The notes under the pieces: model-generated
The model's database searches: none
What the model was told of the DNA's origin: nothing
The model's input: the letters and a program-made list of their open reading frames with translations, nothing else
DNA from: Arcicella rosea
GTDB lineage: Bacteria > Bacteroidota > Bacteroidia > Cytophagales > Spirosomataceae
DNA length: 64,000 nucleotides
Assembly (NCBI RefSeq): GCF_014204325.1
Contig: NZ_JACHKT010000018.1
Coordinates: forward strand, 1 to 64,000
Direction: 5' to 3'
Made by a program: the position numbers and the translations under genes
Shown here: piece by piece, positions 1-64,000 of the stretch
How positions within the stretch are numbered: the stretch's first letter is position 1
How the letters are laid out: each line of letters begins with the position of its first letter

Positions 1-88
1 TAGCGATATGACAGATTACTTTTTTATCCCATTTTGAAGTAAATACAAAATTGTACTTTTTTAAGCAAATAAAAATCTTTTGCAAGAT

Positions 89-1189
89 ATGAGCTTTTTA
101 ATACTAGACAATTTTAAAAACAGTATTAAAATTTCTCATAGCTCAATTCTCAATGCTATAACCATGAAATACCTTACCAATCAACTCCCAAGTAATACTT
201 TAGTTAGCGACGAACAAACTTATCTTTGGTTTAGTGGCACTTCGTATTTGGGCATTCCTCATCATCCTATTTTTAAAGAAAACTTCATTAAAGCCGTTGC
301 CGATTATGGTACTTCTTGGGGAAGTTCAAGAAATAATACTGTTCAATTAAGCATTTATGAAAAAGCAGAAAAAGCTTTGGCAGAAATGGCACAAATGCCA
401 GCCGCACTAAGCGTTTCGTCGGGAATGTGGGCGGGGCAATTGGTCGTAAATTTCTTAAAACACGAAGGTGCTACTTTCTTTTTTGCTCCGAAAACGCATC
501 CTGCTTTGTGGAATGGAACGATTCCATTTTCTTCCGAAAGTTATCAGGCATGGACATTATCCATTGCTGAAAAAGTACAAAATACCTTCGCCGACAAGAT
601 TGTCATCTGTACCGATTCTGTGGGTTCTCCTTATGTAGAATACTTTGATTTTGAATGGATTAATACACTTCCAACGCATAAAAATATTACCGTTGTTATC
701 GACGCTTCGCATAGTTTTGGGATTGATTTACCCAAAATTTCAGCTAAAAACATTCACTTAATTATTACTTCTTCGCTCAACAAAGCAATGGGTATGACGG
801 GCGGAGTAATTTTTGCAGAAAAAGATTTTATCGAAAAGCTAAGACACTTTCCGATGTTTTCTGGAGCATCACCCATGATGCCTGCCTTGTTGGAAGCGTT
901 TGTCAATTCAACTGATATTTTTCAAGAACAAAGAACAAAACTCTTTAAAAATATTCAATACTTCAATCAACAAATTCCAAATTCAAATTTAGATAGTATT
1001 GACAATTATCCTGCTTATTGTACCCATCAAGTAGGTCTTCACGAACACCTCAAAAAGCACGGCATCATGACAGCCTGCTTCCCATACCCCACCGCCACCG
1101 ATTTACCCGTTACTCGCTTAGTAATTAGTGCCTTGCATACAAAAGAAGATTTAGATAAATTAGCTGAAGTTTTGAATGTTTGGAAGTAA
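89..1189 (+). CDS. PLP-dependent aminotransferase class I/II (BioF/KBL-like)
   Basis: A fold-type I pyridoxal-phosphate enzyme of the alpha-oxoamine synthase type. The N-terminal half has the substrate-loop pattern YGTSWGSSRNN followed by a helix EKAEKALAEM. The lysine of the motif SSLNKAMGMTGG is the probable Schiff-base residue, and VVIDASHSFGID carries the Asp and His that contact the cofactor ring. At about 366 residues it is slightly short for BioF. There are no biotin genes beside it, so the substrate is unknown. The ATG at 89 is chosen; a TTG at 80 and an ATG at 164 are alternatives. The family is clear, the reaction is not. Confidence 0.75.
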   Translation: MSFLILDNFKNSIKISHSSILNAITMKYLTNQLPSNTLVSDEQTYLWFSGTSYLGIPHHPIFKENFIKAVADYGTSWGSSRNNTVQLSIYEKAEKALAEMAQMPAALSVSSGMWAGQLVVNFLKHEGATFFFAPKTHPALWNGTIPFSSESYQAWTLSIAEKVQNTFADKIVICTDSVGSPYVEYFDFEWINTLPTHKNITVVIDASHSFGIDLPKISAKNIHLIITSSLNKAMGMTGGVIFAEKDFIEKLRHFPMFSGASPMMPALLEAFVNSTDIFQEQRTKLFKNIQYFNQQIPNSNLDSIDNYPAYCTHQVGLHEHLKKHGIMTACFPYPTATDLPVTRLVISALHTKEDLDKLAEVLNVWK

Positions 1190-1195
1190 AATTAG

Positions 1196-1253
1196 GTAGC
1201 ACGAGTTTCCAACTCGTAAAGCAACTATTACACGAGTTGGAAACTCGTGCTAC
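1196..1253. repeat. BIME-like inverted pair of REP sequences, copy 1
   Basis: Two perfect 22-bp arms (1196-1217 and 1232-1253) enclose a 14-base loop. Each arm begins at its outer end with the tetranucleotide GTAG, followed by its own hairpin, ACGAGTT-TCC-AACTCGT. A GTAG foot plus a short hairpin, present twice in inverted orientation, is the classical architecture of a BIME made of two REP sequences. It lies immediately after the stop codon of the PLP enzyme. Further copies are at 1533 and 32027, and a variant is at 31306. Confidence 0.8.
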
Positions 1254-1265
1254 GGAAATTATACT

Positions 1266-1496
1266 TATTTTACTAGATGACCATTACATTTCACTAGATG
1301 GCAATTTAATCAAACAAGATGACTATTCCATTTTACTAGATGACAGTTCCATCAAACAAGACGACCATTCTATTTTACTAGATGACAGTAACATCAAACA
1401 AGATGACTATTCTATTTTACTAGATGACAATTTCATCGAACAAGATGTCGATTCCATTTTACTAGATGGCACTTACATCGAACAAGATGTCGATTA
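1266..1496. repeat. 21-bp tandem repeat array 1 (11 units)
   Basis: Eleven contiguous units, every one exactly 21 bp long, although the sequence between units is degenerate. Two unit types alternate: one contains TTTTACTAGATGAC, the other ATCAAACAAGATGAC, giving a 42-bp higher-order period. BIME-like hairpins flank the array on both sides (1196-1253 and 1533-1592). One forward frame stays open and would read alternating heptads ILLDDSS and IKQDDHS, but it starts inside the hairpin and overlaps the preceding gene, so coding is doubtful. There is no other gene between 1190 and 1616. Confidence 0.85.
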
Positions 1497-1532
1497 TATT
1501 CAAATTATGAGAATTTTGATTGATAATGAACA

Positions 1533-1592
1533 GTAGTACGAGTTTCCAACTCGTAATTAACGATTACTTTACGAGTTGGAAACTCGTGCTAC
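1533..1592. repeat. BIME-like inverted pair of REP sequences, copy 2
   Basis: Arms at 1533-1554 and 1571-1592 have the same GTAG foot and ACGAGTT-TCC-AACTCGT hairpin as copy 1, with one outer mismatch. The loop (AATTAACGATTACTTT) is close to that of the copy at 32027, so the homology extends beyond the palindromes. It ends 24 bp before the start codon of the serine hydrolase. Confidence 0.8.
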
Positions 1593-1616
1593 GGAAATAC
1601 ATCAACAAATTGACAA

Positions 1617-2882
1617 ATGAATAAACACAAAATAGCTAAAACTTTAACGCTAATCACTTTGCTGTTAGTGACTTCTGGTATGACTCAAGCTCAGAATCTT
1701 GATACTGATTTCCTCCCTAAATTAATGGCTACTAAGACCGAACAGTTCAAAGATATTTTGGATAATGCCGATAAGTATCGGGTGCAAATTCTTTATACTC
1801 AGATTGATAGAGATAAAAAGAACCGTCCGACTTTTAAAAGTTATGGTTTTAGAATCAACAATTCTGAGTATTTTTATCCAGCCAGTACGGTGAAGTTTCC
1901 AGCAAGCGTGATGGCTTTGGAGAAAATTAATAAACTCAACATCAAAGGATTAACCAAAGAAACACCCATGTTTACGGGTGCGGAGTATGAACGTCACACA
2001 CCTGTAGCGAAAGACTCTACAGCAGAAAATGGCTTGCCTTCGGTGGCACATTATATCAAAAAAATATTGATGGTTTCGGATAATGATGCTTTTAATCGGC
2101 TCTATGAATTTTTAGGACAAGAAGCGTTTAACGAAACCCTTCATCGGAAAGGCTATGAACAAAGTCGTATTTATCACCGCTTACAAGTGGGTATGAACCC
2201 TGAACAAAACCGAAGAACAAATCCTATCCAGTTCAAAGAAGACGACAAGGTTTTGTATGAACAGCCTATGGTGATTTCTGAGAAAAATTACGCTTCACCT
2301 ACGCCCATTTTAATAGGTAAAGGTTATATGAAAGGAGATTCTTTGGTGAAAGAACCTTATGCTTTTACTGACAAAAACTTTTTCCCATTATTAGAGCAAC
2401 AAGGTATTCTGAAATCTGTACTTTTTCCAGAAGCTGTTCCTGCCAAACAACGCTTTCAATTGACGGATTCCGACTATCGGTTTTTGTACAAGTATATGTC
2501 ACAAACGCCTACTGAAAGTACTTATCCGAAGTATGAAGCTCCCGATTTTTATTCGACCTATTGTAAGTTTTTGATGTATGGAAGTCATAAAGACGATGTG
2601 GTAAATCCAAATATTCGCATCTTTAACAAAGTGGGCGATGCTTATGGTTTTTTGTTGGATAATGCCTATATCGTTGATTTTTCAACAGGTGTAGAGTTTA
2701 TGCTCACGACTGTTTTGCTTTGTAATAATGATGAAGTTTTCAACGACGACCACTATGATTATGAAACCGTTGGCTTTCCTTTTATGAAGAATTTAGGACA
2801 ATTGATTTACAACTACGAAAGTACTCGTCCGAGAAAATTTAAAGCAGATTTGAGTAAGTTTAAGGTGAGTTATGATAAATAA
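1617..2882 (+). CDS. Secreted serine hydrolase, class A beta-lactamase fold
   Basis: A 421-residue exported enzyme. Residues 1-26 form a signal peptide ending TQAQ. The catalytic SxxK motif is S90-T-V-K93 in YPASTVKFPAS. S154-D155-N156 matches the SDN loop of class A beta-lactamases, and KVG near residue 338 corresponds to the KTG triad. Length exceeds that of true beta-lactamases (about 290) because of an insertion of roughly 100 residues between SDN and KVG. The Glu166 equivalent cannot be assigned by eye, so a peptidase or carboxylesterase role is as likely as beta-lactam hydrolysis. Confidence 0.75.
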   Translation: MNKHKIAKTLTLITLLLVTSGMTQAQNLDTDFLPKLMATKTEQFKDILDNADKYRVQILYTQIDRDKKNRPTFKSYGFRINNSEYFYPASTVKFPASVMALEKINKLNIKGLTKETPMFTGAEYERHTPVAKDSTAENGLPSVAHYIKKILMVSDNDAFNRLYEFLGQEAFNETLHRKGYEQSRIYHRLQVGMNPEQNRRTNPIQFKEDDKVLYEQPMVISEKNYASPTPILIGKGYMKGDSLVKEPYAFTDKNFFPLLEQQGILKSVLFPEAVPAKQRFQLTDSDYRFLYKYMSQTPTESTYPKYEAPDFYSTYCKFLMYGSHKDDVVNPNIRIFNKVGDAYGFLLDNAYIVDFSTGVEFMLTTVLLCNNDEVFNDDHYDYETVGFPFMKNLGQLIYNYESTRPRKFKADLSKFKVSYDK

Positions 2883-2889
2883 ATATTAC

Positions 2890-2897
2890 TATCTTTG
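2890..2897 (+). promoter_or_regulatory. Bacteroidota -7 promoter element
   Basis: TATCTTTG fits the Bacteroidota -7 consensus TAnnTTTG, 50 bp before the start of the large T9SS cargo gene. No clear -33 TTTG is seen at the usual 19-21 bp spacing, so this is a partial match. Confidence 0.4.
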
Positions 2898-2946
2898 AGC
2901 TACACAAATTTCTAGTAATATCGTTCAGATTTTTACAAACCTTTCT

Positions 2947-5900
2947 ATGAAAAAAATTCTTCTAACAACCATCATTTTACTATTTTCTTTTTTTCACCTC
3001 TACGCACAGCAAGTTCCCACCATTACGACAGGACAAATAACTGAAGTTGTATGTAAAGGAGATACAATTTCCGTTCCATTTACAAGTACTGGCTCGTTTG
3101 ATGCAGATAACACCTTTATGGTGCAGATTAGAGGTAGTCAACAATGGATTGATTTGGCTACAGAAGGTACCTCTAGCCCCTTAAAAGCAATAATCCCGTT
3201 AAATTATTTCACTCGTGAAAACAGTAATGATAATCAACAATCTATTAGAGTTATTGCGACTAAACCAAATATAATTGGTCGAGAATCTAGTTTCTACACC
3301 ATTTATTCAAAACCTAACATTACACTATCTGGTGCTTCAATTCTTGATATTAGCCCTTATACCAGTACAGTATTAAAATTTAAAGGGTCAGGGAGTACGC
3401 CTATTACTGTAGTGCTTATGGACAGCACAAAACTTTCTATAAATTTTTTAAAATCTAATTTTGAATCAAATGACCCTTTTAATGCCTCAATCTATCCAAC
3501 AAAAACAACAAACTACAAAATAGCCTATACAGAAAATATATGTGGTAGGTCTAACGGTTTTGGTAATGTTAGCATCACTGTTAATGAAATAGGGCTTAAA
3601 GCTTTAGAGCCAAATGTCACTAAGATATGTGTAGGTAACGTACTTAAAATTCCCTATTCTGCTTCTGGTAAAATCAATTCAGATAATCAATTCAAAATTA
3701 AACTTAGTAGTAGCAACGATAAATCAGAAACCTATGAAATTGATGCTGTTGCCAAAGACAATATCATAGAAGCTATTATTCCAGAAAAAATACCTCAAGG
3801 CACATATTATTCCTTACAAATTATTAGTAGTAGTCCAAAAGCCAGTTCTATTTGGTATGATTTTAACATACTTATCACTGAAAAGGCTGGTGTAGAAATT
3901 GCTCAAGAAAATATTGACGTTATTTGGGGCAACAAAGTAAATCTTAATTTTACACTAAAAGGACTGGGACCATGGATGGTAAAAATGAATGATGGCACTA
4001 ATATTCCTCTAAGGATGTTCGATTATACGTCACCAAATTCCACTCTTACACAGAATTTCCAAATCAAACCTGATAAATCACAAAAATATTCTATTACATC
4101 CTTTATAAGTGGTTGTGGTTCAGGAATTGGCGGACAAAATATTACAAGTGTGATTGTAAAACCAGGAGTAGTACTTGATTCTATACAACAATTTAAAGAA
4201 ATATGCGTAGGAGAAACTATTTCCGCCAAATTTCGTATCAATAGTTCATCATTGAATCCCAGTTCATTCAAAGCTGTTTTAAATGATTTTAACAATCATA
4301 CAGTTATTCTTCCTGCTTCTTTCAATGATGGTTTATTAAAATTAGCCATTCCCAAAACACTGCTTGATATTAATGATTTTAATCTTACTTATCGTTTAGG
4401 TATATCATTCAACAATAATAAAAATATAGTTTACAGTCCTAATTCTATTCAAATAAAAAATAAGCCAACAGCTACCTTACTTGACGCCGATCCTTTTGAA
4501 TTAGAAGAACCTGGCATTGTTTATATTCCAGTGAAAGCAACAGGAACCGGTATTATGACTTTTGTTTTTAATGATTCGATTAACATTGAAGATAGAAGTT
4601 ATCCAGGATATGCTCTAAATAGCGATATTCCAGTGATTGATGTAAACGTTATAAAAAATACAACATTCAAACTTACTTCAGTTAGTAATTTGTGTGGAAC
4701 AACTTACATTAATGAAAATAAAAAGATTGATGTCACTGTAAAAAATCCAAAGAAAAATGATTTAACAATAAAGTACGTAAATAATCAAATCTGTGCAGGT
4801 GATAGAATAAAAATACTAATTGATACACTAGGTAAATTTCAAGATAATAATGAATTTAAGGTTTTACTTTATGTAGGAATGTACAATAGAAACCCTACTG
4901 TTATTGGATCAGGGAAAGGAAAGTTAATAGAAGCATCAATCCCAAGTAATTTAGCAGGTAGTGCAGGTGCATATTACATTGAAGTAGTATCAACAAATCC
5001 TGTATTAGCTAGTCGCAAGCGAAATATAATGATTAATGCTAAACCAAACGCTAAACTTCTTAGCTATTCTACTTTACAAAATAATGAAGCCGTATTGTTA
5101 GCAGGTGAATCTATTAATACCTACTTAACTGTTGAAAACAGTATTCTTCATGATGGCACATATAGTAATTATGGATATAGTTTTTCAGATGGTACCAACG
5201 GTTTCGGACGAGGTAAATCATTTTATCCAACTTTTACAAAAAGTAATACTTACTCCCTACTATCAATATCAAATGAATGTGGTAATGGTACGGTTAGTAA
5301 TGATATAAAAATAAAAGTTGTTCCCTTTAAAATTATTCGAAATTCTAATTCCATACAAAGCTCCAGTCCTCCTCTATCTATTTGCTCAGGAGCTAATTTA
5401 ACCTATTCTTATTCCATTTTAGGAAGTGCAGAAAATGGTACAACTTATAATTTACAAATTGCATCGGCTAAAGACTCCGTCTTTACCGATTTAGTAAGTA
5501 AAACAAGCGAAAACCCTATCAATGTTAAAATTCCTAGTCAAATCAAAGAGGGAGTATATTTTATTCGATTAGTTAGCAATACAAACGAACCTCAGTCATC
5601 ATCTTGGGCAAAATACAATATCAATGTTTTGAACAACGTAAATTTCACAACAGTATCAAGCCATGATACAATAACAGAATATGGTGGGAATGAAGTTAAA
5701 TTTAAATATCAAAGTAAATCGGCAACACCAACAAACATTATCATTGCAGATAATTTTGGTAAAGTATATTCTTATAACAGTCAATCACTTGAAAACACAA
5801 TAAGTATTATTCCTCAAAAAAGTACTACCTTTTCTATAAAATCAGTCGAAAATGTTTGTGGCTATGGAACAGCTAGTGGTTCTGTAAAAGTTACTATTAT

Positions 5901-7296
5901 ACCAGCATTAGTAATTCAATCAACGGGTTCATTAAATGGTTGTAGCGGAAAAGAAATAGAAATAAATTATTCTCCAGTAGGTGAATATGAGGCTGGTAAT
6001 ACTTTCAAATTTTCTTTTATAAACAAATCGAAGCCTAATATTAAGTATGAAGTAGGGCAAACGAGTAATGCTTCAGGAAATATAAAGTTAAAAATACCAA
6101 GTGATGCTCTTTGGGGAAGTTATCAATTAGAAGTAATTTCTTCAAAACCAGCCCTAACAAAGACTTATACAGACAACATCTTCAATATTTTCACCACATC
6201 TGATATTACCATTACTGGTAATACAATCATCAATGCTGGGCAAACTGCCTATTTCAAGCTTACGAATAACTCTCTTAAATCAAGTGCGTTATTAAGTTTA
6301 GATGCTGGGAATTATGAACTTTCAGATGGAACGAAAGGCAATTTTTATTATTATGAAAATATAGTTGCTGTTAAGCCTAGCCAAACAACAACTTACACAC
6401 TTACTTCTGCTAACAATACTTGCGGTTTAAGTAAAATATCAGGTAATGTTACTGTAACAGTTAACCCTATTTCAAGCAAAAGTATCAATACAGAGTTCTA
6501 TTCAAATTATGGCTACCCATATATTTGTCCTGGGGCTAATTATAATTTATATTATTACACGAATGGAAATTTTACGGCAAGTACTAAATTTTCAGCCCAA
6601 ATTTCTGATAAAAATGGTGAAAACTATGTTGACATAAAAATGCAAGGGACAAGTAATCCATTACTAGTTACCATTCCTACTGATTTACCTACAGGAAATA
6701 ATTATCGTTTTAGAGTAGTATCAACAGAAACGGATGTAAGTAGTTCAGCTAGCTCTTCACCTTTAAATGTGATGATAAACCCTACAGTAAGTTTTGATTC
6801 TTTAGTTTATATGAGTGATAGTAAACCTGTAAATTTAAAGTTTGATTTTAGTGGTACTCCTCCATGGTTTTTTAGGTTTGGCATAGACCAATCAACAACC
6901 CAATCTTACAGGATAGAAACTTCACCATTTACTATAATTGTAACTCCTAAAACTTCTGTTTCCTATAAAATATATAACTTAAACGATGCCTACTGTGTAG
7001 GAAAAGTATCAGGAACGGGAATTGTTCGCATTGAGCTTGTCACTGCCAATGAAGACCCTAGAGATTTGAATATAACGCTGTTCCCTAACCCAACAGCAGA
7101 CTTTGTAACGATTAGAAGTGACAATTTTAAAAATACGACATTAAAGATTGTTGACGCTTTAGGAAAAGATATTTCAGAACAAGACTTAGTCAAATCTGAA
7201 ACGGTTTTAGATTTTAGTGGTTTGACTACAGGCGTTTACCTTCTGCAATTCAATCGAGATAATAAACGAGTGGTTTATAAAATCCAAAAACTCTAA
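2947..7296 (+). CDS. Large repeat-containing secreted protein with T9SS type A sorting domain
   Basis: A 1449-residue cell-surface or secreted protein. After a signal peptide (ending HLYAQ) come seven copies of a domain of about 190-197 residues, each opening with a Cys-Gly signature (for example CKGDTISVPF at 36, CVGNVLKIPY at 228, CSGKEIEINY at about 999) and closing with a segment of the type NxCGxGxxSG. The last 75 residues, starting LFPNPTADFVTI and ending VVYKIQKL, are a typical type IX secretion C-terminal sorting domain with the PNP motif. The repeats look like Ig-like beta-sandwiches; no catalytic motif is visible. A structural or adhesive role is inferred. Confidence 0.85.
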   Translation: MKKILLTTIILLFSFFHLYAQQVPTITTGQITEVVCKGDTISVPFTSTGSFDADNTFMVQIRGSQQWIDLATEGTSSPLKAIIPLNYFTRENSNDNQQSIRVIATKPNIIGRESSFYTIYSKPNITLSGASILDISPYTSTVLKFKGSGSTPITVVLMDSTKLSINFLKSNFESNDPFNASIYPTKTTNYKIAYTENICGRSNGFGNVSITVNEIGLKALEPNVTKICVGNVLKIPYSASGKINSDNQFKIKLSSSNDKSETYEIDAVAKDNIIEAIIPEKIPQGTYYSLQIISSSPKASSIWYDFNILITEKAGVEIAQENIDVIWGNKVNLNFTLKGLGPWMVKMNDGTNIPLRMFDYTSPNSTLTQNFQIKPDKSQKYSITSFISGCGSGIGGQNITSVIVKPGVVLDSIQQFKEICVGETISAKFRINSSSLNPSSFKAVLNDFNNHTVILPASFNDGLLKLAIPKTLLDINDFNLTYRLGISFNNNKNIVYSPNSIQIKNKPTATLLDADPFELEEPGIVYIPVKATGTGIMTFVFNDSINIEDRSYPGYALNSDIPVIDVNVIKNTTFKLTSVSNLCGTTYINENKKIDVTVKNPKKNDLTIKYVNNQICAGDRIKILIDTLGKFQDNNEFKVLLYVGMYNRNPTVIGSGKGKLIEASIPSNLAGSAGAYYIEVVSTNPVLASRKRNIMINAKPNAKLLSYSTLQNNEAVLLAGESINTYLTVENSILHDGTYSNYGYSFSDGTNGFGRGKSFYPTFTKSNTYSLLSISNECGNGTVSNDIKIKVVPFKIIRNSNSIQSSSPPLSICSGANLTYSYSILGSAENGTTYNLQIASAKDSVFTDLVSKTSENPINVKIPSQIKEGVYFIRLVSNTNEPQSSSWAKYNINVLNNVNFTTVSSHDTITEYGGNEVKFKYQSKSATPTNIIIADNFGKVYSYNSQSLENTISIIPQKSTTFSIKSVENVCGYGTASGSVKVTIIPALVIQSTGSLNGCSGKEIEINYSPVGEYEAGNTFKFSFINKSKPNIKYEVGQTSNASGNIKLKIPSDALWGSYQLEVISSKPALTKTYTDNIFNIFTTSDITITGNTIINAGQTAYFKLTNNSLKSSALLSLDAGNYELSDGTKGNFYYYENIVAVKPSQTTTYTLTSANNTCGLSKISGNVTVTVNPISSKSINTEFYSNYGYPYICPGANYNLYYYTNGNFTASTKFSAQISDKNGENYVDIKMQGTSNPLLVTIPTDLPTGNNYRFRVVSTETDVSSSASSSPLNVMINPTVSFDSLVYMSDSKPVNLKFDFSGTPPWFFRFGIDQSTTQSYRIETSPFTIIVTPKTSVSYKIYNLNDAYCVGKVSGTGIVRIELVTANEDPRDLNITLFPNPTADFVTIRSDNFKNTTLKIVDALGKDISEQDLVKSETVLDFSGLTTGVYLLQFNRDNKRVVYKIQKL

Positions 7297-7310
7297 TTTT
7301 TTAAATATTA

Positions 7311-7350
7311 AACTCCTTTCAAGTGTTAAATTTGAAAGGAGTTCTTTTTT
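7311..7350 (+). terminator. Rho-independent terminator
   Basis: A perfect 12-bp stem (AACTCCTTTCAA at 7311-7322, complement at 7332-7343) followed by CTTTTTT, 15 bp after the stop of the T9SS cargo gene. Confidence 0.85.
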
Positions 7351-7408
7351 AAGATTATATTCATAGAAATGTTTAACCCGTCAACAAACACTAACTTCCA
7401 ACAACATT

Positions 7409-8608
7409 ATGAAAAAACATTTCCTGCTATTCTTCTTCATTAATATCACAATTTTTGCAAGTCCTGTAAAATATACTTTTCCAACACTAACCCTTGCAGA
7501 TTCTTCTGTTTCGCAGATTATAGATAGTTTTATGCAGCGGTTTGCTCCAGATAAACGAACAGCTATTTTTCAAATTGATGCTTTTCGAAAAGATAATCAA
7601 TTGATTCTGACAGGAAAAACTAATTTGATAGAAGCTAAAAATGCTTTAATCAGTCGTCTGAAAGTAGGAAATGCCATCGTTGTTGATGAAATTAAAACTC
7701 TTCCTGAAACTGAATTAGAAGATAAAATTTATGGTTTGGTCGAAGTATCCGTTTGTAATATTCGCTACTCGCCTCGGCATAGCGGAGAGTTGGCTTCGCA
7801 GGCTTTATTGGGTACTCCAGTAAAGATTTTAGAGAAAGAAGATAATGGCTGGTTGTTGATTCAAACGCCAGATAACTATATCGCTTGGGTGGACAGAGGT
7901 GCAATTACTGCCATCAAAAAAGAACAATTAAAGCAATGGCAAAACTCGCCTAAACTTATTTATACTCGTTCGTATGGTTCGGCATATTCAGAAGCGAATA
8001 TTAATTCAGAAACTGTTTCTGATTTGGTAGCAGGTTGTATTATTGAATTGAAAGCCGAAAAAGACGGCTTTTATGAAGTACTTTTTCCTGATAACAGAAA
8101 AGGATTTATTGCTAAAAGTGAAGCTAATATTTACAACAAATGGCTTTCGGGAATTAATGCTACTGAAGAAAATCTTGATAAAACATCAAAACGTTTAATG
8201 GGCGTTCCATATTTATGGGGTGGTACTTCTTTCAAAGGTGTTGATTGTAGTGGTTTTACCAAAACTGTTTATTTCTTGAATGGAATACTCTTGCCACGTG
8301 ATGCTTCGCAACAAGTAATGATTGGTGAAACAGTTGATAAAACAGGCAATTGGTCAAATTTAAAAACTGGCGATTTATTATTTTTCGGAGAAAAACGTGA
8401 AGATGGCTCTGAAAGAGTAGTTCACGTAGCGATGTGGTTGGGAAATGGTGAATTTATTCACGCTTCGGATAAAGTGAGTATCAATAGTATGAATTCTTCT
8501 GCTCCGAATTATGATGCCTACAATTTCAAAAGATATTTACGAGCAAAACGTATTTTAAAAACTGGAATGGATGGAATTGAAAAGTTGAAATCGGATAAAG
8601 TTTATTAA
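7409..8608 (+). CDS. SH3-domain NlpC/P60 cysteine peptidase (cell-wall hydrolase)
   Basis: A 399-residue exported peptidoglycan endopeptidase. A signal peptide (residues 1-18) precedes two bacterial SH3 segments (about 115-170 and 185-245, the first with VCNIRYSPRHSGEL), then a C-terminal NlpC/P60 domain. The catalytic residues are visible: Cys280 in GVDCSGFTKTVYF, His339 in VVHVAMWLG and His351 in EFIHASD. The family cleaves D-gamma-Glu to diamino acid bonds in stem peptides. It is a single gene between two terminators. Confidence 0.9.
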   Translation: MKKHFLLFFFINITIFASPVKYTFPTLTLADSSVSQIIDSFMQRFAPDKRTAIFQIDAFRKDNQLILTGKTNLIEAKNALISRLKVGNAIVVDEIKTLPETELEDKIYGLVEVSVCNIRYSPRHSGELASQALLGTPVKILEKEDNGWLLIQTPDNYIAWVDRGAITAIKKEQLKQWQNSPKLIYTRSYGSAYSEANINSETVSDLVAGCIIELKAEKDGFYEVLFPDNRKGFIAKSEANIYNKWLSGINATEENLDKTSKRLMGVPYLWGGTSFKGVDCSGFTKTVYFLNGILLPRDASQQVMIGETVDKTGNWSNLKTGDLLFFGEKREDGSERVVHVAMWLGNGEFIHASDKVSINSMNSSAPNYDAYNFKRYLRAKRILKTGMDGIEKLKSDKVY

Positions 8609-8619
8609 TGCTTAAAAGA

Positions 8620-8649
8620 AATGGGAACCTATCTGTATAAGTTCCCATT
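8620..8649. terminator. Bidirectional terminator between convergent genes
   Basis: AATGGGAAC (8620-8628) and GTTCCCATT (8641-8649) form a 9-bp stem with T-rich sequence on either strand. It lies between the NlpC/P60 gene and the convergent coiled-coil gene. Confidence 0.7.
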
Positions 8650-8683
8650 TTAATTTATATTTCATTCAAAAGTAAAAGTATTT

Positions 8684-9454
8684 TTACGCTCCAAAAACTC
8701 CTTTTATTTTGCCCCAAAGTCCTTTTGACGCTTCTTTGGCTTCTTCAATTTTTTCGGTAGCAACTTCTTTTAAGTCTTCAATTCCTGCACTTACTTCTTC
8801 TTTTAAATCATTAAATTCCTCTGTAGCTTCGGCTTTGAATTCTTCTGCTTTGGCAGCAATATCTATGTTTTTTAATTCCGTAATTTTTTCATTGACGGCT
8901 TCTTTTACATCTTCTAATTTTTCAGTCGCTTCTGCTTTCAGCTCAGTAATTTTCGCTGTTGCTACTACTTTTGCTTCTTCAAATTTTTCGGTAGCTTCGG
9001 CTTTAATTTCCTCAAATTTTGCTGTTGCTTCTGCTTTTAACTCTTCCGCTTTTCCTGAAATATCAATACTTTTTAATTCAGTGATTTTTTCATTTAATGC
9101 TTCTTTTACTGCGTCGAGTTTCTCTGTAGCCTCAGCTTTTAGCTCAGTAACTTCTTCTGCGGTTGCGGCCTTTACTTCTTCAAGTTTCTCAGCAGCTTCT
9201 TCTTTCAATTCCGCAGTTTCAGAAGCAACATCAATACTTTCTAATTCTGTGATTTTTTCAGTTACTGCTGTTTTTACTTCTTCAAGTTTTTCAGTTGCTT
9301 CTGATTTTAACTCTTGAGCTTCCGCAACAACATCTGTACCTGTAACTTCATTGATTTTATCCGTTGCAACTTCTGCTAAATCTTCAATTTTTTCAACAAG
9401 TATTGGTTGCTTCTCTTCTAATTGCTCTTCGGTTTGAGTTTCTTTATTTTCCAT
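8684..9454 (-). CDS. Lys/Glu/Ala-rich helical repeat protein
   Basis: An unrecognised 256-residue protein made almost entirely of amphipathic helical repeats, with recurring blocks such as ELKAEATEKLEEVK and NEKITELKSIDI at a higher-order period near 50 residues. No signal peptide is visible. The last 20 residues (SKGLWGKIKGVFGA) differ and could form a membrane-binding amphipathic helix. The repeats recall apolipoprotein-like or LEA-like helical proteins, but composition alone can produce that similarity. The start is set at MENKETQ rather than 10 codons upstream, because that extension has different composition. Confidence 0.6.
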   Translation of the reverse strand: MENKETQTEEQLEEKQPILVEKIEDLAEVATDKINEVTGTDVVAEAQELKSEATEKLEEVKTAVTEKITELESIDVASETAELKEEAAEKLEEVKAATAEEVTELKAEATEKLDAVKEALNEKITELKSIDISGKAEELKAEATAKFEEIKAEATEKFEEAKVVATAKITELKAEATEKLEDVKEAVNEKITELKNIDIAAKAEEFKAEATEEFNDLKEEVSAGIEDLKEVATEKIEEAKEASKGLWGKIKGVFGA

Positions 9455-9548
9455 TGTTTGTGTTGTTAAAGTGACATTACACAAATATGAAAAAAATTAA
9501 CAAAACTCCCTAATAATCAATAGAATAAGTTATCATTAAATAAGCTTA

Positions 9549-10379
9549 CTAAAGTTCTTTTTTAGGATTACGAAAAGCATATACTAAAACACCAGTCGCA
9601 AACAGTACTACAGGCACACTTAGCCATTGCCCCATATTAAAAGCCATATCATTTTCAAAAGAAACTTGATTCTCTTTTAAGAACTCGTAGAAAAAACGAA
9701 GAATAAATACATACAATAAAAAGATGGCTGTCATAAAACCATTGGTTGTATTTTGTTTTTTCTTCGACCAAAACCACATCAAAATCACAAAAAGTACCAA
9801 ACAAGATAGACATTCATATAATTGTGATGGGTGACGTGGAACAACTTCTAAATAATCATGTCCGAGCGACGGGTCATTAAAAAAGTTAAATGCCCAAGGT
9901 ACATCTGTTTGTTTTCCTACAATTTCAGAATTCATCAAATTTCCAAAACGAATAAATGCACCGCCCAAAGCTGCTGTTGGTACTACCCTGTCGGTAACAT
10001 ATAAATAAGGAACATTTCTCTTTTTGGAGTACAGATAAAAGGCAATTAACATCCCAATTACTGCTCCGTGCGATGCTAAACCTGCATAAGGAGGTTTAAT
10101 CATTGATATAAAAAACTTAACAGGGTCGCTTAACAATAGTGGATATTCATAAAAAAAGTAATGCCCCATTCTAGCCCCTACAACGGTAGCAATCATGGCA
10201 TACAATAATAATTCATCGGCTTCTTCAAGCGAGCGTCCTTCTTTTTTAAACATATAGCTAAGTACTTGATAGCCTGCTAAAAAAGCCATTGCAAACATTA
10301 ATCCGTACCAACGAATCGGGAAACCGAAAATTTCAAAAATTTCTGGAGAAGTATGCCAGTCAATATATGTTAATAACAT
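9549..10379 (-). CDS. lgt: Prolipoprotein diacylglyceryl transferase Lgt
   Basis: An integral inner-membrane enzyme that transfers diacylglycerol from phosphatidylglycerol to the lipobox cysteine of prolipoproteins. About seven membrane segments are present. The family signature reads GAFIRFGNLMNSEIVG, the catalytic-region histidine is in LASHGAVIG, and the conserved RHPSQLYE lies before the C-terminal helices. The start is placed at MLLTYIDWHTSPEIF, giving 276 residues, the usual length; a further ATG lies 12 codons upstream. It heads a minus-strand group whose next members are rhodanese genes. Confidence 0.95.
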   Translation of the reverse strand: MLLTYIDWHTSPEIFEIFGFPIRWYGLMFAMAFLAGYQVLSYMFKKEGRSLEEADELLLYAMIATVVGARMGHYFFYEYPLLLSDPVKFFISMIKPPYAGLASHGAVIGMLIAFYLYSKKRNVPYLYVTDRVVPTAALGGAFIRFGNLMNSEIVGKQTDVPWAFNFFNDPSLGHDYLEVVPRHPSQLYECLSCLVLFVILMWFWSKKKQNTTNGFMTAIFLLYVFILRFFYEFLKENQVSFENDMAFNMGQWLSVPVVLFATGVLVYAFRNPKKEL

Positions 10380-10487
10380 TTGTATATGTTGATTTTTAAT
10401 AAAAATATTTTTCAAAAATACAGCTTTTCTATCGAAAGATTTTCTTTTGTTTTATTAAAATACCGTGAAAATCGTTCTAAATTTTCT

Positions 10488-10781
10488 TTACAAATTTAAA
10501 AAGGCTTCTAAACCTCCCTCTAAATTTTTTAATTGCTGAAAGCCTTTTTTTGCTAAAATTTTTCTAGCTATTTCGCTTTGTAAACCTGAATAACAAACAA
10601 TGATAATTTCTTCTTGCTGTAAATGAGCTATTTTTTCAACAGAAAGTAACAGTTCATCTAAAGGAATTTGCATTCCTCCAATATCAAAATCTTCAATTTC
10701 GTAAGGCGTTCGGATGTCTAAAATCTGAAGTGATGACAAACGTTCTTTAAATTCTGTAGGAGAAATACTGGATGAATTCAT
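10488..10781 (-). CDS. Rhodanese-like domain protein
   Basis: A single rhodanese domain of about 97 residues. ILDIRTPYEIEDFDIGGMQIPL is the N-terminal rhodanese pattern, and IIVCYSGLQSEIAR holds the active-site Cys in the loop CYSGLQS. This loop departs from the more usual CRSGxRS of the neighbouring rhodanese, so the substrate or activity may differ. The start MNSSSISP is preferred over an ATG 12 codons upstream. The next rhodanese gene lies 63 bp upstream on the same strand, consistent with a tandem duplication. Confidence 0.85.
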   Translation of the reverse strand: MNSSSISPTEFKERLSSLQILDIRTPYEIEDFDIGGMQIPLDELLLSVEKIAHLQQEEIIIVCYSGLQSEIARKILAKKGFQQLKNLEGGLEAFLNL

Positions 10782-10844
10782 GGCAAATAAAAGTGGTCTG
10801 CCTCTTCGACAGACCACCCGAAATTATTTTGAAGCAAAACCAAA

Positions 10845-11141
10845 TTAGTCTAATTTATTATAAGCTAAAATACCTCCTAATACATTTCTGACATTGGTAT
10901 AACCTTGTGCCGTTAAAAATGCTTTAGCGTTTCCTGAACGAGCACCCGAACGACAATGAACAATCACTTCTTCCTCTTTCCAAGCTTCAATTTCATCCAA
11001 ACGGTCTGGTAATTCTCCTAACGGAATCAATTTTGCTCCAAGATTTTGTTCATCAAATTCATATTCTTCTCGTACGTCAAGGAAATTAAAATTTTCACCT
11101 TTGTCAATTCTTTCTTTAAGTTCTTCTACAGTAATATCCAT
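10845..11141 (-). CDS. Rhodanese-like sulfurtransferase
   Basis: A 98-residue single-domain rhodanese. FLDVREEYEFDEQNLGAKLIPL gives the N-terminal half, and VIVHCRSGARSGNA provides the catalytic Cys in the canonical six-residue loop CRSGAR. The C-terminal LGGILAYNK is typical of GlpE/PspE-type proteins. Known members move sulfane sulfur from thiosulfate or persulfides; the partner here is unknown. It is probably cotranscribed with the second rhodanese downstream. Confidence 0.9.
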   Translation of the reverse strand: MDITVEELKERIDKGENFNFLDVREEYEFDEQNLGAKLIPLGELPDRLDEIEAWKEEEVIVHCRSGARSGNAKAFLTAQGYTNVRNVLGGILAYNKLD

Positions 11142-11169
11142 TGTGTTGGTATTTTATTGATTGTTAATT

Positions 11170-13149
11170 TTAATGACTAATCCATATTTTTCTGACAAAT
11201 GTATTACGTTCATTTGAAAGTCGCAAAAGATACATTCCTGAATTTAGATGCTGTAAATTAATCGACTGACTGTCAACATTTTCTTTCAAAATACTTCTTC
11301 CATAAACATCTAATACTTCTACATTTTTCAAAGAACTATCGTTCCAATGAATAATATCTGGACTTGGATTTGGTGAAACGACTAAGTTCCTATCTTGAAT
11401 TTCCGTCTCATTTTCCAATACAACATCCAAAGGCTTTCCTCCCATCACTGGACGAATCATCATACTTCCTCTGATAGCCTTGTAAATACTTGCATCAGCA
11501 TTCGCTACATTCGCCCACGAATTACTGATATTAAAAAAATGTTTATTGGTGAATTGAGGCGAATTTTTATCTAAACCAACAATGATTGGCTCATCATCTG
11601 TCAATTGTAAGTAACCCACATAAAAAGTATCTGTAACGGCAACTGGGTCAATCGTGTATTCAACAAATCCATTCTGAACATCAGAATACTGTACTTTTGT
11701 GTAAAGTCCTCTGAGAATCTGCCCAGGTTTTCCGTGGTCATTTCCCATAACTTGTAAAGTAATGTTATTTCCAACGATATTTGTTAACGATGGCTGTAGA
11801 TTAATACGAATTGCCTTTACAACATCAGCTTTATTGTTTACAAATTGGATAGCTACTCTTCCAAAACCTTTTTTAAGATAAGCACCCGCTTCTGCCGTTC
11901 CGTCGTCGTAAGCATAAAAGTTATCTAAAGCTACTGTTGTTGAAATGGTGTCATTTTGTGTAAGAATTCCATTTCTGAAAGAAATATTACTCGCATCTTG
12001 TGTTCCCAACAAGAATTTAAAATTTAAGTAAGCTTTATCGCCTGTAATATTATTGGCAAAATTATTTTTGAACTTAAACACTTTTGAAGCACCAGCCGTC
12101 AAGGCATCTCTACCTACTCTTTGGTCTTTTTGCAAAGTATCATTTCCTGCTGAAAGGTTTGTGTTTCTAACAGAAAAATAAATATTTACGTCGTTATTAT
12201 TACTGTACAAATTGTTCACTTTCACACCCGTAGAATCATTGATTTCTGCCGATGGCGAAGGTTTTCCTGCTAAAAACTGAACCAATGGCATTGAGCGATA
12301 ACGTTTTAATACTGGTTCGATATTATCACTACAAGCTATATCTTTCAAATAAGAAACTCTTTCAAATTTGTTCGTTTGGTTGTTCAGAACACTTCCTAAA
12401 ATATATCCATTTACAGAATTGTCACTTTTTTTTGCCAAACAAACATAGTCTAAATGCCAAACATCAAATTGACCTGATTTTCTACCAAAACTCTGAAAAC
12501 GAAATTGAAAATTTGAATGAAAGTACAAATTAGCACGAATTGGCAAAATTACTTGACTGAAATTGGAAGGAAGGTTTATACCTTTTTGCACCCAAACGGT
12601 ATTCCAAGTATTGCCGTTCGTTAAAAATTGTAATTGCAATGAATCTGATAAATCTGGTTGTTCGCCCAAGCCTTTTCCTTGCCAAAAAAAACTAATATAT
12701 AAAGAGTCAGCAGGAGTCTGAACTGATAAATTGATTGGAAGTGATGTTAAAGTATCTGTTGCTCCTTGGGTCAATTGATTCGTAAAATCATAAGGGAAAC
12801 CATTGGCTTGTAATCCATCAAAAGTTGCCACATTCACCGTTGGTTGATTGACAGCTAAAGTATTATTCACAAAAACGCCTCCACCAGTTTGCCAAAGTGT
12901 AGGAATTGTTTGTCCGTTTTTTACCGTTGAAAAATCATCAAAAAAAGGAAGTGTTAACGCATTTATTCTACTACTTGCTTGACTTTTCTGTAAAGACGTT
13001 GATTGATTTTGCGGTACAGGAATTGTTAAAAACTGCGCATTCGAAACCTGATGAATAAGTAGGAAGAGTAGAAAAATAAAGAAGTGTTGCGTGAAACCAC
13101 ACAACACTATATTTTTTGATTTGATTAAATCAGAGGATATTTTTTTCAT
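11170..13149 (-). CDS. Secreted protein with T9SS type A sorting domain
   Basis: A protein of about 659 residues with a signal peptide (hydrophobic FFIFLLFLLIHQ, cleavage after SNAQ) and a C-terminal type IX sorting domain: LVVSPNPSPDIIHW, then VEVLDVYGR, ending RNTFVRKIWISH. The middle has beta-rich segments containing WQTGGGVFVNN and FQFRFQSFG that resemble lectin-like or MAM-like sandwiches. No catalytic motif is evident. The start MKKISSDL is preferred because the upstream ATG would lie inside the PASTA gene. It follows the PASTA gene after 22 bp and may be cotranscribed. Confidence 0.8.
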   Translation of the reverse strand: MKKISSDLIKSKNIVLCGFTQHFFIFLLFLLIHQVSNAQFLTIPVPQNQSTSLQKSQASSRINALTLPFFDDFSTVKNGQTIPTLWQTGGGVFVNNTLAVNQPTVNVATFDGLQANGFPYDFTNQLTQGATDTLTSLPINLSVQTPADSLYISFFWQGKGLGEQPDLSDSLQLQFLTNGNTWNTVWVQKGINLPSNFSQVILPIRANLYFHSNFQFRFQSFGRKSGQFDVWHLDYVCLAKKSDNSVNGYILGSVLNNQTNKFERVSYLKDIACSDNIEPVLKRYRSMPLVQFLAGKPSPSAEINDSTGVKVNNLYSNNNDVNIYFSVRNTNLSAGNDTLQKDQRVGRDALTAGASKVFKFKNNFANNITGDKAYLNFKFLLGTQDASNISFRNGILTQNDTISTTVALDNFYAYDDGTAEAGAYLKKGFGRVAIQFVNNKADVVKAIRINLQPSLTNIVGNNITLQVMGNDHGKPGQILRGLYTKVQYSDVQNGFVEYTIDPVAVTDTFYVGYLQLTDDEPIIVGLDKNSPQFTNKHFFNISNSWANVANADASIYKAIRGSMMIRPVMGGKPLDVVLENETEIQDRNLVVSPNPSPDIIHWNDSSLKNVEVLDVYGRSILKENVDSQSINLQHLNSGMYLLRLSNERNTFVRKIWISH

Positions 13150-13171
13150 GAAATCGTTTAAAAGTAAAATA

Positions 13172-13942
13172 TCAATTCGGTGGATTACCCGCAACCCAAA
13201 GGTCTATCATATCTCCAGAACGAACTTTATTTCCATTTTCGCATTCAGGATTTTGTTTGATAATCGTTCCTGCTGGTTCGGTAGAAGTTGGGTCATAAAT
13301 AACAGTACCAATCTGTAAACCAGAACCTTTGATAACGATTTGTGCTTCATCATACAACTGTCCGACTACACAAGGTACATCAATTTCTACAGAATCAGTT
13401 CCATTACCTACTACCAAAGTAACTTTAGAGCCTTTAGCAATTAACGATCCCGATTCGATTTTCGTACCTCCGAACTTCACTTCTAATACTTCATTTTGTC
13501 GGCTATCGTTTTGATACTCTAAATCTGGTTTCAATAAACCCGAAACCAACAATTGTTGTTCAGCACTTCTTACCGACATTTCCGTAAGTTTAGGCAACTT
13601 AATCATCGGAGCCGTTTCGGTATTGATAGTCAAATAAATTTTTCTTCCTTGTTTTACTTTAGAATTCTCTAAAGGATATTGTGAAAGTACCGTAAGTGGT
13701 TTTAAACCAGCCGTGAAAGTGCTATCTGTTACTTCAAAATCGAGATTTCTTTCGTCCAAAAGGTCTTCTGCTTCTTCCATTGTTAATCCTTTTAGATTAG
13801 GAACAGTAATTGCATCGCCATGATTGGTACTCCAAGGCAAATACACAAAGAAAAAACCAAAGAATAAAACCATTAACAACAAGGTTATAATGGCTGCATG
13901 GAGATAAACGTCTTTTTTTGAATTGGTGGAAATTTTCATCAT
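13172..13942 (-). CDS. Membrane-anchored PASTA-domain protein
   Basis: A 256-residue protein with a short cytoplasmic tail, one membrane helix (about residues 14-34) and three extracytoplasmic PASTA domains: VPNLKGLTMEEAEDLL at 47, LPKLTEMSVRSAEQQL at about 116, and VPCVVGQLYDEAQIVI at about 190. PASTA modules bind muropeptides or uncrosslinked peptidoglycan in kinases and penicillin-binding proteins. Here no kinase or transpeptidase domain is attached, an arrangement seen in Bacteroidota. A role in sensing or organising the cell wall is inferred. Confidence 0.9.
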   Translation of the reverse strand: MMKISTNSKKDVYLHAAIITLLLMVLFFGFFFVYLPWSTNHGDAITVPNLKGLTMEEAEDLLDERNLDFEVTDSTFTAGLKPLTVLSQYPLENSKVKQGRKIYLTINTETAPMIKLPKLTEMSVRSAEQQLLVSGLLKPDLEYQNDSRQNEVLEVKFGGTKIESGSLIAKGSKVTLVVGNGTDSVEIDVPCVVGQLYDEAQIVIKGSGLQIGTVIYDPTSTEPAGTIIKQNPECENGNKVRSGDMIDLWVAGNPPN

Positions 13943-14144
13943 TAATTTTTTAGGGAAATATTAATGTCTATCTGTTAGTAATTATCTTTTTGAGCAATTA
14001 TTTATTCTATTTTGCAAAGAATAAAGATATTTACAAACGGATAAAGGATATTTATGTTGCAATTTACAAGATATTCACTTGGGAAGAATAGATTTCGTAA
14101 TATTTTAACATATTGCATCATATTTAAGGATTCAAGATTTTACG

Positions 14145-15518
14145 ATGGAAAACAATATTATTTTACTGACTGATAGTTATAAAGTAAGTCATTACAAGCA
14201 ATATCCCGAAGGCACAACACAAATTTATAGCTACTTTGAAAGTCGTGGCGGTAAATTTGAAGAAATTACTTTCTTTGGTTTACAATATTTATTGAAGGAG
14301 TTTTTAGTCGGACAAGTAGTCACGCAAAGAAAAATTGACCAAGCTGCCAAATTATATGAAGCTCATTTTGGTAATCCTACTTTATTCAACAAAGCAGGTT
14401 GGGAATATATTCTGAACAATCATGCAGGAAAATTACCTATCCGCATCAAAGCTGTTCCTGAAGGAAAAGTAATTCCAACGCATAACGTAATGATGACGGT
14501 AGAAAATACCGACCCAAATTGTTTTTGGCTGACAAATTTTCTGGAATCATTATTATTACAATTGTGGTATCCAAGTACTGTGGCAACGATTAGCAGAGAA
14601 GTAAAAAAACTTATTAGTCAATATCTTGAAGAAACAGGCGACCCCAATACAATTGATTTTAAATTACATGATTTTGGTTTCAGAGGCGTAAGTAGTGTGG
14701 ATAGTGCAAGTATTGGTGGAGCCGCTCATTTAATCAATTTTATGGGAACTGATACTGTAGTTGCTTTAACTTTTATTCAGCATTATTACGGAAATGAAAA
14801 CGATATGTTTGGTTTTAGCATTCCTGCGGCAGAACATAGTACCATCACCAGTTGGGGAAAAGACCATGAAGTAGATGCTTATGAAAATATGTTGGCACAA
14901 TATCCAGAAGGTTTGGTGGCGGTTGTAAGTGATAGTTATGATATTTACAATGCTTGCGAAAAACTGTGGGGAGGATTATTAAAAGAACAAATTTTAGCCA
15001 GAAAAGGCACTTTAGTGGTTCGTCCAGACAGTGGTGAACCTAAAGATGTCGTGCTGAAAGTTGCTGAAATTCTGGGTGAAAAAATTGGTTTTAGCATCAA
15101 CCCAAAAGGCTATAAAGTATTGCATCCAAACATCAGAATTATTCAAGGCGATGGCGTGAATTATGATAGTATCGGCGAAATTTTAGCCCATTTAAAAAAT
15201 CATGGCTGGAGTGCCGACAATGTGGCTTTTGGCATGGGTGGTGCTTTGTTACAGAAAGTAAACCGTGATACACAAAAATTTGCTTTTAAATGTAGTGCAG
15301 CAACCATTAACGGAAAAGAGCAAGAAGTGTTTAAAGACCCCATCACCGACCACGGTAAAGTAAGCAAAAAAGGAAGAATGAAGTTAGTCTTTGAAAACAA
15401 TACTTATCAAACCAAAAGTCTTGACGAAAGTGGAGAAGATATTTTGGAAACAGTATTTGAAAACGGAGAAATTTTGAAAGAAATTAGTTTTGGAGAGGTG
15501 AAAGGAAACAGTAAATGA
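14145..15518 (+). CDS. nadV: Nicotinamide phosphoribosyltransferase (NAMPT)
   Basis: A 457-residue enzyme that makes nicotinamide mononucleotide from nicotinamide and PRPP, allowing NAD salvage without deamidation. Diagnostic segments are YKVSHYKQYPEGTTQIYSYF at the N-terminus, KLHDFGFRGVSS in the middle, AAEHSTITSWG with the catalytic-region His, and VVRPDSGEPKDVV, which binds the phosphoribosyl group. Length agrees with bacterial NadV. It is not next to other NAD genes; upstream lies about 200 bp of AT-rich sequence without a clear promoter match. Confidence 0.95.
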   Translation: MENNIILLTDSYKVSHYKQYPEGTTQIYSYFESRGGKFEEITFFGLQYLLKEFLVGQVVTQRKIDQAAKLYEAHFGNPTLFNKAGWEYILNNHAGKLPIRIKAVPEGKVIPTHNVMMTVENTDPNCFWLTNFLESLLLQLWYPSTVATISREVKKLISQYLEETGDPNTIDFKLHDFGFRGVSSVDSASIGGAAHLINFMGTDTVVALTFIQHYYGNENDMFGFSIPAAEHSTITSWGKDHEVDAYENMLAQYPEGLVAVVSDSYDIYNACEKLWGGLLKEQILARKGTLVVRPDSGEPKDVVLKVAEILGEKIGFSINPKGYKVLHPNIRIIQGDGVNYDSIGEILAHLKNHGWSADNVAFGMGGALLQKVNRDTQKFAFKCSAATINGKEQEVFKDPITDHGKVSKKGRMKLVFENNTYQTKSLDESGEDILETVFENGEILKEISFGEVKGNSK

Positions 15519-15595
15519 AAACTTATTTATCCTTTTGGGATTAAGAAACCAAATATCTATGATTATTAACACAAATCAAACATACACAACTCATC

Positions 15596-16135
15596 ATGAA
15601 AAAAATCATTATTACCTTTTTAACTTTATTATTAGTACAATTCTATGCTTTGGCACAATCAGACACACTTAGCAAAGTTTCTGCACTACAAAAAGCAGAG
15701 TACTCATTCAGAGGTGGGAAAGTCTATTTTATTCCTTCAATTGGTATTGAAAAAGGTTTTGTTCCTTATAGTATAGGAATGGAAATTGGATTAAGTAACT
15801 ACCTAGGTTTAGGATTAGGAATTGGCCGTTCAAGAGTTGCTTATTATTCTCAATACTCGTACACTAAAACACTTAGCCATTATGAAACAGTAGCCAATAC
15901 TGCCATCAGTCTAAACTTCCATTTTTCGCAGATTTTTCAATCTAAAATGATTGATATTGTACCAGGAATAGGCTGGGTTCATAGTTTTGCTTCGCCCAAA
16001 GAACTTAATATACTAGCAGGTTCTGTAGAATTTAGATTATATCCTGGGCCACACATTGGTATTGTTACAGGGCCATCCTTTGGAATCAGTTCTGCCACTG
16101 ATTTAGGTTGGGGCATCGGTTTGATCTTCAAGTAA
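15596..16135 (+). CDS. Small outer-membrane beta-barrel-like protein
   Basis: A 179-residue exported protein with a signal peptide ending ALAQ. The mature part alternates hydrophobic and polar residues in strand-like segments (SNYLGLGLGIGRSRVAYY, SLNFHFSQIF) and ends in GWGIGLIFK, an aromatic-terminated strand typical of outer-membrane barrels. No enzymatic motif is seen and the specific family is not recognised. A perfect terminator hairpin lies 55 bp after the stop. Confidence 0.6.
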   Translation: MKKIIITFLTLLLVQFYALAQSDTLSKVSALQKAEYSFRGGKVYFIPSIGIEKGFVPYSIGMEIGLSNYLGLGLGIGRSRVAYYSQYSYTKTLSHYETVANTAISLNFHFSQIFQSKMIDIVPGIGWVHSFASPKELNILAGSVEFRLYPGPHIGIVTGPSFGISSATDLGWGIGLIFK

Positions 16136-16190
16136 ACAGCATAAATCATCCCGACTATTAAACCAAACATAAGTCATCCCGAATTTTAAA

Positions 16191-16238
16191 ATCATAAAAA
16201 AGCGGTCGAAATTAGTTTTTCGACCGCTTTTTTATGAT
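16191..16238. terminator. Strong bidirectional terminator
   Basis: A perfect 20-bp inverted repeat (16191-16210 with 16219-16238) around an 8-base loop. The stem contains AAAAAAGCGGTCGAA, so each transcript direction ends in a run of T. It probably ends the outer-membrane protein gene and the convergent RRM gene. Confidence 0.85.
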
Positions 16239-16249
16239 TGATGGGTAAC

Positions 16250-16333
16250 GAATTCCTACTGTTTGAGCGAAGCGAGTTTAGGAATTCTTGATTTTCTTTT
16301 GTTACTTTTCTTTTATCAAGAAAAGAAAAGTAA
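16250..16333. repeat. Dispersed two-hairpin repeat, copy 1
   Basis: Hairpin 1 pairs GAATTCCTA (16250-16258) with TAGGAATTC (16279-16287) around a conserved loop containing TTTGAGCGAAGCGAG. Hairpin 2 pairs TTACTTTTCTTTT (16302-16314) with AAAAGAAAAGTAA (16321-16333). The same two-hairpin unit occurs at 17577-17661 with compensatory stem changes. With the preceding terminator it fills most of the gene-free stretch 16136-16436. Confidence 0.8.
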
Positions 16334-16436
16334 GGACAAGGCGATAAAAACTACAAAACAACCCAAAACTCACTATTTGATTAGAAAATTCGGGATGAAT
16401 CTGTTTCATTATCCTACAGCCTAAAGCTAAATCAAA

Positions 16437-16781
16437 CTAATCTCTCCTACCCTTATTATTCCCTCTAAAAGGTTTCCACTCTTTATTTTCGGGCTTAACG
16501 TAAGGTTTTTTCTTTTTGTTTTTATCTAAACTTCCAGCATTATTTGGAATAGATTCATTCACTATAATTTTTCTTTCGTCGATTTCTGCACCATTTAATG
16601 ACTCAATCGCTAATTTAGCTTCTGCATCATTAGGCATTTGCACAAAAGCAAAACCTTTGTTCTGACGAGTAATTTTATCAATCACAATTTTGGCAGAACT
16701 TACTTCGCCATATACTTCAAAAATCTCTTTCAGTCTTGCATCCTTCCACTTGAAAGGAATACTTCCTACATAAATATCCAT
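16437..16781 (-). CDS. RNA-binding protein with single RRM domain
   Basis: A 114-residue protein with one RNA recognition motif. RNP2 is IYVGSI (residues 3-8) and RNP1 is KGFAFVQM (42-49), with the aromatic residues needed for stacking on RNA. The tail from residue 80 is basic (KNKKKKPYVKPENKEW, RGNNKGRR), consistent with nucleic-acid binding. Small RRM proteins of this kind are common in cyanobacteria and Bacteroidota and are often linked to cold response; that link is not shown here. Confidence 0.92.
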   Translation of the reverse strand: MDIYVGSIPFKWKDARLKEIFEVYGEVSSAKIVIDKITRQNKGFAFVQMPNDAEAKLAIESLNGAEIDERKIIVNESIPNNAGSLDKNKKKKPYVKPENKEWKPFRGNNKGRRD

Positions 16782-16853
16782 TATTAATTATTTTATTTCG
16801 GCACAAAGGTAAAACATTCTATCCTATGTTTTGGCTGAATCCTGATAAAGCTT

Positions 16854-17468
16854 TTATACAGTTCGTAAATATTCTACCGAAATACCTTCTATTTTCTCTA
16901 ATTTCCCCAAAATCTGGTTTGCTAGCGATTTACGAAAATCTATTTCAATAGTACATTGATTATCAAATTGTTGATTCTTGATTTTTAAATCAAAATCCTT
17001 CACCACTTTCATTACATCATTCATCTGAATATATTCAAACTGTACTTGATAGACTTCATTCACCGTTTTTTCAATGACCTCAGCCTCCGCCAAAGCTTCT
17101 TCCGTAGCGAATTTATAAGCATTGATTAAACCCGGAACGCCCAACAAAGTACCGCCCCAATAACGCACAACCACTACCAAAATATTGGTAATATCTTTCG
17201 ACAAAAGCACATTCAATATCGGGCGACCAGCCGAACCCGAAGGCTCGCCATCGTCGTTTACTCTGAAATTAGTTCTATCCAAACCCAAACGAAAAGCATA
17301 ACAAAAATGCACCGCCTTAAAATGTTCTTTACGAAGCGGTTCTATCAAAGCTTTCACTTCCGATTCTTGTTCTATTGGATAAGCAAAAGCAAAAAATTTA
17401 CTCCCTTTATCTTTAAAAAGCCCTTCTGAGGGTGTTTTTATGGTTTTGTATGTATCTTCAAAAAGCAT
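16854..17468 (-). CDS. yigZ: IMPACT/YigZ family protein
   Basis: A 204-residue protein of the UPF0029/IMPACT family. The signature VNDDGEPSGSAGRPILNVL is near residues 68-86, followed by VVVVRYWGGTLLGVPGLINAYK. The C-terminal 75 residues form the ferredoxin-like second domain. The eukaryotic homologue IMPACT modulates GCN1/GCN2 signalling; the bacterial role is poorly defined, perhaps in translation. It is monocistronic, with a dispersed two-hairpin repeat upstream. Confidence 0.93.
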   Translation of the reverse strand: MLFEDTYKTIKTPSEGLFKDKGSKFFAFAYPIEQESEVKALIEPLRKEHFKAVHFCYAFRLGLDRTNFRVNDDGEPSGSAGRPILNVLLSKDITNILVVVVRYWGGTLLGVPGLINAYKFATEEALAEAEVIEKTVNEVYQVQFEYIQMNDVMKVVKDFDLKIKNQQFDNQCTIEIDFRKSLANQILGKLEKIEGISVEYLRTV

Positions 17469-17576
17469 TACATTAATTTGAAAATTTGAGGATTTGAAGA
17501 TTTGAAAATCTCATATAATTTAATTTCAAAATCAAACATTCAGTGATTTTGTATTTTTGGGCGTTAGCATTTTTTC

Positions 17577-17661
17577 GAAATTCCGCTGTTTGAGCGAAGC
17601 GAGTTTCGGAATTTCTTGACTTTCTTTTGTTACTTTTCTTTTGTCAAGAAAAGAAAAGTAA
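17577..17661. repeat. Dispersed two-hairpin repeat, copy 2
   Basis: Same architecture as 16250-16333: hairpin 1 GAAATTCCG (17577-17585) with CGGAATTTC (17607-17615) around the loop containing TTTGAGCGAAGCGAG, then hairpin 2 TTACTTTTCTTTT (17630-17642) with AAAAGAAAAGTAA (17649-17661). The stem of hairpin 1 differs from copy 1 at paired positions, yet pairing is kept. Confidence 0.8.
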
Positions 17662-17717
17662 AATCTCTCTATGCAGAAATCTTATTTTGATTAATATAAC
17701 CATAGGTAATTTTCTAT

Positions 17718-18470
17718 TCATTGGACACACAATATTTCAACACCCTTGTTCTTATAAAATATAACATCTTCTGGCAAAGCATTCGTCACCAAAACATCTA
17801 CCAAAGTAATCGCTGCGAAAGTTAAGTACTTGTCCTTTCCAAGTTTTGAGGCATCGCAAAGGAAATAGTTCTTTGCCGAAGCCTTTGCCATTGCCAAAGT
17901 AATACTGGCTTCGTCTTCCCCAAAAGCACTTAAACCATTTTCGGGCGAAATGCCATCTACACCCAAAAATGCCTTATCTACTTTATAGCGAGCGATATGT
18001 TCCTCCGCAATTTTACCGTGTACTGCTTGGCGTTCTTGGTCGATTTCTCCCCCAATGAGGTTGATAGATACTTGGCTGTTCATCAATTCATAGACCACGG
18101 GCAAAGAATTCGTAATCACTTTTATCCGCTTATTTTTGATAAACTGGCACATCCTAAATACCGTACTGCCACAGTCCATCAAAATAATATCGCCCTCTTG
18201 AATCTGCTGTGCCGCCAACTGACAAATCTTATCTTTCTCTTTGGCATTCATTGCCGTTTTGTTGGCAAAAGTAAAAGGCATTTGTGCCAAAGATAATTTC
18301 ATCGCTCCGCCATGTGTGCGAAACAACAAGCCATCCGTAGCCATTTGTTGTAAATCTCTGCGAATGGTAATCTCTGAAATATCTAAAGCTTGGGCAAAAT
18401 CTTTTACTTCGGCTTCTCCCTTTTCTTCTAAAATTTTTAGAATTATCTGCTTTCTATTTTGAAAACTCAT
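17718..18470 (-). CDS. DeoR/GlpR family transcriptional regulator
   Basis: A 250-residue repressor. The N-terminal winged helix-turn-helix (about residues 5-58) contains VKDFAQALDISEITIRRDLQQM and the typical LFRTHGGA wing. The C-terminal DeoR sensor domain has ILMDCGSTVFRMCQF, IKVITNSLPV and KAFLGVDGIS, the sugar-phosphate-binding pattern of the family. It is divergent from a NudK-type Nudix gene. The 55-bp intergenic region carries four half-sites at 10-bp spacing, the likely operator. Confidence 0.92.
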   Translation of the reverse strand: MSFQNRKQIILKILEEKGEAEVKDFAQALDISEITIRRDLQQMATDGLLFRTHGGAMKLSLAQMPFTFANKTAMNAKEKDKICQLAAQQIQEGDIILMDCGSTVFRMCQFIKNKRIKVITNSLPVVYELMNSQVSINLIGGEIDQERQAVHGKIAEEHIARYKVDKAFLGVDGISPENGLSAFGEDEASITLAMAKASAKNYFLCDASKLGKDKYLTFAAITLVDVLVTNALPEDVIFYKNKGVEILCVQ

Positions 18471-18484
18471 AAAACATGATTAAT

Positions 18485-18521
18485 TTGTTCAAAAATAATC
18501 AATAATTATCAAATATAATCA
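18485..18521. promoter_or_regulatory. Tandem 10-bp-phased operator half-sites
   Basis: Four heptamers lie in the same orientation exactly 10 bp apart: TTGTTCA (18485), ATAATCA (18495), ATTATCA (18505) and ATAATCA (18515). The shared core is WTNWTCA. They fill the space between the divergent DeoR-type regulator and the nudK start at 18526. Direct repeats one helical turn apart place all sites on one face of the DNA, as expected for an oligomeric DeoR-family repressor. The assignment is inferred from position. Confidence 0.55.
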
Positions 18522-18525
18522 TAAA

Positions 18526-19110
18526 ATGACGCCAAGCATCAAAATTAACAAAACCGAAGTACTTTCTAACAATTGGTACACTTTGCGAAAAATCACTTTC
18601 GACATCCAACAAAAAGATGGTTCTTGGATTACGCAAGCTCGTGAGGCCTACGACCGTGGCAATGGTGCGGTGATTTTATTGTACAATGTTGCCAACAAAA
18701 CCGTGATACTGACCGAGCAATTTAGAATGCCGACCTATCATAACGGAAATCCGACAGGCATGATGATTGAAGCTTGTGCAGGTTTACTCGACCAAGACAA
18801 TCCAGAAGATTGCATCAAAAGAGAAACAGAAGAAGAAACAGGCTTTAGAATTACCGAAGTAAAGAAAATTTATGAAGCGTATATGTCGCCCGGTTCAGTG
18901 ACAGAGATATTGTATTTCTTTGTAGCCGAATACGACAAGAGCCAACAAGTAAGCGAAGGTGGCGGAGTAGAAGGCGAACACGAAAACATTGAAGTATTAG
19001 AATTACCTTTTGAAAAAGCCCTCAACATGATAGAAACAGGCGAGATAAGAGACGCAAAAACGATTATGCTTTTGCAGTATGTTCAGTTAAAAGGCTTATT
19101 AAATGATTAG
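18526..19110 (+). CDS. nudK: NudK-type Nudix hydrolase (GDP-mannose pyrophosphatase family)
   Basis: A 194-residue Nudix enzyme closely resembling E. coli NudK (YffH) along its length: LSNNWYTLRKITFD, YDRGNGAVILLYN, EACAGLLDQDNPEDCIKRE, AYMSPGSVTEILYFF and EVLELPFEKALNMI. The Nudix box has the catalytic RETEEETGF. NudK hydrolyses GDP-mannose to GMP and mannose-1-phosphate. Its divergent partner is a DeoR-type, sugar-phosphate-responsive regulator, which fits a role in sugar-nucleotide turnover. The start ATG directly follows the phased half-sites. Confidence 0.92.
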   Translation: MTPSIKINKTEVLSNNWYTLRKITFDIQQKDGSWITQAREAYDRGNGAVILLYNVANKTVILTEQFRMPTYHNGNPTGMMIEACAGLLDQDNPEDCIKRETEEETGFRITEVKKIYEAYMSPGSVTEILYFFVAEYDKSQQVSEGGGVEGEHENIEVLELPFEKALNMIETGEIRDAKTIMLLQYVQLKGLLND

Positions 19111-19150
19111 AAAAGAGGCTCTTACACAGCTTCTTTTCTCTTTTGGGAAG

Positions 19151-19486
19151 GAAGATTTCTCAGACGGAATACAAAATCTCTAAATCAGGAAGCAAAATCC
19201 CTTAGTCGGGACACGAAATCTCTAAGTCAGGAAGCAAAATCTCTTAGGCGGGTTAGAGGTTTTCTTTTCCAAGTAGCAATTTCTCTTTTCTGAGTATCAA
19301 TATTTCTTTACCAAGTAAGCATTTCCTTTTTACAAGTAGCTATATTTCATTCACAAGTAAGCATCTTCCTTTTCTGAGTAGCAATATTTCTTTTCCAAGT
19401 AAGCGTTTTCCTTTCATAAGTAGCAATATTTCTTTTCCAAGTAAGCATTTCCCCTTTCTGAATAGCGTTATTTCTTTTCTATCAAA
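19151..19486. repeat. 21-bp tandem repeat array 2 (16 units)
   Basis: Sixteen contiguous 21-bp units with no length change over 336 bp. The first five are of the type CAAAATCTCTAAGTCAGGAAG-like (two 10-bp halves: CAAAATCTCT and AAGTCAGGAA). Later units alternate between CAATATTTCTTTTCCAAGT and GCATTTCCTTTTTACAAGT types, giving a 42-bp period. On the minus strand the units begin TTACTTGG or CTACTCAG, comparable to TTACTAGA of array 1. All forward frames contain stops; one reverse frame gives leucine-rich heptads (LLGKEIL, LLRKGRC) with an internal stop. No gene is seen in 19111-19823. Confidence 0.85.
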
Positions 19487-19823
19487 TAAGGATCCTCAAA
19501 TATTTTGCATTATACCAAGAAAACTTACCGTATAATAAGTTTTATGGAATTCGTGGATGGAATATTTTTGATTGGTTTTTGGAATTGGTAGATTGGGATT
19601 TAATTTACTGAGCAGTCGGAGACTGCTTTTTATATAACGTTCCAAGTCTGGAGACTTGCAACAGCGAGGAGAAGTAGGATGATATAAATTAACAATACAA
19701 ATTGTACTACATCAATTGTCCGACAAAAATAAAAAAAACATAAACAATACAAGAAGTAATGCAAAACTTTCGCATATTAGTGAGTTTCCAACACTCTAAA
19801 AGACAGTTTAGTAACAAAAGAAA
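19487..19823. other. Gene-free leader of the defence island
   Basis: About 340 bp of AT-rich sequence between the 21-bp array and kwaA. It holds two short palindromes, described separately at 19612-19662. No promoter with both -33 and -7 Bacteroidota elements could be picked out, and no RNA gene was seen. Confidence 0.4.
19612..19662. repeat. REP-like palindrome pair (left border of the Kiwa module)
   Basis: GCAGTC-GGA-GACTGC (19612-19626) is followed 12 bp later by GTTCCAAGTCT with its near-complement AGACTTGCAAC (19639-19662, one mismatch). The same two palindrome types recur, in reverse order, after kwaB and after the next gene. Confidence 0.65.
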
Positions 19824-20414
19824 ATGAAAAAAGCAAGTTTGACAAATTCTTCTTTAGTAGTCTTATTTTTGACTTCTTATATTCCATTATTTGGACTTTT
19901 GATACTTAGACAAATAAAACAGAATCGAGATTTTTTACATTTCGGTGGGTTTAAATTTGAGTCAATTATTATAGCATTTTTAAAATTTGGACTATCTTAT
20001 TTTTTAATCTTAATTTCTTTATTTGGAATTGTAGGCGTAAAATTTCTTCTTTCAAATTTTAAGACAAAAATTAATAACGGACAAATAGTTAAAATTAAAG
20101 AAGTAGAAAATAAAAACAGTGAGGCTATTGGATATATTTCTACATATATAGTTCCATTCATTTTTCAAGATACAAATGATGTTTTTGACCTAACTTCTAT
20201 TTTAATTGTCTTGATAATAATTTTTGTAATCTACACAAAATCAAATATGGTTGTAATTAATCCTATTTTAAATATTACTCATTCTTTATTCCAAATTGAA
20301 TTTACTCAAAATAGTATAACCAGAAAATCATTATTAATTACAGAACAAATAGACATTGAAGTCGGACAGGAAATAAAAATAAATCAAATTTCAAAAGGTA
20401 TAAATTATGGATAA
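19824..20414 (+). CDS. kwaA: Kiwa anti-phage system membrane protein KwaA
   Basis: A 196-residue membrane protein with about four hydrophobic helices (roughly 10-28, 47-74, 101-115, 121-138) and a C-terminal beta-rich soluble tail. The helix 4 exit reads YTKSNMVVINPILN, a pattern I associate with KwaA. It overlaps the downstream KwaB-like gene by 8 bp, so the two are translationally coupled, as in known Kiwa operons. KwaA is the membrane sensor of phage infection in that system. The call rests largely on partner and topology; the sequence match alone is weaker. Confidence 0.7.
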   Translation: MKKASLTNSSLVVLFLTSYIPLFGLLILRQIKQNRDFLHFGGFKFESIIIAFLKFGLSYFLILISLFGIVGVKFLLSNFKTKINNGQIVKIKEVENKNSEAIGYISTYIVPFIFQDTNDVFDLTSILIVLIIIFVIYTKSNMVVINPILNITHSLFQIEFTQNSITRKSLLITEQIDIEVGQEIKINQISKGINYG

Positions 20415-21432
20415 ATCAGAATTAATTGAAACAATAAAACAAGCAAATTCAGATAATTTGAATATGTATTTTGTTACTAGGATTTTAAAAGAGAATTTCA
20501 AAAATGGCTCAAAAATGCTTGAAAAATTTGATTTTAAAGTATACCAAATTGAAATAACAGATGGTATTCGAGAATACTTATTTGATTTATCCTTAAAGCA
20601 ATTTGAGAAAATTGAAAATAATGAAAGTATAAATTTTATTGACTATGATGTTATTAGTGATGATACAGAACACTTGTTTACATATTCAGTAAAAAACAAA
20701 GTAGGTTCATTTTCAGATGTGGTTTACAAGCAATTAAATGATAACCCTGTTAAAATAACAGACCTAAATGAAATTTTAAGTTCAGAAAGTCTTTGGGCAT
20801 ATTGTGTTGGCTTTCAATTAGACAGCGAAAATACATTTTATACATTTAGGAAAATTTCACCAGGAAAAGTCGGAATAGATGAAAAAGAAGACAGTCAGAA
20901 AAAAACACTTTCTGCAAGTATTAGAACATTTTTTGACACCAACACCAACACATTATCTTTACTAAAAGGAGAAACTGTTTACTTGGATAAAAACATTGAC
21001 TGTATTTTTTATCGTGATGTTTTCTATATACTAAGAAAATTTTATTTTGAACAAATTGTTGGATTACAAGATGAATACAAAAAGAGAGCCGAAGAAATTG
21101 CTGAAAATATATCTTGCCACATTTGTTTTGGCGAAACAAAATTGCTTTCTGAAAAAATAGCAAAATCGCCTTCTTTACATAAGAAATTGATGAAATTAGA
21201 AAAACTTGGAAGTTTGGATAAACTAAACGATAAAAGTTTAAAAAAATTAGAACGATTAGGAAAAAACAAAAAATCACCTATAAATGTACAAAACGGAAAA
21301 ATAGTTTTTGAAACAGACGAGGATATTGAAAATGCACTTAAATTGTTGTGCGACTATTTTAAAACAGGGGATTATTCAGGAATATCTTATGGAACTTATG
21401 CAGGTAAAATACAAAAAAATGATGAAGGATAA
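20407..21432 (+). CDS. kwaB: Kiwa anti-phage system effector KwaB (DUF4868)
   Basis: A 341-residue soluble protein with the DUF4868 pattern of KwaB: FRKISPGK near residue 147, TLSASIRTFFD near 170, then IDCIFYRDVFYILRKFYFEQ at about 197-216 followed by a helix LQDEYKKRAEEIAE. The tail NVQNGKIVFETDEDIENAL also matches the family layout. KwaB is a DNA-binding effector that acts with membrane KwaA to stop phage replication. It overlaps kwaA by 8 bp. AT content is high and codon use is richer in AAA and ATA than flanking housekeeping genes, consistent with horizontal acquisition. Confidence 0.82.
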   Translation: MDKSELIETIKQANSDNLNMYFVTRILKENFKNGSKMLEKFDFKVYQIEITDGIREYLFDLSLKQFEKIENNESINFIDYDVISDDTEHLFTYSVKNKVGSFSDVVYKQLNDNPVKITDLNEILSSESLWAYCVGFQLDSENTFYTFRKISPGKVGIDEKEDSQKKTLSASIRTFFDTNTNTLSLLKGETVYLDKNIDCIFYRDVFYILRKFYFEQIVGLQDEYKKRAEEIAENISCHICFGETKLLSEKIAKSPSLHKKLMKLEKLGSLDKLNDKSLKKLERLGKNKKSPINVQNGKIVFETDEDIENALKLLCDYFKTGDYSGISYGTYAGKIQKNDEG

Positions 21433-21455
21433 AGGGTGATTGGCAACCCCTCACT

Positions 21456-21505
21456 GTTCCAAGTTTAATAAATTGAACAATAAATAAAATGCAGTCTCAG
21501 ACTGC
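21456..21505. repeat. REP-like palindrome pair after kwaB
   Basis: A degenerate GTTCCAAGTTT...AAATTGAAC palindrome (21456-21478) is followed by the perfect GCAGTC-TCA-GACTGC (21491-21505) and AAAACAA. A near-identical block lies at 22214-22263 after the next gene. Confidence 0.7.
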
Positions 21506-21547
21506 AAAACAAAGTAATAACCTAAATACAAAAAAGCTCTGGCTCGA

Positions 21548-21671
21548 AATCCTGAAAGGATTCAATGTTTATAGCAAATAATAAAGTGGAGAATACGACT
21601 CCTTCGGAGTCAAACAATTGTTGCTAAAACTTCTTCTCTATCTATAAACATTCAAATCCTTCGGATTTTTT
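21548..21671. repeat. MITE-like composite palindromic element
   Basis: Outer arms GGATTCAATGTTTATAG (21558-21574) and CTATAAACATTCAAATCC (21642-21659) are complementary apart from one inserted base. Each outer end folds again: AATCCTGAAAGGATT on the left, AATCCTTCGGATT on the right. A central perfect hairpin GACTCC-TTC-GGAGTC lies at 21597-21611. No coding sequence is inside. This nested layout resembles a non-autonomous mobile element; whether other copies exist in the genome cannot be seen here. Confidence 0.6.
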
Positions 21672-21725
21672 ATTTACTTGCACCTACAATACGACTTCTA
21701 TCAGTTAAAATAAACAATTTGATAA

Positions 21726-22205
21726 ATGAAATTCTTTATACAGACTAGCCATAAAACTATCGTTTTTCTTCTATTTTTCACTGTATGGACTGACATGATT
21801 TTACCCAAACAATATAATAACAGTAAGTTTGCTTTTTGGATTTGGGCGATGTTTCTTTTAAGTTGGTTTTATTTTGCATTTCGACATTTATCTACTATTT
21901 CAGACAGAAATATTAATATCAAACTATCATATAATTTAGCATTGATATGGTTAGTCATTGCCATAAGTTTACGTAGTGCATTTGGGTTTAACCTAATTCT
22001 TTTGGGTTATTTTAATTTGATATGTTACATTTATTTAGCTGTTATACTAACAATTTATTTGTCAGCATTGGAACAAAATAAAAAAGTAAATATTAAATCA
22101 ATCATTACCTTTTTTATGATTCTCATTCTACCATTGGGTGCATGGTGGATTCATAAAAGAATCCAGAAAGTTGTTATACATCATAATGGTGTTGTGAATA
22201 ACTAG
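21726..22205 (+). CDS. Hypothetical multi-pass membrane protein
   Basis: An unrecognised 159-residue protein with about five hydrophobic segments (near 11-26, 35-51, 67-82, 87-110 and 124-141) and a short charged C-terminal tail ending HHNGVVNN. There is no signal peptide and no catalytic motif. It sits alone, bordered by a composite palindromic element on the left and a REP-like palindrome pair on the right, in the same accessory stretch as kwaAB. Its function cannot be inferred. Confidence 0.6.
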   Translation: MKFFIQTSHKTIVFLLFFTVWTDMILPKQYNNSKFAFWIWAMFLLSWFYFAFRHLSTISDRNINIKLSYNLALIWLVIAISLRSAFGFNLILLGYFNLICYIYLAVILTIYLSALEQNKKVNIKSIITFFMILILPLGAWWIHKRIQKVVIHHNGVVNN

Positions 22206-22213
22206 CCCTCGCT

Positions 22214-22263
22214 GTTCTAAGTTTAAGAACTTGGAACAAAAATAAAATGCAGTCTCAGACTGC
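22214..22263. repeat. REP-like palindrome pair upstream of RAYT remnant
   Basis: GTTCTAAGTT (22214-22223) pairs with AACTTGGAAC (22228-22237), and GCAGTC-TCA-GACTGC follows at 22249-22263. The block repeats the one after kwaB. It ends 36 bp before the start codon of a truncated REP-associated transposase, the position in which cognate REPs usually lie. Confidence 0.7.
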
Positions 22264-22299
22264 AAAACAAGTAAAACAGTACACAAAACAAATACAACA

Positions 22300-22365
22300 A
22301 TGGGTTTTGCCTATAAAATAAATAATCCAAGAGGAACATATTTTATCACCTTTGCCAAGTTCTAG
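22300..22365 (+). pseudogene. 5' remnant of a REP-associated tyrosine transposase (RAYT, Y1_Tnp)
   Basis: A 21-codon open frame beginning MGFAYKINNPRGTYFITFA and ending in a stop matches the N-terminus of Bacteroidota Y1 transposases of the REP-associated class, which typically open with a YKI(x)N segment and a (Y/H)F(V/I)TF strand. The HUH motif and catalytic tyrosine are absent and the following 200 bp show no continuation, so this is a truncated relic. Palindromes 36 bp upstream are its probable former targets. The call rests on a short match. Confidence 0.6.
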
Positions 22366-22467
22366 ATAGTTTTGAGTATCATAAAGATTAAAACCTTAAT
22401 TTTCTTTGGATTATGATAGCTTTTTAAAAATTGTGTCACAGAAATCACCAAACAACCTGAATAAAAA

Positions 22468-22496
22468 AATCCTGCTTTAAGAGCAGGATTTTTTTT
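22468..22496 (+). terminator. Rho-independent terminator
   Basis: AATCCTGCT (22468-22476) pairs with AGCAGGATT (22482-22490) around a 5-base loop, followed by T6 and preceded by a matching A-run. It insulates the HTH gene pair that starts just downstream from upstream transcription. With the palindromes and RAYT remnant it accounts for most of the gene-free stretch 22206-22591. Confidence 0.85.
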
Positions 22497-22521
22497 GCTT
22501 TTTGTCAAAGAAATCGCCTTT

Positions 22522-22558
22522 ATAAAGTTTGCAATTTGCAAACTTTATGCTATTTTTG
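22522..22558 (+). promoter_or_regulatory. Bacteroidota promoter overlapped by a 27-bp palindromic operator
   Basis: ATAAAGTTTGCAA (22522-22534) and TTGCAAACTTTAT (22536-22548) are perfect complements separated by one base. The palindrome covers TTTG at 22528-22531, which stands 19 bp before TATTTTTG (22551-22558), a full match to the -33/-7 consensus TTTG-N19-TAnnTTTG. A repressor bound here would block RNA polymerase. The nearest candidate is the HTH protein encoded by the second gene of the unit. Confidence 0.7.
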
Positions 22559-22591
22559 AATTGTAATATTAAACAAATTACATTTATCGTA

Positions 22592-22936
22592 ATGATAAAA
22601 CCCAACCAGACAGATGAGCTACTAAGGGTAGCCTCTGAAAACCCAACAGGGTTCACGATTAACTTAACTGACTTTTCCCCTGTAAAAAGAGGATGGGCAG
22701 TTGCTCTAAAAGACACGCAGAATTGTTTTGGAAGAGCAGGAGCTGAAAAAGCAATTGCTATTGCCATTGAAAAAACTGCGAGTATTGTAGGCGGTTGGCA
22801 TCACGACAGAGGTTATTACTTCGATGCGGTGCTGATTGTAGAAGATGAAGAAGAAGCCACACGGCTCGGTATTGAAAACGAGCAGATTGGAATCTACGAA
22901 ATCCACACAAACACTTACAAAGAGTTAATCTTTTAA
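22592..22936 (+). CDS. Hypothetical protein, first gene of an operator-controlled pair
   Basis: An unrecognised soluble protein of 114 residues from the ATG at 22592; in-frame ATGs upstream overlap the promoter and palindrome and are rejected. Conserved-looking patches are INLTDFSPVKRGWAVALKDT, a Gly-Ala-rich turn CFGRAGAEKAIA, and GGWHHDRGYYFDAVLIVEDE with two adjacent histidines, followed by an acidic region. No signal peptide or membrane segment is present. It is the first gene of a unit whose second gene encodes an HTH protein, an order common in toxin-antitoxin and phage-derived modules; toxicity is not shown. Confidence 0.6.
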   Translation: MIKPNQTDELLRVASENPTGFTINLTDFSPVKRGWAVALKDTQNCFGRAGAEKAIAIAIEKTASIVGGWHHDRGYYFDAVLIVEDEEEATRLGIENEQIGIYEIHTNTYKELIF

Positions 22937-22964
22937 AGGTCAGGGGCTTAAAGCCCCTGCCTTT
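22935..22964 (+). terminator. GC-rich hairpin between the two genes of the pair
   Basis: AAAGG and CAGGGGCTT pair with AAGCCCCTG and CCTTT, leaving one bulged T and a single-base loop. No T-run follows, so it may act as a processing site or attenuator rather than a full terminator. Confidence 0.5.
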
Positions 22965-23004
22965 ATTAATGTAAAATTAAAATCGTAAAACAAAAATCGA
23001 AAAG

Positions 23005-23481
23005 ATGAAAACTGTAATCGAAAATCTTCATCGTTTAACGTATTTAAACGATGGGCAAAAGCAATCTCTTGAAGTGAAAGCTCAAGCTCACTTGAGATAT
23101 AGCAACATTAGTTTTACGGTTATGAAAGTAACCGATACTGAGCTGATTATACAAACAGCTCAATTAAAACATTTAAGTGAAAATTATGCAGATATGGAAA
23201 AGCTTGTTAAAGTGACTGAAAGTGTTTTTTCGCCGATGTTGTACGGGCGTAAACTAAAGGTTGGAGCTAAACCTTATGTACCAGCACCCGCAGACATTGT
23301 TACATTTGATTGGATAAAAAAAGAGATGGCTCAACAACAATTGAAAGCCGTAGAGCTTGAAACAGCTTTAGGAATAGATAAAAGTACTCTATCTTTATTA
23401 ATCTCTGGAAAGCGTGATATGACCAGAGCTATGAAGTCTATGTTTTATTATTTCTTTGAGTATAACAAGTTAGTTAGCTAA
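23005..23481 (+). CDS. HTH-domain protein (XRE-like, antitoxin-like)
   Basis: A 158-residue protein. The N-terminal 95 residues are alpha/beta and unrecognised. A linker YVPAPADIV leads to a C-terminal helix-turn-helix (about 104-150), MAQQQLKAVELETALGIDKS then TLSLLISGKRDMT, with the XRE-like pattern of recognition helix followed by SGKR. A C-terminal HTH behind an N-terminal domain is seen in several antitoxin families. It follows the upstream gene after 68 bp containing a hairpin, and probably autoregulates through the 27-bp palindrome at 22522. Confidence 0.7.
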   Translation: MKTVIENLHRLTYLNDGQKQSLEVKAQAHLRYSNISFTVMKVTDTELIIQTAQLKHLSENYADMEKLVKVTESVFSPMLYGRKLKVGAKPYVPAPADIVTFDWIKKEMAQQQLKAVELETALGIDKSTLSLLISGKRDMTRAMKSMFYYFFEYNKLVS

Positions 23482-23486
23482 TTCTC

Positions 23487-23520
23487 TTGCTGTTCCAAGT
23501 CTGAAGACTTGGAACAGCAA
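23487..23520. repeat. REP-like perfect palindrome at the right border of the accessory island
   Basis: A perfect 16-bp inverted repeat with a 2-base loop (23487-23502 and 23505-23520); the core is CCAAGTCT-GA-AGACTTGG. It starts 5 bp after the stop of the HTH gene and may also end its transcription. It is the same palindrome type as 19639-19662 and 22214-22237. Confidence 0.75.
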
Positions 23521-23560
23521 AAGTAATGGAGTGGAACAACAAAGCTATTTACTCAAAAAA

Positions 23561-24790
23561 CTATTTTCGATTCATTTTTCGTATTTCCCAGAAAAGCCCA
23601 ACATTAATATAACTATAAGGCTGCGAAAGCTCTTTGATAGGCACATTCGGTACTAAATACATTGCTTTTACTCTAACTCCTACTATTGAGCGGCCCATTG
23701 CATTGTATATATATGCTGTTTCTTTAGGTTTTCCAATGATAAATGGATAATCAATAATAGCACCTAATCCTAAAGCTGTTCCATTTCCCCTGTACAAACT
23801 TAAATCTCTACCCTCTTTTGCGAGAGGAATTATTCCATTGTAAGCGAAAGTGGCATAAGAATATACACGAAATCGTTTTGCAGATATTACCCGATAACCA
23901 GCCCCAAACTCAATGTTTGCAATACCTCCTTCAACATCTTTATCCCACAATACTCCTTGTCTAACTTCTAATGATTCATTAGTTCTGATTAATCCTTGAA
24001 CTGCATTCGCATTCATTGCAAAAATCCATTTTTTATGAACCACTTGAAGTCCTATTGAAAAACCTATATTATTTTCTTTAAAGTACTTTTTAAAGCGTGA
24101 AGAGAAGTTAAAATAATTCATCGCTAAATCAAAGATAAAACCAGTTTCTGATTCTTGATATTCCTCTTTGATAAAATGCTGAACAAAAGGCACATACACA
24201 GATTCTGAGTTTTGTTGCATAAAAACATCAGCATCTTTGTTTAACTGTGATACAGCACTTGCTCTATTCCCCTGCATACTTTCTACATCAAAAGATTTAT
24301 ACATCAATACCAATAAATCTTTATCTTCTTGTTTCAGTCGTTCAGCATTTGGGATATTCTTTCGCAAAGTTTCTTTATTTTTCTCTACAAAAGCTGATGC
24401 AATTTGCAAAAGTCCATCGCTTTTATAAGCTACAATTTTATCTCCTTTGTTGGTTGAAAGATTATTTAATCCTCTGGAAATATCAGTAAGAAGAACACCG
24501 TATTCCTCCAAAGCCAAGCTCAATATAAGTCGTTCTGTTGAAGCAAAAGGAGCATAATTAGACAAGTCATATTTATCAGTAATAAACTTAAATGTAGTTT
24601 TTGCTTTCTTAAAATCATTGCTTTTAATAGCTTCAGCAATAATTAATCTGGCATTGGCAATAAAAGTAATGTCTTTACTTTCATAGGTATTTATTTCCTT
24701 TTCGAGTGAATTTTGTGTTGAATCTGCTGTTTGGGCTTTAAGCTGAAACGTGGTTGTAAAGAAAGAGAAAATGAGTAATAGTTTTTTCAT
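23561..24790 (-). CDS. Hypothetical exported protein, possible outer-membrane barrel
   Basis: A 409-residue protein with a signal peptide ending QLKAQ. The first half of the mature protein is helical and charged (DFKKAKTTFKFITDKYD, ERLKQEDKDLLVLMY). From about residue 215 it becomes beta-rich with alternating hydrophobic residues (FIFDLAMNYFNFSSRFKKYF, GLQVVHKKWIFAMNAN) and ends VGLFWEIRKMNRK, suggestive of an outer-membrane barrel. The family is not recognised. It has no same-strand neighbours close by. Confidence 0.55.
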   Translation of the reverse strand: MKKLLLIFSFFTTTFQLKAQTADSTQNSLEKEINTYESKDITFIANARLIIAEAIKSNDFKKAKTTFKFITDKYDLSNYAPFASTERLILSLALEEYGVLLTDISRGLNNLSTNKGDKIVAYKSDGLLQIASAFVEKNKETLRKNIPNAERLKQEDKDLLVLMYKSFDVESMQGNRASAVSQLNKDADVFMQQNSESVYVPFVQHFIKEEYQESETGFIFDLAMNYFNFSSRFKKYFKENNIGFSIGLQVVHKKWIFAMNANAVQGLIRTNESLEVRQGVLWDKDVEGGIANIEFGAGYRVISAKRFRVYSYATFAYNGIIPLAKEGRDLSLYRGNGTALGLGAIIDYPFIIGKPKETAYIYNAMGRSIVGVRVKAMYLVPNVPIKELSQPYSYINVGLFWEIRKMNRK

Positions 24791-24898
24791 TGAGTATGAA
24801 TGTTTATGTAGTTTAACAGCTTGCTAACTTCAGTATAGTAGTCTTATAGCTTTTTTTACTAAAGATATTAATTTTTATCATCCTTAAATACCGCTCGT

Positions 24899-25021
24899 TC
24901 AAACAATTATAAAATTTTGTAAAGTATTGTACCCTAAAGATTGTCTGGGAAGAATCTTTTCATAAGCCGTTTTCCATTCATCCATTTTAAAAGCCACTCC
25001 TACTTTTCCTTGCTTTAACAT
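24899..25021 (-). pseudogene. Possible gene fragment (40 codons)
   Basis: A short minus-strand frame beginning MLKQGKVGVAFKMDEWKTAY and ending in a stop has protein-like composition, unlike the surrounding AT-rich spacer. It could be a relic of a larger gene or a true small protein. The family is not recognised, and it overlaps the -33 element of the divergent ABC promoter, which argues against an intact gene. Confidence 0.25.
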
Positions 25022-25053
25022 TTGTTTTCACAAAAGTCATTGTGCTATATTTG
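25021..25053 (+). promoter_or_regulatory. Bacteroidota promoter of the ABC-GntR operon
   Basis: TTTG (25021-25024) stands 21 bp before TATATTTG (25046-25053), matching the -33 and -7 consensus. The start codon is 27 bp downstream, implying a short leader that contains the operator described next. Confidence 0.65.
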
Positions 25054-25056
25054 TAG

Positions 25057-25076
25057 TGTACTATTAAACTAATACA
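25057..25076. promoter_or_regulatory. Candidate GntR/YtrA operator
   Basis: TGTACTA and TAATACA are inverted half-sites (6 of 7 positions match) separated by 6 bp, between the -7 element and the first start codon. YtrA-type GntR repressors bind inverted TGTACTA-like half-sites in front of their own operons. A GntR/YtrA gene is encoded at 26830 in the same operon, so autoregulation is likely. Confidence 0.6.
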
Positions 25077-25080
25077 GTAT

Positions 25081-25914
25081 ATGATAACAATCAACAACCT
25101 CTCGTTTAACTATGGAAAACGAAAACCTGTATTCCATCATTTAAACCTAAAACTATCAGCTGGAAATGTGTATGGATTATTAGGGAAAAATGGTGCAGGT
25201 AAATCCTCATTACTCCGAAACATGGCAGGTTTGCTTTTCCCAAGTGAAGGAACTTGTACAGTAAATGGTTACAATGCACAAGAGCGTTTGCCTAGTTTTT
25301 TACAGGAAATGTATTTCTTACCAGAAGAGTTTTACACGCCACCTGTAAAGATTAAGGATTTTGTAAAGACTTACTCGCCATTTTACCCAAATTTCTCTTT
25401 GAAACAATTTTTAGAGTATTTGGAAGAATTTCAAATTTCTGAAAACGAGAAGTTTACAGAGTTATCATTAGGACAAAAGAAAAAGGCTTTAATCGGTTTT
25501 GGTTTGGCAACAAACACAAAAGTATTGATTATGGACGAACCAACGAATGGTTTGGATATTCCTTCAAAAAGTCAGTTTCGTAAAATCATTGCTTCTGTGG
25601 CTACCGACGAACGTATCATCGTAATCTCAACGCACCAAGTTCGTGATTTAGATTCATTGATAGACCCAATCATTATTTTGGACGGTTCAGAAGTATTATT
25701 ACACGCTACCACGGAAGAAATTTCTGAAAAATTATCTTTCAAAACAGTTTCTGTCGTAACCGATCATGAAAAAGTATTGTACTCAGAACATTCTATCAGA
25801 GGTTTTTCAGTAGTAATGCCAAACAGCGGACACGAAAACAATAAAGTAGATTTAGAATTATTATTCAACGCTGCTTTAACAAATCGTCAGGCAATTAAAG
25901 ACATCTTCCAATAA
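25081..25914 (+). CDS. ABC transporter ATP-binding protein
   Basis: A 277-residue ATPase. Walker A is GLLGKNGAGKSS (residues 33-44), the ABC signature is LSLGQKKK at about 134, Walker B is VLIMDEPTNGLD, and the H-loop is VISTHQVRD. The C-terminal 60 residues form an accessory domain. The subtype is that found with YtrA-type GntR regulators (YtrB-like). The membrane partner is the next gene. The substrate is unknown; relatives respond to cell-envelope-active compounds or bacitracin-like peptides. Confidence 0.93.
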   Translation: MITINNLSFNYGKRKPVFHHLNLKLSAGNVYGLLGKNGAGKSSLLRNMAGLLFPSEGTCTVNGYNAQERLPSFLQEMYFLPEEFYTPPVKIKDFVKTYSPFYPNFSLKQFLEYLEEFQISENEKFTELSLGQKKKALIGFGLATNTKVLIMDEPTNGLDIPSKSQFRKIIASVATDERIIVISTHQVRDLDSLIDPIIILDGSEVLLHATTEEISEKLSFKTVSVVTDHEKVLYSEHSIRGFSVVMPNSGHENNKVDLELLFNAALTNRQAIKDIFQ

Positions 25915-26054
25915 CTTTTATCTGTTTAACCCTTAGTCATATATAAGTAAGTACGATGTTATTATGTGAATTAATATAATATTTTAAATTCACAACTCAT
26001 CATTCATAATTCTTACTTAACGCAATGGCTATCAACCAATTAAGCAACAATATT

Positions 26055-26828
26055 ATGAACAACTTTTTTAGCTATGAGCGTTTCTCTTTACTTGTCAAGC
26101 GGCAGTGGACTGAAAACTATTTTATATTGATGATGGGCGTCGTTGTTTATGCAAGTATCGTCTCTGTCATTTATTCAATCAATTTTGATCTTGAGAGTAA
26201 TTACACACTCAACAAAGGTGCGCAAACATCAATGTTTGTATTGGGTCTTTTTGCAGGAGGAACACTTTTCGCAAATTATATCTTCAAAGACTTTGGGAAT
26301 AAGACCCAAACAATGAGTTTCTTGATGACACCAGCTTCGCATTTTGAAAAACTTTGTGTTGGTCTTTTCTATTCACTTATTGCATTCCCGATTGCTTTCT
26401 TTTTTGTATTCGGTGCAGTTGATTATACTTTCGTAGCACTGTCTGGAAACAAATCAAATGATATACTTTACAACATCATTTTAGATGCGTATAAAGAGTA
26501 TTCAATTTTTGTAAATGTTTGGGTTACTTTACAAGTATTTGTGTTATTAGGTGCTATTTACTTCGGCAAAATGTCTTATATCAAAACGGCTTTTTCAGGC
26601 TTTTTGATTATTGCAGCTTGCGGCTTGTTAGAATATCTATTTTTCAAAATCATTATAGGAGATGATTCTATGCACAGTCACAACGTTAATTTGAGCAGTG
26701 AAAATAGACATAATCTTTCAGCTGAATTTAATTTTATAAATGATACTACAAAGTTTATTACGTTCTATCTTTTAGCACCGTTTTTAGCAATTATAGCCTA
26801 TTTTAAATTAAAAGAAAAGGAGGTTTAA
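26055..26828 (+). CDS. ABC transporter permease subunit
   Basis: A polytopic protein of about 257 residues with six hydrophobic helices; FGNKTQTMSFLMTPASHFEK between helices 2 and 3 is the pattern of ABC-2-like permeases in Bacteroidota (cytoplasmic loop with MTPASxxEK). The start at MNNFFSYERF fits the family better than an ATG 10 codons upstream. It lies between the ATPase gene and the GntR gene, ending 1 bp before the latter, so all three are one operon. Confidence 0.82.
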   Translation: MNNFFSYERFSLLVKRQWTENYFILMMGVVVYASIVSVIYSINFDLESNYTLNKGAQTSMFVLGLFAGGTLFANYIFKDFGNKTQTMSFLMTPASHFEKLCVGLFYSLIAFPIAFFFVFGAVDYTFVALSGNKSNDILYNIILDAYKEYSIFVNVWVTLQVFVLLGAIYFGKMSYIKTAFSGFLIIAACGLLEYLFFKIIIGDDSMHSHNVNLSSENRHNLSAEFNFINDTTKFITFYLLAPFLAIIAYFKLKEKEV

Positions 26829-26829
26829 A

Positions 26830-27198
26830 ATGGAATTTAGAGATAACCAAGCGATTTACCTCCAAATAGCAGAGTATATTTGTGAGCGTATCCTACTGAA
26901 ACAGTGGAAGATTGGCGATAAAATCGCATCTGTCCGTGAACTGGCTGTTCAGTTAGAAGTAAACCCGAATACTGTAGTGAGAACCTACGAATTCTTACAT
27001 CAAAAAGAAATCATTTTTACTAAAAGAGGAATGGGATTTTTTGTATCAGATGAAGCAGAAGACAAAGTATTGGCATTTAGAAAAGATGAATTTTTAGGCA
27101 ATGAATTACCAGTATTCTTTAAAAATGTTCATTTACTGGGACTAGACTTTGACTTCATTAAAGAGAAATACGAGGCATTTAAAACAGCTAATTTTTAA
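26830..27198 (+). CDS. GntR family regulator, YtrA subfamily
   Basis: A 122-residue regulator. The winged helix (about 10-75) reads IYLQIAEYICERI, then IASVRELAVQLEVNPNTVVR and ERGMGFFV-like wing TKRGMGFFVSD. The C-terminal 45 residues are the short dimerising helical tail of the YtrA subfamily; there is no FadR or UTRA ligand domain. It probably represses its own operon from 25057-25076. Confidence 0.92.
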   Translation: MEFRDNQAIYLQIAEYICERILLKQWKIGDKIASVRELAVQLEVNPNTVVRTYEFLHQKEIIFTKRGMGFFVSDEAEDKVLAFRKDEFLGNELPVFFKNVHLLGLDFDFIKEKYEAFKTANF

Positions 27199-27211
27199 GC
27201 ACATAAACCTT

Positions 27212-27892
27212 ATGAAAACATCAAATAAATTATTAGCGGCTTTAGCCATTATGATTTTTATCGCAATGACTTCCTTCACAATTTTGTTGAAGGCTGAATA
27301 TAAAAAAGCGGCTGCCAAATCGGATATTTCTAAAAAAGAAATCAAATTAAAGGCTTTTGAAAACTTAGAAGTAAGCGCTGAAAATGGTGTTGAAATCAGT
27401 ATTGAAGAAGGCACAAATTATAGTATCAAAAATGCTCCAAATGCAAAAGTAATTGGTTCAACATTGAAGATTGATAGCCTTACTGATATGTATGGAAAAG
27501 TAATTATTACGATGCCAAAACTACCGAACATTACTTTGAAGGGTAATGAAATTGCCGTAAACATTAAAGGAAATGCCAATAAATTTGCGAACAATACTTT
27601 GCAAGTAAATAGCACTGCAACAGGCGACCTCAACCTGAGTAATTGTGATTTGACCAATCTAAATATTACCTCAGAAAATGCAGTAATCGAGAATAAATGG
27701 ATGGATTCTTGGCAAAGATATTACCATTTTCATTTAATTGATTCTAAAGTGGCAAGCACAGATATTACTTTGAAAGGAAAAGCAAGTTTATCGTTGAAAA
27801 ATACTTCTATAATATCGCCTACTTTTAATCTTAGCGATTCGGCAAGTATCAGTATTGAAGGAAATGCTATGAATCCTTTTGTGAAGAAATAG
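27212..27892 (+). CDS. DUF2807-type exported protein (head GIN-domain-like)
   Basis: A 226-residue protein with an N-terminal membrane anchor or signal (LLAALAIMIFIAMTSFTILL) and a right-handed beta-helix-like body typical of DUF2807: KAFENLEVSAENGVEISIEEG, then repeated short strands such as ITLKGNEIAVNIKGNA. DUF2807 genes often follow YtrA-type ABC operons in Bacteroidota. The gene begins 13 bp after the GntR stop. Its last 26 bp overlap the end of the convergent gene. Confidence 0.75.
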   Translation: MKTSNKLLAALAIMIFIAMTSFTILLKAEYKKAAAKSDISKKEIKLKAFENLEVSAENGVEISIEEGTNYSIKNAPNAKVIGSTLKIDSLTDMYGKVIITMPKLPNITLKGNEIAVNIKGNANKFANNTLQVNSTATGDLNLSNCDLTNLNITSENAVIENKWMDSWQRYYHFHLIDSKVASTDITLKGKASLSLKNTSIISPTFNLSDSASISIEGNAMNPFVKK

Positions 27893-28949
27893 TCATCCAT
27901 TCTGCCAGCAAAGCCCAGCAATGAGCTTCGCAAGTCCAGTTGATATGAAAGAGTTTTGAAGAAGCCATTTTATACAAAACAGGATTTTCGTAGGCTGTCA
28001 GAAAACCCGCAATAAAGAAGTAAAAATCCGCAAATATCTCCTTTGAAAAATCAGTAATGAGTGTTTTTTCAAAGGAGATATTCAATCGAGAAAGACTGGT
28101 TTCTATCAGTATTCTATCCATCAAAGCCAAATCTGGTTTCTTTAAATAGTTCAACATATCTTCCACCAATTTTTCTCGGCAAATCTCCAAAGTTGGAATC
28201 GAAAATCTACCCATCAGTCTGGCTACATGATACATAATCAAAGGCGTGCGAGCGTATTGATGAGCTACTTTAAAAGGCTTATCTAAGTACTGATTTGAAA
28301 GAATAGTTTGTTGAATGTACTTCACAGAATCTTGTCCGCATTCGTCCAATTCCAAATTGTATGATAGCAAACAATAAAGCATATTCGACAAAGCACAAGC
28401 ATCAAATTCGATATACATATTTTTGCCAAACCAAGTAGAATAAGCTTTTAGATTTTTGTATTCTTGAAAAGTATTTTGAATGGTTTTTTGATAAGTGTTT
28501 GAATGAGTCACCAATTTGTTTTTCAGCCAAATAGTTTCTTCTTGACTATGTTTTTTTGCTAGAAAAACCATAGCAGTATCATCAATGTCATCAGGAATTT
28601 TGAAGTGATCCAGTTTGTGTAAAATATTGCCATTAGGAAAATGCTGAGAAGGCTTAGTTTGAAAGAAATTATAAGTATTTAAGCCATCCTTATTTTGAAA
28701 AAGCGGATAAGTAGCAATCGCTTTTTCGGTGATTTTTCCAATAAGTATTTGTGAAGAAGGAGAGAGTTTTTCTTTAATAGAATTTAAAGTAAAAACCGTA
28801 ATTGCTGTAAAAAAAACATTCGTATCTGGGCGACGATAATGTAAAAGTGTATTCTCCCGATAAGATTCAAAAAGCCCTTCGGGAAAATACTTTCTGTCAG
28901 CAGATTCTTGTAAATCTACAATTTTTAAAATTATATCATCAATTGTCAA
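27867..28949 (-). CDS. Terpene-cyclase/prenyltransferase-like alpha-toroid protein
   Basis: A 360-residue, largely helical protein. Residues 119-127 read PDDIDDTAM, matching the DxDD motif of class II terpene cyclases (DIDDTAM in copalyl diphosphate synthases). A later segment EFDACALSNMLYCLLSYN resembles the helix pairs of alpha/alpha toroids in squalene-hopene cyclases. The protein is much shorter than those enzymes (500-700 residues) and no QW repeat is evident, so catalysis is unproven. It has no terpene genes beside it. A protein with a toroid fold and unknown role is equally possible. Confidence 0.5.
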   Translation of the reverse strand: MTIDDIILKIVDLQESADRKYFPEGLFESYRENTLLHYRRPDTNVFFTAITVFTLNSIKEKLSPSSQILIGKITEKAIATYPLFQNKDGLNTYNFFQTKPSQHFPNGNILHKLDHFKIPDDIDDTAMVFLAKKHSQEETIWLKNKLVTHSNTYQKTIQNTFQEYKNLKAYSTWFGKNMYIEFDACALSNMLYCLLSYNLELDECGQDSVKYIQQTILSNQYLDKPFKVAHQYARTPLIMYHVARLMGRFSIPTLEICREKLVEDMLNYLKKPDLALMDRILIETSLSRLNISFEKTLITDFSKEIFADFYFFIAGFLTAYENPVLYKMASSKLFHINWTCEAHCWALLAEWMTISSQKDS

Positions 28950-29004
28950 AACCGCAAAATTTTTAAAATCCGAAAGCTCATAGCTGAAATCTGATGGCTG
29001 AAAG

Positions 29005-29499
29005 CTAAAGATATCTCACCATCGCATTTTCATCCACAAAAAGCTCTTCGCTCATCCGTATCGCATTTTTTTCAAAACTAAATACTTCAAAACCTTCTGA
29101 AAGATACAGGTTTTTAGCCCGATAATTATCCGCAATCAATGTTAAAATAATTTGTTTCAGTCCAACACCTTGTTTGGCTCTTTCGATAGCCGCTTGGAGT
29201 AATTTTCTACCCAAACCCAAGCTTTTGGCTTCTGGAGCAACGTACATTCTGAAAATCAAACCTTTGTGACGGAGTTTTAAAATACTTTCTCGTTTAAAAC
29301 CAACCGTTCCTAATAATTCACCATTTTCGGCAAAAGCTCCCAAAGTAAAACTATCAAAAGTATCTTCTGTTGGAAAAGTTTCGCCTGCAATATCCACAGG
29401 CGAAACCCTAAAAAACTGCGACTCCTCCGTTATTGCTTTATGCAATAATTGATAATAAGTTTTGATGTCGGCTTCTTGCTTAATTACTCTTATTTCCAT
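29005..29499 (-). CDS. GNAT family N-acetyltransferase (1)
   Basis: A 164-residue GNAT enzyme. Motif A is FRMYVAPEAKSLGLGRKLLQAAIE, with the acetyl-CoA pyrophosphate loop SLGLGR, and motif B is IILTLIADNYRAKNLYLSEGFEVF. It is the last gene of a minus-strand group of three different GNATs and a PhzF gene, separated by 1 bp from the next GNAT. The substrate is unknown. Confidence 0.9.
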   Translation of the reverse strand: MEIRVIKQEADIKTYYQLLHKAITEESQFFRVSPVDIAGETFPTEDTFDSFTLGAFAENGELLGTVGFKRESILKLRHKGLIFRMYVAPEAKSLGLGRKLLQAAIERAKQGVGLKQIILTLIADNYRAKNLYLSEGFEVFSFEKNAIRMSEELFVDENAMVRYL

Positions 29500-29500
29500 T

Positions 29501-29962
29501 TTATATCGGATACTCCATTTTTATATTACCCCGCTCATACAGGTTTGATTTAAGCGGTACTTCCACAAAACCAATGCTGCTGTACATCGTAATTGCTGGC
29601 GTTAAACTTCTATTTGAGACCAAATACAATGATTTTGCCTTGCGAACTTTGGCTTCTTCGATAGTTTTTACACACAATTTTTTACCCAAACCCAAGCCTT
29701 GAGCTTTAGGCGTAACACCCATTTTTGCCAATTCATACACGCCATCGCCATCGTGAATTAGGGCAGAAGTACCCACAATTTCATCCCCCAATTTTGCCAG
29801 AAAAATTTGTCCTCCCCCATTAATAATATCTTCGGGAGCTTCCAATTGTTCTAAATCGTGTGGTTCGATTTTGAAATAAGTTTCAATCCATTCCACATTG
29901 ATTCTTTTAAAATCATCTTTGTATAATGGTTGATATTCAATGATTTGCAAATTATTTTCCAT
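29501..29962 (-). CDS. GNAT family N-acetyltransferase (2)
   Basis: A 153-residue GNAT enzyme. Motif A is ELAKMGVTPKAQGLGLGKKL with the loop AQGLGLGK, and motif B is SLYLVSNRSLTPAITMYSSI. N-terminal residues HDLEQLEAPEDIINGGGQIF are typical of the MarR-associated acetyltransferase type. It is separated by 6 bp from GNAT 3 and 1 bp from GNAT 1, so the three are cotranscribed. Confidence 0.9.
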   Translation of the reverse strand: MENNLQIIEYQPLYKDDFKRINVEWIETYFKIEPHDLEQLEAPEDIINGGGQIFLAKLGDEIVGTSALIHDGDGVYELAKMGVTPKAQGLGLGKKLCVKTIEEAKVRKAKSLYLVSNRSLTPAITMYSSIGFVEVPLKSNLYERGNIKMEYPI

Positions 29963-29968
29963 ATTATT

Positions 29969-30463
29969 TCAAGAAATTGGATAAATGTTTTTTTCAAAAA
30001 AGTGCGTGTCAACCGCCATAAAAGGAAAAACCGAAGGAATATCTTGCTTTTCAATTGCCTCAAAACCATTTCTGATATAAAAACGAATAGCCGCTTGAAG
30101 GCGTTCTAACGTTCCTAAGTACAAGTTATTCATACCTGCTTTTTGAGCTTCGTTAGTCAGAATATCCAAGAGCTTTTGGGCAATGCCAAACTCTTTGCCA
30201 CGAAATTCTTTTTTGACAAACATCTTCCGAATAGCTCCTACATTTTCGCCACAATCAATCAAAGCGATACTTCCTACTACTTGGTTTTCGTGCAAAGCGA
30301 CCCAAAAGTTGCCATGATTTTGTTGGTAAAAGTTGGGAATATCTAACAAATCTTGTTGTTCATTTATCGTAATCGGTACTTGAAATTCTTTTTGTTGTAT
30401 CGTCAAAATCAAATCAACCACTTGGTCGGTATATTGATTTTCAAAGGATTGTATATTAATCAT
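29969..30463 (-). CDS. GNAT family N-acetyltransferase (3)
   Basis: A 164-residue GNAT enzyme. Motif A is AIRKMFVKKEFRGKEFGIAQKLL, with RGKEFG as the CoA loop, and motif B is MNNLYLGTLERLQAAIRFY. Its sequence differs strongly from the two neighbouring GNATs, so the trio is not a recent tandem duplication. It starts 15 bp after the PhzF gene. Confidence 0.9.
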   Translation of the reverse strand: MINIQSFENQYTDQVVDLILTIQQKEFQVPITINEQQDLLDIPNFYQQNHGNFWVALHENQVVGSIALIDCGENVGAIRKMFVKKEFRGKEFGIAQKLLDILTNEAQKAGMNNLYLGTLERLQAAIRFYIRNGFEAIEKQDIPSVFPFMAVDTHFFEKNIYPIS

Positions 30464-30478
30464 ATTCTAACATCTTAA

Positions 30479-31261
30479 TTAAACAAAAATTTCACCTTTT
30501 AAATACGGAGCAACTTTGCCCGCAATTTTTACTCTGTCGCCTACCAATGTACAAGTAAGTTCGCCGCCTCGGGCTGAAATTTGCTTTGCTGTCAAAGTAC
30601 TTTTGCCCAGTTTCGTTGCCCAAAATGGTGTTAAAGTAGTATGTGCCGAACCAGTCACGGTGTCTTCATCAATGCCTGACTGTGGCCCAAAAAATCTTGA
30701 CACAAAATCTACTTCATCGCCTTTGGCCGTAACGATTACGCCACGACAAGGCACTTTGGCAATCGTTTTGAAATCTGGCTTGATTGCCTTGATTTGACTT
30801 TCGTTTTCAAAAACTAAGAAGTAATCCGAAATTCCTTTCAGCGTTTCTATGGGTTTTATGTCCAAGCCCTCAAAGTACTCTTGAGGTGTTTCGGCTGGCA
30901 CTGGAACATCCACGGGGAAATCTAATTCCAATAAATCACCTTGCTTTTCTACCCTCAGAATACCACTTTTTGAAGTAAATTCAATGAGCGATTTCGGGTA
31001 ATTGGCGTATTCAAAAATGGTATAAGCCGTTGCCATCGTAGCGTGTCCGCAAAGATTTACTTCCACAGTAGGCGTAAACCATCGTATATGAAACTGTTCA
31101 CCTTCGGCAACGTAAAAAGCCGTTTCGGCGAGATTATTCTCAGCAGCAATTTTTTGCATTAATTCATCCGAAATCCATTCCGTAAGTGGTACAACTGCGG
31201 CAGGATTTCCAGCAAATACAGTACTTGTAAATGCGTCTAATTGATAGATTGTTAGGTTCAT
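30479..31261 (-). CDS. PhzF family isomerase/epimerase-like protein
   Basis: A 260-residue protein of the PhzF (diaminopimelate-epimerase-like) fold. The N-terminal signature YQLDAFTSTVFAGNPAAVVPL and the catalytic Glu in AAENNLAETAFYV are intact. The second half repeats the fold, with SGIDEDTVTGSAHTTLTPFW as its hallmark. It leads a group of three GNAT genes; phenazine genes are absent, so a general isomerase role is more likely than phenazine synthesis. Confidence 0.92.
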   Translation of the reverse strand: MNLTIYQLDAFTSTVFAGNPAAVVPLTEWISDELMQKIAAENNLAETAFYVAEGEQFHIRWFTPTVEVNLCGHATMATAYTIFEYANYPKSLIEFTSKSGILRVEKQGDLLELDFPVDVPVPAETPQEYFEGLDIKPIETLKGISDYFLVFENESQIKAIKPDFKTIAKVPCRGVIVTAKGDEVDFVSRFFGPQSGIDEDTVTGSAHTTLTPFWATKLGKSTLTAKQISARGGELTCTLVGDRVKIAGKVAPYLKGEIFV

Positions 31262-31305
31262 ATTTAGCTATCAGCCTTGAATAATTTACTTAATTTATTC
31301 TTATT

Positions 31306-31381
31306 CCGTGGCTGGTCTCCTGACCAGTCCACATTCATACTTTCGATACAAAAGGTGGGCTGGTCGGGAGACCAGCCACGG
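31306..31381. repeat. BIME-like inverted pair with different stems (GTGG foot)
   Basis: Arms 31306-31327 and 31360-31381 are 22 bp each with one mismatch. Each carries an outer GTGG and then its own hairpin, CTGGTC-TCCT-GACCAG. Arm length, foot position and tip match the ACGAGTT elements at 1196, 1533 and 32027, but the stem bases are entirely different. It lies between the PhzF gene and marR. Confidence 0.75.
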
Positions 31382-31446
31382 GTATAAAGTCTCAAAATCC
31401 TAAAGTCATTTTCATGTCTTGTGTCTTGCTTCTTGTATCTTTCTTC

Positions 31447-31926
31447 CTAAAGTCCATGAAATTCCTTAAAGCGTTCTAAGTAACTTTTTGCAGCCCAAGC
31501 GTCTTCAATTTCTTTGACAGCAATGAGTAAATTATGCTCTTGATTTTCGATAATTTCAGCATTCATTAACTTTATTTCCTCCCAGATTTTCTGGAGTGTC
31601 GGTAATAAATCTTTTCCTTTTTTGGATAATTTTAGATTGCGTTTTCTGGCATCTTCATCTGATTTTTTAGAAACAATCAAGCCTTTTTTTTCTAATTCTT
31701 TCGACATCTGAATCACAGCAGGATGCGTAACATTCAAACCCTCAGCGATTTCCATGATGCCAGCTTCACTTTTTTGAGAAAGAAAATAAAAAATAGGAAA
31801 CCATTTTGGTTGAAAATCTACCCCATAAAAGCGATAAACATCTTCGCCTCCACGCATGATGGTTTCACTAAGTCGTTTAAGCCTACTACCAAAAGCCAAA
31901 GGTCCTAATTCTGATATTAAATCCAT
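31447..31926 (-). CDS. MarR family transcriptional regulator
   Basis: A 159-residue regulator with the MarR winged helix (about 45-115): IMEIAEGLNVTHPAVIQMSK, then the wing KKSDEDARKRNLKLSKKG containing the family DxRxR pattern. Flanking helices form the dimer interface. A palindrome directly upstream of the start is the probable operator. It may control the PhzF-GNAT group downstream, although a BIME-like element separates them. Confidence 0.9.
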   Translation of the reverse strand: MDLISELGPLAFGSRLKRLSETIMRGGEDVYRFYGVDFQPKWFPIFYFLSQKSEAGIMEIAEGLNVTHPAVIQMSKELEKKGLIVSKKSDEDARKRNLKLSKKGKDLLPTLQKIWEEIKLMNAEIIENQEHNLLIAVKEIEDAWAAKSYLERFKEFHGL

Positions 31927-31933
31927 TATATGT

Positions 31934-31957
31934 AATCAATTACGTAAGTGATTACGC
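31934..31957. promoter_or_regulatory. Candidate MarR operator
   Basis: GTAATCA (31934-31940) and TGATTAC (31951-31957) are perfect inverted half-sites separated by 10 bp that contain TTACGTAA, itself a palindrome. The site ends 7 bp upstream of the MarR start codon on the minus strand. Confidence 0.6.
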
Positions 31958-31987
31958 AAATTTTAAATCTTTTTTTGAATTAAACAA

Positions 31988-32023
31988 AAAAATCTTCTCC
32001 TTTTTGTAAAAGAGAAGATTTTT
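31988..32023 (-). terminator. Terminator of the radical SAM gene
   Basis: AAAAATCTTCTC (31988-31999) pairs with GAGAAGATTTTT (32012-32023) around a 12-base loop, and a T-run follows on the minus strand. It would end transcription of the radical SAM gene before marR. Confidence 0.75.
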
Positions 32024-32026
32024 ACG

Positions 32027-32087
32027 GTAGTACGAGTTTCCAACTCGTAAATTAACGTTTGCTTTACGAGTTGGAAACTCGTGCTAC
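32027..32087. repeat. BIME-like inverted pair of REP sequences, copy 3
   Basis: Arms 32027-32048 and 32066-32087 have the same GTAG foot and ACGAGTT-TCC-AACTCGT hairpin as the copies near 1.2 and 1.5 kb. The loop AAATTAACGTTTGCTTT is close to that of copy 2. It begins 4 bp beyond the radical SAM stop. Confidence 0.8.
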
Positions 32088-32091
32088 ATTT

Positions 32092-33114
32092 CTATGCCCA
32101 AACCTGCGTACCTTCTGTGCAGTTTTTGCACATTTCTATTTCTGAACGAGAACGAATTAGGGTTTTTCTGAACTGTTGATACGATTTTCCATGCCATAAT
32201 TCACTGAAAGTTTGGGTTTTCATATCGCCTAAACGATGATGTGCATCTTTATCAAAACAACAAGGCACCACCAAACCGTCCCAAGTAATGACGCAAGAAT
32301 GCCACATTTTCCAACAATGATTCACTAATTTATTCTTGATTTTATAGCTTCCATCAGCTTGTTTTTTATAACGTGCATATTTATCAATCGTCGGAATCAA
32401 GTCAGAGCCATTTTCATAATCATAAATTTGTGCCGTCTTTAAACCTACTTCGTCCACGCCCAAATCTTTGGCTAATTGCTGTACTTCTTCAATTTGATGT
32501 TCGTTTGGTTTTACTACCAAAAACTGAAAAACAATGTGAGGCGTTTTGGATTTTAATTCCTTTTTCCATTTGATAATATTCTTTGTTCCCTCCAATACTT
32601 TCTCCAATTTTCCACCCACACGATACTGTTCATAAGTATCTTGGCTTGTTCCATCAATTGAAATTATCAATCTGTCCAAACCCGATTCTACCGTTTTTTT
32701 TGCATTCGCATCCGTTAAATAATGGGCATTGGTGGACGTAGCCGTATAAACTCCTTTTCGGGAAGCGTAACCAACCAAATCTAAAAACTGAGGATGCAGA
32801 TAAGGTTCGCCCTGAAAATAAAAGATTAAATAGAGTAAAGTACTTTCCAGTTCGTCGAGTGTTCTTTTGAACAAATCACCTTCCAACATTCCTGTTGGAC
32901 GAGTAAAAGAACGCAAACCGCTTGGGCATTCGGGACAACGCAAATTACAAGAAGTAGTAGGTTCAAAAGAAATACTGATGGGCATTCCCCATTGTGCAGG
33001 TTTACCCGAAAGTTTAGAATTATAAAAACTTGTTACCACTTTCAGTCCATTCCAAATGCGTTTTGGAGTAAGTTTTGAAAGTAGATTTAGTCCATCTTGA
33101 AGATTTCCGTTCAT
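32092..33114 (-). CDS. Radical SAM protein with SPASM domain
   Basis: A 340-residue radical SAM enzyme. The [4Fe-4S] motif is CNLRCPEC (CxxxCxxC) near residue 56, in SFEPTTSCNLRCPECPSG. The C-terminal SPASM region holds auxiliary-cluster cysteines in CWKMWHSCVITWDGLVVPCC and EMCKNC. Such proteins modify peptides, proteins or small molecules; no precursor-peptide gene is visible nearby. The ATG at 33114 is preferred because the 36 codons upstream lack family resemblance. Confidence 0.9.
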   Translation of the reverse strand: MNGNLQDGLNLLSKLTPKRIWNGLKVVTSFYNSKLSGKPAQWGMPISISFEPTTSCNLRCPECPSGLRSFTRPTGMLEGDLFKRTLDELESTLLYLIFYFQGEPYLHPQFLDLVGYASRKGVYTATSTNAHYLTDANAKKTVESGLDRLIISIDGTSQDTYEQYRVGGKLEKVLEGTKNIIKWKKELKSKTPHIVFQFLVVKPNEHQIEEVQQLAKDLGVDEVGLKTAQIYDYENGSDLIPTIDKYARYKKQADGSYKIKNKLVNHCWKMWHSCVITWDGLVVPCCFDKDAHHRLGDMKTQTFSELWHGKSYQQFRKTLIRSRSEIEMCKNCTEGTQVWA

Positions 33115-33292
33115 TTTATTTATTGCAATTAATAATAGTTCAAAGGGTATAATGCAAGATACCTTCAAATAGACGAAAAGCCAAATTGATGCATCAGGAT
33201 AAAGTAACATAAGCTTATCCAAATAAAGTAGTAATTTATTTAACGAAATTCCTCCCTCAATAATATTTAATCAAAAATTATCCAATTTAACT

Positions 33293-34672
33293 ATGTCAAA
33301 TTCAAGAAGAGATTTTATTAGAAAAATCGGTGGGACATCCGCTCTACTTTTTGGTGGTGCGGCTCTTACCGATGCTTACGGAAAAACCTTTACCTTAGAA
33401 CCAACCGCAAAAATCTCTGCCAATGACAAAGTACGCATTGCTTTGATTGGCTCAGGCATTATCGGACATTATGATGCCGATACAGCCCTACAAGTACCCG
33501 GAGTTGAAATCGTTGCCGTTTGTGATTTATACAAAGGGCGTTTGGAAAGAGCCAAAGAAAAATGGGGAAATGATATTTTTACGACCAGAGATTATCGTGA
33601 GATTCTGAGCAGAAAAGATATTGATGCCGTTTTGGTTTGTACTTCTGACCACTGGCACGATAAAATTTCAATTGATGCCATGAATGCTGGCAAGCATGTG
33701 TATTGTGAAAAACCAATGGTTCATCATATCGAAGAAGGGCAGGCGGTGATTGATGCACAGAAAAAAACGGGTAAAGTATTTCAAGTAGGTTCGCAAGTGG
33801 CGAGCAGTAGCGTTACTTGGGAAGCCAAGAAAATCTACGAATCGGGCATTATTGGTGAATTGGTTTATGTAGAAGCCACCAACGACCGTACTTCTGCCAA
33901 CGGTGCTTGGCAATATACCATTCCGACGGATGCTTCAACCCAAACGGTAGATTGGGATACATATATTGGCGATGCTCCTAAAATGCCTTTTGATGCAAAA
34001 AGATTTTTCCGTTGGAGAAATTACAAAGACTACGGAACAGGCGTAGCGGGCGATTTATTTGTGCATTTATTAACCAATTTACATACCATTACAGGTTCAA
34101 CTGGACCAAACAAAATTTTTGCATTGGGCGATTTGAACCTCTGGAAAGATGGCAGAGACGCTTACGATATTGTTACGGCTTTAATGAATTATCCAGCAAC
34201 TAAAGCGAACCCCTCATTTCAGTTTTTTACCAGAGTAAACTTAGCTGACGGTGGCAGTGGTGGCTCTCCTACTCGTTTGATTGGGACAGAAGGCGTAATA
34301 GAATTATCATGGGGAGGCTTGAAAGTGAAGAATTTCAAACGTCCGAAAGCACCAGAAATCGGTGGTTATGATTCTTTAGCTACTTTCTCGAAAGCAGAAC
34401 AAGAAGCTTCAATGAAAGCTTACAAAGCCATGTACTCTGATGAAGATACCAAATGGCAATATGGGAAAGAAATTACTTTTAAAACACCAGACGGTTACGA
34501 TTCTCGACTCGACCATTTTATTAATTTCTTTGAATCAATCCGAACAGGAAAAAAAGTTTGGGAAGATGCTACTTTTGGATTGAGAGCCGCCGCACCAGCA
34601 TTGGCTTGTAACAAAAGTGCAGAGATTGGGAAACCAGTAATTTGGAATCCAGAGACAATGAAATTAGGATAA
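33293..34672 (+). CDS. Gfo/Idh/MocA family oxidoreductase with Tat signal
   Basis: A 459-residue NAD(P)-dependent dehydrogenase exported by the Tat pathway: the N-terminus contains SRRDFIRK followed by a hydrophobic stretch. The Rossmann motif is IALIGSGIIGHYDADT near residue 50, and the Gfo/Idh/MocA signature CEKPMVHHIEEG lies near residue 138. The C-terminal beta-sheet domain includes GGSGGSPTRLIGTEG. Periplasmic members in Bacteroidota often act on sugars or cyclitols. No sugar-utilisation genes are adjacent, so the substrate is unknown. Confidence 0.9.
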   Translation: MSNSRRDFIRKIGGTSALLFGGAALTDAYGKTFTLEPTAKISANDKVRIALIGSGIIGHYDADTALQVPGVEIVAVCDLYKGRLERAKEKWGNDIFTTRDYREILSRKDIDAVLVCTSDHWHDKISIDAMNAGKHVYCEKPMVHHIEEGQAVIDAQKKTGKVFQVGSQVASSSVTWEAKKIYESGIIGELVYVEATNDRTSANGAWQYTIPTDASTQTVDWDTYIGDAPKMPFDAKRFFRWRNYKDYGTGVAGDLFVHLLTNLHTITGSTGPNKIFALGDLNLWKDGRDAYDIVTALMNYPATKANPSFQFFTRVNLADGGSGGSPTRLIGTEGVIELSWGGLKVKNFKRPKAPEIGGYDSLATFSKAEQEASMKAYKAMYSDEDTKWQYGKEITFKTPDGYDSRLDHFINFFESIRTGKKVWEDATFGLRAAAPALACNKSAEIGKPVIWNPETMKLG

Positions 34673-35028
34673 AACAGAAAATATTTTTTCAAGATTACAA
34701 AATTTGAAAAGGTATTTTCTCATTAAATCAAAAATAATCCGCACTTATCTTGTTTTTATAAAAATTACTTTTCATCTTGTATTAGAATTAAGTCTCAGTA
34801 AAACATTTCAGCAAATGAATTGAGGATATGAATTAAACAGTATTCTTTATGATACAATTATTCATATTAAAGTATCCATCCTAAAGATTGGTTTATTCTT
34901 TTCCTTTGATAGAATCAATTTTTAATTGTTTTTCTGATTATTTATCATGTTTATTTTTTAGAATTATTCTATTGGCTGATTACATATTTTAGTTTTTTTA
35001 CAGATTTTTTATGGGTTAGGGTTATTGA
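34673..35028. other. AT-rich gene-free spacer
   Basis: About 350 bp between convergent genes with very high AT content. I see no open frame of note, no RNA gene and no repeat in it; the terminator at its right end is listed separately. Confidence 0.4.
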
Positions 35029-35059
35029 AAAAGTCGTTGGTTATGCTAACGACTTTTTT
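35029..35059. terminator. Bidirectional terminator
   Basis: AAAAGTCGTT (35029-35038) pairs with AACGACTTTT (35048-35057), with T-runs on both strands. It sits 21 bp beyond the stop of the convergent enoyl-CoA hydratase gene. Confidence 0.8.
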
Positions 35060-35080
35060 ACTTTTTTAGACAAGCTGTTA

Positions 35081-35860
35081 TTAAAATCCTTTAAAAGTTG
35101 GCTTTCTTTTTTGTAAAAAAGCCGTTACTCCTTCTTCAAAATCCTGAGTTTTTCCTGCTAAATCTTGGTTGATGGCTTCCAATTCTAACATCTCTTCTAA
35201 AGTAGAAAAAGAAGATTGATTCAATACTTTTTTGATTAATCCAATAGCAGAAGTAGCCGATTGTGCATATTGATTAGCCATGTTGGAAACAGCTAAATCT
35301 AAGTTTTCAGAAGCAACAACAGAATTGACTAAACCCAAAGCTAAACATTCTTGGGCTTCCACTACTCTTCCTGTAGAACAAAGTTCAAATGCTTTTTGCG
35401 AACCGACAAATTTGGGTAAAAAGAACGAAGAACCAGCATCCATGATTAAACCAATACTGACAAAAATTTGAGACATTTTAGCATTTTCAGCAGCGATGAT
35501 CATATCACAAGCCAATGCCAGAGAACAACCCGCTCCTACAGCAGTTCCATTCAAACGACAAATGACAGGTTTTGGTAAATTCCTGATTGCCAAAATCATT
35601 GGATTGTAATTTTTCCGAAGAGAATCTCCCAAACTTGTAGCGTTAGTCATTCCACTTTTCAAATCTGCTCCTGAACAAAAAGCTTTTTCACCCGCTCCAG
35701 TCAATACAACTACTCGTACAGATTCATTACTCGCAGCCGCTTCAAAAGCCTGTGTAATTTCTTGAATAAGTAAAGTATTGAGTGCATTGTAAACTTCTGG
35801 GCGATTCAGCGTAATTGTACAAACGCCATTCTGAATTTGGTAAATGAGATGCTGATACAT
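35081..35860 (-). CDS. Enoyl-CoA hydratase/isomerase family protein
   Basis: A 259-residue crotonase-fold enzyme. The oxyanion-hole segments are AFCSGADLKSG (about 61-71) and NGTAVGAGCSLALACD (about 105-120). The segment IGLIMDAGSSFFLPKFVG resembles the PaaG-type pattern GLxPDAGGSWxLP, with Asp kept. An isomerase or hydratase acting on a ring-epoxide or enoyl-CoA is possible, but no phenylacetate genes are present. The gene stands alone. Confidence 0.88.
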   Translation of the reverse strand: MYQHLIYQIQNGVCTITLNRPEVYNALNTLLIQEITQAFEAAASNESVRVVVLTGAGEKAFCSGADLKSGMTNATSLGDSLRKNYNPMILAIRNLPKPVICRLNGTAVGAGCSLALACDMIIAAENAKMSQIFVSIGLIMDAGSSFFLPKFVGSQKAFELCSTGRVVEAQECLALGLVNSVVASENLDLAVSNMANQYAQSATSAIGLIKKVLNQSSFSTLEEMLELEAINQDLAGKTQDFEEGVTAFLQKRKPTFKGF

Positions 35861-35928
35861 GAGATTTGCTTTTTGGGATTATCAGCAACAATTTGGGATT
35901 TTTTTATTTATTATGCAAGCATAACATT

Positions 35929-36609
35929 TTAAATAAAGAAGATAACAACCGACAAGCTAACAGACAAACCAAGGACGGTTCCAGCTAGGATTTGTGCAGG
36001 CGTATGTGCATTAAGGTGAAGTCTTGCAGCCGTGAGATAACCAGCGACTAAAATAGCAATTAATATGGGGAAAAATAATTGTTCAATTCCTAATTTAGCC
36101 CCTATACCAGCCAACGCTCCAACCGTTCCACTGATACCAACGGCATGAGCCGATATTTTCCAGAAAAGACTAATAAACGAAACCGCTGAAATTGAAAAAG
36201 CAATACTGGTTAGAATGAGTGATACTTCTGGAAATTGGCTAAGTTTGAAAGTAAAAAAAACAGCTACAAAAGTATAAATTGCCACAGTAACCAAATAGGG
36301 GACTCTCCTATCAGCCAAAGTTTCCATCTTTAAATCTTTGATTATTTTGAAACGATGAAGTGCATAAATACAAAATACTGGTAAGATAAAAGTTTGTAAA
36401 AAAATGAGTAATAAAAGCCCAAGTTTTAAGCTCATCATACCTACACGAGAAGTACCATTGAATAATTCAAGGTTATGAATGGATTCAGGAGCAACATAAA
36501 AAAGTACAGCAAAAATGATGGTTGGCATAGCCAAAGGATGCAACAATGCTGATAATATTTGGGCAAAACGTGTGTTCAAGTGGTTTTTGTTTATTAGGCT
36601 TTCAGTCAT
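35929..36609 (-). CDS. PAP2-like membrane phosphatase family protein
   Basis: A 226-residue protein with about six membrane helices. The C-terminal half keeps weakened acid-phosphatase motifs: SAHAVGISG (motif 2, SGH-like) and ARLHLNAHTPAQILAG (motif 3, with Arg and His). The N-terminal motif KxxxxxxRP is not clear; LADRRVPYLV may correspond. Known PAP2 membrane proteins dephosphorylate lipid phosphates or undecaprenyl pyrophosphate. Activity is uncertain because of the motif changes. Confidence 0.7.
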   Translation of the reverse strand: MTESLINKNHLNTRFAQILSALLHPLAMPTIIFAVLFYVAPESIHNLELFNGTSRVGMMSLKLGLLLLIFLQTFILPVFCIYALHRFKIIKDLKMETLADRRVPYLVTVAIYTFVAVFFTFKLSQFPEVSLILTSIAFSISAVSFISLFWKISAHAVGISGTVGALAGIGAKLGIEQLFFPILIAILVAGYLTAARLHLNAHTPAQILAGTVLGLSVSLSVVIFFI

Positions 36610-36683
36610 CAGCTTTCAGCCAGTAAGTTTTTTTTTACAGAATAATATTGCCGAAAGCTGAAAGCTGACGACTGAAAGCCTCC

Positions 36684-38141
36684 TCACAACTGCTTCCTAA
36701 GCCTCGCCACTGGTATATTTAATTGTTCACGATATTTAGCAACGGTTCTTCTGGCGATATTATAGCCTTTTTCATTCAGAAATTTTTCTAATTTATCATC
36801 AGAAAGCGGATTCTTTTTAGATTCATTATCAATTAATTCTTTCAAAATATTTTTTACTTCACGGCTTGAAACATCTTCTCCTGAATCTGTAGCAATACCT
36901 TCAGAAAAAAAGTATTTTAAAGGATACAAGCCAAATTCTGTTTGAACCGATTTACTACTTGCCACCCTCGAAACCGTTGAAATATCCATATCAATTTGTG
37001 TGGCAATATCTTTCAAAATCATTGGTCGCAATTTAGATTCATCACCTGTCAAGAAAAACTCTTTTTGATAGTCCAAAATAGCTTTCATCGTTCTCAGCAA
37101 AGTATTTTGTCTTTGTTTGATGGCATCAATAAACCATTTTGCCGAATCTAATTTCTGTTTAATAAAAGTAACAGTTTCTTTAATGGCTTTGTTATTTTTA
37201 TCACTCTTATCATAAGTATCCAACATTTCATGAAAGGAATGGCTAACTCTGAGTTCTGGAGCATTTTTGGCATTCAAATAAAGTTCTAATTTCCCATTTG
37301 AATTGGTTAAAATATAATCTGGCAATAAGAACTGAACTACTCCGCCGTCTTCTTCGGCAGCACCAGGCCTAGGATTTAATTTAGTGATGAGTTTGATGGT
37401 TTGTTTCAATTCTTCATCATCAATTCCTAAGCGTTTTTGAATTTTATCGTAATGTTTTTTTGAAAATTCTTCAAAACTATCTTCAATAATCCTAATGGCA
37501 TCTTGCACAAAAGGGTCATGAACATCTTTTCTATCTAATTGTAGCAAAAGACATTCTTGTAAATCTCTAGCCGCAATGCCAGCAGGGTCAAAAGTTTGTA
37601 TTTGCTTTAAAACTACTTCAATCTCTTCGATGGTTGTATAAATTCCTTGTGTAAAGGCCAAGTCGTTCACTACAGCTTGCAAGGGTCGGCGAATATATCC
37701 ATCTGTTTCAATTGAACCAATCAACTGTTTCCCAATAATTTCTTGTTGTTCGTCTAGCTTCAAAAAACCTAATTGGTCTATCAAATGGTCATTTAAACTT
37801 GAAGTCATGGCAATGGGCATCTCTCTATCTTCATCATCCGAATTTCCATCGCCTTGCATTTTATAGCCATTATAATCATCACTCAAATACGACTCTACAT
37901 CAATATCTCTATCATCATATTCCTTAAATTCTTCGTCAGCGTAATCATCAAAATCATCATCGTATTCATCGGCTTCTCTTACTTCAATTTCAGCACCTTC
38001 TTCTAAAGCAGGATTTATTTCTAACTCCTCCTCAATCCGAGCGGATAATTCAAAAGTTGGTATCTGCAACAGTTTGATAAACTGAATTTGCTGAGGAGAT
38101 AACCTTTGCTGAAGGCTTTGATTAAGACTAAGTTTCTGCAT
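36684..38141 (-). CDS. rpoN: RNA polymerase sigma-54 factor RpoN
   Basis: A 485-residue sigma-54. Region I is glutamine- and leucine-rich (LSLNQSLQQRLSPQQIQFIK). Region II is an acidic stretch (EADEYDDDFDDYADEEF). The core-binding domain follows, and the C-terminal DNA-binding region ends with the RpoN box ARRTVAKYREQLNIP. The factor recognises -24/-12 promoters and needs AAA+ activators. No clear -24/-12 sites were spotted in the window's spacers. Confidence 0.97.
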   Translation of the reverse strand: MQKLSLNQSLQQRLSPQQIQFIKLLQIPTFELSARIEEELEINPALEEGAEIEVREADEYDDDFDDYADEEFKEYDDRDIDVESYLSDDYNGYKMQGDGNSDDEDREMPIAMTSSLNDHLIDQLGFLKLDEQQEIIGKQLIGSIETDGYIRRPLQAVVNDLAFTQGIYTTIEEIEVVLKQIQTFDPAGIAARDLQECLLLQLDRKDVHDPFVQDAIRIIEDSFEEFSKKHYDKIQKRLGIDDEELKQTIKLITKLNPRPGAAEEDGGVVQFLLPDYILTNSNGKLELYLNAKNAPELRVSHSFHEMLDTYDKSDKNNKAIKETVTFIKQKLDSAKWFIDAIKQRQNTLLRTMKAILDYQKEFFLTGDESKLRPMILKDIATQIDMDISTVSRVASSKSVQTEFGLYPLKYFFSEGIATDSGEDVSSREVKNILKELIDNESKKNPLSDDKLEKFLNEKGYNIARRTVAKYREQLNIPVARLRKQL

Positions 38142-38581
38142 AAATCAATAAAAGTGATTGCGTAATCGTAAATTTTCTTGGTTATTGTGTTGATGAAAAC
38201 CAAAACCGACAGCCTTATCAACTATCTTGCCAAATTTATTGAAATAAATAACAAAACTGACACAATTATTAAACTATTTCAGCTAAAAATAGACAAATTA
38301 TTAATAATCAAAATTTTACACATCGCAACCATGTAAAGTTTACGCCTTTGTTAACTCATTTTAAATAAAAATAGATTCATAAAACAAAGATTCTAGAATC
38401 GAGAACATCCACTCTTTTATCTTGATAAAGTACAAGTATTGAATTATAAACCACGAAAAACACACTCCGATTCGGTAATTGTAAGAATTGTAAGTAATTT
38501 TGAAACTTATAAAATGATTAATACGAGTGGTTTAAGTTTGTTCAAAGGCAAACTAAGAATCCAAAATCCGAAATTATAGCA
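38142..38581. other. Divergent intergenic region rpoN-asnS
   Basis: About 440 bp between divergent essential-type genes; it must hold both promoters but no full TTTG/TAnnTTTG pair could be assigned with confidence. The only structure noted is the 12-bp palindrome GATTCTAGAATC near 38390. No RNA gene was recognised. Confidence 0.4.
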
Positions 38582-40012
38582 ATGCAAATCAAGCAAATTT
38601 TAGCCGAAGCCCTTGTTGGCGAAGAAATAACTGTAAAAGGTTGGGTAAGAACGAAACGTGTACAACCAAATGTAATTTTTATTAATATCAATGACGGTTC
38701 AGTAATTCATAATATTCAGGCAGTTGCAGAGCCGGGCGTAATTGATGAAGATACACTTAAATTAATTACGACGGGTTCTTGTGTTGCCGTTTCGGGTACG
38801 CTTATTGAATCAAAAGGTTCGGGACAAAGAGTAGAATTACAAGTAAAAACGGCTCAGGTTTATGGCACAGCCGACCCAGAGAAATATCCTTTACAACCGA
38901 AAAAACACTCGTTGGAATTCTTGCGTGAAATCGCTCACTTGCGTCCACGTACTAATACTTTTTCAGCCATTCTTCGTATTCGTCACTCGTTGGCATTTGC
39001 GATTCATCAATATTTTAACGACAACGGATTCTTCTATTTACATACGCCAATCATTACAGGTTCGGATGCAGAAGGTGCTGGTGAAATGTTTCATGTAACA
39101 ACATTAGATCCGAAAAATCCGCCATTGAACGAAGATGGTTCTGTAAACTACAAAGAAGATTTCTTCGGAAAAGAAACTAATTTAACGGTTTCTGGACAAT
39201 TGGAAGGCGAATTGGGAGCGATGGCTTTATCGAAAGTTTATACTTTTGGACCTACTTTCCGTGCTGAAAATTCAAATACTGCTCGTCACTTAGCTGAATT
39301 CTGGATGATTGAACCAGAAGTTGCTTTCTATGAATTAGAAGACAATATGCGTTTGGCAGAAGATTTTACAAAGTATGTTATTAATTATGCTTTAGAAAAC
39401 TGTGCCGACGATTTAGCTTTCCTTGAAAATCGTTTGAAAGACGAAGAAAAAACGAAAAAAGCCGAAGAACGTTCGGAATTGGCTTTAGTTGAAAAACTTC
39501 GTTTTGTAGTTGATAACGAGTACGTAAAATTGACTTATACCGAAGCGATTCAGATTTTATTATCATCGAAACGCCATAAAGAAGGTAAATTCCAATATCC
39601 AGTTCAGTGGGGAATTGATTTACAATCAGAACACGAGCGTTATTTGGTAGAAAAACACTTCAAAAAACCAGTGATTTTGACCAACTATCCAAAAGACATC
39701 AAAGCATTTTACATGAAATTGGACGAAGATGGAAAGACAGTTCGTGCGATGGACGTATTGTTCCCGGGCATTGGCGAAATCATTGGTGGTTCTCAGCGTG
39801 AAGATAATTATGAAAAATTATTACAACGTACCAAAGATGTAGGCATCCACGAAGATACTATTTGGTGGTACTTAGAAACTCGTCAGTTCGGAACAGCACC
39901 GCACTCAGGTTTTGGTATTGGTTTCGAGCGTTTGGTAATGTTTGTAACAGGAATGACCAACATCCGTGACGTAATTCCTTTCCCACGTACTCCAAAATCA
40001 GCGGAATTTTAA
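38582..40012 (+). CDS. asnS: Asparaginyl-tRNA synthetase
   Basis: A 476-residue class IIb aminoacyl-tRNA synthetase that charges tRNA-Asn. The N-terminal OB-fold anticodon-binding domain (about 1-105) opens [22 protein letters not shown]. Motif 2 is [22 protein letters not shown] and motif 3 is [21 protein letters not shown]; the C-terminus [11 protein letters not shown] is typical of AsnS. It has an insertion (about 275-350) with charged residues, as usual for bacterial AsnS. Confidence 0.97.
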
Positions 40013-40023
40013 ACAATTGTGAG

Positions 40024-40095
40024 TGAGTGATTTAGCGAATGAGTGATTTTTTTTAGTAAATTGATTACTAAATCACTCATTCATTAAATCACTCA
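40024..40095. terminator. Long hairpin after asnS (GAGTGATTTA family)
   Basis: Arms of 26 bp (40024-40049 and 40070-40095) pair with two mismatches; each arm holds two copies of a GAGTGATTT-like word. A run of T follows the first arm. It starts 12 bp after asnS. Related words recur after murA (49013) and near 58992-59047. Confidence 0.6.
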
Positions 40096-40102
40096 ATTAC
40101 TT

Positions 40103-40567
40103 ATGCTGAAAAAATCTCTTTCCTTTTTACTTCTTTTCTTGGGAATTACTTTCGCTCTTACTGCTCAAAATTCGGAAGAAAAAGCGGTTCAAGCTGTCGT
40201 TGAACAATTGTTTACTGGAATGCAAAAACACGATTCAACGATGATTCGTGCTACCTTTCATCCCACTGCCCGAATGCAATCGATTGGCATTAACCGTAAA
40301 ACCAATGTTATGGCTCTGACAACCGAAGAAAACATCGACGGTTTTGTGAAGCAAATTGGTTCTTTACCAGCCAATGTACAAATTGAAGAAAGAGTATTAA
40401 GTTACGAAATCAGGATTGACGGAAACATGGCTACCGCTTGGACTCCCTACGAATTGTATGTAAACGGCAAACGCCAACACTGCGGCGTGGACGCCTTTCA
40501 ATTTTACAAAACCGAAAACGGTTGGAAAATTATTGCATTGGCTGATACTCGTCGGAAGTGTGAATAA
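40103..40567 (+). CDS. NTF2-like (SnoaL/lumazine-binding-like) exported protein
   Basis: A 154-residue protein with a signal peptide (ending LTAQ) and one NTF2-like cone domain: VEQLFTGMQKHDSTMIRATFHP at the N-terminus of the domain, WTPYELYVNGK in the sheet, and FQFYKTENGWKIIALADTRRKC at the end. This matches the nuclear-transport-factor-2-family proteins common in Bacteroidota. No catalytic function is assigned. A hairpin terminator region follows (AGGTCAGCCC with AAGCTGACCT near 40591-40613). Confidence 0.8.
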   Translation: MLKKSLSFLLLFLGITFALTAQNSEEKAVQAVVEQLFTGMQKHDSTMIRATFHPTARMQSIGINRKTNVMALTTEENIDGFVKQIGSLPANVQIEERVLSYEIRIDGNMATAWTPYELYVNGKRQHCGVDAFQFYKTENGWKIIALADTRRKCE

Positions 40568-40651
40568 GATATAAAACTAAGATTTTTAGAGGTCAGCCCA
40601 GAAAGCTGACCTTTTTTAATTATTTTGCATCAGAAATACGAAACAGACTCC

Positions 40652-42073
40652 ATGAAAGTTACAGAATTATATATCAAAGAATACAATCAATTTAAAGACT
40701 TCCGTTTGGATTTAACTTATCCAGAAGGACATCCAAAAGCTGGACAAGCTTTGGATAAAGTATGTTTTATTGGACAAAGCGGGACTGGAAAGACTTCAAT
40801 TCTAAATTTAATCTCATCATTAATCGAAAGTAAAATTGACATACCGTATGGTCAACATATTCGACACACCTTTACAGATAACAACCCTCCTAAAAGCTGG
40901 GTTTACAGTAGTAATGAAAAAAATAAAATAATACCTGAAAGTTTTTTGGGTAAAATAGTAGTTATTGAAAATTCTAAAGACAGATTCAATGAACTTGTTA
41001 TTGTAAACGAATTAGTAGAAATTACTCAAAATGGATATTCTTCTAAAGTCTCTGTATTTAACAATCAAGAAATGTTAGATGATGGAAATGTCGAAATATT
41101 TCTTGAGAAATATAATCATAAGAAAAAAGAACTCATAAATTATGAAGCTGGTTTGAGTTTTAAGCAAATAGAAAATGAGAAAAATTCTTCAAAAATTAGT
41201 ATTGATAATAATTCAAACATTATAAAAATAGCAAACTTAGATTTCAATGAAATATGGCAAAAAATAAACAATGTGCTTACTTCTTACAGAGAACAAGAAA
41301 TTAAAGAGCGAATTAAAATGTCTGAAGTAATACAAAACTCATTATCTGATCAATATAAAATTTTAAAAACAGTCGAAGATTTTAATAACTGGCAAAAATC
41401 TAATATAAATCCAATCTTCAAACTTGCTGAGTATTTAGATTCTTTGCTAAATGAATTTAACTTACAAGTTAGAACAAAACTTGATTTTCAAAAAACAGAA
41501 GATATTAGCTCAATAAAAATTGAAACGATTAATGGGGTTGAAGTCCCAAACCCTTTCCTTAGTAGTGGAACTAAACAGGTTATTTTTACTGGACTCCCTC
41601 TATATTCACTTAAACCTGACAATCTTATTATTCTTTTTGATGAGCCAGAATGTTCTCTTTACCCAAATATTCAGTTAAAAATCGTAGATTTTTATAAATC
41701 ACTTACTCATAATTGTCAGCTTTTCTTTGCTACCCATTCGCCTTTAGTGGCTTCGTCTTTTGAACCTTGGGAAATTGTTGAATTGAAGTTCAATGACGAA
41801 GGCTATGTATATCAAGAGCTATATTATGACAAGGAAAAAGGCAGAAACGTAGATAATTATACAATCTATCCTCAATATTTGACTTGGACAGGCATTTTAC
41901 AAAAAGTATTTGATTTAGACCAAGAAGGTAATGATTTGAGAAACAAACAATTAGTTCGTATTGCAACTTTAGAAAGTCAGTTGAAACACAATCATTTGAG
42001 TTTGGAAAAAAAGAAAGAAAAATTTGAAGAGTATAAAAAATTGGCTACACTTTTAAATTGGGAATTAAAGTAA
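40652..42073 (+). CDS. ptuA: Septu-like defence AAA ATPase (PtuA-like)
   Basis: A 473-residue SMC/OLD-like ATPase. Walker A is GQSGTGKTS, the signature-like loop is LSSGTKQ (about residue 305), Walker B is LIILFDEPECSLYP, and the switch His is in FFATHSPLVASS. A charged coiled-coil-like insertion lies between. The next gene, starting 1 bp after the stop, encodes an HNH-type protein, the two-gene layout of type I Septu. The ATG at 40652 is chosen over a TTG 27 bp upstream. No reverse transcriptase is adjacent, so it is not a retron. Confidence 0.78.
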   Translation: MKVTELYIKEYNQFKDFRLDLTYPEGHPKAGQALDKVCFIGQSGTGKTSILNLISSLIESKIDIPYGQHIRHTFTDNNPPKSWVYSSNEKNKIIPESFLGKIVVIENSKDRFNELVIVNELVEITQNGYSSKVSVFNNQEMLDDGNVEIFLEKYNHKKKELINYEAGLSFKQIENEKNSSKISIDNNSNIIKIANLDFNEIWQKINNVLTSYREQEIKERIKMSEVIQNSLSDQYKILKTVEDFNNWQKSNINPIFKLAEYLDSLLNEFNLQVRTKLDFQKTEDISSIKIETINGVEVPNPFLSSGTKQVIFTGLPLYSLKPDNLIILFDEPECSLYPNIQLKIVDFYKSLTHNCQLFFATHSPLVASSFEPWEIVELKFNDEGYVYQELYYDKEKGRNVDNYTIYPQYLTWTGILQKVFDLDQEGNDLRNKQLVRIATLESQLKHNHLSLEKKKEKFEEYKKLATLLNWELK

Positions 42074-42074
42074 A

Positions 42075-42722
42075 ATGAGAAAAATTGATAAATCTACCAT
42101 ACTTTCTAAGGCTTATAAAACATGGGAAGAAGCCTTAGAAAATAATCATCAAAAACATCCAAAGTATAATTCAAGTGCATTTGAGTTCTATAAAGATATT
42201 GTAATGAATCTTTACCATTGCCAAAATGGTCTCTGTGCTTATACTGAAAAAGCTATTTTACTCAATGGTTTTGAACAAGATAAATGGTCGGAAGATGGGC
42301 GGTATGTAAATTCAATACCTTTTCATTTTGGTGAATTAGAGCATTTTGACGAAAGTCTAAAAGATAATAAAGCATGGTTATGGGATAATTTATTGATGGT
42401 TGAAAGTAAAATCAACCGAAAGAAAAGTACGAAAGCCTCAGATAATATTCTGAAACCAGACAGTTCAAATTATAATCCATTTGAATTATTAGCCTATAAT
42501 CACGAAGAACATATTTTTTATCCAAATCCAATCCTTGATGAAAATCTAATAAAACGTATAGAAGAGATGATTGATATTTTAGGCTTAAATTATGTGAAAG
42601 ACTGGCGTAAAAAATATATTTCAGAACGAATCAAAGCCATTGAGTTTGGTTTAGAGCCAGAACCTGCAAAAGAATACGTAACCGCCTACGAAATGACACT
42701 AAGAAATCTTAATCTTCAATAA
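42075..42722 (+). CDS. ptuB: Septu-like HNH endonuclease (PtuB-like)
   Basis: A 215-residue protein with the layout of the PtuB/TIGR02646 HNH family: C49-QNGL-C54 then AYTE, E89-H90-F in the ELEHF segment, and WDNLLMVESKINRKK (Asn105, Asn114), then NPFELLAYN. Typical members have CxYCE at the first site; here the second cysteine is Thr, so a zinc ligand appears lost. The HNH core His and Asn are retained. It is translationally linked to the ATPase gene (1-bp gap). Confidence 0.78.
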   Translation: MRKIDKSTILSKAYKTWEEALENNHQKHPKYNSSAFEFYKDIVMNLYHCQNGLCAYTEKAILLNGFEQDKWSEDGRYVNSIPFHFGELEHFDESLKDNKAWLWDNLLMVESKINRKKSTKASDNILKPDSSNYNPFELLAYNHEEHIFYPNPILDENLIKRIEEMIDILGLNYVKDWRKKYISERIKAIEFGLEPEPAKEYVTAYEMTLRNLNLQ

Positions 42723-42790
42723 AATTTCAAAAATATTTGGAATTTTATTTTTTCATAATTTACTTTGCAATACAAAGTAATTTGAAAAAC

Positions 42791-43402
42791 ATGAACCAAC
42801 ATCTACAAGATATTTCTGACATACGTTCAATGATGGAACGTTCAAGCCGATTTATTTCCTTTAGTGGTCTATCGGGAGTATTTGCAGGCTCTTTTGCTTT
42901 GGTGGGTGCTTATTTGGCCTATCAAAGAATCCTTGCAGACTATCCATCCAATTATATTAATTTACAGGATAATACTCCTCTATTAAAATATATTTTAATA
43001 GACGGAATCGTTGTCTTGCTACTTTCTCTTAGTTTTGCAAGCTATTTCAGCCTTAGAAGTGCCAAACGCAGAGGTTTAAGTATTTGGACGAGTACTTCAA
43101 AAAGACTACTAAGTAGTATAGCAGTTCCTTTGGTGTCGGGAGGTTTGTTTAGTTTAATTTTATTGAAACATGCACCGCATTTAATAGATGCTACCACACT
43201 AATTTTCTACGGATTGGCTATCGTAAACGCTTCAAAATATACTTATGATGAACTTCGTTTTCTTGGCTATATCGAAATAGTTTTGGGCTTATTATGTGCT
43301 TTTTTAGACCAATGGAAGCTTGGTTTGTTATTTTGGGCAATTGGCTTTGGGGCATTACACATTATTTATGGCATTGTGATGTACCGTAAATATGAATCTT
43401 GA
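42791..43402 (+). CDS. Hypothetical membrane protein, first gene of the DUF4173 operon
   Basis: A 203-residue protein with about six membrane helices. The conserved N-terminus reads MNQHLQDISDIRSMMERSSR and runs into a first helix FISFSGLSGVFAGSFALVGAYL. It resembles a family common in Bacteroidota next to the same winged-helix gene. The ATG at 42791 is preferred over an upstream TTG. Function is unknown. Confidence 0.7.
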   Translation: MNQHLQDISDIRSMMERSSRFISFSGLSGVFAGSFALVGAYLAYQRILADYPSNYINLQDNTPLLKYILIDGIVVLLLSLSFASYFSLRSAKRRGLSIWTSTSKRLLSSIAVPLVSGGLFSLILLKHAPHLIDATTLIFYGLAIVNASKYTYDELRFLGYIEIVLGLLCAFLDQWKLGLLFWAIGFGALHIIYGIVMYRKYES

Positions 43403-43451
43403 TTTGAAAATTTGATAATTGTTTTTACCTAAAATTATCAGATTGAATATT

Positions 43452-43751
43452 ATGCAAACTATTATTTCTAACATAAATAAATCCTTTGAAAACCGTGTAA
43501 GGCTTGGCGTGATGTCTATCTTAATGGTGAACGATTGGGTGGATTTTAGTGAATTTAAAGAGACGCTCAACGTTACTGATGGGAATTTAGCTTCACACAT
43601 TACCGCATTAGAAAAAGAAAAATATATCCAAGTACGAAAAGCTTTTATAGGTAAAAAACCGAATACTTCCTTTCAAGCAACTGCCGAAGGAAAGCAAGCT
43701 TTTCAAGAACATCTCAACGCTCTTGAAGCACTTATTAAAGGCACTTTATAA
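43452..43751 (+). CDS. Winged-helix transcriptional regulator
   Basis: A 99-residue single winged helix: ENRVRLGVMSILMVNDWVDF, recognition region LNVTDGNLASHITALEKEKY and wing VRKAFIGKKPNTSFQATAEG. This matches the short MarR-like DNA-binding family (PF13601 type) with no ligand domain. It lies between membrane-protein genes and probably regulates this operon. The ATG at 43452 is chosen; an upstream TTG start is less likely. Confidence 0.85.
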   Translation: MQTIISNINKSFENRVRLGVMSILMVNDWVDFSEFKETLNVTDGNLASHITALEKEKYIQVRKAFIGKKPNTSFQATAEGKQAFQEHLNALEALIKGTL

Positions 43752-43830
43752 TCAATTCAACGAATCTTTTGCATTCGTTTTTTTAATCAATTTTCACTTT
43801 GAAATTCAAAGCAATTTGCGACTTACAGCC

Positions 43831-45324
43831 ATGAACAACAGAAAAACATTATTAGCCTTTACTTCAATAGCTTATAGCTATTTGTTTTATCAACAATCTG
43901 CAGGAATTAATTTCTTGGTTTTTACAATTATCGTCATCGTTGGAATGCTAATTTTTCAGCCTGATTTAATCAAAAACAAAACATGGCAAATTGTAGCTAT
44001 TGGTAGTGTTTTATCAGCAGGAATGATTGTTTTTCATCATTCAAATCTTTCAATGATAGCAAATTTCTGTTCTTTAACTTTATTAATTGGAGTAAGTAAT
44101 CATCAAGATAGCAGTGTTTATATTGGTTTCTTGAAGGGATTTGTTTCCATCGCTTTTTCATCTTTCAAAATCACATTTGAAAACTTTGACGAATACATAT
44201 TAAATCAGAAAAAGTTGGAAAAGAAAGGTTTTACTATTCAGAAAACTACAGCATTTTATATTATTCCGCTGTTAATCACTTTTGTGTTTTATTTATTATA
44301 TGCTTCTGCAAACCCTGAATTTGGCAGTTATTTCCAATTACCAAAAGATATTATTTCTTTGCAGTTTTGCTTATTTTTTCTGGTTGGAACAATGATGAGT
44401 GCTGGTATTTATTACCAATTTTTTGGTCAACAACTAACGGAATGGGATATTACTTTACCCAATACTTTAATTAGAAATAAACAAAAAGAGAAAAAGATTT
44501 TCCAATTAACGATTCTAAAAGTTGAAAATACAAAAGGTATTATCGTATTTTCAATGCTGAATTTACTCTTACTTTTTTTCAATTTTGTTGATTTTTCTGT
44601 CATTTTCTCAGATCAGAAATTACCCAAAGGACTTCATCACTCGGCTTATGTGCATCAAGGAGTAAATACGTTGATTTTCAGTGCTATTCTCGCTATCAGC
44701 ATTATTTTATATTATTTCAGAGCCAACCAGAATTTTTATTCAAGAAATCAGTGGTTAAAAAGACTTGCTTATATCTGGGTTTTCCAAAATACGCTTTTAC
44801 TCATCGGAGTCATTTTCAAAAATCAATTGTATATCAACGAATTCGGATTAACCCATAAAAGAATCGGCGTATATGTTTTCTTGATATTGACGATGGCAGG
44901 ACTTATCAGCACTTTCTGGAAAGTACTTCATCAAAAAACGATTTGGTTTTTATTAAGAAAAAATTCTTGGTTTGCTTACTTCTTGTTAATTACAAGCAGT
45001 TTCACAAATTGGGATAGCCTCATTGCTTCCTATAATATCCACAAAGCGAGTCAGTTAGACGTAACTTATTTACTGAATCTCAGCGACAATACTTTGCCTG
45101 CATTAAAAACATTATTGATACATCCAAAAGTAAATCTTGATACCAAAGTGTTCGATTACACCTATTTAAAAGAAAATGAATACTACAAATCTGCACCTAT
45201 TATTACACAAAGAGTATTTATTCTGAAACAAATTGAAGCCTTTGAAAAACAATACAAAGCCAAACAATGGCAATCTTGGAATTATGCTGATGAACAGATT
45301 TTTAAACAATTAAATAAACAATGA
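43831..45324 (+). CDS. DUF4173 multi-pass membrane protein
   Basis: A protein of about 497 residues with around a dozen hydrophobic helices and a soluble C-terminal tail (AFEKQYKAKQWQSWNYAD). The motif HHSAYVHQGVNTLIFSAIL is characteristic of DUF4173 (DUF4153-related). It is followed with a 4-bp overlap by another membrane gene. The molecular function of the family is unknown. Confidence 0.8.
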   Translation: MNNRKTLLAFTSIAYSYLFYQQSAGINFLVFTIIVIVGMLIFQPDLIKNKTWQIVAIGSVLSAGMIVFHHSNLSMIANFCSLTLLIGVSNHQDSSVYIGFLKGFVSIAFSSFKITFENFDEYILNQKKLEKKGFTIQKTTAFYIIPLLITFVFYLLYASANPEFGSYFQLPKDIISLQFCLFFLVGTMMSAGIYYQFFGQQLTEWDITLPNTLIRNKQKEKKIFQLTILKVENTKGIIVFSMLNLLLLFFNFVDFSVIFSDQKLPKGLHHSAYVHQGVNTLIFSAILAISIILYYFRANQNFYSRNQWLKRLAYIWVFQNTLLLIGVIFKNQLYINEFGLTHKRIGVYVFLILTMAGLISTFWKVLHQKTIWFLLRKNSWFAYFLLITSSFTNWDSLIASYNIHKASQLDVTYLLNLSDNTLPALKTLLIHPKVNLDTKVFDYTYLKENEYYKSAPIITQRVFILKQIEAFEKQYKAKQWQSWNYADEQIFKQLNKQ

Positions 45325-45740
45325 GAGTAAAAGCATTTGTTCTATCGCCTATCTTAACAGGCTTGGTATCTTTTATCATTTATTTTGTCTTTAACATTTT
45401 TAACGATGGATTTCATTTTGATAAAGAACTTACAGCGGCAATCTATTTTTTTGTCCTCATCCCGCTTTTTGTTCAATTATTATTTGTTGAACCATGCCTG
45501 TTTTTAATTAGCTATTTCAAAAGGGTCGATTTAAAAACCTATTATTATTTTGCAATATGCTGTTGTTATTTTTTAACATCTCTGATGGTGGATATTACTT
45601 CTTCAAAAGTTTCCATCTTTAAATCAATCAAGGATTTTGTTTCTATTTTTTCATTATTCTTTTTTTACTCATTAGTCAATAGTTGTTTTTACAATCTATT
45701 TTATTTCAAACACAAACATGAAGATTTACAAAGAGAGTAA
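45321..45740 (+). CDS. Hypothetical small membrane protein
   Basis: A 139-residue protein with four predicted membrane helices (about 7-27, 40-60, 73-92, 98-122). It overlaps both the upstream DUF4173 gene (4 bp) and the downstream DUF1361 gene (23 bp), so translation is coupled. The family is not recognised. Confidence 0.65.
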   Translation: MRVKAFVLSPILTGLVSFIIYFVFNIFNDGFHFDKELTAAIYFFVLIPLFVQLLFVEPCLFLISYFKRVDLKTYYYFAICCCYFLTSLMVDITSSKVSIFKSIKDFVSIFSLFFFYSLVNSCFYNLFYFKHKHEDLQRE

Positions 45741-46374
45741 TCGACAACAAGTACTTTTCAATTTGGGGCTGATGTCAGCTTTAGCAGTATTATTATTCCT
45801 TTTTGAAGCCATCGTACTTCATAATACTTATCTGATAGGAATTAATTGGAATTTATTTCTGGCTTGGATTCCCCTTTTTATTGTTTTGTACATGAATAAA
45901 CAAATCAAAACTAAAGTCCTTTCAAAAAATAAAATAATGATTTATAGCCTTTTATGGCTATTGTTTTTCCCAAATGCTCCTTACATTATTACCGATTTAG
46001 TGCATCTTTATCCATATAATGGCAATTCGTATTGGCACCATCAAATCATGATTTATACTTTTGCTTTTGTGAGTTTAATTTGTGGCTTGCTTTCTTTGTA
46101 TTGGATTCAGAAAATTTGGGCAACTACATTTTCGAAGTATTGGAGCATGATTTTTATAATCTCATCTGTAGTACTTTCTGGATATGGAATATTTTTAGGA
46201 AGAATTCAACGTTTTAATTCTTGGGATTTGTTTACTCATCCTGTGGCATTATTAAAATATGTTTTACATTCGTTCAGTAATCCAACGGCTATTTTAATGA
46301 CCTTCGAATTTTCGGTTTTTATAGGTTTGGCTTATTGTATGCTTCACAGTTTAATTCATTTGAATGACCAGTAA
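45718..46374 (+). CDS. DUF1361 membrane protein
   Basis: A 218-residue protein with six to seven membrane helices. The diagnostic segment LWLLFFPNAPYIITDLVHLY is present near residues 79-100, together with INWNLFLAWIPLF earlier. DUF1361 proteins are widespread in Bacteroidota and Firmicutes; their function is unknown. It belongs to the operon that starts at 42791 and is followed 17 bp later by dgkA. Confidence 0.88.
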   Translation: MKIYKESNRQQVLFNLGLMSALAVLLFLFEAIVLHNTYLIGINWNLFLAWIPLFIVLYMNKQIKTKVLSKNKIMIYSLLWLLFFPNAPYIITDLVHLYPYNGNSYWHHQIMIYTFAFVSLICGLLSLYWIQKIWATTFSKYWSMIFIISSVVLSGYGIFLGRIQRFNSWDLFTHPVALLKYVLHSFSNPTAILMTFEFSVFIGLAYCMLHSLIHLNDQ

Positions 46375-46391
46375 TTTTAACACAAAAAAAA

Positions 46392-46751
46392 ATGATTGAT
46401 TTTCAGAAATTCATAAAAAGTACTTCATTTGCCATTAAAGGAATACGCTCGATGATAATTTCTGAAAACAATGCAAGAATTCATCTTTTAGCAAGTATTG
46501 TGGTTATTTCAGCAGGAATTTATGTTGAACTTTCTAATCAGGAATGGCTTTGGATTGCACTAGCAATCGCTTTAGTCTGGATTTTGGAAGCCATCAATAC
46601 CTCCATTGAAGCTTTGGTAGATTTGGCTTCTCCAGATTTTCACCCATTGGCAGGCAAAGCCAAAGATGTTGCTGCTGCTGCGGTTCTAATTGCGTCAATC
46701 TTTGCTATAATCGTAGGAATTATCATCTTTTTCCCTAAACTTTCGTTATAA
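46392..46751 (+). CDS. dgkA: Diacylglycerol kinase / undecaprenol kinase family (DgkA)
   Basis: A 119-residue membrane protein with three helices. The family signature EAINTSIEALVDLASPDFHPLAGKAKDVAA is intact (split here: EAINTSIEALVD, then HPLAGKAKD). In Gram-negatives it phosphorylates diacylglycerol, in Gram-positives undecaprenol; which applies here is open. It is the last gene of the membrane operon. Confidence 0.93.
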   Translation: MIDFQKFIKSTSFAIKGIRSMIISENNARIHLLASIVVISAGIYVELSNQEWLWIALAIALVWILEAINTSIEALVDLASPDFHPLAGKAKDVAAAAVLIASIFAIIVGIIIFFPKLSL

Positions 46752-46867
46752 ATATTCATCTTGCTGAAAGTTTTAAGGCTTTCAGAAATTCATTGAATAA
46801 ATATTCCTATTTTTGCCTTTTAGCAACAGCCATTCACGACGAATACCGAAATCGTCCTTATTATATC

Positions 46868-47632
46868 ATGAAAGAATACGGAACCAACGTCCAGAAATTA
46901 GTGAACCATATCCTAACGGTTCAAGATAGAGAAAAACGTACCAAATATGCTTATTTATTGGTTGAATTGATGCGTCAGGTTCACCCAAATATGCGTGATA
47001 CGCAAGATTATACCAACAAACTTTGGGATGATTTATACATCATGTCAAACTTTAAGTTGGATGTTGATAGTCCTTTTCCTCCACCATCACCCGATGCTGT
47101 TGGTAAACTTCCAAAAACTGTTCCTTATAATACGCATCAATTACGCTATCGTTATTATGGTCGTAATGTTGAATTATTAATTGTAAGAGCCATTGCAGAA
47201 ACTGACGATAATGAAAAACGTATTTTGGTTGCACACATCGCTCGTTTGATGAAAACATTCTATCAAAACTGGAATCGTGAAGTAGTTGATGATGAAGTAA
47301 TTTGGGGACACATTCTTGAGATTTCTAACAATACGCTCGCTCCTATTGTTCATGCTATTTCTGGACATTCATCATTAGGAAACTTACGCAATGCGAACAA
47401 TCGTCCAACACCACCAAACACACATGTAAGTAGTGGTGGTAGAAATGACAGTCGCAATAACAATAGTGGTGCTCGTCAGAATTTCGGAGGAAGAAACGAC
47501 GGTAATCGTGGTGGTACAGACACCAGAAATAACGGTGGTAGAAGCGACAATCGTAACAACAATAACGGTGGTGGCAGAAATGACAATCGTAACAACAATA
47601 ATAATAACAGCAACAATCGCAATAGAAGATAG
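46868..47632 (+). CDS. DUF4290 domain protein with Asn/Gly/Arg-rich tail
   Basis: A protein of about 254 residues. The first 175 residues match DUF4290 (MKEYGTNVQKLVNHILTV, then YAYLLVELMRQVHPNMRDTQ), a helical family specific to Bacteroidota. The tail from about residue 195 is low-complexity, built from NNGGRNDNR-like runs, and probably disordered and basic; such tails often bind RNA. The ATG at 46868 is chosen over a TTG upstream. Its position just before murA is common in the phylum. Confidence 0.85.
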   Translation: MKEYGTNVQKLVNHILTVQDREKRTKYAYLLVELMRQVHPNMRDTQDYTNKLWDDLYIMSNFKLDVDSPFPPPSPDAVGKLPKTVPYNTHQLRYRYYGRNVELLIVRAIAETDDNEKRILVAHIARLMKTFYQNWNREVVDDEVIWGHILEISNNTLAPIVHAISGHSSLGNLRNANNRPTPPNTHVSSGGRNDSRNNNSGARQNFGGRNDGNRGGTDTRNNGGRSDNRNNNNGGGRNDNRNNNNNNSNNRNRR

Positions 47633-47697
47633 TTTTTGATTTAGGTAAATCCAAAATACTTATCTCAAATGATAGATAGACAATTTAAGGTTTAAAC

Positions 47698-49005
47698 ATG
47701 GCATCATTCAAAGTAACTGGTAGTCGCCAAATGAAAGGCGAAATTATTCCGCAAGGAGCAAAAAACGAAGCATTACAAATTTTGTGTGCAGTAGTATTAA
47801 CGAAAGAACCCGTAACGATTCATAACATTCCGAATATCAGAGATGTGAATCAATTAATCGACCTACTTGGCGATATGGGCGTTCGTTGTACTCGCATGGC
47901 AGAATCTTCGGTAAAATTTGATGCCTCTGAAGTAAACTTAGATTACTTAAATTCAGAAACTTACAAAAGAAAAGCGGCGGCTCTTCGTGGTTCGGTCATG
48001 TTATTGGGTCCAACATTGGCACGCTTCAAAAAAGGGCGAATTCCTTCGCCAGGAGGTGACAAAATTGGTCGTCGTAGATTAGATACACACTTTTATGGTT
48101 TTATGAAATTGGGTGCAAAATTCAATTACAGCCAAGAAGAAGGTGGAATTTACGAAGTAGATGCTTCTCATTTGAAAGGAGCTTACATGCTTTTAGACGA
48201 AGCTTCTGTTACAGGTACAGCCAATATCGTAATGGCAGCAGTTTTGGCAGAAGGAACAACGACGATTTACAACGCAGCTTGCGAGCCATACTTGCAACAA
48301 CTTTGTAAAATGTTGAATAGAATGGGTGCTAAAATCACTGGAGTTGGTTCAAATTTATTGACGATTGAAGGCGTTGAATCTTTGAACGGAACAGAGCATA
48401 CCATGCTTCCTGATATGATTGAAATTGGTTCGTTTATCGGTATGGCAGCAATGACTCAATCTGAAATCACGATTAAAAATTGTTCAATTCCTGATTTAGG
48501 CATTATTCCTTTAGTATTCCAAAAGTTAGGAATTAAATTAGAAATCAGAGGCGACGATATTTATGTTCCTTCACAAGAACATTACGAATTAGAAACTTTT
48601 ATTGATGGTTCGATGCTAACAGTTTCAGATCATCCTTGGCCCGGTTTCACGCCAGATTTACTAAGTATCGTTTTAGTGACGGCAATTCAGGCAAAAGGAA
48701 CGGTATTGATTCATCAAAAAATGTTTGAAAGCCGTTTGTTCTTTGTAGATAAATTGATTGAAATGGGTGCTCAGATTATCCTTTGCGACCCGCACAGAGC
48801 AACAGTAGTTGGTTTAAATCGTCAACAACAATTAAGAGGTATCAGAATGACTTCACCAGATATTCGTGCTGGGGTTTCATTATTAATCGCTGCAATGTCT
48901 GCAAAAGGTACTTCAATCATCGAAAACATCGAGCAAATTGATAGAGGTTATCAAAACATTGATACTCGTTTGAATGCCATCGGTGCTGAGATTGTAAGAC
49001 TTTAA
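47698..49005 (+). CDS. murA: UDP-N-acetylglucosamine 1-carboxyvinyltransferase MurA
   Basis: A 435-residue enzyme for the first committed step of peptidoglycan synthesis (enolpyruvyl transfer from PEP to UDP-GlcNAc). The N-terminal KNEALQILCAVVL contains the substrate-binding Lys-Asn pair. The active-site loop reads RIPSPGGDKIGRRRLD: the position usually held by Cys115 is Asp121. Known C115D enzymes remain active but are insensitive to fosfomycin. The C-terminal SPDIRAGVSLLIAAMSAKG is typical of the family. Confidence 0.96.
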   Translation: MASFKVTGSRQMKGEIIPQGAKNEALQILCAVVLTKEPVTIHNIPNIRDVNQLIDLLGDMGVRCTRMAESSVKFDASEVNLDYLNSETYKRKAAALRGSVMLLGPTLARFKKGRIPSPGGDKIGRRRLDTHFYGFMKLGAKFNYSQEEGGIYEVDASHLKGAYMLLDEASVTGTANIVMAAVLAEGTTTIYNAACEPYLQQLCKMLNRMGAKITGVGSNLLTIEGVESLNGTEHTMLPDMIEIGSFIGMAAMTQSEITIKNCSIPDLGIIPLVFQKLGIKLEIRGDDIYVPSQEHYELETFIDGSMLTVSDHPWPGFTPDLLSIVLVTAIQAKGTVLIHQKMFESRLFFVDKLIEMGAQIILCDPHRATVVGLNRQQQLRGIRMTSPDIRAGVSLLIAAMSAKGTSIIENIEQIDRGYQNIDTRLNAIGAEIVRL

Positions 49006-49230
49006 TAGTTGTGAATGAGTGATTTAGTGAGTTAGTGATTACTTGTACTGTCATTCATCTGCCAACGACTGACAGCTTTTAGCTTAAAGCTTTTTAAAAC
49101 ATTTTCGGTTCGGTAAAGTTGATTGTATTAAGCATACGTAAAATATGGAGTGACAAAATTAAAATTAATATATTGATAATCAATTATTTAATTTTAAAAC
49201 CCACCACTCTTAATTCATAATTCTTACTAC

Positions 49231-50022
49231 ATGATACAAAATGTATTTAATTTCGACTTTACTGAACCGATTGTTTTTTTCTGGCTTACCCTTTCGATTT
49301 TTGCCATTGTTGTCTTTCGCTACTTTCTGTTAGCAAGTATTTTTCACCTTTATTTTTATGTGTGGAAATCAAAAGAATGGGAAAAACGCAAACTGAATAA
49401 AAAAAAATATCCCCCAAAACAATTTAGAGAAGAAATGTTTTGGTCGATGCTAACAGCTTTGATTTTCTCCGTGATTGGCTCTTTGGCAGCGATACTTTGG
49501 CAGAAAGGACTCACTCATATCTATCTTGATGTCAACGAATTTCCGATTTGGTGGATTCCTGTCAGTATTATTGTTTCAATGTTTATTCACGAAACGTACT
49601 ATTATTGGCTTCACCGTTGGATGCACCAACCCAAGATTTACAAAATTGTACATCATGTTCACCACGAAAGTAAAATCACTTCTGCTTGGACAGCCTTTTC
49701 TTTTCATCCTATCGAAGGAGTATTAGAAGCTCTGATTATGCCCGCTATTGTTATCGTCCTTCCGATGCACATTTATGCGATTGTGATTCACCTGACGATT
49801 ATGACCATTACGGCAGCCATCAATCATTTAGACATAGAAATTTATCCGAAAAATATATTTGGAAATCTTGTTGGGAAATACATGATTGGAGCGACACATC
49901 ACAGCCATCATCACAAGTATTATCGCTACAATTACGGATTATACTTCACTTTTTGGGATAAATTAGGCAAAACCGAAAGCCCTAATTTCACTAAGGAATT
50001 TGAAGAAAGAGAAGAAATGTAA
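49231..50022 (+). CDS. Sterol desaturase / fatty acid hydroxylase family protein
   Basis: A 263-residue membrane di-iron enzyme with about four hydrophobic helices. The histidine boxes are HETYYYWLHRWMH (120-132), HHVHHES (141-147) and HHSHHHKYYRYNYG near residue 227, which form the eight-His metal site. Members hydroxylate or desaturate lipids, sterols or carotenoids (CrtZ-like). No carotenoid genes are nearby, so the substrate is unknown. Confidence 0.92.
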   Translation: MIQNVFNFDFTEPIVFFWLTLSIFAIVVFRYFLLASIFHLYFYVWKSKEWEKRKLNKKKYPPKQFREEMFWSMLTALIFSVIGSLAAILWQKGLTHIYLDVNEFPIWWIPVSIIVSMFIHETYYYWLHRWMHQPKIYKIVHHVHHESKITSAWTAFSFHPIEGVLEALIMPAIVIVLPMHIYAIVIHLTIMTITAAINHLDIEIYPKNIFGNLVGKYMIGATHHSHHHKYYRYNYGLYFTFWDKLGKTESPNFTKEFEEREEM

Positions 50023-50030
50023 ACAAAAAC

Positions 50031-50081
50031 AGTGAAGGGTTAAATTTGAGCAGATAATTATCTCAAATTTAACCCTTCACT
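50031..50081. terminator. Perfect 20-bp inverted repeat between convergent genes
   Basis: Arms 50031-50050 and 50062-50081 pair perfectly around an 11-base loop. Within the loop region AGATAATTATCT is itself palindromic. It begins 8 bp after the desaturase-family stop. There is only a weak T-run, so termination is likely but not certain. Confidence 0.65.
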
Positions 50082-50151
50082 ATTTGCTAGAGAAACAAAA
50101 TGAAGAACTCAGTCTTTTATCTTGTTTCTTATGTCTTTTTTCTCTACAAAC

Positions 50152-50787
50152 CTATCTCAAATCATTAACCTCAACGCCTGGAAATTTACTTTTATCAAAT
50201 ACAAAGTATTTATCATCAACGGGAACATTCGGTACAAAATTGCTTACTTTAAAAGTTTGACGCTTGCCACTTTTATCAGTGATAGTCCAACTTTTTACAG
50301 ATTTGTCTTTTTTATTCAATTTAATTTTAACTTTTGAAACCTGTGTTCCTTTTTTCTCAGGTGAAAGTTCAATTACTTCATAAGTTTCAGCACCTTCTTT
50401 TACTTCTTGGATAAACACATAACGAAATCCTTTTTTATCAAATGAATAAATTTTAGAAGGATTCAAATCATTATCAGATGGTTCATAATCAGAAATGTTT
50501 ACTTCATTTGTTTCTTTAATATAAGTAGAAACTTCTTTTCCATTATTATAAATCTCCTGACCACTCGTTTTTAAACGATATTTCTGACCTTTTACCGTAA
50601 TATTTCCTTGTAATACTTGTGTTGAGCCATCAGCACCGTATGCAAATGAAGCACTAAATGCTTTCATTGATTTGTACTTTTTCTGCATTGCATCGATAAT
50701 CACTCCAGCCTTTGAATCCTGAGCTTTTACCCCTATTACATTAATTATTAGGCAAATGGCAAGTAAAAAAATGTTTTTGTTCATCAT
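50152..50787 (-). CDS. LolA-like outer-membrane lipoprotein carrier protein
   Basis: A 211-residue periplasmic protein with a signal peptide ending VKAQ. The mature domain has the LolA layout: IDAMQKKYKSMKAFSASFAY, then GNITVKGQKYRLKTSGQEIY and a C-terminal FVPNVPVDDKYFVFDKSKFPG. LolA ferries lipoproteins to the outer membrane. The start MMNKNIFLL is preferred since the upstream residues are charged and non-signal-like. Bacteroidota have several LolA paralogues, so this one may not be the main carrier. Confidence 0.85.
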   Translation of the reverse strand: MMNKNIFLLAICLIINVIGVKAQDSKAGVIIDAMQKKYKSMKAFSASFAYGADGSTQVLQGNITVKGQKYRLKTSGQEIYNNGKEVSTYIKETNEVNISDYEPSDNDLNPSKIYSFDKKGFRYVFIQEVKEGAETYEVIELSPEKKGTQVSKVKIKLNKKDKSVKSWTITDKSGKRQTFKVSNFVPNVPVDDKYFVFDKSKFPGVEVNDLR

Positions 50788-50996
50788 TTTGTAATATATT
50801 TTATTTTGCTTTCGTTTGGACAAAACAAGTAAAGTATGGTTTAACACAATCGTTATAAAAACACAAAGGTGCTTAAAAAGTTCATAATTTCCATCAATCC
50901 AAGGATTGATTTAATGATTTAACAACCTTATTTTTTAATACTATCGAATTTAAAGCGGTTACGTCGCTTTCATGCAAAATTTCAAATTAGAAACTT

Positions 50997-51004
50997 TATC
51001 TTTG
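50997..51004 (+). promoter_or_regulatory. Bacteroidota -7 promoter element
   Basis: TATCTTTG matches the TAnnTTTG consensus 38 bp before the YfhO-family start. A convincing -33 TTTG at the usual distance is lacking. Confidence 0.4.
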
Positions 51005-51042
51005 CATATAAGGTAATCTAAGTCCAAATCTTAAGAAAAAAT

Positions 51043-53487
51043 ATGCAGTTTTCATTCAAGAAATTCCTCCCACATTTGTACGCAGTAATTGCTTTAGTTG
51101 TGCTTGCAGGAATTTACGCCTCTCCAGCCATACAAGGCAAAAAATTAAAGCAACACGACATTACGATGTCTTTGGCTTCTTCTCATGAATCTACCGAATT
51201 TACAAAAGCAACAGGCATTGTGCCTTGGTGGACAAACTCTATGTTTGGCGGTATGCCTGCTTATATGATTCACGGTGCTTATCCAAATAGTATTGGTTCT
51301 ACCGTTGGCGGTGAAATCATGGGATTTTTACCCTCACCAATCAACGTTATTTTCTTAGAAATGCTCGGAATGTACATCCTCTTAATTGTACTGGGAGCAA
51401 ATATTTGGCAATCAATCATTGGTGCTATTGGTTATGCTTTCTGTACACTCAATATGGTGATATTGCCAGCAGGACATACTTCTAAAGCTATTGCATTGGC
51501 TTATGCACCGATGGTTGCGGCTGGTGCTGTTTTGTGTTTTAGAGGAAAATATTTACTTGGTGGTGCATTAACGGCTCTTTTTATGAGCTTAGAAATCTAT
51601 GCCAACCACGTACAAATTACTTATTACTTTGGCTTAATGCTTTTTGGTTATGTAATTGTAGAAATTATTAACCATGTAAAATCTGGTAAAATCAAATCTT
51701 TGTTTTTTGCACTGTTGGCATTAGGCTTGGGTTCATTCGTTGGTGTTGCTAATCACACCATGAGACTTTGGAATAACTACGAATACTCTAAAGAAACCAT
51801 TCGTGGTAAATCTGAATTAACGACTAATACGCAATCAAAAGGTGGTTTAGACCGTGATTATGCTTTCAGTTACAGCTACGGAATCGGTGAAACAGGTACT
51901 CTATTGATTCCAAATTTTTATGGAGGAACAATGGGTGGAAGTTTAGGTGGTAAAAAATCTGAAACTTTGAAAGCAATGGTCAATGCAGGTATTCCTGAAG
52001 AAAATGCTTTACCATATACTGAAAGAGGGCCAGCTTATTGGGGCGACCAGCCTGCTGTTGGTGGACCAGTTTATGCAGGTGCTATCATTTGTTTCCTATT
52101 TGCTTTAGGAGCATTTTTAGTGAGAGGTTCGCTAAAATGGTGGTTAGTTGGTACAGCAGTATTTTTTACGATGCTAGCTTGGGGTAAAAATTTCCCTCTT
52201 TTAAACTATCCAATGTTCGATTACTTCCCGATGTTTGATAAATTCAGAGCAATCACGATGATACTTTCGCTTACTCAATTAGCGATGGTAATATTAGGCG
52301 TATTGGCTTTGAAACAAATTAGCGATAATAAACCAACATTTGAAGAACTTAAAAAACCTTTAATATACAGTTTGGCATTCACCGCTGGCTTATGTGTTAT
52401 TTTTGCACTTGTTCCAAGTTTGTTTTTCAGTTTCAAATCTGTAAACGATGAAGCGATGCAAATTACAGGTGATAAAGGTGTGGATGCTCAGATTTTAAGA
52501 GCAATTGTCCTCGACCGTGAATCGTTGATGCGTTCAGATGCTTTTCGTTCTTTAGCATTTATTTTATTAGCGGCTGGATTACTTTGGGCTTGGGTTACTG
52601 GCAAAATTAAAGAATCATTATTCTATCCAGTTTTGATATTACTTATCCTGATTGACTTATTCGGAGCTGATAAACGCTATTTCAACAATGATAATTTCGT
52701 TTCAAAATCAGAATACGAAGAATTATTTACACCAACAGCTGCCGATGAGCAAATTTTGAAAGATAAGAGTATTTATAGAGTATTCGATGCTGCTGCCGCA
52801 GGTGGCTTTAGTAGCGATGCTACTGCTTCTTATTATCATCAGTCAATTGGTGGTTATCACGGAGCGAAATTGCGTCGTTACTCAGAGATTATTGAAAACC
52901 AAATTGCTAAAAACAATATGCAGGTTTTGAATATGTTGAATACGAAGTACTTTATCATTCCAAATCAACAAACAGGTCAGCCAGTTGCACAACAAAATCC
53001 AGATGCTTGTGGAAATGCTTGGTTTGTCAATTCATTTAAAATTGTGGCGAATGCCGACGAAGAAATGAAATCTTTAGACAAGTTTGAGCCTAAAGAAATC
53101 GCATTTATCGACAAACGTTTTGCAGACCAAGTAGCTAATTTGAAAATTCAACCTGATAGTGTTTCAAATAAAATTGTATTGACTTCTTATAAGCCAAACG
53201 ATTTGACTTACCAATCTGACACTAAAACGGAACAATTAGCAATTTTCTCTGAAATATTTTATCGTGGAAACCAAGATTGGAAAGCTTATATCGATGGACA
53301 ATACAAACCACATTTAAGAGCTAACTATATCTTGAGAGCAATGGTAATTCCAGCAGGGAAACATAAAATTGAATTCAAATTTGAACCAGAATCAGTCAGT
53401 AAAGGAAATAAAGTTGACCTTATTATGTCTGTAATTTTGGTTGGCGTATTAGGATTAGCCATCTTTTTTGAAGTAAAGAAAAAATAG
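51043..53487 (+). CDS. YfhO family multi-pass membrane protein
   Basis: An 814-residue protein with about 12-14 membrane helices and a large extracytoplasmic C-terminal part. The N-terminal segment VPWWTNSMFGGMPAYMI is typical of Bacteroidota YfhO proteins, and the end EIFYRGNQDWKAYIDGQ then IPAGKHKIEFKFEP is the family's terminal beta domain. Firmicute YfhO proteins act in glycosylation of lipoteichoic acid; a glycosyltransferase-like role is only suggested here. It stands alone with a -7-like element upstream. Confidence 0.88.
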   Translation: MQFSFKKFLPHLYAVIALVVLAGIYASPAIQGKKLKQHDITMSLASSHESTEFTKATGIVPWWTNSMFGGMPAYMIHGAYPNSIGSTVGGEIMGFLPSPINVIFLEMLGMYILLIVLGANIWQSIIGAIGYAFCTLNMVILPAGHTSKAIALAYAPMVAAGAVLCFRGKYLLGGALTALFMSLEIYANHVQITYYFGLMLFGYVIVEIINHVKSGKIKSLFFALLALGLGSFVGVANHTMRLWNNYEYSKETIRGKSELTTNTQSKGGLDRDYAFSYSYGIGETGTLLIPNFYGGTMGGSLGGKKSETLKAMVNAGIPEENALPYTERGPAYWGDQPAVGGPVYAGAIICFLFALGAFLVRGSLKWWLVGTAVFFTMLAWGKNFPLLNYPMFDYFPMFDKFRAITMILSLTQLAMVILGVLALKQISDNKPTFEELKKPLIYSLAFTAGLCVIFALVPSLFFSFKSVNDEAMQITGDKGVDAQILRAIVLDRESLMRSDAFRSLAFILLAAGLLWAWVTGKIKESLFYPVLILLILIDLFGADKRYFNNDNFVSKSEYEELFTPTAADEQILKDKSIYRVFDAAAAGGFSSDATASYYHQSIGGYHGAKLRRYSEIIENQIAKNNMQVLNMLNTKYFIIPNQQTGQPVAQQNPDACGNAWFVNSFKIVANADEEMKSLDKFEPKEIAFIDKRFADQVANLKIQPDSVSNKIVLTSYKPNDLTYQSDTKTEQLAIFSEIFYRGNQDWKAYIDGQYKPHLRANYILRAMVIPAGKHKIEFKFEPESVSKGNKVDLIMSVILVGVLGLAIFFEVKKK

Positions 53488-53543
53488 CTTTTGGATTTCA
53501 GTCATCGGAATTCAGATTTTAGATACACATTAACTATCACATT

Positions 53544-54347
53544 TTGAATTTAGAAAATTTAACCTCAGAAGTAAGCAAACTAGCTCGTCAGACGGGAGAG
53601 TTTGTTAGAAAAGCAGCCTCAGAGTTCAGCAAAGACAGTATTGAATATAAAGGCTTGAATGATTTAGTTTCGTATGTTGATAAACAAACTGAGGAACTTT
53701 TAGTAGCTGGACTTTCTAAAATACTTCCAGAAGCTGGAATAATTGCGGAAGAAGGCACATCGGAACAAGCTGAAAATCATAATCTAGCTTGGATTATCGA
53801 CCCAGTTGATGGTACAACAAATTATATTCATGGAGTACCCGTTTTTGCGATTTCAATTGCTTTAATCAAAGAAAGTAAAATTGTATTGGGCGTAGTATAT
53901 GAAATTAATCGTGATGAGTGTTTCTCTGCTTGGCTTGGTGGTGGTGCTTATTTGAACGAAAAACCAATTCAAGTATCGTCGGCTAAAACATTAGGAGAAA
54001 GCTTAATTGCTACAGGCTTTCCTTATTATGATTTTGAATTGATGGAAAACTACATCGGTATTTTGAAAGAATTGATGCAAAAATCTCATGGTTTACGTCG
54101 TTTTGGTGCAGCAGCCGTAGATTTAGCTTATACCGCTTGCGGACGATTTGATGGATTTTTTGAATACAATTTAAAACCTTGGGATGTAGCAGCTGGTACT
54201 TTAATTGTGCAAGAAGCAGGAGGATTTGTAAAAGACTTCAAAGGTGGTGATGATTTCGTATTCGGACGTGAACTAATTGCGGGTTGTGCAATGTTTCCTG
54301 AATTAGAGGAAGTGATTGTTCGTAATTGGAATATCACAAAGTCTTAA
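53544..54347 (+). CDS. suhB: Inositol monophosphatase family protein (SuhB-like)
   Basis: A 267-residue Mg-dependent phosphatase. Metal-binding motifs are visible: IAEEGTS (Glu), IDPVDGTTNYIHG (Asp-x-x-Asp-Gly) and WDVAAGTLIVQEAGG near the C-terminus. It uses a TTG start at 53544; no ATG lies before the conserved N-terminal helix. It is 56 bp downstream of the YfhO gene and may be cotranscribed with it. Substrates in bacteria include inositol-1-phosphate and related sugar phosphates. Confidence 0.92.
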   Translation: MNLENLTSEVSKLARQTGEFVRKAASEFSKDSIEYKGLNDLVSYVDKQTEELLVAGLSKILPEAGIIAEEGTSEQAENHNLAWIIDPVDGTTNYIHGVPVFAISIALIKESKIVLGVVYEINRDECFSAWLGGGAYLNEKPIQVSSAKTLGESLIATGFPYYDFELMENYIGILKELMQKSHGLRRFGAAAVDLAYTACGRFDGFFEYNLKPWDVAAGTLIVQEAGGFVKDFKGGDDFVFGRELIAGCAMFPELEEVIVRNWNITKS

Positions 54348-54365
54348 ATTAACATAAAGACTATC

Positions 54366-54536
54366 ATGGAAAATATCATCATTGCTATTATATTTTTATC
54401 TGCTTTAGCTTATCTGGGCAACATCGTCTTAAAAAACTTTAGCTTAAAAAATAAAGCAGGTTGTTCAAAAGGCTGTGGCTCATGTGGAGCAATAGATTTT
54501 GATAAAATTGCAGCTGAGATGGAGGCTAAAAACTAA
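54366..54536 (+). CDS. FeoB-associated Cys-rich membrane peptide
   Basis: A 56-residue protein: one membrane helix (IIIAIIFLSALAYLGNIVL) followed by a basic linker and the cysteine cluster CSKGCGSCGAI. This is the layout of the FeoB-associated Cys-rich family (PF12669). No feoB gene is in the window, so an iron role is inferred from the family alone. It follows suhB after 18 bp and is closed by a perfect terminator. Confidence 0.8.
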   Translation: MENIIIAIIFLSALAYLGNIVLKNFSLKNKAGCSKGCGSCGAIDFDKIAAEMEAKN

Positions 54537-54545
54537 TAGCATTCG

Positions 54546-54588
54546 CATAAAAAAACCTCTAAGGATTTTCTTTAGAGGTTTTTTTATG
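54546..54588. terminator. Strong bidirectional terminator
   Basis: A perfect 17-bp inverted repeat (54546-54562 with 54572-54588); the stem contains AACCTCTAA and A/T runs, giving a T7 tail in both directions. It separates the FeoB-associated gene from the convergent FKBP gene. Confidence 0.85.
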
Positions 54589-54607
54589 TTGTTCTTGAAG
54601 AGCTTAA

Positions 54608-55039
54608 TTATCCAATTGATACTAATTCAATATCAAAAATTAAATCTTTTCCAGCTAAAGGGTGATTCGCATCTAAAGTAATTGTAGTATCAGTTACTTC
54701 AGTTACGGTTACTGGCATTACTTGACCAGAACCATCTTGGTGCATGTTTAATTGCATACCTACTTCATAAGGAATATCAGCAGGAATTTCTGCTTTTGGG
54801 AATACTGCTAAATAATCAGGATTCACGGGTCCATAAGCTTCATCAGCAGGGATATGAACAGTCTTTTTCTCGCCAATAATCATTCCAGTAATGCCATCAT
54901 CAAAACCTTTGATAACCATTCCTGTTCCTAATTCAAACGCTAAAGTTTCACGTCCTGCTGAACTATCAAATACAGTTCCGTCTGTTAATTTTCCTGTGTA
55001 ATGGACGTTTACTTTATCGCCCGCCTTTGCTTGTGCCAT
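54608..55039 (-). CDS. FKBP-type peptidyl-prolyl isomerase, SlyD-like
   Basis: A 143-residue cytoplasmic FKBP. The N-terminal strand [18 protein letters not shown] and the segment [16 protein letters not shown] form the isomerase site. An inserted-in-flap domain (about 70-125, [15 protein letters not shown]) is SlyD-type, giving chaperone activity in relatives. The His/Cys-rich metal tail of E. coli SlyD is missing, so nickel handling is unlikely. Confidence 0.9.
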
Positions 55040-55233
55040 TTTATCAATTATTTTTAAAAATTTCGGTAAAGGTCGTAATTTTTATGGAAAAACTGGACTT
55101 TGTTCAAACGAAATATTAACAATCGACTAAACTCCTACAATCAATTTAGTAAAATAAATAGCAAGATATTTACAAAATTTTGCCTGTGATAGACATAAAA
55201 ATTCACCAACTCGCTCAATTGCTAAAATCAATG

Positions 55234-55241
55234 TATCTTTG
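55234..55241 (+). promoter_or_regulatory. Bacteroidota -7 promoter element
   Basis: TATCTTTG matches TAnnTTTG 16 bp before the start of the small membrane gene, implying a very short leader. The -33 partner is unclear. Confidence 0.4.
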
Positions 55242-55257
55242 TTAAAAGCTTAATTAA

Positions 55258-55500
55258 ATGTATTTACTCTTTGTTGAAATTGTTGGTTGGATTGGCTCTG
55301 TGCTTATTGTTGGAGCGTTTGCGTTGAATGCTTTGAACAAGATTTCATCCACTTCTATCAATTACCAATTAGCCAATCTGTTTGGTGGTTTATGTTTTAT
55401 CGTCAATACACTTGAACATAAAGCTTATCCTTCCGTTTTTGTAAACGTAGTGTGGGTAGTGATTGCCATTACTGCCATTTTAAAAGCTAAAAAGCAATGA
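55258..55500 (+). CDS. CBU_0592-like small membrane protein
   Basis: An 80-residue protein with three hydrophobic helices: GWIGSVLIVGAFALNAL, then YQLANLFGGLCFIVNTLEHK and a final VFVNVVWVVIAITAIL. This fits the CBU_0592-like domain family, of unknown function. It overlaps the next gene by 4 bp (ATGA), so the two are coupled. Confidence 0.8.
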   Translation: MYLLFVEIVGWIGSVLIVGAFALNALNKISSTSINYQLANLFGGLCFIVNTLEHKAYPSVFVNVVWVVIAITAILKAKKQ

Positions 55501-56162
55501 AATTTATTGATTTAAGTCATGTTATTGAAGAAGGTGTCGTTACTTATAAAGGACTCCCCGCTCCTATTATTTGTGATTTTTGGACACGTGAAGAATCCAA
55601 ACAATGGTATGAAGAAGGTACTTCTTTTCAAATGGGAAAAATCGAAATGGTTTCTAACACAGGAACGTATTTAGATACGCCTTTTCATCGCTATGAAGAT
55701 GGAAAAGATTTATCAGAAATCCTGATTGAACAAACTGCTATGTTGGATGCCGTAAAGGTTTCTGTTCCTTTTGAACAACATTTAAGCATTCATAAATCAT
55801 TCTTTGAAGGATTAGACTTGACAGGAAAGGCAGTTTTGGTACATACTGGCTGGGATAAAAAATGGAAAACTGATGAGTATTTTACTGGCAATCCATTTTT
55901 AACAGCCGATGCGGCTGAATATTTGGTTATGCAAGGTGTAAAATTAGTAGGCATTGATTCTCATAATATTGATGATGTTGCTGGAAAATCCAGACCAGTT
56001 CATACGATTTTATTGAAAAATGAAATATTGATTGTAGAACATTTATGCAATTTGAATGAAATTCCTGTGAATACTTCATTCAAATTCTCAGCAACTCCAC
56101 CCAAAGTAAAAGGCATGGGAACTTTCCCTGTGAGAGCTTATGCGGTAATTGAAAACCTTTAA
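55497..56162 (+). CDS. Cyclase family protein (kynurenine formamidase-like)
   Basis: A 221-residue metal-dependent hydrolase of the PF04199 family. The metal-binding motif, usually HxGTHxDxPxH, reads NTGTYLDTPFH: the first His is Asn and the second is Tyr, while Asp and the last His remain. A later IDSHNIDD and HLCNLNEIP match the family. The loss of two ligands suggests altered metal binding or a different reaction. Kynurenine genes are absent nearby. Confidence 0.82.
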   Translation: MKFIDLSHVIEEGVVTYKGLPAPIICDFWTREESKQWYEEGTSFQMGKIEMVSNTGTYLDTPFHRYEDGKDLSEILIEQTAMLDAVKVSVPFEQHLSIHKSFFEGLDLTGKAVLVHTGWDKKWKTDEYFTGNPFLTADAAEYLVMQGVKLVGIDSHNIDDVAGKSRPVHTILLKNEILIVEHLCNLNEIPVNTSFKFSATPPKVKGMGTFPVRAYAVIENL

Positions 56163-56168
56163 TTTTCC

Positions 56169-57347
56169 TTGAAACCAAGATATTTACTTCCAGTCGTTAT
56201 TTTTGCTCAATTTGCAGGTACTTCTTTGTGGTTTGCACTCAATGCAGTTCTGAAAGATTTACAAGTACTATATCCCAACACATCCAATTTTCTGGGAAAT
56301 ATGACCTCCGCAGTTCAGTTTGGTTTTGTGGTTGGCACAGCGATTTATGCAATTTTTACATTGAGTGATAAATTTTCTCCTGTAAAAGTATTTGTCATTT
56401 CAACACTTATCGCAGCAGGTTTCAACCTGATAATTGTTTGGATTAAGCTGGATTTTAAAGCACTTTTAATCATTCGTTTTTTAGTTGGTTTTTTCTTGGC
56501 TGGTGTTTATCCTGTCGGCATGAAAATCATGGCAGATTGGTATGAAAAAGGTTTGGGCAGAGCTTTGGGTTATCTAGTCGGTGCTTTAGTTTTGGGTACT
56601 TCTTTTCCGCATTTTATTGCTTATTTTTCATTAAAGATTCATTGGCAATCGGTTATTATTGCTACGTCAATCATTGCTTCAAGTGGTGCTTTGATGATGT
56701 TATTATTGATTAAAGATGGTCCTTTTCGGAAAAAAGCTGGAAAATTCAATCCAAACAGTATTGTAGCATCCTTTAAAAATCCTTCATTTAGAACATTTTC
56801 ATTTGGCTATTTCGGACACATGTTTGAAGTATATACTTTTTGGGCTTATGTTCCATTAATTCTTCAACAGTACAATCAGCATTCAAATTTTCATTTCAAT
56901 ACTTCTTTGTGGTCTTTCTTAATCATTGCTGCTGGCCTTCTGGCTTGTGTATTGACTGGTGAATTTTCAGCGAAGTTTGGAAGTGCAAAACTGGCATTTT
57001 TATGCTTATCCCTTTCATTAATCTGTTGTTTACTTTCAGTTTGTTTTTCACAAGCTAATCCTTTTGTATTTATTACAATTATGTTGATTTGGGGAATGAG
57101 TGTAGCTGGCGACTCTCCACAATTTTCAACGTTAATTTCACAAAATACCAATCCTGAATATCGAGCTTCATCAATCACAATCGTAAATTGTATTGGTTTC
57201 GCTATTACGATAGTTAGCTTACAAATTTTACAATTGGCGAGTAAATACATTTCAAATAATTATATTTATTTAATACTAAGTTTTGGTCCAGTCATTGGTT
57301 TAATAAATACTTTTAACCGTACTTTTCTGGTAAAAAACAATGTTTGA
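56169..57347 (+). CDS. MFS transporter
   Basis: A 392-residue major facilitator with 12 membrane helices. The N-terminal half includes FLVGFFLAGVYPVGMKIMADW and the second half GMSVAGDSPQFSTLISQ, a pattern of nitrate/nitrite or cyanate-type porters. It starts with TTG at 56169 (no nearby ATG in frame), 6 bp after the cyclase gene, so it belongs to the same operon. The substrate is unknown. Confidence 0.88.
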   Translation: MKPRYLLPVVIFAQFAGTSLWFALNAVLKDLQVLYPNTSNFLGNMTSAVQFGFVVGTAIYAIFTLSDKFSPVKVFVISTLIAAGFNLIIVWIKLDFKALLIIRFLVGFFLAGVYPVGMKIMADWYEKGLGRALGYLVGALVLGTSFPHFIAYFSLKIHWQSVIIATSIIASSGALMMLLLIKDGPFRKKAGKFNPNSIVASFKNPSFRTFSFGYFGHMFEVYTFWAYVPLILQQYNQHSNFHFNTSLWSFLIIAAGLLACVLTGEFSAKFGSAKLAFLCLSLSLICCLLSVCFSQANPFVFITIMLIWGMSVAGDSPQFSTLISQNTNPEYRASSITIVNCIGFAITIVSLQILQLASKYISNNYIYLILSFGPVIGLINTFNRTFLVKNNV

Positions 57348-57350
57348 AAT

Positions 57351-57914
57351 ATGGATTTATTAGCATCTGATACACTAACGATTGCCAAAAACCTGTTGGG
57401 CTATCGTTTGGTTCATGAAAGCGACGAAGGAATTACTGCTGGAATCATTGTAGAAACAGAAGCATATTTACAAGACGACCCAGCCTGTCATGCTTATCGA
57501 AAAAAGAGTATTAGAAATGCACCAATGTTTGGTGTAGCAGGAACAGTTTATGTGTATCAAATCTATGGAATGCACTTTTGTGTAAACATAGCGACCAATC
57601 AAAAAGATGTTGGAGAAGCTGTTTTGATAAGAGCTTTAGAACCAATAGAAGGCATTGATTTGATGGAGAAAAGACGAAAAAGTAATGTTTTAAAGAATCT
57701 ATGTTCTGGACCAGGAAAACTAGTACAAGCAATGGGCATTCATAAAGGTATGAACAACTGGCATATTTTAGAAGATGATTTAAAAATACTTCCTCCACTT
57801 TCAGATTATGTTCAAAACCCAATTGTTACCACTACTCGAATAGGCATTACGCAAGGAGCAACATTACCTTATCGGTTTTATTTTGAAGGAAATGCGTTTA
57901 TTAGCAAAAAGTAA
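57351..57914 (+). CDS. mpg: DNA-3-methyladenine glycosylase (AAG/MPG family)
   Basis: A 187-residue base-excision repair enzyme that removes alkylated purines. The catalytic Glu lies in GIIVETEAYLQDDPACHAY, and MFGVAGTVYVYQIYGMHFCVN contains the intercalating and pocket residues. The C-terminal CSGPGKLVQAMGI is conserved. It is the last gene of the cyclase-MFS operon, 3 bp after the transporter. The length is normal. Confidence 0.94.
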   Translation: MDLLASDTLTIAKNLLGYRLVHESDEGITAGIIVETEAYLQDDPACHAYRKKSIRNAPMFGVAGTVYVYQIYGMHFCVNIATNQKDVGEAVLIRALEPIEGIDLMEKRRKSNVLKNLCSGPGKLVQAMGIHKGMNNWHILEDDLKILPPLSDYVQNPIVTTTRIGITQGATLPYRFYFEGNAFISKK

Positions 57915-57918
57915 ATTG

Positions 57919-58812
57919 CTAAAAAAGTCCTTGATACGAAATCAAACCAATAGCAATTACCGCTAAGACTAAACCTATTTTATTCAATAATGTAAATTTC
58001 TCTTGAAAGAAAATAAAGGCAACCAATGCCGAACCTACAATAACACCAATATTATAAATTGGTAAAACGAAAGCACCATTATTTTGATAAGCATCCAATG
58101 CTTTCAGCAGATAATAGAATGATAAAAAGTTCGGAATGCCCAACGGAATTGCCGCTATCAAACTTTTAAATACCAATTTTTCTTTTCCTTGAATTATCCT
58201 AATTCCTAGAACAATTCCTCCAATTAAAACAGAACCCACTAAAATGGTTAACGTAAAAGGAATAGTTGTTCCTGAGGCTGTTACATACTTGGCATTCAAG
58301 TAATTAAAAGTTGTATTAGTGATACCATACATTACAAATACAGCAATTGGTAATAGCCAATCTATATTTTCTTTTTTGCTGCTGCCATCGCTTTCGCTCT
58401 TTTTAAAAGTACTTAGTGCTACTGCTACGATGGCTAAGACTAATCCTAAATAATTTAAAGTATCAAAACTGCTACTCATTTTCAAAACAACTAAACTGAA
58501 AATCACTGGCACTACCAACGACATATTATTTGCCAGAGAAGTCATCGCCATGCCGATACGCTGTGTAGAAATACCCGAAAGCATAAAAGTAATGACAAAA
58601 CCTACGCCCAAGAGCATGGCTAATTGTGTTGAGGTTTCGGATAAATCAAGACTAAAATGCTGATTTTCTGGCAAGAATAACAATCCTGTAACGATACAAA
58701 CTGGATAATTAAGAATAATTGTCTGAAAGGTATTAACGCCAAATCGTGGATGTAACCGAAAGTTGATTAACAATAAAACCGAGAAGATAATACTGAGTAA
58801 TAAATCTATCAT
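57919..58812 (-). CDS. EamA/DMT family transporter
   Basis: A 297-residue membrane protein with ten hydrophobic helices in two EamA repeats (the second starts near LPIAVFVMYGITNTTFNYL). Drug/metabolite transporters of this type export amino acids or metabolites; substrate unknown. Its stop lies 4 bp from that of the convergent mpg gene, leaving no room for a terminator between them. Confidence 0.88.
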   Translation of the reverse strand: MIDLLLSIIFSVLLLINFRLHPRFGVNTFQTIILNYPVCIVTGLLFLPENQHFSLDLSETSTQLAMLLGVGFVITFMLSGISTQRIGMAMTSLANNMSLVVPVIFSLVVLKMSSSFDTLNYLGLVLAIVAVALSTFKKSESDGSSKKENIDWLLPIAVFVMYGITNTTFNYLNAKYVTASGTTIPFTLTILVGSVLIGGIVLGIRIIQGKEKLVFKSLIAAIPLGIPNFLSFYYLLKALDAYQNNGAFVLPIYNIGVIVGSALVAFIFFQEKFTLLNKIGLVLAVIAIGLISYQGLF

Positions 58813-58902
58813 ATCGAAGAATGGTTAAGTGCTTTTAATGTTGATGAGTTTTTAAATGCTTATTATTCAAATTTAAGCATTGTAATATTATGTTTAAACA
58901 AA

Positions 58903-58962
58903 TATTCCCAAATTCAGGAAGATACTTTTTCGAGAAAGCATCATTTCCTAAATTCGGGAATA
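58903..58962. repeat. Inverted repeat with palindromic arms
   Basis: 18-bp arms (58903-58920 and 58945-58962) are complementary at 16 positions around a 24-base loop. Each arm is itself an imperfect palindrome of the type TTCC...GGAA, so the architecture resembles the BIME-like elements elsewhere in the window, but no GTRG foot is present. Confidence 0.55.
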
Positions 58963-58991
58963 TAATTGGGTCGTGAGTGGGGAGTGATGAG

Positions 58992-59047
58992 TTGCGAATT
59001 TTGAGTGATGAGTCTAAAATTCATAACCCATCACTCAAAACTCGCCA
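58992..59047. repeat. GAGTGATG-type hairpin after hemH
   Basis: TTTTGAGTGATG (58999-59010) pairs perfectly with CATCACTCAAAA (59029-59040), and weaker pairing extends outward to 58992 and 59047. It lies 5 bp beyond the hemH stop on the minus strand and may end that gene. It shares GAGTGAT words with the hairpin after asnS. Confidence 0.55.
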
Positions 59048-59052
59048 TTCAA

Positions 59053-60117
59053 CTATGCTTTTTTAACTAAGTCTTCTAATAAATCAACCCACATTGGTGA
59101 ATTATTTAAGCTTTCTACCAATTGCCAATGTTGTCCGCCAAATTCTTCAAACATTTCACGGTACTCTTCACCAATTTCGATAGTTGTTTCTAAACAATCT
59201 GCAACAAAAGCTGGTGAGAAAACTAAAATCTTCTTTTTGCCTTGTGCTGTTAATTCTTTAATCACAACATCTGTATAAGGTTGAACCCAAGGGTCGCTTC
59301 CTAATCTTGATTGAAAAGTAGTAGCATAAGTACCTTCTTTCAAACCTAATTGTTTAACTAATAATCGAGTTGTTTCATGACATTGTGCTCTGTAACAATA
59401 TTGATTCATCGAATGAATAGTATCACAACATGAACCAAACTGGCAAGTATTACCTGTACAATCTCCTTTTCTGATTTGACGCTGCGGCAAGCCATGATAA
59501 CTAAACATGAAGTAATCATAATCTTGCTTTGCCATATAATTACGAGCCGCTGTTGCGAAGTATTCTATGAATTTCGGATGGTCGTAAAAAGTATTGACAA
59601 AACTTATTTCTGGAATAATCTGCCATTCTTTTACAATACGCATAGTTTTTTCATACACCGAACCTGTACTTGCAGAAGCATATTGTGGAAAAAATGGCAC
59701 TACAATGATTTTTTTATAGCCTGATTTTTTAAATAATTCTAAGCCTGCATCCATACTTGGACTTTGATAACGCATCGCCAGCTTCACATCATACTCTTCG
59801 CCCAATTGTGCTTGTAGCATTTTCTCAATATCTTCTCCGTAAAATTTCAATGGTGAGCCTCTTTCTGTCCAAAGTTCTTTATATACTTTAGCTGATTTTG
59901 GTGCTCTGAATGGAGCAATGATAAGATTCACTAACATCCATCTAAAAGCATAAGGAATATCAATTACTCTTCCATCCATTAAAAATTCTCGTAAATATTT
60001 ACGAACATCTGGCGTACTTGGCGAATCTGGAGTTCCCAAATTAACAATTAATACGCCTGTTTTAAGCTTAGTTGCTACTGATTTCTCAGACGATACTTGT
60101 GGTTCTTGTACTTGCAT
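59053..60117 (-). CDS. hemH: Ferrochelatase HemH
   Basis: A 354-residue enzyme that inserts iron into protoporphyrin IX. Family signatures include VLIVNLGTPDSP at 22, the active-site His208 in FSYHGLPQRQ, and the late Glu-rich segment LETTIEIGEEYREMF. Between residues 220 and 246 there are six cysteines (220, 225, 230, 231, 241, 246), including CYRAQC, a candidate [2Fe-2S] site. It is a single gene. Confidence 0.95.
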   Translation of the reverse strand: MQVQEPQVSSEKSVATKLKTGVLIVNLGTPDSPSTPDVRKYLREFLMDGRVIDIPYAFRWMLVNLIIAPFRAPKSAKVYKELWTERGSPLKFYGEDIEKMLQAQLGEEYDVKLAMRYQSPSMDAGLELFKKSGYKKIIVVPFFPQYASASTGSVYEKTMRIVKEWQIIPEISFVNTFYDHPKFIEYFATAARNYMAKQDYDYFMFSYHGLPQRQIRKGDCTGNTCQFGSCCDTIHSMNQYCYRAQCHETTRLLVKQLGLKEGTYATTFQSRLGSDPWVQPYTDVVIKELTAQGKKKILVFSPAFVADCLETTIEIGEEYREMFEEFGGQHWQLVESLNNSPMWVDLLEDLVKKA

Positions 60118-60256
60118 TTTAATAAATTATGTTTCTTTTATTTACGCAAAAAATCGCTAATAAGATTGTTTAAAGACAACATTCAAAGTACAAATTTGTT
60201 TGATTTTAATGTTTCTACCACTTATTTGTGTTTTTTTATTTTAAGAAACTTCTAGC

Positions 60257-61393
60257 TTAATCCTTCCAACCTGTTGGTTTGAAAGGTGTTCTGTTTAAAT
60301 TATCCAAACATTCTACGTACTCATTACAAACCCTTGTACCAGCTGGACAAGTATATACTTCCCCTTGAAGTCTCACATAAGATGGTTTTTCGCCTTCAGG
60401 AATTCCCACAGAACGATCGATATAAAACACTTTTTTTCTTACAGAATGGACATCAAAAACACCAAGAATTTTTTCGCTACGATTGGTTACAGATTTAATG
60501 TTATAGCTAAAACGTGTTTCCGCAGGAACATCAAACAACGTTCCGTTATTTTGTGTCTGTGCAACAAGCCCTTGGTAATAATTATAAACACTTTTGGTAA
60601 TAGAACGCTGTTCAAATTGTAAATAATATGGCGTTGTATCATCAAATGGCACTCTAGCTACTTGTTTGCCAGTTATTCTTTGCCCGTTCAGGTATGAATC
60701 AGAAAAAATATTAAGTGCCGTTGAAAAAGTAATATTCCAACAATCTCTATCGCATTTATAGTTGAGTGTTAAATCAGTTGGCTGCGGCGGGAACATGCAC
60801 GTTTTTTTAGCAAAATCATAATATCCATTGGTGCAGGTTTCACAAATAAAAGCTTTTTGATAATGTTTCCAAAACCATTGATAATTATCACCAAGATTGG
60901 GAGAATCCTGAAAATCGACATAAATATTAAAACCTCCACGACGAGCATCACCTTTTACGTAAATATCCATTACTTCAAATTTTGTAATCAGATTTTCAAT
61001 TTCTGGGACTGGTCTCATCGTTTCAGCAGATGAAACGTACTTTTTGCCATCACTGGTTTCAATCGTTAAGGTATATGTTCCACCTACTCTGCCTGCAAAT
61101 GTTCCAGAAGTTTGATAATCCCCCGTTCCTTTGGGGTCACTTAGGTTTTCAATTAAACCTTTTTCGTCTGTAAAATATACTTTTGCTTTTAGAATTGGCA
61201 GAAAAGACCCTCCAGTTAGTCTGTTCGACGACATGTAGAGTTTCACTTTGTGTAAACCAGGTTGGTCTGACAAAGTGGCTTCGACCGAAAAAAAGCTGTT
61301 GGTTGAAACTTGTTCAAAATCGGTGATTGGTGTGATGCACGAAATCACTAAAACACTTATTAGTAAGGTTAATATTGGAAATTTAGTTTTCAT
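60257..61393 (-). CDS. DUF4249 lipoprotein
   Basis: A 378-residue lipoprotein: the lipobox is VLVISC with Cys19, followed by DUF4249 (FSVEATLSDQPGLHKVKLYMS, then AKVYFTDEKG). DUF4249 proteins are usually encoded next to TonB-dependent receptors, as here, and probably sit over the barrel as a surface component. An unusual run of cysteines (CETCTNGYYDFAKKTC, then CDRDC) could be disulfide-bonded. It follows the receptor gene by 50 bp. Confidence 0.88.
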   Translation of the reverse strand: MKTKFPILTLLISVLVISCITPITDFEQVSTNSFFSVEATLSDQPGLHKVKLYMSSNRLTGGSFLPILKAKVYFTDEKGLIENLSDPKGTGDYQTSGTFAGRVGGTYTLTIETSDGKKYVSSAETMRPVPEIENLITKFEVMDIYVKGDARRGGFNIYVDFQDSPNLGDNYQWFWKHYQKAFICETCTNGYYDFAKKTCMFPPQPTDLTLNYKCDRDCWNITFSTALNIFSDSYLNGQRITGKQVARVPFDDTTPYYLQFEQRSITKSVYNYYQGLVAQTQNNGTLFDVPAETRFSYNIKSVTNRSEKILGVFDVHSVRKKVFYIDRSVGIPEGEKPSYVRLQGEVYTCPAGTRVCNEYVECLDNLNRTPFKPTGWKD

Positions 61394-61443
61394 GTTGAAT
61401 CTATTTTCAGCCTTTCTGTTGGAAAGGAATGGAAAGTCTGTCT

Positions 61444-63870
61444 TTATAAAAATTTAAAATTATAGGTCAGCGAAATTAGTGGATTGGCAAAAACGCTTAG
61501 CTCATAAGGCTTTAAACCGTTTCCTACAGGTTTGAAGAAAACAGAGTAAGGATTCTTTCTTCCATAAATATTATAGACTGTAAAAGTCCAACTTCCCTCC
61601 CATCGCTTTTCTTTTAAACTAGGATTAGTTATCGTCCAAGAAAAATCTAATCGATGATAATCAGACATTCTATCATTATTACGAGCTTCATAAACAGGAT
61701 ATTTCTTATTGTCTAACTGAAAAAAACCTGAAGGAGATGAAAACGGACGACCAGTATTATAAGCAAACGTAAATGAAAAACTATGGTGATTCGTTGGCTG
61801 AATATTCATCATGATATTCAAACTATGCGGTTTATCATAATTTGAAGCATACCAATTACCATCCGAAATCTGTTGAAGTTCAGGAAAATCACCTCTTACT
61901 TGTTGTAAAGAGCGGGCATAAGTATAACTCATCCAGCCACTCAGTTCCCCTCTTTTTTTAGTAACCATTACTTCCAAGCCATAAGCTTTTCCTTTTCCAG
62001 CAATCAATTGTGTTTCTATCGCTTTGGTTAACTGCAAATTTGCTCCAGAAATATAATCTACCACATTTTGAGTAGAACGGAAATAGCTTTCTCCCGACAA
62101 TTCCCAAATATTATCTTTAAAGGTTTTAAATACTCCTAACGAAATAAAATCGCTTACTTGAGGTTTAATGTATTCATCAGCAGTTTTCCAACGAGCCGTC
62201 GGTAACGGTGTAGTATTGTTTGATAATAACTGAATAAATTGTTGCATTCTGTTATAACCAAATTTCAACGTGCTGTTTTCGCCCAAAGAGTATTTTATGG
62301 CTAAACGGGGTTCAAAGCCACCATACGTTTTTTCGACAGCACCGCTTGAAATAGTTTCTTCTCCAATCTGCGATGAAATCGTTCTAGGTTCATTATCCAG
62401 ATATTTTCTTACCGTGGTAGGACCAAAACTCAAATACTGAGCGTAACGAATACCTGCCTGAATCGTTAGTTTTTCATTCGCTTTGTATTCATCATCAACA
62501 AACAAACCCAATTCTAAAGATTGTTCTCTTGGTAACAATACTGTAGAAATTCTTGAACTAACATTCTCATTCAACTTTCCGGGTGAAATCTGATAATTGA
62601 TTCCGCTTATTCCAAAGTTAATTTTATGTTTTTCGTCTGGATTGTAATCAAAATTGACCTTCACACTTTTATAATTGACACTATTTCTTAAATCAATTCT
62701 GTTCACACTATCAGGTGCATACGTTTTGGTTTTATAATTACTCAAAACGCCTACCACATCCAAACTCATTTTGGTATTAAAGTAATGGCTCCATCTTGAT
62801 GAAAAATTCAAATGTCCATAATCAAACTGCGTTTGTTTTGCTACCACATTTTCTAAACTGAATAATGAATCTACCTGATAAAAATCCTTACTCACATAAG
62901 TTGACAGTGAAAATGTATTATTCTTATTGGGCCTGAAAAATACTTTAGTAGCTAAATCATAAAAATTCGCACGGGTATTTCGCATATTCTCAGGGCCAAT
63001 CAATTTAAACCAAAAATCATTGAACGATAATCTGCCAGCTACAACCACTGAAAGTTTTTCTTTAATAATAGGAATCTCAGCCATTGCTCTGTTAGAAACA
63101 AAACCTATTCCACCCGAAAGTTTAAACTTTTCTAAACTTGGGTCAGTCATTTTAATATCTAAAACAGAAGCCGTTCTACCGCCAAATCTTGAAGGAATAC
63201 TTCCTTTATAAAGTTCTAATTCACGAATAGCATCTGATGCAAAGACAGAAAACAAACCAAACAAATGAGTTGAATTAAAAATTGGTGCATCATCAATATA
63301 AATCAAATTTTGGTCGATATTTCCACCACGAACATTGATTCCATTTGAACCTTCACCAACCGAAGAAACACCCGGTAAAGTTTGTAAGGAACGAATAATA
63401 TCAACCTCGCCCATCATTGCAGGCAATTTTTTGATGCCTTTGATACTTAATAATGTTACTCCTAATGATGGCGTTTGAATACTTTTACGAGTAGCTTGGC
63501 TTGAAACAATTACTTCTTCTAAGGTTTTTGATACATCATCGAGTGCTAGGTCAAAGGTTGTGTTCCCTTTCAATGTTATTTTCGTTCTGTAAGGCTTATA
63601 ACCAACATGACTGAACTTGAGGACATAATCGCCTTTGGGCAAGTAAATATTAAATCTCCCAGTCGTATCCGTTATTATGCCAGATTTTCTAAAATCTAAG
63701 AAAATCGTTACTCCAACGATTGGCTCACCTGTTTTAGAATCTGTAATTTTTCCTGTTAAAAGAGGCAGTTTAAATTCTGCATTTTGAGCAACAATTTGTG
63801 ATGGTAATATTATGTAAGTGCAACAAAAAAGTAAACACTTCAATGAAAGTATTCGTAATAGTTTTTTCAT
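61444..63870 (-). CDS. TonB-dependent receptor with CarboxypepD-like N-terminal domain
   Basis: An 808-residue outer-membrane receptor. After the signal peptide (IVAQ), a carboxypeptidase-regulatory-like domain (about 37-115) starts LTGKITDSKTGEPIVGVTIF. The plug follows (about 125-235) with GVSSVGEGSNGINVRGGNID, and the barrel fills the rest, ending LISLTYNFKFL. The pairing with a DUF4249 lipoprotein marks a transport locus of unknown substrate. No anti-sigma factor is encoded beside it in the window. Confidence 0.92.
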   Translation of the reverse strand: MKKLLRILSLKCLLFCCTYIILPSQIVAQNAEFKLPLLTGKITDSKTGEPIVGVTIFLDFRKSGIITDTTGRFNIYLPKGDYVLKFSHVGYKPYRTKITLKGNTTFDLALDDVSKTLEEVIVSSQATRKSIQTPSLGVTLLSIKGIKKLPAMMGEVDIIRSLQTLPGVSSVGEGSNGINVRGGNIDQNLIYIDDAPIFNSTHLFGLFSVFASDAIRELELYKGSIPSRFGGRTASVLDIKMTDPSLEKFKLSGGIGFVSNRAMAEIPIIKEKLSVVVAGRLSFNDFWFKLIGPENMRNTRANFYDLATKVFFRPNKNNTFSLSTYVSKDFYQVDSLFSLENVVAKQTQFDYGHLNFSSRWSHYFNTKMSLDVVGVLSNYKTKTYAPDSVNRIDLRNSVNYKSVKVNFDYNPDEKHKINFGISGINYQISPGKLNENVSSRISTVLLPREQSLELGLFVDDEYKANEKLTIQAGIRYAQYLSFGPTTVRKYLDNEPRTISSQIGEETISSGAVEKTYGGFEPRLAIKYSLGENSTLKFGYNRMQQFIQLLSNNTTPLPTARWKTADEYIKPQVSDFISLGVFKTFKDNIWELSGESYFRSTQNVVDYISGANLQLTKAIETQLIAGKGKAYGLEVMVTKKRGELSGWMSYTYARSLQQVRGDFPELQQISDGNWYASNYDKPHSLNIMMNIQPTNHHSFSFTFAYNTGRPFSSPSGFFQLDNKKYPVYEARNNDRMSDYHRLDFSWTITNPSLKEKRWEGSWTFTVYNIYGRKNPYSVFFKPVGNGLKPYELSVFANPLISLTYNFKFL

Positions 63871-64000
63871 AGTTTAGTTTTAAAATCGACTAAGTTCAAA
63901 AGGTTAGCAGATTTTACAAAGAACGACATTTTAGCGGGAATCTATGACATGACCTACTAAAACAACTATCAATATAATACAATAAAAAAGATGAAATGTA

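Follow-up and report, generated by a model that had tools for sequence, protein, structure and literature searches.

An intergenic tandem array of 21/42-bp units in Arcicella rosea, probably one member of a large class of minisatellites in its genome

In cyanobacteria, the repeats called LTRR and STRR have units of 37 and 7 bp, respectively. Arrays of the heptamer TAACTGA occur in Beggiatoaceae, cyanobacteria and some Bacteroidetes, as stated in the accessible part of the report on them (PMC4679880). Porphyromonas gingivalis contains tandem repeats of 41, 23 and 22 nt, and BrickBuilt is a 23-nt minisatellite located within a MITE of this species, according to the portion available of the corresponding source (PMC4596501). 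Across the literature searched, mostly titles and the openings of abstracts, no description was found of a single genome with many groups of 21/42-bp arrays.

The locus considered here lies in a stretch of 64,000 nucleotides of Arcicella rosea (contig NZ_JACHKT010000018.1, positions 1 to 64,000), hereafter the window, whose features are collected in Table 1. Positions 1266-1496 hold eleven ungapped units of 21 bp, of two types that alternate and thus form a higher-order unit of 42 bp. Tandem Repeats Finder reported periods of 21, 42 and 84 bp at 1267-1500 with 0% indels, and the wrap-around alignment of 1266-1496 to its own 42-bp consensus gave 202 matches, 29 mismatches and no indels, so that both methods confirm the eleven units proposed in an earlier reading of the bases (the sequence-only reading); the units do lie within the borders given there, but the periodicity extends to about 1500. 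The alternation of two unit types, also proposed by that reading, is borne out by the identity at lag 42 (0.841), which is well above that at lag 21 (0.638) and makes 42 bp the stronger period; among 20,000 base shuffles of the 231 bp of the array, the maximum identity at lag 42 was 0.402. A 7-bp unit was not detected in this array, the identity being 0.23 at lag 7 and 0.23 at lag 14.

Table 1. Coordinates of the repeats, hairpins and reading frame discussed for the window
Feature	Position	Strand	Description
F1 array	1266..1500	.	eleven 21-bp units, two alternating types; conserved core CATCTWGT, minus strand
Left REP-like hairpin (inverted pair)	1196..1253	.	dispersed repeat; arms 1196-1217/1232-1253
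Right REP-like hairpin (inverted pair)	1533..1592	.	arms 1533-1556/1569-1592
Mechanical ORF, 118 aa	1180..1536	+	TTG start; overlaps upstream gene, crosses left hairpin and array; judged not a gene
Second window array, family F3	19172..19255	.	21-bp units
Third window array, family F2	19261..19481	.	42-bp unit; directly adjoins F3 array

The array occupies the gap between a gene of the aminotransferase family and one of the Beta-lactamase2 family, and the next protein at the locus carries a Por_Secre_tail (secretion-tail) domain. Promoter-like consensus sites number 6, versus 2.9 (sd 1.6) in shuffles, which provides no evidence of promoter function. Elsewhere in the window, at 8752-9401, repeats of 33, 66 and 102 bp are located within a minus-strand reading frame of 266 aa and probably represent a coding repeat.

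Inverted-repeat pairs were found on both sides of the array, in agreement with the earlier claim that REP pairs bracket it. Their arms, 24-29 nt long and 90-97% complementary, have many further matches in the same genome; these elements are dispersed intergenic palindromes occurring in pairs and in this respect resemble REP/BIME elements, whereas the array itself is not built from them. The sequence-only reading had further suggested that array and REPs were inserted or expanded as one unit, and that the locus be compared in related genomes. The two flanking genes are adjacent in all seven other genomes of the genus, and in 7/7 the gap between them lacks the array as well as the REP pair; the array is thus a gain in this lineage, unless it was lost in the seven others. 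This joint absence fits the one-unit proposal, but other observations, made by eye, do not. In five of the seven relatives (G001, G003, G004, G005 and G007) the gap, though free of an array, contains a hairpin or inverted repeat whose sequence differs, while no hairpin was visible in G002 and G006; the gap therefore appears to be a recurrent home for hairpins. Furthermore, only 4 of the 30 array entries have a REP-like hairpin within 60 bp, and only 2 are flanked by one on each side. Because both-side hairpins are so few and five relatives carry array-less ones, it is more likely that the REPs and the array came separately. This orthologous gap, upstream of the hydrolase gene (L044-L048), looks like a preferred site for palindromes.

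The window array is one of many in its genome. The fixed-lag scan covered 61 stretches of the A. rosea genome (1.264 Mb of 5.31 Mb) and yielded 46 tandem clusters, 21 of which have a best period of 42 bp (12 clusters), 21 bp (6) or 41 bp (3); two of these 21 (L123 and L191) are short, and another is the 21.5-bp array of contig 14. A 22nd cluster, L201, counts 42 among its lags. The remaining 25 clusters have periods of 7 bp (five), 8 bp (two) and 63 bp (two), with sixteen further periods found once each, and several of them are located within long reading frames. Heptamer runs of the same genome were noted at L066:15992, L111:16655, L120:9593, L128:8039 and L198:5439.

The arrays of this class do not share one sequence. 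Pairwise profile comparison of 16 representative arrays (120 pairs, with a null that preserves the 21-bp substructure) left at least ten sequence groups after every pair above z 2.5 had been linked. The arrays of contigs 1 and 32 (C1-L201) form one family with a z of 9.1, five further pairs are borderline (z 2.6-3.7), and all six links were kept in arriving at ten groups; the 41-bp family of contigs 10 and 30 stood outside this comparison. No motif common to different groups emerged from the 153 pairs compared for this purpose, as links with p = 0 occurred only within F1, F2 and F3, and three cross-family pairs had p values of 0.004-0.016. Family F1 has seven loci, the window and six others, and its units keep the core CATCTWGT, beside which some three positions are free to vary. 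Families F2 and F3 have three loci each, counting IS-split halves as one, F4 has four, and the 41-bp family has three, namely those of contigs 10 and 30, which represent two of the three 41-bp arrays of the survey, and that of contig 7. The units of the 41-bp arrays at L199:2165-2590, L210:1480-1890 and L128:12570-12830 (contig 10) contain a short palindrome. The F4 array at L207:1400-1960 (contig 20) includes a duplicate of the sequence flanking it on the left as well as an insertion of 3 bp, which may record array growth.

Searches in other genomes returned little. F1 had no occurrence in the 58 searched, seven of them of the same genus; F2 and F3 gave weak matches of 27-67 bp in three of 98 genomes, none of array length; and F4 and the 41-bp family had no match in 38 genomes each. 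In a wider contig collection, the F1 core pattern, which itself demands a repeated core, gave ten single exact matches in unrelated taxa, and two of these ten loci (L174 and L180) pass the lag-21 scan. The fixed-lag scan of 60 stretches from nine other genomes (976 kb) produced 29 clusters, of which none has a best period of 41 or 42 bp and three have one of 21 bp: L070 and L072 (G007) and L096 (G011). L072 has lags that are multiples of 7 bp; L070 and L096 may be coding or non-coding. G007, which belongs to the same genus, is rich in heptamer runs (L072, L075, L078 and L079), with ACTGATA units among them.

That the length of the unit is conserved beyond its sequence, as claimed by the sequence-only reading, is supported and proves to be general in this genome. 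Seventeen arrays aligned to their own 42-bp consensus have 393 mismatches and 5 single-base indels. Outside this sum stand the degenerate array of contig 1 (81 mismatches and 13 indels), the 41-bp array of contig 10 (30 and 2) and the 21.5-bp array of contig 14 (21 and 4), and all 20 arrays together amount to 525 mismatches and 24 indels; the F4 array of contig 20, with its insertions and repeated piece of flank, is also outside the sum. The REP control has many more gaps, with 89 mismatches and 17 gap openings over 12 survey matches including the query itself, a contrast that is partly biased because REP loops vary in length and the lag scan favours indel-poor arrays.

The window array is most probably a non-coding intergenic minisatellite and one member of a large class of the same genome. 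The observations in favour are the many sequence groups with a unit of 21/42 bp (sometimes 41), the multi-locus families, the intergenic placing, the strict register and the presence of an IS3-like element at arrays above expectation. Slippage or recombination in register would enlarge and homogenise such arrays, 42 or 84 bp at a time, and the identity at lag 84 is about as high as that at lag 42 in most arrays. Base changes would then persist, while changes out of register would be lost. The arrays would also seed new intergenic sites and offer tolerated landing places for IS. As for the length, a unit of two or four turns would most likely derive from the helical pitch, which could act during copying or by way of proteins arrayed along a single DNA face.

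The 20-nt end of the IS3-like element, AGCTTTTTTAGGATGTGACA, occurs at eight places of the A. rosea genome and in 0/11 relatives, and six of the eight ends adjoin an array (C8:63252, C9:7306, C19:626, C55:125, C11:135964 and C27:231, i.e., L130-L132, L134, L136 and L137), several families being involved. Two contig-end pieces encode rve domains, an OrfA-like protein has no Pfam hit, and the contigs break within the element, leaving no complete copy; the OrfA/OrfB layout is read here as IS3-like. When contigs 11 and 19 are joined, an F3 array reappears in register, with a direct repeat of 3 bp; contigs 27 and 55 together rebuild an F2 array, with a direct repeat of 2 bp, and contigs 34 and 5 yield a non-array site with a 3-bp direct repeat. 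Thus, the eight ends probably correspond to three insertions, of which two hit arrays, and to two remnant ends that also adjoin arrays. If the arrays were instead MITE cargo, they would form the inside of small non-autonomous elements with IS3-like inverted repeats, as BrickBuilt does with IS5-type ends. This would suit contigs 8 and 9, where the 20-nt end adjoins an array with no IS body following, the 8-mer TGTCACAT, found nine times in the survey, five of them no more than 100 bp from an array (two of which are exact ends already counted), and the F1 arrays of contigs 42 and 9, which have a common 137-bp flank at 74%. However, the inverted repeat at each of the six exact ends points its outer tip towards the array, which therefore lies outside the element and is its target rather than its cargo; the joined flanks describe an IS inserted inside existing arrays; and the flanks of the 17 arrays share little beyond REPs, the IS end and short matches of 18-71 bp, the four F4 loci having no common flank. 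An origin as MITE cargo is accordingly quite improbable, and the IS excess at arrays may partly reflect counter-selection of insertions that hit genes.

A second alternative is that the unit is a coding phase of seven codons, and that the array encodes a small heptad-repeat protein, an option raised by the sequence-only reading for the frame ILLDD/IKQDD. No stop interrupts this frame in the window array or in those of contigs 4, 7, 8 and 35, although by our estimate chance alone would be expected to leave some frame open in a short periodic sequence. Stops interrupt two of the seven F1 arrays: that of contig 9 has at least three in each of the six frames and five in the ILLDD/IKQDD frame, and that of contig 42 has one in the latter. 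The substitution pattern by codon position, a check recommended by the same reading, speaks against coding as well, since in 7/7 F1 arrays codon position 2 is the most diverse. A stop-free frame is absent in 6 of 20 arrays, and in the 41-bp sister arrays one frame cannot be kept. Heptapeptide coding was rejected on these grounds and is hardly credible. All 19 arrays placed against reading frames fall between the long frames called there; through eight of them, however, runs an overlapping ORF of 74-142 aa, and the array of contig 55 overlaps a neighbouring frame by 22 bp under rough borders. With regard to RNA, excess folding over column-permuted arrays was absent in 17 of 18 arrays (no z below -1.3), the 41-bp array of contig 10 (L128) being the one that folds better than its controls (z -2.1 and -3.3), and no known RNA family matched at the gathering score, with weak miRNA-family matches on hairpins. 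The length of the unit has also been ascribed to two helical turns, and 21, 42 and 41 bp do fit this reading, but it remains unproven because 10.5-bp AA/TT phasing, the sign of curvature sought, stayed at or below the 94th percentile of the permutations in every array. Composition harmonics have a signal at 21, 7 and 4.2 bp and not clearly at 10.5, no lag-7 excess was found over 11 families, and identity is slightly deficient at lags 10 and 11 (z -2.35 and -2.71, not significant over 20 lags); no conclusion is drawn from the harmonics or from this deficit. A third alternative assumes selected platforms, to which a nucleoid, partition or similar protein would bind along one helix face at intervals of 21 or 42 bp, so that selection keeps the spacing and the other bases drift. 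The two- and four-turn units in many groups, the F1 core kept beside its free positions and the few indels all suit such platforms, but the groups differ too much to be recognised by a single sequence-specific protein, the AA/TT phasing is missing, and the five queried families are absent from relatives, unlike a core function; selected platforms are therefore unlikely.

For the minisatellite class, a constraint of helical pitch on unit length is plausible from the numbers, to which the repeats of 41, 23 and 22 nt in P. gingivalis add. It can be suggested, very tentatively, that a process of this genome, be it a step of DNA copying or recombination or a protein lattice, measures two or four turns and makes or keeps arrays irrespective of their sequence, a role that nucleosomes may have for eukaryotic satellites; the P. 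gingivalis repeats could then be outputs of the same rule. Minisatellites of bacteria tend to be described family by family; here, many sequence groups with one unit length occur in one genome, and what sets the length is therefore directly testable. In addition, the arrays look like preferred landing places for IS and may show how a compact genome tolerates IS movement.

Compared with the systems described so far, the arrays are, like LTRR and STRR, dispersed intergenic tandem repeats of unknown function, to judge from the part available of PMC2408588. Their unit lengths are different, and the 21-bp arrays have no 7-bp periodicity. The TAACTGA repeats, as far as the accessible text of PMC4679880 describes them, are also intergenic direct repeats, and closely similar heptamer runs occur in G007, but the window array is not made of heptamers. 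The 41-nt unit of MITE464/PgRS of P. gingivalis is matched in length by the 41-bp arrays, as is its intragenomic dispersal, while PgRS differs in being bounded by IS5-type inverted repeats (PMC4596501, in the portion available). With BrickBuilt, as presented in that same portion, the arrays share spacer-free tandem units, many dispersed intergenic loci, a limited host range and a host of the Bacteroidota; thus, F1 is found at seven loci between long frames of its own genome and in 0/58 others. The differences are a unit of 21/42 bp versus 23 nt, almost no indels versus 0-6% per element, many sequence groups in one genome, and full IS inside arrays, which the available part of PMC4596501 reports as not seen for BrickBuilt. 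In place of a leader and tail with terminal inverted repeats, there is one common flank in 2/7 F1 loci, besides REPs, an IS end lying outward and short matches, and no common flank at F4. BrickBuilt is therefore not matched in two of its defining features that were tested, namely the unit of 23 nt and a leader and tail bearing inverted repeats; in kind, however, the arrays are close to BrickBuilt and PgRS.
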